Source: a virus | DNA length: 22,733 bases | IMG/VR virus record: IMGVR_UViG_3300023210_000242 | Location: 1 to 22,733 of that record | Direction: 5' to 3' (one strand) | Shown here: positions 1 to 22,733 of the stretch, in pieces | How the letters are laid out: the number at the start of each line of letters is the position of its first letter | Position numbering within the stretch: position 1 is the stretch's first letter | Program-made: the position numbers and the translations under genes | The notes under the pieces: model-generated | Databases searched by the model: none | The model's input: the letters and a program-made list of their open reading frames with translations, nothing else | Told to the model about the DNA's origin: nothing

Positions 1-248
1 TTTTAATGTACTTCCCTGATGCTATAAGAGAAATAGCTCAATGCAGTTACGCAGGACAACAACAACACAACCCTGACCTTCCATTACATTGGGACAGAGA
101 TAAGTCAGGAGACGAATTAGATGCCCTTACAAGGCACTTAATGGAATGTGGTACTGTAGATGCAGATGGAATAAGACACTCGGCTAAGGTAGCTTGGAGA
201 GCCTTAGCTAACCTGCAAAAAGAAATAGAAAATGAAGGATCAAATTAA
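1..248 (+). CDS. dATP/dGTP diphosphohydrolase N-terminal-domain-like protein, 5' end cut by window
   Basis: Likely nucleotide-pool enzyme or enzyme domain. Visible blocks are YFPDAIREIA, a QHNPDLPLHWDRDKS stretch, a TRHLMECGTVDADGIRHSAK stretch and a final VAWRALANLQKEIE helix. This pattern, with conserved His, Asp and Trp, is the one I associate with the phage family DUF5664, also called dATP/dGTP diphosphohydrolase N-terminal domain. Members cleave pyrophosphate from purine dNTPs or are assumed to do so. The first in-frame ATG is at 6, but the codon before it (TTA) is open. Family members as I remember them have more residues before YFPDA, so the true start probably lies upstream of the window. 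The stop codon (246-248) overlaps the next gene by 17 bases, suggesting translational coupling. Family is fairly secure; the enzymatic activity is inferred. Confidence 0.7.
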   Translation, partial: LMYFPDAIREIAQCSYAGQQQHNPDLPLHWDRDKSGDELDALTRHLMECGTVDADGIRHSAKVAWRALANLQKEIENEGSN

Positions 249-354
249 CGAACAGATACTAAGAGAAAAGTTAAAATCTAATCCAGATTATAAGTTAATA
301 AGAAAGCTTCAGCAATTGTTAGACGAGCCTGAAAAAAAATCATCAGAAGTCTAA
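232..354 (+). CDS. small charged helical protein, 40 aa, unknown function
   Basis: This ORF runs from ATG at 232 to TAA at 352-354 and encodes a 40-residue, Lys/Glu/Gln-rich, probably helical peptide beginning MKDQINEQIL and ending KKSSEV. I do not recognise it. It starts 17 bases before the stop of the upstream gene, an arrangement typical of coupled phage genes, and there is no other explanation for these bases. Its last 12 bases overlap the 3' end of the giant gene coming from the opposite strand, so the two operons converge with no intergenic space. It has no Cys, no membrane segment and no motif. A chance ORF of this size is possible, so confidence is moderate. Confidence 0.55.
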   Translation: MKDQINEQILREKLKSNPDYKLIRKLQQLLDEPEKKSSEV

Positions 355-3300
355 ATTTTTAAGTTCATCTTCTAGTTTTTTTATTTTTCTACCAGCAGGC
401 GAATTTTTCTGTTGTTTTCTAGCTTTAGATTTTCTATCTTTTCTTTTTTTAAGTTCTCTTTCTCCGTAGATTATTTTAAAGTCTTCATCACTTAATTTTA
501 AATCTTGCTGTTTAGAATCTTTTATGTCAGACCAATTCTGAGCCATCATATATCTTCTTATATCCTTGTATAGTGGTAATGGTACTCCTGTAAACTGACT
601 AGCCTCTAAGGCAGTTCTTAATGTCATAAACTCAGCTGCTGCTCTGTCGGCAACTTTTTTATTTTTGCTTCCCATTTTAGCAAGTAAATCACCCATTCTT
701 AATAAACTACTAGCTTGTGGAGCTAAAGGCCCTGCACCAATTCTTATTGCCGACTCAGCTACACCTTCTTTCTCTAGTTTTTGTTGGTTTATTACACTAA
801 ATATAAGAGAATGTATATATGGATTATATCCTTTGCCATCTTTGTCTGACCATAAACCTAATTCTTCTCCATATTCCTCGTTTAATTTTTCAATAGCTAA
901 ATTTACTCCAATCATAGGAAAGTTTCCTGTAGTACCTCTTGTTATTAAAGAAACTCCTGCACCTGCTAATTGTCTAGTGGTTAACTCTTCATAATCTATG
1001 TCATCTTCATCATCAAGTCCTAACACTCCATTGAACATAGAAGCTAGTGCTTTGTACATAACAACGTATAAACTCATTCTAGTCATGATTCCTGCTAATG
1101 TAGCACCTCCTTTTATAGCACCCATTTCTCCTTGTCCAACCATAGAAGCAACAGCTTGTCTTGCTGTTACAAATTCATTGATAGTAAACCGAGCCATATA
1201 GGAGTTTATTGACTTATATAATATCATTCTAGCACCATCTTGATCTGAGAGTTGATTTTTCAACACGCCACTAAAGGGGTCATTAGATGTTGCCGCTTGA
1301 GTAACTTTAGCATCAGCTGCTCTCTTGGCAGCTTGAATAGCATCTGCATACTTAGTCATGTATGCTTCGTCATTTTTTGATATTTTATCTGCGTCCATGT
1401 CTTGACCAGTTTCCTGTTTAAAAACCTTAGCAAAAGTTCCAAAAAACAAAGGTCTTGAAATCATTTTATCAGGAGTACTTAATAAATTATCTGCCAAAAA
1501 CTCTGAACCATCTGCAAACTTTTTACCAAATCGAGCTGCGTATTGAACAGTACTTTTAGCATTACTACCACTAGCTCGTTTACTTCCTTTTTTGTTTCTA
1601 ACTACACCAGCGTTTTCTGATTTAGAACCTCCTAGTATTTCTGAACCCCAATTTTTAGTTACAGTTGTAGACCCTACATTTTCTGCAAAAGACAATCCGT
1701 TTTGCATTAAAGATAAATTTGAATATTTTCCTAACCCTAATGCTAATTCTTTAGGAGCTGACATCAATCCAAATGTCAAGTTACTTCCAAGTTCTGCCAC
1801 AGCTCTTGGAGCAGATGCTAGCGTACTATAATAACCAATTTTTCTTGCTGAATCAAACCACTTTCCTCCTATAACGTCTGTACTAAAATTACTAGACAAA
1901 ACCTTATTAATAGATTCATCATATGCTCTTGACAAAGAAACAGTTGCTTCTATTACTTCTTTTGTAGCATTGTCTTGTTCAGAAAGTTTAGTTAATTGAG
2001 TTAAAGCTTTTCTAGATGTTTGTATTTCATTAGTTAAATAGTAATCCATACCTGCCATTCTTAAAGCTCTTAGTGCTGTAGCTACAGGATCAAAATCAAT
2101 TGCCTTTGCTCCTGGAGTTCTACTTATAGATGTTTTAGATTCAGTACTTGTTTGTGGATTTATGTAGTTTTTCTGTGATATTAATTGTTGGTCTAATTTG
2201 TCAGTTGTAGCATCAACTTTGTGATGAACATAATTGTTCAATAAGTCTAATTTATTACCTCTCACAATAGTTGTGGCATAGGCTTGCTTGTCGCCTAAAG
2301 CGCCATAAATTTCCTGCATTATACCTATCGCTTTCATTACTTGTGGAGATAAATTTTGTTTCATCTTCTTAGTTGTAATGACTCCTCCTTCGCTGTTTTT
2401 TGCTTTTATATCAAGTAATATATCTATGTCAGCTTGAGTATAATTGCTTTTTGTTCTAGAATTGTTAAAGTTTTCTATAGTCTTGTCTATAAATTCATTT
2501 GCTTCTGCAACCCCTTTATTACCTACGTTTGATTCGCTTTCTAAAGCTAGTAAGTATGTTTGTATTTCAAACCTTCTTCTTACTGCAGGATTAGTTCCTT
2601 CTTTATAAGTAGGAGCTATTATCTGTTCTACAGCATCAAGCTTATCTGTTAGTCTTCCTGACCAAGTTTTAAACTGACTGTACTTTGTGGCTATTGGTTC
2701 AAAACTATTATTTCTTATAGTATTATTTTTATAGTTTCCAAAAGCATTATCTACTGCAGATAAAGGATTAGTCCTCAGCAGCTCTAATGATGTTGTGGAA
2801 TTTGCTCCCCTTTTTGTGGCGTTTTTTAAACCAGCTTTTAAGGAAGCTTCGGCCCTGCTTTTAACCATAGCTATTTTATTTTTAGTAGTTCCATATTTGT
2901 CTACCAAAGGACGCATGTCATAAGCCCTACTATTTATTGACTGACCAAGTTTGTTTGCAGCGTGTGTATAATGACCATTATTAATGTTTTCAAGACTAAC
3001 TTCTAATAAATCTAATTGCTTGCCTGTTAACCCAATTAGGTCGCTGTCTTTAATGTTTTGAAACACTTGAACACCACCTGCTTCTTTAGTTGTATTGTCA
3101 AGGCTTTTTAAACTTATACCCCTAGACCTAGATTTTATTTTTGTTATAATGGCCTGTCTATTCTCAGCAAATTTATTAGCAGCTTCTACAAGCTCTTGAT
3201 TTTCATCAGTCTCTGCTGAGTTAATTTTATCTATAAGAGTTTGTAATGTAAATGAATCTAGTTTATCTAAGTCGTTTTCAATAAACTTAGAATCTTCTGA

Positions 3301-6300
3301 TATTAAAGTTTCACCATCTACATCTTCATTAATAATTTTATCTACTATAGTTTTTAAAGTTTTATTTTCTTTAGTTTCAGTCTCTTCATCTGTATCTTGA
3401 ATGTTTTCATTATACAAAGAATCAGCCATGTTCTGAGAATCTATTACTAGCTGATCATCTAACTTTAAATTTTGTTTTTGCTTTAGAAGATTACTTAAAA
3501 AATCATTATAACCATCTATGTTTTCACTAGTAAGATTTTTAGTTGGAGTATTTAGTATAGTTCCTAACCTAGATATAAGGTCTGGATTTAATCCATAGTC
3601 TCCTTTATTTAATCTTGTGGTTACTCTATTATTAAGCTTTTCTGCTTTCAAAAGTTTTGCTGCGTAATCAGCATCATTAAATACCTTTTCTGAATACTCT
3701 ATTAATTCTTGTACAGCAACCTGATTATCAAGATTAACACTATTAACTTTATTTATAACAGCTTTGGTTTGTGCTGCAGTAATAGTTCCCTTTTTACCTT
3801 TAGAATATATCTTTATCTGTTTATTAAGGTCTTTTCTTTTGGTTTTTAAATCTTGTTTACCTTCTCTGTTGGCCTTGTTCCACGCTTTCCAAAATCTTTT
3901 ACGCTGAGTATTTTCTCCTTCTTGCTTTGCCTTATCAGTTCTAGTGGTACTCTTTATAGATTGTAAAATACCTTTATATGTATCAGCCGTTACAGTTTGA
4001 CTATTTGTTTTAGCAATAGCTTCTACCTCAGCCTTAACCTCAGCTTCATTAGCAGCATATAAATCTATTTGCTCATTTGAAAAATTAGTCTCTCCATTAG
4101 CTATCTTAGTAGCTAGTCTTCTTGTTTTAGATTTATCTTTAGGAGTATCTTTTCTTTTCTTTGTAACTAATGCATCAATTTCTGCTTGATTCTCCGCATA
4201 AAACTGTTGAGCTTCATCACTAAACTCCTGATTAGATTCACCATCTACTAATCTATTAGCAAATGATTCAACCTTATTATCATTGTTCACACTCATACCT
4301 TTCTTTGCTGAGGAAGGTTGAGTAGATGTCTGATTAGTTTTAGCTGCGTCATTTGCTGCAATCTTTTCTGCATAAGCTTTAGCTTCTTTAGAAGTTTTAA
4401 AGCTTTTAGTTAAAGCATTGCTTCTAGTCATTTGACCACCTTGATTTGTATTAACTCTTACCTCAAATCTATAATCAGTATTTTTTCTGGCAGAAGGTTG
4501 ACCTTGGTCGTTTTGAGCCGAAATATTAACCTCTACTTTATCAGAAGAATAGTTTTCATATCTACCTGCTGAGTCAGGGGAATTTGGTTTTAAGAGTTCA
4601 GTATCTGTCTGCGTAGTAGTGTCGGCAGTTTGGTCTGTTTGCGTTTCACTTTCGGTTTCAGTCTGTTGGGTAGTGTCTGACTCAACGTCTCCTTCTCCCA
4701 CTTCAGTCAGTCCCACTTCGGTTTCTTTACCAACAGTTTTGCTTTCCTTATCTTTTTCTAAAGCAGCATTATTAGCTGTTTCAACAGGAAAAGCTAAGGC
4801 TTGCTTTTCTTCCATTGATAACTTATTAAAGTTTTGTACAGCTCTACTTCTAATTTCGGTGTTATTTATTTTATAGTTTTGTTCACCTGCAGCTTCTTTT
4901 TCAGCAACTAACTCTCTGCCTGCATCATCCATTAGTTTTTGTTTTGATTTGTTATTTACAAAATCAAAGTTGCTGTTTTGAATTATGTTGTTTTTTAAAT
5001 CCTGAATCTGAACATCAAGATAAGGTGAGAAAACTTCAGATACTTTTTTTTCTGATTCTAATTCCTTAATTTTATTTAAGTCACTCATCACCTGTAAAGA
5101 TGTTTCAGCACTTAAATTTGATGGTAAACCATTAATGGTTTCATTAAATATTTTAACATCACTCATTAAGTTATCAGCTTGCTGTTGCGTATAAATACCT
5201 CTCTTTACTTGTGAATCTAAAAGTGATTGTGTTTTTTTTACATTACTAGCTAATAAAGCTAAAGATTTCATTTGATCAATAGCTTTACCACCTCGTCCAG
5301 TCATACTAAAAGACCTAGTTGTATTTGCTTTTACATCTCCTGCAACAGGCATTAAGATACCTGCACTTAAAGATATAATAGAGGTGTTAGCAAAGTCATC
5401 TAAACTAATAGTCTCCTTCATTATTTGTTCACCTGCTTGTTCGTTTATGTCTGAACCAATGATATAAGCTTGTGCGCCTTGTTGAATGTTTTCTTGAAAA
5501 AATTCTTTTCCACCTTCAGTTAAATATACAGGAACATTTCTTATAACTCCATCTAATGTTTTTCGTAAATAAGACCTAGATGCTTCAATCCCTGCTCCTT
5601 GCGCATATCTGTTAATTGTATTCTCAACAATTTTTTGTTTTACTTTTGTTCCAAATATCTTATCCATAGCAACACGCTGTGTAGATATTGGAGCTGTTAA
5701 AACACCTAATGCATATCCCTGAGTCGCTGCTTCAGAAGCTAATAAATCTGCTTCCTCGTTTGATAAACCTGCATCTAGAGCTGACTTTCTAACTTGTGAC
5801 GATAATGAGCTACTCATTAAAGTACCCTGAGCAATCATAGCCGAAGCTGTTGAAGCTCTCATAGGTACTTTTTCTAACAAAGAAACAACTTGTCTACCTT
5901 GCTTGTATTTAGATGCAAATGCAATTCCTCTTGCACTTTGACCTGCTATTCCAACACCCCTAGTAAGAGCTATCTGAAGTAGCATATCTGAAGCCACACC
6001 TGCAGTTGTTACTGTTGCCCCTGTGCCACTAAAACTACTTACATCAACTCCATTTAACTGAACTTGTTTTCTTATTTCTTTTATTTGCTCTGGCTCTAAT
6101 ACGCTGCTTACTCTTATCTTTAAATCTAAATCATATATTTCTCCGTTGTCATCAATCATATACTCTCTACCATTTGCAAAAGCGCTTTTACCACTTGCAT
6201 AGGTATATCTAAGCATATCATCTCTGTTAAGTTCTGTTTCAGCTTGATTCATTTGAATTTCATCAGTAACAGATTCCATGCCTAGCCAATCATAAGTCCA

Positions 6301-8055
6301 ATCAGAAAAACTATTTATCCTATCATTTACAGAACGACCCCCTTGAGATCCTGCATCGAGCAACCATTGAGTATTTGAACCACCTGCACCACCTTCTAAT
6401 TCTCTTTGATAATTTTCTTTTGTTTCGGCTTTTTGTTTTTTTACTGCAAATGACAAAGTAGGAAATTCTTCTTCCATATAATTCCTAAGCTCATCTATTG
6501 CAATAGCAGGTTTTAAATCTATTTTATCTACATCACCATTTAAAAAAGGATTCTTTCCTTCATTCTTAATTTCGTATTCAAGAACTTGTTTGTTTACATT
6601 TTGCAAATCAACTTCAGCTAAATAGTTTTTTAGGTAATCATACTTTAATTTCTCAGCTGCCAAAGTTGGATTATAGTTTCCAGAATAGTCGTAATATCTT
6701 CCATCTTCAGATATTGTTTCGTTTTCTAGCAACTTAGCATATCTTTCTTTAAATCCGTTTTCTATTAAATAGCCATTAAATCCAGATATGTCAATTTTAT
6801 TACCATCACCTGATAGCTTTTTTAAAGTTTGCTGGTCATACATTTTTCCTAAAACATCATCTTCAAAACCTGTTGGTTCATAATCTGAGTTTTCAAAAAT
6901 CTCAAACTCTTCATCAGTATAAGCTCCATCTTCTCTTTGAAATATAGACTGAAGTTTTTCAACGCTAGCATCAGGGCCTGCTAATTCTACAAGCCTTGCC
7001 GTTTCTGCATCAAAGTCTTTAACTTTTTTAATTATAGCATTTCTTTTTTCTTTTTCTTCAGGAGTGTAACTAAAGTTTTTTACATCAGAATATTGAGAAT
7101 ATTCTTTTTGTTTTTCTTCTTGCAGTTTTAATGCATTGTCTTTAATTGACTTTACAGAAACTTCTTGTAGTTTTTCAATAGATTTTTTATTTCCTTTTAA
7201 TGCAGAGTTTATATCTGATTGCTTTACATATCCTATAGCTAATGCTTTTTGAATATTAGGATCAGCTTCTATTTTTAATTTTAATTGTTCATCTATAGGT
7301 AAATCTAAAAACTCACCTTTAGTTTCAATAGCTCTGTCTGTTTTTGTGAATGTTATACTTCCCTCTCCTCTTTCTCGATTGGGATTTGTTGCTTTTTCAA
7401 ACAAAGAACTAAGGTCATCTTTTAATAGATTTTTGTTTTTTCTAGAATCATATCTTTCTTTCCATGAACCTTCACCATAGGCAAATGCAGATTCTTTATC
7501 TGTTCCAAAATCAGCAACCTCTCCTCTTTTTTTAGCTTCTTCGTAAACAGATTCCCAATCTGATTCTGCCTGCTCAGACATGTCAACAAATTCTCCGTCT
7601 TCATTTTGAAATACTGTAGGGAAAGAAAACCAATTTTCTCCATCAAAAGTTTCGGTTTTCATTTTGTGCGTAGATACACTTCCATCGTCATTTAATTGAA
7701 CACCTTTTCTATTTGGTGCGTCAATGTTTATATTGAATTCTTCCTCAACTTCTACTTCTAAACCATCCGAAAATCCAGGAGTTGTTTCCGTCTCTGTAGT
7801 GGATTCCGTAACGACCTCGTTTGAAGTGGAAGGAGTATCGACTTGATTTTTTTTTTCAGAAGTAGCTATTCCAACATTTGTTCTCCAAGTTTCAATGTCG
7901 CTTTTTGTATACTTCTTATCTGTAAGATAAGCATGCACATTGTCTTGTATTTCTTCACTACCTGAAAAATTTGATTTCCAAGTTTCAAAATCACTTTTGG
8001 TTGCGCCATCATTAGTTAGCGTGTTCCATATGTTTTTAAGAATTTCTTCGTCCAT
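343..8055 (-). CDS. giant virion/ejection-type protein (large polyvalent-protein-like), 2570 aa
   Basis: Probably a virion-packaged protein that is ejected with the DNA or occupies the capsid lumen, as T7 gp16 or crAss cargo proteins do; this is inferred from size, position and sequence. Order seen: two short repeats around residues 8-62, each ending in an SDxETWxxN motif; an acidic Thr/Glu linker; a module at about 120-200 with SVSTHKM, WFSFPTVFQNEDG and AFAYGEGSWK, of a kind I know from other large phage virion proteins; helical regions; Ala/Gly/Ser-rich hydrophobic stretches near 685-760 and 890-905; a Thr/Glu/Gln spacer at about 1112-1155; a duplicated helical unit at 1262-1346; then long helical sequence. 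A hydrophobic segment at about 2325-2341 (MSLYVVMYKALASMF) could be membrane-active. I found no lysozyme, transglycosylase, protease or RNA polymerase (DxDxD) motif. ATG at 8053-8055, preceded by an A/T-rich leader with no Shine-Dalgarno sequence. Last gene of the minus-strand operon. Confidence 0.75.
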   Translation of the reverse strand: MDEEILKNIWNTLTNDGATKSDFETWKSNFSGSEEIQDNVHAYLTDKKYTKSDIETWRTNVGIATSEKKNQVDTPSTSNEVVTESTTETETTPGFSDGLEVEVEEEFNINIDAPNRKGVQLNDDGSVSTHKMKTETFDGENWFSFPTVFQNEDGEFVDMSEQAESDWESVYEEAKKRGEVADFGTDKESAFAYGEGSWKERYDSRKNKNLLKDDLSSLFEKATNPNRERGEGSITFTKTDRAIETKGEFLDLPIDEQLKLKIEADPNIQKALAIGYVKQSDINSALKGNKKSIEKLQEVSVKSIKDNALKLQEEKQKEYSQYSDVKNFSYTPEEKEKRNAIIKKVKDFDAETARLVELAGPDASVEKLQSIFQREDGAYTDEEFEIFENSDYEPTGFEDDVLGKMYDQQTLKKLSGDGNKIDISGFNGYLIENGFKERYAKLLENETISEDGRYYDYSGNYNPTLAAEKLKYDYLKNYLAEVDLQNVNKQVLEYEIKNEGKNPFLNGDVDKIDLKPAIAIDELRNYMEEEFPTLSFAVKKQKAETKENYQRELEGGAGGSNTQWLLDAGSQGGRSVNDRINSFSDWTYDWLGMESVTDEIQMNQAETELNRDDMLRYTYASGKSAFANGREYMIDDNGEIYDLDLKIRVSSVLEPEQIKEIRKQVQLNGVDVSSFSGTGATVTTAGVASDMLLQIALTRGVGIAGQSARGIAFASKYKQGRQVVSLLEKVPMRASTASAMIAQGTLMSSSLSSQVRKSALDAGLSNEEADLLASEAATQGYALGVLTAPISTQRVAMDKIFGTKVKQKIVENTINRYAQGAGIEASRSYLRKTLDGVIRNVPVYLTEGGKEFFQENIQQGAQAYIIGSDINEQAGEQIMKETISLDDFANTSIISLSAGILMPVAGDVKANTTRSFSMTGRGGKAIDQMKSLALLASNVKKTQSLLDSQVKRGIYTQQQADNLMSDVKIFNETINGLPSNLSAETSLQVMSDLNKIKELESEKKVSEVFSPYLDVQIQDLKNNIIQNSNFDFVNNKSKQKLMDDAGRELVAEKEAAGEQNYKINNTEIRSRAVQNFNKLSMEEKQALAFPVETANNAALEKDKESKTVGKETEVGLTEVGEGDVESDTTQQTETESETQTDQTADTTTQTDTELLKPNSPDSAGRYENYSSDKVEVNISAQNDQGQPSARKNTDYRFEVRVNTNQGGQMTRSNALTKSFKTSKEAKAYAEKIAANDAAKTNQTSTQPSSAKKGMSVNNDNKVESFANRLVDGESNQEFSDEAQQFYAENQAEIDALVTKKRKDTPKDKSKTRRLATKIANGETNFSNEQIDLYAANEAEVKAEVEAIAKTNSQTVTADTYKGILQSIKSTTRTDKAKQEGENTQRKRFWKAWNKANREGKQDLKTKRKDLNKQIKIYSKGKKGTITAAQTKAVINKVNSVNLDNQVAVQELIEYSEKVFNDADYAAKLLKAEKLNNRVTTRLNKGDYGLNPDLISRLGTILNTPTKNLTSENIDGYNDFLSNLLKQKQNLKLDDQLVIDSQNMADSLYNENIQDTDEETETKENKTLKTIVDKIINEDVDGETLISEDSKFIENDLDKLDSFTLQTLIDKINSAETDENQELVEAANKFAENRQAIITKIKSRSRGISLKSLDNTTKEAGGVQVFQNIKDSDLIGLTGKQLDLLEVSLENINNGHYTHAANKLGQSINSRAYDMRPLVDKYGTTKNKIAMVKSRAEASLKAGLKNATKRGANSTTSLELLRTNPLSAVDNAFGNYKNNTIRNNSFEPIATKYSQFKTWSGRLTDKLDAVEQIIAPTYKEGTNPAVRRRFEIQTYLLALESESNVGNKGVAEANEFIDKTIENFNNSRTKSNYTQADIDILLDIKAKNSEGGVITTKKMKQNLSPQVMKAIGIMQEIYGALGDKQAYATTIVRGNKLDLLNNYVHHKVDATTDKLDQQLISQKNYINPQTSTESKTSISRTPGAKAIDFDPVATALRALRMAGMDYYLTNEIQTSRKALTQLTKLSEQDNATKEVIEATVSLSRAYDESINKVLSSNFSTDVIGGKWFDSARKIGYYSTLASAPRAVAELGSNLTFGLMSAPKELALGLGKYSNLSLMQNGLSFAENVGSTTVTKNWGSEILGGSKSENAGVVRNKKGSKRASGSNAKSTVQYAARFGKKFADGSEFLADNLLSTPDKMISRPLFFGTFAKVFKQETGQDMDADKISKNDEAYMTKYADAIQAAKRAADAKVTQAATSNDPFSGVLKNQLSDQDGARMILYKSINSYMARFTINEFVTARQAVASMVGQGEMGAIKGGATLAGIMTRMSLYVVMYKALASMFNGVLGLDDEDDIDYEELTTRQLAGAGVSLITRGTTGNFPMIGVNLAIEKLNEEYGEELGLWSDKDGKGYNPYIHSLIFSVINQQKLEKEGVAESAIRIGAGPLAPQASSLLRMGDLLAKMGSKNKKVADRAAAEFMTLRTALEASQFTGVPLPLYKDIRRYMMAQNWSDIKDSKQQDLKLSDEDFKIIYGERELKKRKDRKSKARKQQKNSPAGRKIKKLEDELKNLDF
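4018..4272 (-). repeat. Duplicated helical unit in the giant protein (residues 1262-1298 and 1311-1346)
   Basis: ESFANRLVDGESNQEFSDEA with following YAENQAEIDALV aligns with RRLATKIANGETNFSNEQID and YAANEAEVKAEV. The shared pattern is A-x-[RK]-[LI]-x-x-G-E-[ST]-N, then FS-[DN]-E, then YA-x-N-x-AE-[IV]. A basic KKRKDTPKDKSK linker separates the two copies. This is diverged intragenic duplication, seen at protein level. Confidence 0.75.
4590..4722 (-). other. Thr/Glu/Gln/Asp low-complexity spacer in the giant protein
   Basis: About 45 residues (roughly 1112-1155) made almost only of Thr, Glu, Gln, Asp, Ser and Val, for example DTTQQTETESETQTDQ. It is probably disordered. It divides an N-terminal part of about 1100 residues from a C-terminal part of about 1400. 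The antisense frame (4619-4876) looks like a Ser/Val-rich hydrophobic protein but is only the mirror of this composition. Confidence 0.75.
7870..8034 (-). repeat. N-terminal protein repeat in the giant protein (two units, residues 8-62)
   Basis: Two diverged units of about 25 residues: the first contains LTNDGATKSDFETWKSNF, the second contains LTDKKYTKSDIETWRTNV. Shared positions are LT, TKSD, ETW and N. They precede an acidic linker, which suggests a small anchoring or packaging domain; that role is inference. Confidence 0.7.
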
Positions 8056-8067
8056 TATAAAAGTTAT

Positions 8068-9999
8068 TTATCCAACATTTGGTGTTGATTCTGTTGTGCC
8101 TTGAGGCTTCTCACCTCTCAATACTTTATCCATATTTTCTTCAAGCCATGCGTGATTTTTCCTGCTTATTTGTCCTGGACTTGCGTAATCTACACCATCT
8201 ACTGTAATTATATATCTGTCAAATATACTGTTATCAACATCATCAAATCGTACTGATATATTTGAGTCAATATCATATTCTTGTACGGCTTTTTGTATTA
8301 TAGTATTTGCTACACCAACAACTTCATTTTCTTCAGGATTATTCTTTATTGCATTAGCAAAAGTTTCAGCAGCAGTACCTGCTCTTTTTATACCATTCTC
8401 TTCCGAAACTCCTATATTAAAAGCACCTAAGCCTCCATACTCTTTTGTTACGGTTTTATACTTACCTTCTGTACCGCCTGCTTTTTTGTTAGTACCCTTT
8501 AATTTAGATTTATCAAAATATCTTTGAGCTTTTAATTGTAGTTGTGCCGCAATTTGCTTACCTGCATCTACACCTAAACCTGATAATGGTATAGGGGCCA
8601 TGTTGTTTCCATCAGCATCTATAAACACTAATTCCATATCTTCTCCTGCACCTATAATATTATAAGCTGATATTTTGTCTGAATTCTCAGCAACTAAAGC
8701 CTTTAAACTTGAGGCATCACCTGTAGCTGCAAGGTCGATAAGATCTACTGAGGCTTGGAAGTCTTTTTCTTCATCACCTGACTTAATTGAAGCAGCACTT
8801 CTTTGGAACTCACTTTTTTTATCTCCTTTTTTTATTTTTCTTTGCAATCCTGCAACTAAACTTCTTCTATTATAACCTTTAACAGCTTCTATTTGTTCTT
8901 CTGTCATTTCTGGAACAATAGCATTGTTTGAGTTTGCAGCTGCAATCCTAGAATATTTAGGAACAGTAACTTTTTTTGCTTCTAGATTCTCATCTAATAT
9001 ATCAACTGTAAATGTCTCCTTTTTTTGAGCATCTGTTAAATTATCGTAGTCAGTAAAAGAAACTAGCTTACCTCCCATTCCGTTTTCACTAGTGAACAAA
9101 CTGGCTACATGCTCTATATTTGTTGTGTTGGCTGCTACTTGATTATTGACGCTTGCTTTTATATCTGGATTATTTCTAGAGTCAGTAATAACATTTCCTA
9201 CCATTAGTCCATCCTTAACCATTATCTCATAATTAGTTCCAACTGCACTATTAGCAAAATCCTGAACTTGGTCAGTAATATATATCCTATCAGCTCTTGT
9301 ATTTGCTTTGTGCTTAAGAGCCAAAACACTCATTCCACTTTGTCCGTCTATATAAATTGGGTTACCGTCTTTATCTAATTTACGAACTAAAGTTTTAGTT
9401 TTCTCGTCAACTTCCATTTTATAAAAATCAACTATACCCATGCCTTTATCATCAAAATTAACATCAACACCAGCTAACGTACCTATTTGAGTTTGTATCT
9501 GTTGCTTAATAGCTTCTAATTCACCAGATTGTGGCTTAACAAAAATTTGTTCTCCTTTATCATTAGTAATATATTTTCCTTTTGCTCTTTCTTCAGTAAT
9601 ATCTATTTCATCTCCAAATGTTTTAACAAAATCAGATAAAATTTCAAAAGTTTGTTTTCCGTTTTCTTGGAATATTAAATTTTCTTCAGGAGGAACATTT
9701 CCATTTCTTACAAGTTTTTCGCTTATAAATGCATCCTCTTTAAATTTAGCCAAAGATTCAACCATTTTAGCTGCAGCTGTATCATTACTAGGCATGTTCT
9801 CGGCAGCATACTTCTCAGCTTCACGAATTGATTTTGCAGTGGTTTTTTTAAGGTCAAGACGTTGCTTATCTATATTAGCTTTCCAATCTTGTACATCTTT
9901 TATTCCTTTATCTATAGCCGCAAACTTTGATTCAAGTGGATTTCCTCCAATTAAACCCTTGTCTAATGCCGCTATAGTTCCTTGTAATGCGTTACCCAT
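8068..9999 (-). CDS. probable internal virion/structural protein, 643 aa
   Basis: I do not recognise a named family. The protein begins MGNALQGTIAALDKGL and has a helical, Lys/Glu-rich first 110 residues (DVQDWKANIDKQRLDLKK), then a mixed region with short beta-like stretches (for example GVDVNFDDKGMGIVDFYKM), a helical middle part, and an acidic C-terminal domain (about 520-640) with RFDDVDNSIFDRYIITVDG followed by YASPGQISRKNHAWLEEN. It has no cysteines, no signal peptide and no clear membrane helix. It sits 11 bases downstream of the Ala-rich protein and 12 bases upstream of the giant protein, a slot that holds internal virion or ejection proteins in podovirus-like modules. Role is inferred from position only. 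ATG at 9997-9999; the leader is A/T-rich. Confidence 0.65.
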   Translation of the reverse strand: MGNALQGTIAALDKGLIGGNPLESKFAAIDKGIKDVQDWKANIDKQRLDLKKTTAKSIREAEKYAAENMPSNDTAAAKMVESLAKFKEDAFISEKLVRNGNVPPEENLIFQENGKQTFEILSDFVKTFGDEIDITEERAKGKYITNDKGEQIFVKPQSGELEAIKQQIQTQIGTLAGVDVNFDDKGMGIVDFYKMEVDEKTKTLVRKLDKDGNPIYIDGQSGMSVLALKHKANTRADRIYITDQVQDFANSAVGTNYEIMVKDGLMVGNVITDSRNNPDIKASVNNQVAANTTNIEHVASLFTSENGMGGKLVSFTDYDNLTDAQKKETFTVDILDENLEAKKVTVPKYSRIAAANSNNAIVPEMTEEQIEAVKGYNRRSLVAGLQRKIKKGDKKSEFQRSAASIKSGDEEKDFQASVDLIDLAATGDASSLKALVAENSDKISAYNIIGAGEDMELVFIDADGNNMAPIPLSGLGVDAGKQIAAQLQLKAQRYFDKSKLKGTNKKAGGTEGKYKTVTKEYGGLGAFNIGVSEENGIKRAGTAAETFANAIKNNPEENEVVGVANTIIQKAVQEYDIDSNISVRFDDVDNSIFDRYIITVDGVDYASPGQISRKNHAWLEENMDKVLRGEKPQGTTESTPNVG

Positions 10000-10010
10000 A
10001 ATTTAATGCT

Positions 10011-10940
10011 TTATTTACCTACCTTAATTTGTCCTGCTGCGACTGCTGCTGCTATCTCTTCTGGAGTCATATTTGCTATCTGCTCTGGAGTTAAACCTGA
10101 AGCCGCTTGAGGCTGTCCAAATGAAGCTATATCTCCAGCTGCTGATTTTATACCTCCAAGAGCAGTAGTCAGAGCGCCTCCAACAGCGGTAAGACCCTCT
10201 CCAAATGAAGTTTTACCATACCCTTCAGTTCCAAAACCTTCCAAAGTTCCTGCTCTACCTATTTGTCTCATTTGTTTACCTGAAAGCTCACCTCCAGGTT
10301 GTGTTGCTTTAAAAGAGTCAAATAATTTTTGACCTTCTTTACCGCCTCCTAGTCCTTCAACTGCCTTTCCTTCTGCGCCTCCAAAAGCACCTATCCCTGC
10401 GGTTAAAGCGCTAGTTCCTGCACTTATAAAAGCGCCTGTTGCTGCTGCCTCTAATTGATTTGCTTCATTTCTCTTAGCGTCAGCTTCTAATCCTGCTGCT
10501 GCTGCCCTATCATCTTGTAAAGCTGAAATTCTAGCTGCATCCATTTCAGACGCTGCCGCACGTTTCATATCAATGTCTAATTTTTGCACCGCAAATTTAT
10601 CAGCAATTTGTCCTGTCCCAATATCCTGGACTTGTTTTACTTTTCCTGCAGTTGCCGCAACACCTCTTTGATCCCCTTCTTGAGCTGCTTCTAATATCTG
10701 AGAACCCTGCACATTTGAAAGCTGAAGTTGTTTATCGTAAATATCTGTAGTTGCTCTAATTGCATCATAGAAATTTTGCTCTAATCTAGCTACGGACTCT
10801 TGCTCTAATTCTTCCTGCTTAATTTCTAATCTACCTGCTTCTCTTGCTGCTTCTTTGGCTGCGCTCTGTGCCATGAAACCTTTTGCTGCTTGACCTCCTA
10901 CAGCTATTGTTGCTGCTGCTATTGATGTAAATGCTGCCAT
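10011..10940 (-). CDS. Ala-rich internal virion protein (T7 gp14-like in composition and position), 309 aa
   Basis: Likely a virion protein stored near the portal and ejected with DNA. Visible features: an N-terminal Ala-rich hydrophobic stretch (about residues 4-25); a charged coiled-coil-like helix around 28-60 (EAGRLEIKQEELEQESVARL); a long Ala/Asp helix at 115-165; a second hydrophobic Ala/Gly segment at 164-188 (GAFISAGTSALTAGIGAFGG) that could enter a membrane; a Gly-rich region at 190-270; and a C-terminal TPEQI/TPEEI pair at 284-296 before a short basic end. Small Ala-rich proteins like this next to larger internal proteins are typical of T7-like ejection sets, but I see no specific sequence signature, so the assignment is by composition and place. 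It starts 1 base after the GNAT stop codon, so the two genes are probably translated from one message. Confidence 0.65.
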   Translation of the reverse strand: MAAFTSIAAATIAVGGQAAKGFMAQSAAKEAAREAGRLEIKQEELEQESVARLEQNFYDAIRATTDIYDKQLQLSNVQGSQILEAAQEGDQRGVAATAGKVKQVQDIGTGQIADKFAVQKLDIDMKRAAASEMDAARISALQDDRAAAAGLEADAKRNEANQLEAAATGAFISAGTSALTAGIGAFGGAEGKAVEGLGGGKEGQKLFDSFKATQPGGELSGKQMRQIGRAGTLEGFGTEGYGKTSFGEGLTAVGGALTTALGGIKSAAGDIASFGQPQAASGLTPEQIANMTPEEIAAAVAAGQIKVGK

Positions 10941-10941
10941 A

Positions 10942-11352
10942 TTATAATGTTTTTATCATTTCTGTGTTGTAACTATCTCCTTTTATATACCCATTTTTTT
11001 TATAAATATCAATAAGAGAGTCTGACTTTAATAAAGCATAAGAATATTTACACCCATTTAGCTTTAATGTTTCCGTTAAAACTTCAATTAAAAAAGACAA
11101 AGCTTCTCTCCTTTCGGTTTTTTTATCATATTCAAAGTTAGATATAATCCAATCACACCACCCTACCTTTGAATTAGTTATATATACATAACCTGCACAA
11201 ACAGGTATTTCTCCATCATAAACCACTACGCCACCTTTTCCATCTTTTGGTAGAAAATCTCTTGGAGGTGGTGTCCATCTCCAATCTTTCCACCATTTAG
11301 TTAAAATGGTATCGTAGTCGTTTTCATTTAATTCTCTTATAGTAAATTTCAT
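10942..11352 (-). CDS. phage GNAT-like N-acetyltransferase, 136 aa
   Basis: Small protein with a GNAT-like layout. It starts with MKFTIRELNENDYDTILTKW, an N-terminal strand-helix seen in many GNATs. A Trp/Pro-rich segment follows (residues 20-36), then GGVVVYDGEIPVCAGYVYIT and CDWIISNFEYDKK as central strands, a helix RREALSFLIEVLTETLKLNG, and a C-terminal YKKNGYIKGD turn, the usual GNAT 'GF/GY' end. In the acetyl-CoA loop the canonical R/Q-x-x-G-x-G/A is degenerate: R81 or R82 is followed by Ala and Ser positions rather than two glycines, so catalysis is uncertain. Short proteins with this pattern are familiar to me from marine phage structural regions; the acceptor is unknown. The start at 11352 is only 5 bases from the TATCTTTG box, so a message from that promoter would be leaderless or nearly so. 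Confidence 0.8.
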   Translation of the reverse strand: MKFTIRELNENDYDTILTKWWKDWRWTPPPRDFLPKDGKGGVVVYDGEIPVCAGYVYITNSKVGWCDWIISNFEYDKKTERREALSFLIEVLTETLKLNGCKYSYALLKSDSLIDIYKKNGYIKGDSYNTEMIKTL

Positions 11353-11357
11353 TTACG

Positions 11358-11372
11358 CAAAGATACAAAAAA
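11358..11372 (-). promoter_or_regulatory. Bacteroidota-type promoter (-7 box TATCTTTG) before the GNAT gene
   Basis: In the 20-base gap between the 260-aa gene and the GNAT gene the minus strand reads TTTTTTGTATCTTTG. TATCTTTG (11365-11358) fits the Bacteroidota -7 consensus TAnnTTTG. The same 15 bases occur at 20408-20422, also directly before a structural gene. I see no good TTG -33 element about 20 bases upstream. The likely transcription start falls at or within a few bases of the GNAT ATG. Confidence 0.55.
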
Positions 11373-12155
11373 CTAAGGATTACTTTTGAATACTTGAGAA
11401 TCTACAGTAAACAGTTCTACAGCAGATGTGTTGTCGTTTGTTACTTTAAATTCCATGTAATATCCTGTAGCTCCATAAGACTCAGCAACAGGGTCTTTAA
11501 GCACTAATATATATGCATTATTAGGTATTGTAGATCCAATAGGCAAGAAATTTGATGCATCAACCGTTAACGTTTTTCTATCACTACTAATTGAAGTTAT
11601 AGGACCTACAGCTACAGGTGAGCTGAAGTTGTTAGGAGCAGAAATAAGAGTACTAAAATTTAACTCATCACCTATAGATATTATTCTAGATATTGGAGTG
11701 CTAAATTCAACCGTAATTATACCAGTTGACGCACCTGTTGAAGAAAGTAATTTACCTATTCCTTGTGTAGATCTTAACGCTAAGTTCTCTGTACCTGATA
11801 TTCTTTTAATGTAAGCAAAGAAGCTACCCTCTTTCTTTACGAAATCTGCCTGAGGCATAAAACCTGCTCCCAAATCAGTTACTAAACTTATATCCCATGA
11901 GTCGTCACTCTCTAATTCAATTGTTTTAAAAACTTTAACAGTAGTAGGTTCTTGATTAAAAACACCTGTAAGGGTTGTATCATAATCAACTCCATAATAG
12001 TTGTTACGTCTTTCATTGGTGTTATGTCTGTATAAATTTCCACCTTTAAAGGTATATAAATACTGATTCATTCCTAATATAAAATCAGGGAAGTAGCTAT
12101 AAAAAGAAGGCCATCCCTTTACTGATTCACTATATGTTACTGTGTAATTTTCCAT
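11373..12155 (-). CDS. tail protein resembling the C-terminal part of muzzle/tail-tubular-B-type proteins, 260 aa
   Basis: Probable virion tail protein. The N-terminal motif SESVKGWPSFYSYFPDF, then YTFKGGNLYRHN, YYGVDYDTTLTGVFNQEP and KTIELESDDSWD, is a pattern I recognise from tail proteins of marine and crAss-like phages. It is usually found in or next to the very large beta-propeller-like tail protein. Residues about 143-221 form a beta-rich insert (GDELNFST, ITSISSDRKTLTVDASNF). The end, GYYMEFKVTNDNTSAVELFT, also matches remembered C-termini of such tail proteins. It may therefore be the detached C-terminal domain of the 1524-residue protein encoded upstream. No signal peptide and no Cys. 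Start ATG is preceded by an A-rich AAAAAATAAAAT leader. Function inferred from pattern and context. Confidence 0.7.
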   Translation of the reverse strand: MENYTVTYSESVKGWPSFYSYFPDFILGMNQYLYTFKGGNLYRHNTNERRNNYYGVDYDTTLTGVFNQEPTTVKVFKTIELESDDSWDISLVTDLGAGFMPQADFVKKEGSFFAYIKRISGTENLALRSTQGIGKLLSSTGASTGIITVEFSTPISRIISIGDELNFSTLISAPNNFSSPVAVGPITSISSDRKTLTVDASNFLPIGSTIPNNAYILVLKDPVAESYGATGYYMEFKVTNDNTSAVELFTVDSQVFKSNP

Positions 12156-12165
12156 ATTTTATTTT

Positions 12166-13872
12166 TTAAGTTGGTGGTGCGCAAGTTGTTATAGCGCTCA
12201 CAACTCCGTTTGTTACTGTAATATATTGACCGTTATCCATTATATAGTTTTGGTCTGTAGCTCTAGTCACTCCATCATGGTCTAAGAAAATAGGATTGTT
12301 TAGAGCAGGATAAACATTGACTGCATTCTGAAATCTTGCAAAGAAAAAAGTTCCTGTTGCAGATTGACAGAAAGTACTAGAACCAATAGCATTAGACGTA
12401 AAGCTAGGTAAAGCCGCAGGACATTCTACTGACAAGTTCCATCCTGTACTTGCACATGGACCTAAAACCTCTATAGAGACAGTACCTGGTGATGCGTTTG
12501 GCTTAGGTATAACCATAAGGTTAAATTGAGATTGACCTCCTCTAATATCATCTCCTGTATTAATTGTTATACTTCGAGTAGAAGGGGTGTCTGCTATCCA
12601 TCCATTTGAGTCATAGCCATTAAAAGCGTTATAAACAGATGTATTAGGTGTAGCTGGAACACAGTTGTCTGTAGGGTCTCCTAGTATAGTAAAGGCATTT
12701 GCCACACCACTAGTAGACTGTAAGTTTCCATCTGAAACGCTTGATAGTCTATTGTAAAAAACACCATCATATAATACTCTTATTCCGTCAGGAATACTAG
12801 CAGGGTTAAAATAAATAAGAATAGCTCCAGTATCTGACACTGTAGTTCCTGCATCTATATCTAATTGATATACACCTCTTGAACCTGCAGGTGGTGTCAA
12901 AGTTCCTCCACATGGAAGTCCTGCTGGAGTACATGTTCCAGTAGCTATAACAATACCATACTGTATTTCAATATATGTATTGTCAGCTAATATTACAAAC
13001 TGACTAGTTGCAGTATTGTTTATCGCATTTACAGCTCCACCATCTAGGAATACATAGTTCCCAATCCCTGGAGTAGTAAGTGTTTCAGGCACAAACACAG
13101 TTGGTAGAATTGATGTAACGGTTGCATTTTGTGCAAAATAATAAGTTACTGTGGCATCAGCGCATGTGTCATCTATCTGAACTGGAGACCCTAAAAAACT
13201 ATCTAGCTGAATAGGACAGTCTGTTTGAAAAGAAAAAAATGTTCCTTGTATAGGAGCATAATAATCAATATTAAGAACACTAGCGCTTGATATGTCTTTA
13301 GGTATAACCTGAGTATACACTCTTGTTCCACCGCCTCTTAAATCAAGCTGATTAGAGTTGACTGTAATAGCTTGAGAAGTTCCAGAAGACACATATGTTC
13401 CATCTGTTTGTATGTTATAAACAAGAATTGGTGGCGTGGTCGATGGTGTATTTTGATTTGATCCATAATAAGTTGGCTGTCCAGATGGGGTATTAAGTCC
13501 AACAGGACCTTGGTTATTTCCTATATATGTAAGTTGATTATATGTCTGTCCGTTATATGTAGATAGAACGCCATCTGGAATTTGACCTCCAACAATAGAA
13601 TAAACAATTACAGCTCCAACATCTGTCCCTCCACTTATTTCTGCTAAAAAAGTGCCTCTTATATCTGAAGATTCTCCTGCGATTTCTCCACAAGGCAAAG
13701 CACAAGCAGGGCATATTATTTCAGGTGAAAGAAACCCTCCTACTTGCTCTCTATATATACCATTAAACTGATAGAACCCATCTGGAGATTTAATCAATAA
13801 ATTAACATCATCGTAAACAGATATTGCTGTTGCGAAGTTTTCAGAATCAATAAATTTATTTACTACACTCAT
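12166..13872 (-). CDS. tail fibre/adhesin-like protein with tandem internal duplication, 568 aa
   Basis: Likely surface-exposed virion protein, perhaps receptor-binding. It has an N-terminal piece (1-53, with DDVNLLIKSPDGFYQFNGIY) followed by two homologous beta-rich units. Unit 1 runs from CPACALPCG (54) to about 313, and unit 2 from CTPAGLPCG (314) to the end. Matching landmarks in both units are LPCG, a RG-[TV] strand, IPDG with a following YNGQTYNQL or YDGVFYNRL, an [DI]-RGG turn, VIPK, a CP or ECP motif, and a closing stretch that places Cys before a Pro-containing end. The composition is Thr/Ser/Asn/Gly-rich with paired cysteines, typical of extracellular adhesin-type domains. It lies 22 bases downstream of the large tail protein and 10 bases upstream of the 260-residue tail protein. 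I recognise no enzymatic motif (no depolymerase signature). Start ATG lies in an A-tract leader. Confidence 0.7.
   Translation of the reverse strand: MSVVNKFIDSENFATAISVYDDVNLLIKSPDGFYQFNGIYREQVGGFLSPEIICPACALPCGEIAGESSDIRGTFLAEISGGTDVGAVIVYSIVGGQIPDGVLSTYNGQTYNQLTYIGNNQGPVGLNTPSGQPTYYGSNQNTPSTTPPILVYNIQTDGTYVSSGTSQAITVNSNQLDLRGGGTRVYTQVIPKDISSASVLNIDYYAPIQGTFFSFQTDCPIQLDSFLGSPVQIDDTCADATVTYYFAQNATVTSILPTVFVPETLTTPGIGNYVFLDGGAVNAINNTATSQFVILADNTYIEIQYGIVIATGTCTPAGLPCGGTLTPPAGSRGVYQLDIDAGTTVSDTGAILIYFNPASIPDGIRVLYDGVFYNRLSSVSDGNLQSTSGVANAFTILGDPTDNCVPATPNTSVYNAFNGYDSNGWIADTPSTRSITINTGDDIRGGQSQFNLMVIPKPNASPGTVSIEVLGPCASTGWNLSVECPAALPSFTSNAIGSSTFCQSATGTFFFARFQNAVNVYPALNNPIFLDHDGVTRATDQNYIMDNGQYITVTNGVVSAITTCAPPT
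12169..13713 (-). repeat. Two tandem ~255-260-residue units in the fibre-like protein
   Basis: Unit 1 covers about 13713-12934 and unit 2 about 12933-12169. Identity is visible only at protein level and is concentrated in landmarks (LPCG, IPDG, Y-N/D-G-x-x-Y-N-x-L, RGG, VIPK, Cys-Pro), so the duplication is old or under rapid change. Unit 2 carries Cys pairs in the same places as unit 1. Confidence 0.75.
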
Positions 13873-13894
13873 TTTTTTTAATTAATTTTAATAT

Positions 13895-16800
13895 TTAACA
13901 CGTACCTAAATCGTTTAGCGTTTCATTTGTTGATATTATTTCTATAGCACAAAACTCTTCACCTTGACAAATTGGGCTGCTGCATTGACGAAATATAGTT
14001 TGCTGGTCTCCATCACAATCAATATATGTAATTTGTAAAGTACTGTCATAAGGTATACTTCTATATCTATTACAAACTGGTGGAGGCGGTGGACCTCCAG
14101 TACATCCACAACAAGAATCTAAAGCGGTAACATCATAACATAACTCTATAGGTGTAGGGGTTTTTAAATCCCAAACTAAATACAAATAAGTATTAGCTGT
14201 GTTATAAATGAATTGAGCCTCGTAATTTTCAGGACCTCCTGAAATTGGAGTTGCTGTATTTAATAATGGAAGTAATACATCAATATCTACTTCATCGTAA
14301 TTTGTATTAGTTGATAGGTATTTTAGTTTTCCTGCATTAGGATTAAACTCATAAGTTTGACCTGCATTTTGTCTAATCTGCATAATAACAGTAGATCCTT
14401 CAGGAGGTAAAGCTCCAAAAGAAGCAGGGCCAGTTGACTCTGTAAATAAAGAAACACCATCTGATTCTAAAACAACAGAATTAGTGCTGTAAGGACTTAA
14501 ATAAGATCCTTGTGTCCACCTGTATCTTACATCTGTAGTTAAAGTAGCGTCTCCTTCAAAATTTACAACTATTTCTTTAACTGTTACGTCTGGAGCTATT
14601 GGACATTCAAAATTAATATCATAGTCAGAAACAACAATTGGTGTAGTGGTCACTTCCACATATCTAGGGCTGTTTTGTGTTTTATTAAAAGAAACACTAC
14701 CTATCCCTGAGACATCTTGATTTATAACTTCAGTTCCATTCCATATAGCAGTTATATTTACTTGACCATTTACGTTATATGAAAAAGGTATTGTACCTAT
14801 TACAGTAGTACAATCAAGGTTTAGTGTATAAGGATCTTCTCCATTTGTTACTGTTAACACATATCCGCACTGTTTTTCTTCTGGTGGCTGAGGTATAATT
14901 TGTGTATTAGAGCTTAAAACATATTCATTCATGTATGGATCGTATCCACCTAGTTTTTGAGTTTCAAAAGAAGTTGTAAATAAGTCTCTAAACCAAGAAC
15001 GCATTCCTACTGTAGATATTACATTTAATTGGTCTGTTTTAGCAGATCCTCCTTTTAATTCTATTACTGAACTTCTTTTTGAGTCCGTAAAATAAACATT
15101 ATAACCATAAGAAGTAAAACTCTCTGGATTACTACTTATTCCATACTCTTCAATTCTAGCTAATTGAGTACCAAGAACCTCAGGTACTGATGTTATAGCT
15201 CCACCTGCTGCTGCATCAGAAAGTAAGTTTTTACCTACTAACAAATAAGATATCTTATCTTCTTGAAGAGTTAAGATGTCTGTCTGTCTTGAATGCATTT
15301 TTCTAATCGGTCCGTATGATGTTTCTAATGTTTTAAAATTAGCTAAAGCCAGGTTAAATTGATTTAACTTATTTAAGTTAGTTTCTTGATTAAAAACTCC
15401 ACTATAAGTTACATCAGCAAACCTATGACTTTCTTTGTATTGTTCTTCTGAAACAGATGTTACTTTTTCTCCAAGTTGTATAAATGGTTTTGTAAGTCCA
15501 GATAAAACATGATTCTCTTCCGCTCCATTTCCAAAAGAATAAGAATTAAAAAAAGTTAAATCAACAATAGCAGGGTTTGTTAAAGTTTGGTCTTGGTCAG
15601 CATCTGAGTTTCCTGACAAATGAAGTCCATTTACAATGTCAAATGTCTGTTCATTTTCATAATACAATTCATCATTTGCATCTAATGGCTCAGTTTCAAA
15701 AATAGTTAAAGTAGATGCTCTTTCTACTTGAAGATTAATGCTAGCATAAGAATTTCTTGGTCTAAAACCACCACATCTAGGAGTTCCTGATTGATAGCAA
15801 AATCTTAAAGGCGATGTTGGAGTAGCTTGCTGAAATCCTACATAACTATTACCTGTTGTTGCTAATCGATCCTCAAAAATCTTTATATCATCATACTGAA
15901 TTTGATTATTTTGAGCATCATCATCACTACCTGATGAAATTCCATTTGTAAAATCAATATTATCTCCTAACACCCAATCATGTAAACTATCATAATCATT
16001 TGAAGATATAAATTTTTTGCTCCAATCATAATATCTACTTCCACATCCTCCACCTCGACTATATCTAGTAGCATTAATGGTTATCTCTATAAGAGAACCT
16101 GCTGGAACAGTCCATGGAATATAGTCCCCAGGATTATCCTCATCTTCAATAGAGCATGAAACATTAACTAAAGGCTTATCTCTGCTGCCTCCATCACTAG
16201 ACTCTTCTATTCTAGAATTTGGCGGTTTATTTGCCGCAAAGTTAGAGGGCTTTACTAACATGTAAGTCCCTGTTGGCTGACCACATTCTTGTGATCCTGG
16301 CAAAATATCTCCGTCAATATTTTTTTCACAAAGAAAATCTTTAGCCTCAGATCCAAAACCTAAAACTTTTGTTGTAGCGCAATTTAAAACAGGGCCATTT
16401 GTATCTGCTTTGATGTATAACACATCGTTATCTTTTACCTTGTCCCTATTGTCTCCCTGAAGCAAATAGTAAGCGTCTCCTGTCTCTTCTTCTCTAAAGA
16501 ATATATTGCTGTATATTGTTCTGTAAAGTCCCTTAGACTCTTTAATTACGAATTTATATTTTGTAGCCCAATAAGGAGGGTAGCTATTCATTTGAACCCT
16601 AATACTGTTTTTGTCAACTGAATTAAAGCAGGGAATAAAAATAGTATTATCTCTATCAACTAGGGCAGTACTACTTCTTCCATAGTCATCCATATATACA
16701 ACACCTATTTCATAATCTCTGTTACTGTGTAAACTTTGCTTTGATCCATCTAATGCATAAAAACCTTCTGCAGAAACACAGCTTATATATTCATAAGCAA

Positions 16801-18469
16801 AATTTCCTAATGGAGCTGGAGGCTGTACTGTTTGGTCATATTCTTCAAATTTTAATGCAGGCGCAATAAATGAAATTACATCACTTCCAAAAGAAGATTC
16901 AATAATAAACCCCTGAGGTGTTCCACTTATTCCAAAACCAACTTTTTCCCAGTTTTGTTTAGCTACTGACGAACAAATAAACGAATCAGTAACAGACGTT
17001 CCTGTTTCTGTTCCTCCTGAAATAGGAATACAAGTGTTATTAGCTATAGGAATAAAAGAACTAACAGCATTAATAAATTCTGGGCTAGTAGCCATTTCAT
17101 GAACGCTACCAAAATCTGTTTGAAGATTAAATATGAAATTATATTGAAAAATGTTCTCTGGTTGACTTTGATCGTCATATGATGGGTCTCCACTATAAAC
17201 AGATCCATTGTAATCAAAATCAATTCCAATTTGCGCTCCTTCAACTAACTGTATATTATCGCCTCCAAAATCAATTGATACTTTTGAATTTACAACATTA
17301 ACAGCTCCGTCAATAGTGTATTGAAAACCTTCTCTATCTCCTGCTATACTATCAGATTCTTGAAGCTCAGATATAAGTTGTAAATCATAATCAAGGTAAA
17401 TAGAAGCTCCATCTTTATCGACTATGTCGTAACCATCAATGTAATTACCGTACATCAATCTATTTCCCATAATAGTTTGTGCTTGAGCAACTCTAGGAAC
17501 ATTGTCAAACAATCTTAATAATTGAGCTTCAGGTAATGTTGTAAATATTTTTTGATTTGTAAAAGTTATTGTTTGATCTGTACTGTCTAACCAACCCTCA
17601 TTTTCTTTATTAAATCTTTCAACAACATTTATGCTTTGACTAGTGCTAAATTTAAATAAAACATCTAAATCTTTTACATTTCTACCTCCAGTGTCAAAAG
17701 TTACTTTTACTGAATTAAATATATTTCTCATCCCTTCTTGATTATAATTGCTATAATCAAATCGAAAAGGACCAGGTGTAAAAGCATATTCGCTAAATGG
17801 AGACATCGCTGAGTACTCACCATCTTCATATTGCCATCTATAGGCAAAACTAAGTAGTATTTCCTCCATAAAGTTCTCTCCCCCACCTATTTGAAATTGT
17901 TCTATTTCAGGTGCGTTTAATGGTGGAGCGACAATAACTCCAATATCTTGCTCTGTTATTTGGTCAATTGTTGTACCAGGGTCTGGATTTAGATAAGTTC
18001 TTTCAACATTTATCTTTCTAGGAGCATTTAAGTTGTCTGTAAAAAATAAAAATTCACCTATTAAGTTTATTCCATTAACTAAAAAGTCTTTGTCAAAATT
18101 TAAAATTGAAGTAGAAATTACATGATAATCTAAAACAAATGTTCTTGTATTATATGATGTTATTAAATCTACTTTACCTGTTGAAGAAACAGGGTTAGAT
18201 TCATCACTAACAAACCAATATATTGTTTCATTTGCCCCATCTTCATAAGCTCCAATACATTTAGCACCAGAACTTAATGGCTGACCATTAAAATTAAGTT
18301 GAGCAATTAAATCGTTACCTTTTGAATTTTCAACAGCTCCTATTTCAGTGCCTTCTGTAGAACCCAATCTAACATTTAAAGCATCAATGTATTCACCTTG
18401 AGGTACAAGGCGCTCATCAACACTTTTATTCATTCTCCCTTTTATGAAATTTTTTGAAATATTAGGCAT
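13895..18469 (-). CDS. large tail protein, muzzle / tail-tubular-protein-B type, with adhesin-like C-terminus, 1524 aa
   Basis: Main tail protein of the module. The N-terminus (FIKGRMNKSVDERLVPQGEY, then IDALNVRLGSTEGTEIGAVE) is a signature I know from large 'structural' or 'stabilization' proteins of marine and crAss-like podoviruses, the functional counterparts of T7 gp12 or the crAss muzzle. About residues 1-1190 contain repeated strand-loop units expected of a propeller-like body; AYRWQYEDGEYSAMSPFSEY near 205-230 and LGGYDPYMNEYVLSSN near 1172-1188 are landmarks. After this comes an extension: beta-rich modules with spaced cysteines from about 1196 (KQCGYVLTV), a GGPPPPPV hinge near 1456, and a Cys-rich tail of about 75 residues holding about ten Cys, starting just before the hinge with DSCCGCTGG. 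The extension is probably surface-exposed. The gene starts 1 base after the preceding stop codon. Length is at the high end for this class. Confidence 0.8.
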   Translation of the reverse strand: MPNISKNFIKGRMNKSVDERLVPQGEYIDALNVRLGSTEGTEIGAVENSKGNDLIAQLNFNGQPLSSGAKCIGAYEDGANETIYWFVSDESNPVSSTGKVDLITSYNTRTFVLDYHVISTSILNFDKDFLVNGINLIGEFLFFTDNLNAPRKINVERTYLNPDPGTTIDQITEQDIGVIVAPPLNAPEIEQFQIGGGENFMEEILLSFAYRWQYEDGEYSAMSPFSEYAFTPGPFRFDYSNYNQEGMRNIFNSVKVTFDTGGRNVKDLDVLFKFSTSQSINVVERFNKENEGWLDSTDQTITFTNQKIFTTLPEAQLLRLFDNVPRVAQAQTIMGNRLMYGNYIDGYDIVDKDGASIYLDYDLQLISELQESDSIAGDREGFQYTIDGAVNVVNSKVSIDFGGDNIQLVEGAQIGIDFDYNGSVYSGDPSYDDQSQPENIFQYNFIFNLQTDFGSVHEMATSPEFINAVSSFIPIANNTCIPISGGTETGTSVTDSFICSSVAKQNWEKVGFGISGTPQGFIIESSFGSDVISFIAPALKFEEYDQTVQPPAPLGNFAYEYISCVSAEGFYALDGSKQSLHSNRDYEIGVVYMDDYGRSSTALVDRDNTIFIPCFNSVDKNSIRVQMNSYPPYWATKYKFVIKESKGLYRTIYSNIFFREEETGDAYYLLQGDNRDKVKDNDVLYIKADTNGPVLNCATTKVLGFGSEAKDFLCEKNIDGDILPGSQECGQPTGTYMLVKPSNFAANKPPNSRIEESSDGGSRDKPLVNVSCSIEDEDNPGDYIPWTVPAGSLIEITINATRYSRGGGCGSRYYDWSKKFISSNDYDSLHDWVLGDNIDFTNGISSGSDDDAQNNQIQYDDIKIFEDRLATTGNSYVGFQQATPTSPLRFCYQSGTPRCGGFRPRNSYASINLQVERASTLTIFETEPLDANDELYYENEQTFDIVNGLHLSGNSDADQDQTLTNPAIVDLTFFNSYSFGNGAEENHVLSGLTKPFIQLGEKVTSVSEEQYKESHRFADVTYSGVFNQETNLNKLNQFNLALANFKTLETSYGPIRKMHSRQTDILTLQEDKISYLLVGKNLLSDAAAGGAITSVPEVLGTQLARIEEYGISSNPESFTSYGYNVYFTDSKRSSVIELKGGSAKTDQLNVISTVGMRSWFRDLFTTSFETQKLGGYDPYMNEYVLSSNTQIIPQPPEEKQCGYVLTVTNGEDPYTLNLDCTTVIGTIPFSYNVNGQVNITAIWNGTEVINQDVSGIGSVSFNKTQNSPRYVEVTTTPIVVSDYDINFECPIAPDVTVKEIVVNFEGDATLTTDVRYRWTQGSYLSPYSTNSVVLESDGVSLFTESTGPASFGALPPEGSTVIMQIRQNAGQTYEFNPNAGKLKYLSTNTNYDEVDIDVLLPLLNTATPISGGPENYEAQFIYNTANTYLYLVWDLKTPTPIELCYDVTALDSCCGCTGGPPPPPVCNRYRSIPYDSTLQITYIDCDGDQQTIFRQCSSPICQGEEFCAIEIISTNETLNDLGTC

Positions 18470-18470
18470 A

Positions 18471-19397
18471 TTATTTTATCCATTTATTTTGACCCCTTAA
18501 ATTCATTAATAATCTACTAGGGTGTATATTGCTTAATCTTAATTTTGCATTTCTTAAAAGAGCTGATTTTTCTTTTTTAAGTCTAGTTACTATATATTCT
18601 TGAACTCCAATCTTATTGTTTAATATTGTGTATCTCATATATGCGTAAACAAATTCTTCAAACAGTTTATTTACACTAATTAAAGAGTCATCTCCTTTTT
18701 CCATTCCATCTGAAACATATTCCAAAACACAAAGCTCATCTGCCATGTCTGAGCTGAAATTAATAACTCCACCTGATTTATTTATACTAAACGTAGGGTT
18801 TTGATTAGCAGTCTCTGTGTTAAGTCCATATCTTCCACCTATTGGATATTCAAAATACCATACACCGTTAGAAAAATAACCTTCTTGTCCGTTATAAGGG
18901 CTTTGCTGGTTTAAATATATTGATTTTTTACCTCCTGTAATTCTTTGTAAATCTATTGTAGAAGTAGAAGGTTTAAGTATATTCCCATCATGATCAAATA
19001 ATATTCTACAATTATTGTCCTGCAAATAAGCATCACTCCAATTTGTTTGAATATTTTCACTAAGAGGCATTAGTGTACCATTCTTGTACAAAGATATTCT
19101 TACCCAATTTACATAATCAGAAGGCAACACAAATCTTAATGTGTCACATACTTGTAATTCAAGTATTTTTATTTCTTTTAAAGAATCGTAATTTAATTCT
19201 TGTATAGCTCTTTTTGCGTGAAAAAGTATATTATATCTTTCAACATTATTTATAAGTTTATCGTTACCAACATACATCAACATGAAGTTGTTTACAATAT
19301 CCTCTAATGGTATATATTGATATGAACCCCAATTCTCATCTTCTGTGTTTGGGTTTCCTGTATTCTCGTAGTAAGTATAATCGTTTATATATGCCAT
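18471..19397 (-). CDS. head-tail connector / tail tubular protein A-like (neck) protein, 308 aa
   Basis: Probable adaptor between portal and tail. The motif block LEDIVNNFMLMYVGNDKLIN with RYNILFHAKRAIQELNYDSL (residues 31-73), followed by ILELQVCDTLRFVLPSDYVN with WVRISLYKNG, is a conserved pattern I recall from marine phage genes lying just before the large tail protein. The helix-rich N-terminus followed by a 'LPSDYV'-type strand is also the general plan of T7 gp11-like and ring proteins. The middle has AYLQDNNCRILFDHDG, and the C-terminus is a basic amphipathic helix (RLKKEKSALLRNAKLRLS). The gene starts 2 bases after the previous stop codon. Exact equivalence to a given ring protein cannot be decided by eye. 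Confidence 0.75.
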   Translation of the reverse strand: MAYINDYTYYENTGNPNTEDENWGSYQYIPLEDIVNNFMLMYVGNDKLINNVERYNILFHAKRAIQELNYDSLKEIKILELQVCDTLRFVLPSDYVNWVRISLYKNGTLMPLSENIQTNWSDAYLQDNNCRILFDHDGNILKPSTSTIDLQRITGGKKSIYLNQQSPYNGQEGYFSNGVWYFEYPIGGRYGLNTETANQNPTFSINKSGGVINFSSDMADELCVLEYVSDGMEKGDDSLISVNKLFEEFVYAYMRYTILNNKIGVQEYIVTRLKKEKSALLRNAKLRLSNIHPSRLLMNLRGQNKWIK

Positions 19398-19399
19398 AA

Positions 19400-20389
19400 T
19401 TATTGTCCTTCTTGGTTATTTGCTTCCTGTTCTTCTACTTTCCCAAATTTAGCTACATCCATCTCTCTAACTGAAACCCCTGCATACTGAAGTATTTTGT
19501 TTATCAAGTTTGTCTCATCTGAAGCAGGTAGCTCAAAATCTTGGTAATCCGCAGCTGTCTCATCAAACGATGGCTCACCTCCAGGGAATTGAGCATATGT
19601 CCAATTAGGATCATTGGGGTATCTTACATATTGAGAAACAACTGTTCCTGTGTTGTTTATTGATTCAGGATAAACTGTAATTGTGTTTCCTGTATTTATA
19701 TTATTTGCACCACCTAAAACATAAGCTGGATAGATTAAACTTGGAGATGTAAGATGTGAAGAGTTTAAATAAAATATTTTATTTTGAGAAACTCTTTCTA
19801 TTTCTTTTATTCCTTTTGTACTTGAAATAGAATAAGAAGAACCTACATATCCTCCTGTAAAAAAATCATTAGTTGATATTGTCAATTGAGTCTCACTATC
19901 TACACTTACTACAAAAGCACTTCCTCCAGAATATAACTCTCCTCCTGTAGTATTTACTATTAACTGACCTGCAGCTACTTGACCTCCAGATACAAAATTT
20001 GCAGAAGTATCTATTAAAGTGTTTCCTATCGAACCAAAAGTTAATGTACCTGTTGCTGTGATATTTGGATAATAGTTTATTTTATCTATTAAATAGTAAT
20101 CATTAGGTAAATCAAATAAATTTATACCTACATTAATTAATCCTTTAGTAGAAGAAAAACTATCTATTACTTCAATTAAACCTTTTACTAGATCAGCATA
20201 TTCGCTTCCAGAAATTCTTTTGTTTTGTTTTACTATCTGTGAATTATATTGATAGAAGTAATCTTCAAATAAATCTAACTGTGCTTGTTTTGCGTATAGG
20301 TTGAAATCATTTGGAGTAATATATCCAAAATTATTTTTATTTACAATAGAAAGAACAGTTGCTCTAACTGTATTTATTAATGATGCCAT
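19400..20389 (-). CDS. head-tail connector / neck ring protein, 329 aa
   Basis: Probable portal-proximal neck protein. The N-terminal helices with GYITPNDFNLYAKQAQLDLF and EDYFYQYN (residues 22-49) form a pattern I recognise from marine flavobacterial and crAss-like phage structural genes, always between the capsid and large tail genes. LFDLPNDYYLIDKINYYP follows at 91-108. Residues about 112-192 are a beta-rich insert (TLTFGSIGNTLIDTSANF, VVSVDSETQLTISTNDFF) that resembles similar inserts in two other virion proteins here. After it, the core resumes with KEIERVSQNKIFYLNSSHL and a C-terminal ETNLINKILQYAGVSVRE helix. This is the first gene after the hairpin terminator and promoter at 20408-20451, so it begins the tail sub-operon. 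ATG lies 18 bases from the TATCTTTG box, in an A-rich leader. Confidence 0.75.
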   Translation of the reverse strand: MASLINTVRATVLSIVNKNNFGYITPNDFNLYAKQAQLDLFEDYFYQYNSQIVKQNKRISGSEYADLVKGLIEVIDSFSSTKGLINVGINLFDLPNDYYLIDKINYYPNITATGTLTFGSIGNTLIDTSANFVSGGQVAAGQLIVNTTGGELYSGGSAFVVSVDSETQLTISTNDFFTGGYVGSSYSISSTKGIKEIERVSQNKIFYLNSSHLTSPSLIYPAYVLGGANNINTGNTITVYPESINNTGTVVSQYVRYPNDPNWTYAQFPGGEPSFDETAADYQDFELPASDETNLINKILQYAGVSVREMDVAKFGKVEEQEANNQEGQ

Positions 20390-20407
20390 TCTTTATTTTT
20401 CTTTGAA

Positions 20408-20422
20408 CAAAGATACAAAAAA
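20408..20422 (-). promoter_or_regulatory. Bacteroidota-type promoter (-7 box TATCTTTG) before the tail genes
   Basis: The minus strand reads TTTTTTGTATCTTTG, ending 18 bases before the ATG of the 329-aa gene. TATCTTTG (20415-20408) fits TAnnTTTG. It directly follows, and shares its T-run with, the terminator just upstream. The 15 bases are identical to those at 11358-11372. A convincing -33 TTG is not visible, because that place is occupied by the hairpin. Confidence 0.55.
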
Positions 20423-20451
20423 AAAAGAGGCCTCATTTCTGAAAGCCTCTT
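20417..20451 (-). terminator. Intrinsic terminator after the 248-aa gene
   Basis: On the minus strand a perfect 7-bp stem (AAGAGGC with GCCTCTT, arms 20451-20445 and 20431-20425) encloses a 13-base loop and is followed by a run of ten T (20426-20417, its first T overlapping the stem arm). This is a classical Rho-independent terminator for minus-strand transcription. It lies 29 bases past the stop codon of the 248-residue gene. Confidence 0.9.
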
Positions 20452-20479
20452 CTTGTTTAACACCTATTTAGGTTTGTTT

Positions 20480-21226
20480 TTAATCTATTTTATCTTCTAA
20501 TATTCTTAGAACTTCTAAGCCTTCATCACTTTGAAGAAATGATGCTAAAATAAATAAAGGATCTTCACCATAAGGAACTGTAAGTAATTTCTTTTTGTTT
20601 CCTTTTAAGTTATAATAAACATCTTTTTTATTTTTTAACAATAATAAACCTTCGCTAAAAAATTTAGAACATTTGTTTTGAAGAGATAATAAAGGGTCGT
20701 TAATAGACTCTAAAAAATCCTCAGGATATCTACTCGCAAACAATCTAACATCACGCTTTAATTCTGCAGATGTCATTCTATCTACTTTCACGCCCATTAC
20801 TACTCTAGCTATTGTTTCTAACATTTCAATATCTAATTCTTTAGCTGCAATCATTGCGTCTAAAGCTAAATCCATGCTATCTACATCTACACTAGCGTCT
20901 TTTTCTTTATCAACTTCAATAAAATCATTTCCATTTCCAGGATGATGTGCTAGAAATTTTTGTAAAATTTGGTTTTGTTTTGGAACTCTTAAAAATCCAT
21001 CTTCAAAAATAATTGGTTCTAAAAGAACATTTCCATCTTGCTCATCTTCAAAAATAGTTTTTTGATTCTTAGCATATCGCATAGATCTGTTTTGTCCAGT
21101 TTCTTCGTCAAAATAAAGTAAACTACTTCTTTTAGTATTTCTTGATGGAATTGTGTAGCTCAATGGAGCTTTGTCTCTGGTGAGTTTGTAGCTTTTGTCA
21201 ACAAAAGCCTCTTTGTTTTTTTTCAT
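20480..21226 (-). CDS. conserved phage protein downstream of the capsid gene, unknown function, 248 aa
   Basis: Function unknown. The sequence pattern is one I recall from marine phages, directly downstream of the capsid gene: RYAKNQKTIFEDEQDG (51-66), GFLRVPKQNQILQKFLAHHP (77-96), a central helix with MLETIARVVMG and MTSAELKRDVRLFASRYPED, and a C-terminal VPYGEDPLFILASFLQSDEG stretch. The N-terminus is basic with TIPSRNTKR. It is mostly helical, without membrane segments, with a single Cys. Its isolation between two hairpin terminators suggests that its amount is set separately from both capsid and tail proteins. It could be a minor virion or capsid-assembly protein, or a regulator; the sequence does not decide. 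ATG at 21224-21226 follows a leader TTATATCAA without a recognisable promoter, so expression may depend on read-through past the capsid terminator. Confidence 0.75.
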   Translation of the reverse strand: MKKNKEAFVDKSYKLTRDKAPLSYTIPSRNTKRSSLLYFDEETGQNRSMRYAKNQKTIFEDEQDGNVLLEPIIFEDGFLRVPKQNQILQKFLAHHPGNGNDFIEVDKEKDASVDVDSMDLALDAMIAAKELDIEMLETIARVVMGVKVDRMTSAELKRDVRLFASRYPEDFLESINDPLLSLQNKCSKFFSEGLLLLKNKKDVYYNLKGNKKKLLTVPYGEDPLFILASFLQSDEGLEVLRILEDKID

Positions 21227-21250
21227 TTGATATAATTTAAATTTAATAAA

Positions 21251-21293
21251 TATAAAAGAGAGTAAGTCAGGTTGCAGCTGACCTACCCTCTTT
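21251..21293 (-). terminator. Intrinsic terminator after the major capsid gene
   Basis: On the minus strand a 16-bp stem (arms 21293-21278 and 21270-21255) with two G-U pairs encloses a 7-base loop (CTGCAAC). It is followed by TTTTATATTTATT. The orientation is clear: the two wobble pairs form as G-U only in the minus-strand RNA, and become A-C mismatches in the plus-strand RNA. The stem begins 14 bases after the capsid stop codon. Confidence 0.85.
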
Positions 21294-21307
21294 AATTAAT
21301 CCTTTAT

Positions 21308-22726
21308 CTATTTAAAGATAAAGAAGTTGTTAGCACCTAAAGTACATAAAGCTCTTTCAGATAAGAAGTTTACTTCCATAGCATCTAAGCTAGAAGTAGA
21401 AGCTCCACCTGCTGAACCTGTAATCCAAGTCTTATAACGTCTGTCTTCAGTTTCTGAAGCTCTATAACGAACGTGTAAGAATGGTCTCTTAGCATTTTTG
21501 CCAAGAACTTGATCGTAAACTGTAGTAGAACCTGCTGGAACTAATACTCCGTTTACAGCACCACCTACAATATCACCACGCATAGTTGGATCGTTTAAGT
21601 ATTTCCAGTCTGTTTTGTAGAAGTCATAACCTCTTCGGAATCCAGAGAATCCTAAGTTTAAAGCCATTTCTTCATCATTGTCAAAAAGACCAAATGAAGT
21701 ACCACCTGCATATCCTGCATTTTGAGCAGCTAACATATCGTCAATATCAAATCCAAACTCACGATTCACAAAAAGAACATTCTCTTCAATAGAACCTTGC
21801 TTGTCTAATCTTTGAATGATAGCGTCAAAATCTCCAAGAGTTGTTGGGTTACCACCACTCCATACATTTCCTCGCTCTTCAACAACATAGAAAAGACCTT
21901 CTGATCCTTTGTTACCTACGCCTGATGCAATTCCTTCAACAATTGCTGCTGCTCCTGAACCACCTTCTGCTGGTACTGCTTCAACCATTGCTGTTTCTAA
22001 GTAATCTTCAAAACGTAAACGAGTTTCATGCTCTGATTTTAAATACCATAAGAAACCAGTTGCTCCGTTTTCAGTAGTAACCTCAATCCATCCAATTTGA
22101 GCCATGTCAGAACCACTTACTGCGTAGTGATCTTTAATGATAATTGGTGAGTTAGAGAAAATGCTATCATCAGCTTCTAACTGCCCTTGCATTCCAACAG
22201 ATCCCTTTTGGAATTCTGAACCATAAATAAATAGAGAACATACTACTCCTGCGGCAACACCTTGACCTGCAAATTCATAATAAGCAACATCAATTGTTCC
22301 GTTAACAATATCAACTGCAGTAACAATAGCTTTGTTACTAAGAGTTGAACCTGCTGTACTGTCAGAAATCATAATTGTTTGACCAATTCTAATTGCAATA
22401 CCGCCAGCTCCTGGAACTAAAACATCTCCAATTGTTAAAGTAGCAACTCCTGCTCCTGCTATTGCTGCTGAAGTAACATCTGTATACTTCGTGTGTAGTC
22501 TTCCTTGCTCTGCCCATTTGATAAGGTCTGAGTTAGAAGGCATTTCAGCGCCTACCATTCTTAAGAATGATGCTACTGTTCTGTTTCCATAACGTTCGAA
22601 TTCTTTTTCATAAGTATCTGGAAGATACTGATTTAAGAAATCAAAGTTAGTAATGTAATTTGTCTGTAATAAAACCTGTTCTGAACTTGGTTGTAAGTCA
22701 AACCCAGGTACTGCATCTACTGCCAT
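21308..22726 (-). CDS. major capsid protein (HK97-type fold expected), 472 aa
   Basis: Builds the icosahedral head. The N-terminus (NYITNFDFLNQYLPDTYEKE, FERYGNRTVASFLRMVGAEM, LIKWAEQGRLHTKY) and the later blocks NSPIIIKDHYAVSGSDMAQI, EVTTENGATGFLWYLKSEHE with TRLRFEDYLETAMVE, FGLFDNDEEMALNLGFSGFR, FYKTDWKYLNDPTMRGDI and VYDQVLGKNAKRPFLHVRYR match the major capsid protein pattern I know from marine flavobacterial and crAss-like phages. The last residues, ANNFFIFK, are also typical. Residues about 88-170 form a beta-rich insert (VATLTIGDVLV, IRIGQTIMISDS, IVTAVDIVNGTIDV) with little helical sequence, probably a surface domain. It starts 7 bases from the window end, so portal, protease and scaffold are not visible here. 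There is a strong terminator after the gene and no Shine-Dalgarno sequence before it. Confidence 0.9.
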   Translation of the reverse strand: MAVDAVPGFDLQPSSEQVLLQTNYITNFDFLNQYLPDTYEKEFERYGNRTVASFLRMVGAEMPSNSDLIKWAEQGRLHTKYTDVTSAAIAGAGVATLTIGDVLVPGAGGIAIRIGQTIMISDSTAGSTLSNKAIVTAVDIVNGTIDVAYYEFAGQGVAAGVVCSLFIYGSEFQKGSVGMQGQLEADDSIFSNSPIIIKDHYAVSGSDMAQIGWIEVTTENGATGFLWYLKSEHETRLRFEDYLETAMVEAVPAEGGSGAAAIVEGIASGVGNKGSEGLFYVVEERGNVWSGGNPTTLGDFDAIIQRLDKQGSIEENVLFVNREFGFDIDDMLAAQNAGYAGGTSFGLFDNDEEMALNLGFSGFRRGYDFYKTDWKYLNDPTMRGDIVGGAVNGVLVPAGSTTVYDQVLGKNAKRPFLHVRYRASETEDRRYKTWITGSAGGASTSSLDAMEVNFLSERALCTLGANNFFIFK

Positions 22727-22733
22727 AATTTTT

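Follow-up and report, generated by a model that had tools for sequence, protein, structure and literature searches.

A candidate modular receptor-binding protein encoded within the muzzle gene block of a crassvirus-related phage

Results

Organisation of the muzzle gene block

The stretch of viral DNA analysed here (hereafter, the window) comprises 22,733 nucleotides of IMG/VR record IMGVR_UViG_3300023210_000242 and, like its nearest relatives, is a metagenomic fragment. No tRNA or RNA family was found in it. The gene for P0001, a candidate receptor-binding protein or adhesin of 568 aa, runs on the minus strand as an open frame from 13872 to 12166, and the plus strand there is full of stop codons. 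It is flanked by the genes for the muzzle protein P0002 (13895–18469, minus strand, 1524 aa) and for P0003, a separate muzzle C-terminal domain protein (hereafter, MUZC; 11373–12155, minus strand, 260 aa). P0002 matched phrog_14478 (4e-233), and P0003 matched Pfam family PF25729 (crAss_MUZ_C) with 53.4 bits against a cut-off of 27.

P0002 consists of a core (residues 1 to ~1195), colinear with phi38:1 gp097, and a C-terminal extension of ~325 aa (from position ~14869 down). In phi38:1 gp097 and the homologues from Calle_1 and elemo, the muzzle core and MUZC form a single chain with little or no insert; the P0002 profile stops at model position ~1181–1183, and the P0003 profile resumes 5–19 residues later in the same chain. 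The alignment across this junction was clean (...GGYDPYMNEYVLSSN followed by YTVTYSESVKGWPSFYSY of P0003, versus ...GAFDLRDKEYVMHEK followed by GVFTTAYSNLVTGYPSFYSF in the single chain). Therefore, compared with these phages, the last ~325 residues of P0002 together with all of P0001 constitute an insertion at one site of the muzzle. The sequence pattern and the published domain plan (PMC10172136) suggest that this site would lie in a hairpin loop of the muzzle beta-propeller. Because a search of the PDB with the P0002 profile did not recover a solved crAss001 muzzle at the sequence level, the name muzzle is based on PF25729, the PHROGs matches and colinearity, and P0002 itself is called a putative muzzle by colinearity. 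Whereas the crassvirus-type muzzle is a single polypeptide, that of the window is split into P0002 and P0003.

The order muzzle, P0001 homologue and MUZC was found in nearly all loci, and the position between the muzzle and MUZC genes is referred to below as the slot. Several features of the neighbouring genes were also recorded. Small Cys-rich domains that follow a CCxC motif form the end of the muzzle extension (13898–14869, minus strand); they vary between relatives, and the 2013-aa muzzles of L027 and L031 are an example of differing extensions. P0003 covers only positions 197–460 of phrog_38031 (460 positions), the first ~196 of which may correspond to slot content fused to MUZC elsewhere. 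P0007 (10942–11352, minus strand, 136 aa) is acetyltransferase-like, with a match to phrog_17252 and a weak one to the acetyltransferase phrog_1758, and in most relatives, as well as in phi13:2 (gp122), its homologue directly follows MUZC.

Two-unit architecture of P0001

Iterated profiles resolved P0001 into an N-terminal anchor followed by domains A, B, A and B. The anchor occupies residues 1–53 (13714–13872, minus strand). Unit 1 (residues 54–313) comprises a domain A of residues 54–220 (13213–13713; profile match 2e-61) and a domain B of residues 221–313 (12934–13212; 4e-35), and unit 2 (residues 314–568) comprises a domain A of residues 314–485 (12418–12933; 4e-76) and a domain B of residues 486–568 (12169–12417; 3e-34), all on the minus strand. 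Domain A is ~170 aa long with Cys-Pro at its end, and domain B is ~85 aa long with a Cys near its end, giving two-domain units of ~255 aa.

A sequence-only reading of this DNA had proposed two tandem adhesin-like units of one family, and this was borne out when the two halves were compared. BLASTP aligned them with 77 of 265 residues identical (29%; 87 bits, E = 5e-25), and their Smith–Waterman score of 267 far exceeded those of 2,000 shuffles (mean 43, SD 8, maximum 79). The landmarks that it had listed as common to both units in the same order were all found in register: CPACALPCG in unit 1 with CTPAGLPCG in unit 2, YNGQTYNQL with YDGVFYNRL, IPDG, RGG and VIPK in both, and DCP with ECP. The span that it had assigned to the protein, 12169–13713, matches both units exactly (residues 54–568) but omits the 53-residue anchor; likewise, its repeat of ~257 residues is real, although each unit is made of two different domains rather than one.

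Predicted structure and family searches

The AlphaFold2 model of unit 2, based on 64 aligned units and spanning both of its domains, was all beta with a pLDDT of 94.3 and a pTM of 0.91. Units 1 and 2 are homologous in sequence and are therefore expected to share this fold. The model of the whole of P0001 had a pLDDT of 87.0 and a pTM of 0.55, a low value as expected for well-folded units in a flexible arrangement. In a Foldseek search against solved structures, nothing matched at E ≤ 0.001, adhesins and lectins included; weak partial fold matches below this limit (a P-domain, a collagen-binding domain and carbohydrate-binding modules) prove nothing. Fourteen viral models, mostly nameless, passed E ≤ 0.001.

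No family covering P0001 was found in Pfam (E ≤ 1) or PHROGs. Members of A and B gave isolated weak Pfam matches only and no BACON domain, and sequence searches for solved structures in the PDB gave nothing convincing. The domain A alignment touched phrog_13374 and phrog_20698, both without an assigned function. Thus, the expectation that known depolymerase or collar domains would be absent held in Pfam, PHROGs and PDB searches.

Possible relationships among the domains were also compared. Domain A may be related to an Ig-like domain of the muzzle extension (probability 77–79%, E ~2e-5), which is suggestive only. The comparison of domain A with domain B was negative. The anchor resembles a short B domain in its motifs, yet hhalign gave E = 0.002 and a probability of 15%, and such a relationship is not claimed. 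Variable positions showed no significant concentration in loops (p = 0.07 and 0.16).

Slot contents in related phages

Relatives of P0001 were found at 36 viral-contig loci among the matches listed. Because the collection scans kept the best 80 matches each, and MUZC occurred in at least 599 stretches, how often each architecture occurs here does not estimate its frequency in the group as a whole. The slot holds one gene starting with the anchor in nearly all loci, and the anchor occurs once per phage record (six records). The commonest content is the anchor with one unit; others have two units, and L007 has three. The L009 protein carries two units and another C-terminal domain, those of L144 and L156 combine the anchor with an unrelated short module, and that of phage ctfjg026 joins the anchor to an unrelated part of ~125 residues. 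The anchor is thus retained amid differing contents (ctfjg026 L039, L144, L161 and L166). The proposal of a repeat that changes in copy number and divergence agrees with this comparison, in which one, two or three units of differing kinds were found.

Some loci depart from these arrangements. The slot proteins of L161, L166 and L175 contain two or three anchor-like repeats in place of A–B units. L112 has two adjoining slot genes (8575–10756) of 414 and 306 aa with one A–B unit each. Although the L034 slot has the usual length, its gene (7785–8525) reads only to 247 aa and encodes an A but no B domain, which points to a frameshift or sequencing error. The muzzle C-terminus carries B domains beside a normal slot gene in L074, L087, L092 and L097.

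In five loci (L067, L182, L183, L184 and L191), the anchor and A–B units continue in frame from the muzzle. Similarly, the L158 muzzle is fused to the short module, lacking an A domain, that L144 and L156 encode separately; the L156 muzzle terminates in ...NEVDACCDCAP, the L156 slot gene reads, from the second Met, MSLVNKYINSDNF..., and L158 is continuous and free of stops (...NEVDACCSCFEVNKYINSDNF...). In phi13:2 (Pachyviridae; host Cellulophaga baltica), the muzzle homologue gp120 has a C-terminal A domain (E = 9e-36), and MUZC is the separate protein gp121. The fusion of slot modules to the muzzle in these relatives is indirect but good evidence for attachment of the separate protein to the muzzle.

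Descent and exchange of units

A maximum-likelihood tree of 85 A domains included several long branches that leave the deep order unsure. A weakly supported branch (68/18) separated off the first units of multi-unit arrays, within a well-supported larger group that adds one muzzle-fused unit and two last units. Last units required at least five changes on the tree, and unit 2 of the window nested among those of single-unit phages. Since first units group apart from unit 2 of the window, the array was probably assembled from unit lineages long since separated. A recent tandem duplication as the source of the two units of the window was rejected, as the tree places them in different lineages.

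Comparisons between loci showed abrupt changes in identity within the slot gene. L008 and L009 are 98–100% identical in muzzle, anchor, unit 1, MUZC and the GNAT gene, with second A domains only 37% identical; likewise, the second A domains of L011 and L018 are 35% identical, against 97–99% (aa) for MCP, muzzle, anchor, unit 1 and MUZC. The reverse was found for L007 and L011, whose muzzles and anchors are 44% and 27% identical and whose second A domains are 99% identical in DNA, and for the window and L002 (muzzles 43%, anchors 23%; second A domains 91% in aa and 93% in nt). Identity switches at P0001 residues ~285–318, and the breakpoints fall in a conserved junction patch of ~90 bp (12919–13008, minus strand; residues 289–318). 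Between two lineage groups, the patch is 82–94% identical in nt, whereas their anchors reach only 40–58%, and third codon positions of identical residues in the patch agree in 82–85% of cases. The units thus behave as exchange cassettes, with the terminal unit replaced by exchange. A finer difference separates the window from L005: of 17 differences in 20,565 bp, 13 cluster in one 269-bp stretch that reaches from the end of the anchor to halfway through unit 1, and almost all of these fall in unit 1.

In 57 non-redundant loci, the identity of the anchor correlated with that of the muzzle (rho 0.73) and of MUZC (0.80), and the identity of the last A domain did so less strongly (0.47 for both); each rank correlation was significant by permutation, and the contrast between them is descriptive only. 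Possible agents of exchange or diversification were also sought. RecT was not found, and no reverse transcriptase (RVT_1) of a diversity-generating retroelement was present in six records of 51–62 kb and uncertain completeness.

Discussion

Proposed function of P0001

P0001 is probably a modular receptor-binding protein located at the tail-tip muzzle, and we hold this view with some confidence. As in other proteins of this class, the anchor follows the phage backbone, the C-terminal module is exchanged, and the gene is encoded with those for tail-tip proteins. Receptor binding at the muzzle tip would be the simplest reading of its position, modularity, exchange and tandem arrangement. The phage is of a marine Bacteroidetes type and appears to be related to the flavobacterial Pachyviridae and Pervagoviridae and, more distantly, to crassviruses. 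The 53-residue N-terminus of P0001 would dock on the muzzle at the insertion between the ancestral core and the C-terminal domain, and the one to three A–B units would extend away from it to bind a structure on the cell surface, which is probably a glycan. The main route to altered specificity would be homologous exchange at the conserved unit-boundary patch, by which terminal units are swapped whole, with the gain or loss of units as another; a change in host range through the number or kind of units is plausible. The sequence-only reading had called the protein fibre-like. Its adhesin-like character agrees with our results, but the gene sits in the muzzle block and is fused to the muzzle in relatives, leaving a stand-alone fibre unsupported.

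In crAss001, the ring proteins R1 and R2 provide the interface to the tail-fibre docking hubs, and phi13:2 is reported to have only an R3/R4 ring-protein homologue (PMC10172136). If the ring proteins of the window phage are as in phi13:2, the slot protein may serve as its principal adhesin. In the annotated parts of ctfjg026, no further gene is named tail fibre; many genes there are nameless, so this observation carries little weight.

The preferred reading has to be weighed against three others. P0001 might decorate or stabilise the muzzle, adding bulk or reach instead of specificity, with its variation being neutral or an escape from an anti-phage surface factor. The in-cis fusions, the location within the muzzle gene block, the lack of a recognisable lectin site and the variability not being concentrated in loops would all suit such a role. 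However, the replacement of whole units amid near-identical flanks and the sharing of terminal units across lineages form the pattern expected of specificity modules, and it is the anchor rather than the unit that tracks the muzzle; we consider a purely structural role unlikely. An enzyme acting on capsule or another surface glycan, similar to a depolymerase, is still less probable. Some tail-tip proteins are enzymes, and the slot protein of ctfjg026 is annotated as a 'putative glycosidase', but that protein has only the ~53-aa anchor in common with P0001. No enzyme family, depolymerase and lyase domains included, was matched in Pfam or PHROGs, and the beta-strand model had no solved match at E ≤ 1e-3. 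Moreover, in the 64 units compared, the invariant positions are occupied by Gly, Pro, Cys, Ala and Leu, and a conserved acid pair is lacking.

The swaps and changes in unit number could also be artefacts of metagenome assembly, with mixed strains joined into chimeras. Every near relative is a metagenomic contig, an assembler could switch at the conserved unit-junction patches, and the swap cases resting on one contig each (L007, L008, L009 and L018) could be chimeric. As a general explanation, this is very improbable, because several variants recur in contigs from different samples (L002/L003/L004, L010/L014, L011/L013 and L015/L016/L017) and the same architectures occur in divergent lineages. 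A receptor-binding protein with exchangeable units remains the reading that we favour.

As a tentative extension, to which we give slightly less than an even chance, the muzzle insertion site might be a general docking slot in a large, marine Bacteroidetes-type phage group. One beta-hairpin loop of the ancestral muzzle would have opened to take up adhesin modules, and a later break in the chain would explain why the same modules now occur either in cis or in trans. Conserved ~90-bp patches would act as standing recombination sites for their shuffling.

Implications and comparison with known systems

Our results point to one defined gene slot, holding an anchor followed by exchangeable units, as a candidate site of host recognition in crassvirus-related phages. 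This slot can be read from metagenomes and could be used to group phages by predicted receptor type, and the loci described here form a natural series of near-isogenic phages differing in the slot. The cis and trans forms of the split muzzle would represent an unusual route for adding specificity modules.

The muzzle of PhicrAss001, gp44 (Bayfield et al. 2023, PMC10172136), offers the nearest structural reference, as P0003 matches the family of its C-terminal domain (PF25729). Muzzle length is reported to vary by insertions, which are placed in the crass and IG2 domain regions (PMC10172136). Unlike gp44, the muzzle of the window consists of two chains, and an adhesin cassette occupies the single site of the break. 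Cellulophaga phage phi13:2 resembles the window in having a muzzle homologue with an A domain (gp120) and a separate MUZC (gp121); it differs in that the A domain is single, lacks a B domain and is fused to the muzzle, without a separate adhesin gene.

Tandem repeats of BACON domains in crAss-like phages evolve as single domains are duplicated and transferred horizontally (de Jonge et al. 2019, PMC6949934). They share with P0001 the tandem adhesin-type beta domains, the tail-region protein and the occurrence in Bacteroidetes phages. In contrast, P0001 has no BACON match, and its ~255-aa, two-domain units are encoded within the muzzle block, where near-identical phages exchange them at a conserved patch. 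Modular receptor-binding proteins such as those of Klebsiella phages (PMC8262889) likewise combine a conserved N-terminal anchor with exchangeable C-terminal modules. P0001 differs from these in lacking a recognisable enzyme domain and in carrying several candidate specificity modules in tandem, and its modules are found either fused to the tail-tip protein (in cis) or separate from it (in trans).

Follow-up and report, generated by a model that had tools for sequence, protein, structure and literature searches.

A conserved hairpin behind the major capsid gene of crAss-like phages and its possible part in setting head-protein amounts

The window, that is, the whole stretch of viral DNA analysed here (22,733 bases), carries its late genes on the minus strand, with the major capsid gene followed by a 248-aa post-capsid gene and the first tail gene (Table 1). 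A near-identical IMG/VR contig of 43,134 bases (G001, locus L004; 7,421 of 7,423 overlapping bases are the same) extends the window upstream and adds a 95-aa gene, a terminase-size gene, an 811-aa portal-size gene and a 364-aa gene ahead of the capsid gene, terminase and portal being named by gene position, as in relatives. The capsid protein matched 85 phage records, among them a Calle_1 homologue annotated as major capsid protein. The 248-aa protein also matched 85 records, and its per-organism tally was equal to that of the capsid protein. Relatives by capsid match included Manatee Spring phage, Maribacter phage Panino, Elemovirus, and Cellulophaga phages, and a 260-aa protein of the window matched the crAss muzzle C-terminal domain (PF25729). 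The order terminase, portal, structural gene, capsid, post-capsid gene, and tail is common to these relatives and L004. By its shared late-gene proteins and this order, the window virus is a crAss-like phage in the broad sense. The records of phi38:1 and phi13:2 name the families Pervagoviridae and Pachyviridae, respectively, and the order name is absent from both.

A long head operon, running from terminase through portal and the 364-aa gene, ends with the capsid gene. TAnnTTTG was found upstream of the capsid gene (up to 200 nt) in none of the 79 loci with more than 120 nt there, and the gene is preceded by an A-rich leader similar to that of the 248-aa gene. Because the capsid gene ends a long operon and has no TAnnTTTG nearby, the hairpin that follows it (hairpin 1) would also mark the 3' end of the head-gene message.

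Table 1 Features of the capsid to tail-gene region of the window
Feature	Coordinates	Strand	Basis
Major capsid protein gene, 472 aa	21308..22726	-	PHROG 13704 virion structural protein, E 1.1e-102
Hairpin 1, 16 bp, loop 7	21255..21293	-	Scan; z -5.17; hairpin in 62/62 distinct relatives
Weak, interrupted U-tract of hairpin 1	21245..21254	-	UUUUAUAUUUAUU, including the UUU that closes the stem
Leader before the 248-aa gene, almost A/T only, without TAnnTTTG	21227..21244	-	Sequence read
248-aa post-capsid gene	20480..21226	-	PHROG 34748, unknown function; related to crAss001 gp33
Hairpin 2, second terminator stem	20422..20454	-	Scan
Ten-T run of terminator 2	20417..20426	-	Sequence read
TATCTTTG, Bacteroidota -7 promoter element	20408..20415	-	Fits TAHHTTTG; TAnnTTTG in 53/54 relatives
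First tail gene, 329-aa virion structural protein	19400..20389	-	PHROG 14543 head and packaging

Hairpin 1 begins 14 nt past the capsid stop codon, and its 16 pairs agree with the stem that the first-pass annotation had placed after this gene. It provides the stable, G+C-containing stem-loop of an intrinsic terminator (minimum free energy -21.7 kcal/mol), and none of 200 shuffles was equally good. Its U-tract, UUUUAUAUUUAUU, is interrupted, and three of the first four U belong to the stem. An Rfam search of the window returned no match. The 81-nt gap between the capsid gene and the 248-aa gene contains no TAnnTTTG, so the earlier statement that no promoter is evident here holds for this motif. 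Across the 62 relatives introduced below, the leader before the 248-aa gene is nearly free of G, with A in 95% at -12, T in 89% at -4, and A in 85% at -1, and this G-poor stretch with its fixed A/T positions is possibly a translation signal.

Behind the 248-aa gene, hairpin 2 has a 7-bp core (AAGAGGC/GCCTCTT) that the scan lengthened to 13 pairs; with its ten T it combines the stem and the U-tract of an intrinsic terminator (z -2.72; 4 of 200 shuffles were equally good). Both this hairpin and its fusion to a TAnnTTTG element for the tail genes had been read from the sequence at the outset, and both were confirmed. TATCTTTG adjoins the T-run, lies 26 nt upstream of the tail-gene ATG (20389), and fits the refined -7 consensus of Flavobacterium johnsoniae, TAHHTTTG, as given in passages of PMC6847099. 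The -33 element TTTG of a Bacteroidota sigma-ABfr promoter was absent about 20 nt upstream of TATCTTTG, a stretch occupied by the hairpin arm and the T-run, and TATCTTTG is therefore promoter-like by its -7 element alone. Few terminator-like sites (1, 3, 2, and 3 in four genomes) had a promoter-like site no farther than 40 nt away according to a genome-wide terminator script, which gave mostly weak sites and was used for joined sites only, and the tail-gene junction was among them in three of the four genomes. At the tail-gene junction of W01 both motifs are present, but their overlap was too tight for the script to score a joined site.

Conservation was assessed with capsid homologues from IMG/VR, of which 80 loci were kept among at least 600 candidates; together with three named phages they made 83 loci. 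The 248-aa gene was not found in five of them, whose contigs break off no more than 145 nt from the capsid end, and four others have a gene inserted in the gap behind the capsid gene (gap 1). Removal of near-duplicates left 62 distinct gaps of 40-150 nt. All 62 contain a hairpin with E -9.9 or better (median -18.4), and z was below -2 in 59 of them, compared with one of 62 for an equal-length control inside the capsid 3' end and 15 of 62 for one inside the 5' part of the 248-aa gene. Site counts alone gave no excess over shuffled expectation in positions 12000-22733, either for terminator-like sites (6 found vs 4.6 expected) or for sigma-70-like sites (46 vs 47.4). We take the hairpins as real because of their position and conservation, not because of bare counts.

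The promoter motif is also unevenly distributed among the relatives. Upstream of the tail gene (within 110 nt), TAnnTTTG was present in 53 of 54 loci, mostly 21-29 nt before the ATG, the exception being L044. Within gap 1, it was found in only two of 62, namely L001 (Manatee phage) and L003 (elemoE), both of them named relatives, of which the set has three. Since the element in these two gaps is TATCTTTG, read-through is not the sole solution in the group.

The U-tracts of the two sites differ in strength. Over 54 pairs, the median of the longest T-run was 6 at site 1 (gap 1) and 9 at site 2, the latter taken from the last 110 nt (paired Wilcoxon p 1.1e-7), and runs of six or more T occurred in 41 of 62 gaps and before 52 of 54 tail genes. 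When T was counted only near hairpin 1, six or more were found in 38 of 62 relatives and four or more in 57, leaving 24 without a run of six at the post-capsid hairpin. T-scores pointed the same way (medians 4.53 vs 5.88, site 1 lower in 47 of 54; 4.13 vs 6.15 in L004), with the reservation that their anchors, the hairpin at site 1 and the longest T-run at site 2, favour site 2; the T-run comparison is less biased. Given these differences, and UUUUAUAUUUAUU vs ten U in the window, site 2 has the look of a firm terminator, site 1 that of a weaker one. Hairpins that resemble one another in sequence, with a TACCCTCG or TACCCCTG arm and no long U-tract, occupy the post-capsid gaps of L009, L017, L019, L025, L029, L031, L045, L060, and L063; they recur in otherwise different gaps, as if spread by exchange.

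Inserted genes occur on both sides of the post-capsid gene. In L032, L049, L050, and L061, the insert between the capsid and post-capsid genes has a hairpin on either side (z -4.8 to -1.7 over the eight sites). These inserts are short and lysine-rich, L061 has two, and among the four loci TAHHTTTG is confined to the L061 insert. Between the 248-aa and tail genes, where the window has no extra gene, the space exceeds 200 nt in 32 loci, with TAHHTTTG within its first 160 nt in 30 and close to the tail gene in 31. As the motif stands at both ends of the enlarged space, the extra genes lie between terminator-promoter joints, and this space is an insertion hot spot with ready-made expression units. 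Many of the extra genes belong to a family of roughly 92 aa (consensus MxKFLxI...QLISL) flanked by terminator and TATCTTTG joints; examples are found at L046:8415-8693, L028:7183-8988, L036:6998-7830, and L064:2444-3303. Searches assigned the genes inserted after the 248-aa gene to no clear family (best PHROG 418, E 0.0075; best solved structure, E 0.087).

We then asked how far the post-capsid hairpin extends among other crAss-like lineages, using three further sets of loci named after their query records (Oafivirinae-type and Boorivirinae-type being the subfamily names of these records). The 63 crAss001-type loci gave 45 distinct gaps, the rest lacking a gene, a start or an end, having an odd gap length or being near-duplicates. 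The hairpin had E < -9 in all 45 and z < -2 in 42; ten had six or more T at the hairpin and none had TAnnTTTG in the gap. From 80 Oafivirinae-type loci, 41 distinct ones remained after removal of 7 without both genes and 32 near-duplicates, with E < -9 in 40, z < -2 in 38, a T-run of four or more in one and TAnnTTTG in none. In an alignment of 35 of these 41, both sides had changed in 14 of 14 predicted pairs. The motif CAACA-(T)ACTAAT lies 3' of the stem and occurred 28 times inside the 41 gaps vs 5 times elsewhere in the same loci. Rfam matched no family in the ten loci tested. The stem is thus kept where the U-tract is gone, which leaves no intrinsic terminator possible in this lineage of gut phages. 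The 80 Boorivirinae-type loci yielded 38 distinct gaps (dropped were 22 gaps over 200 nt, 9 loci without both genes, 1 without a start, and 10 near-duplicates; of the 38, L319, L324, and L332 come from contigs that the Oafivirinae set also includes), with E < -9 in 37, z < -2 in 31, six or more T in 5 and TAnnTTTG in none.

Named records with the hairpin are phi38:1, Calle_1, phi13:2, crAss001, cr55_1, cr130_1, cr7_1, cr53_1, and cr118_1, the last of which additionally holds TAATTTTG in its gap. phi38:1 and Calle_1 show the layout of the window: a hairpin, no TAnnTTTG, the post-capsid gene, and then a hairpin with TATATTTG before the tail gene. Stems with z -1.2 were found in ProJPt-Bp1 (E -13.8) and cr4_1 (E -13.6). 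The 26-nt post-capsid gap of crAss002 (Intestiviridae) has no hairpin, in FpV4 an HNH gene follows the capsid gene and a strong hairpin is absent, and cr113_1 combines a GIY-YIG gene with a weak stem (E -8.8). The post-capsid hairpin is therefore widespread, though not universal, and it is the hairpin that is conserved, while its quality as a terminator differs by lineage.

The genes behind the hairpin appear to be related as well. Profiles of the post-capsid proteins linked the Oafivirinae-type and crAss001-type families (98%, E 1.8e-13) and, in its C-terminal part, the 248-aa family and crAss001 gp33 (hhalign, 79.7%, E 1.5e-5); the link between the window's branch and the Oafivirinae-type family was weak (45.8%). 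From these links, it is likely that the hairpin lies between the same gene pair in each group. The 248-aa protein had no Pfam match and no relative among solved structures (best E 0.27), and its AlphaFold2 model (mean pLDDT 82.7, pTM 0.51) had no Foldseek match in the PDB at E <= 0.001. The post-capsid protein is labelled hypothetical in phi38:1 and elemoE, where most neighbours are labelled structural, and gp33 is absent as a term from the main text of the crAss001 virion atlas (PMC10172136). At most, these two points hint at a scaffold or assembly factor. The records of seven Suoliviridae loci (L184, L186, L187, L188, L190, L191, and L353) label the post-capsid gene as RecA protein, for which the profile match between the Oafivirinae-type family and crAss001 gp33 gives no support. 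Some Suoliviridae post-capsid translations carry in-frame stops, as expected for lineages that recode TAG. The gene reads 113, 188, and 199 aa in L060, L064, and L065, and the remainder continues in another frame in L060; these short forms could be real breaks or assembly errors.

The layout of the window is, in our judgement, somewhat better explained than not by a read-through unit like that of phage T7. In such a unit, head-operon transcripts would reach their 3' end at hairpin 1, which would act as a leaky intrinsic terminator in the window's branch, and the 248-aa gene, having no host-type promoter, would be made from the transcripts that pass it. Hairpin 2 with its ten T would then stop the read-through transcripts efficiently, and TATCTTTG directly after it would restart transcription for the tail genes. 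The anatomy, its conservation, the presence and absence of the -7 element, and the stronger U-tract at site 2 were observed, while the share of transcripts that would stop at hairpin 1, the reliance of the 248-aa gene on read-through, and any consequence for protein dosage are inferred.

According to the passages of PMC5592923 on the T7 late region, gene 10 (capsid) is followed by the terminator Tphi, genes 11 and 12, and a promoter before gene 13. T7 as described there has a stop signal right after the capsid gene, next genes that are promoterless and reached by read-through only, and then a new promoter. The window matches this order of parts with a hairpin, the lack of TAnnTTTG for the next gene, and TATCTTTG farther on, with promoters judged by TAnnTTTG only and with a weak U-tract. 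T7 has its own polymerase and a promoter before gene 10, whereas the window has a host-type promoter, a single gene in the box, and no TAnnTTTG near the capsid gene. Closer at hand, crAss001 (Steigviridae) shares the hairpin behind its capsid gene gp32 (E -19.5), a 71-nt gap without TAnnTTTG, and a related next-gene family. It differs by a broken U-tract, UUUUUCUUUUUU, followed by a GGAG ribosome site, by having no hairpin gap directly after gp33, and by a strong terminator-like site after gp36. Suoliviridae (Oafivirinae-type, L192-L271) likewise have a strong hairpin in the same place, no TAnnTTTG and a next gene related to gp33, but no U-tract; their hairpin has an internal loop and is followed by a conserved single-stranded tail, CAACATACTAAT, before the start codon. 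In filamentous phages, which are unrelated to the window's virus, the major coat gene VIII is followed by a terminator and then by gene III, which is expressed at a lower level and has its own weak promoter.

The first-pass annotation had proposed a stepwise dosage device in which most transcripts end after the capsid gene. The proposal is supported in part. Its frame stands: the box of two hairpins, the lack of TAnnTTTG for the 248-aa gene, and the joining of hairpin 2 to such an element are all conserved. A strong first stop fares less well, given that its U-tract is weaker than that of site 2, with more than a third of relatives lacking a six-T run, that hairpins stand on both sides of the inserted gene in four relatives, and that the U-tract is missing in 40 of 41 Oafivirinae-type loci. 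Nor does it sit easily with the crAss001 auxiliary capsid protein gp36, which is present at nine per asymmetric unit, like the major capsid protein (PMC10172136). The gene for gp36 lies beyond the hairpin (gp33-gp36 gaps of 4, -1, and 31 nt), and the 31-nt gap before it contains no TAHHTTTG. A stop that ended most transcripts would thus be costly there, unless translation compensates.

These same observations feed a different explanation, which we regard as a doubtful but serious candidate: that the main task of the post-capsid hairpin is to stabilise or process the capsid message at its 3' end rather than to terminate transcription. Transcripts would then run across both the capsid and the post-capsid gene, cleavage or exonuclease stalling at the hairpin would leave a long-lived capsid message, and single lineages would have gained or lost U-tracts. 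The Oafivirinae-type set, with its near-constant hairpin, almost complete lack of T-runs, changes on both sides of every predicted pair and tail CAACATACTAAT, argues for this, as do the scarcity of runs of six or more T in the Boorivirinae-type and crAss001-type sets, the equimolar gp36 and the double hairpins around inserted genes. The retention of the stem where the U-tract was lost is the strongest sign of selection on the stem itself. On the other side, the six or more T at the hairpin in 38 of the 62 relatives of the window's branch give it the classical form of a terminator, which a stabiliser would not need. Tentatively, one old cis-acting RNA hairpin across several crAss-like families may set the ratio of capsid to post-capsid protein by shielding or cutting the capsid message, with the terminator-grade U-tract acquired later in some lineages, the window's among them, and the gp33-family gene may itself read or need the hairpin.

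It is improbable that the 248-aa gene instead has its own promoter of a type other than TAnnTTTG, used by a phage-encoded or modified polymerase or formed by a degenerate -7 element, of which TATATTTA at 21254-21247 would be an example. Crassvirus virions contain a phage-encoded RNA polymerase, and gp47, gp49, and gp50 of crAss001 are annotated as such. In the 62 relatives, conservation is strong over the 30 nt that precede the gene, and L001 and L003 have TATCTTTG at the same spot. However, the conserved leader, A-rich with almost no G, resembles a Bacteroidota translation leader as described in passages of PMC6847099, and the capsid gene has a similar A-rich leader. Finally, chance hairpins in an AT-rich intergenic region would account for a late-region total of terminator-like matches that equals shuffled expectation, but are contradicted by the conservation of the hairpin in all 62 distinct relatives and are scarcely credible.

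Crass-like phages rank with the most abundant viruses in gut and water, and the dosing of their head proteins is little described in the literature searched; within the limited set of papers covered, none dealt with a hairpin or terminator behind the capsid gene of such phages. The natural variants found here, with a U-tract, a broken U-tract, none, or an added -7 promoter, offer testable sites. Cultured hosts exist for crAss-like phages, and RNA-seq of cultures with crAss001, crAss002, and DAC15 has already been done, as described in PMC12118408. The virus may use the post-capsid hairpin to set the amount of each head protein.
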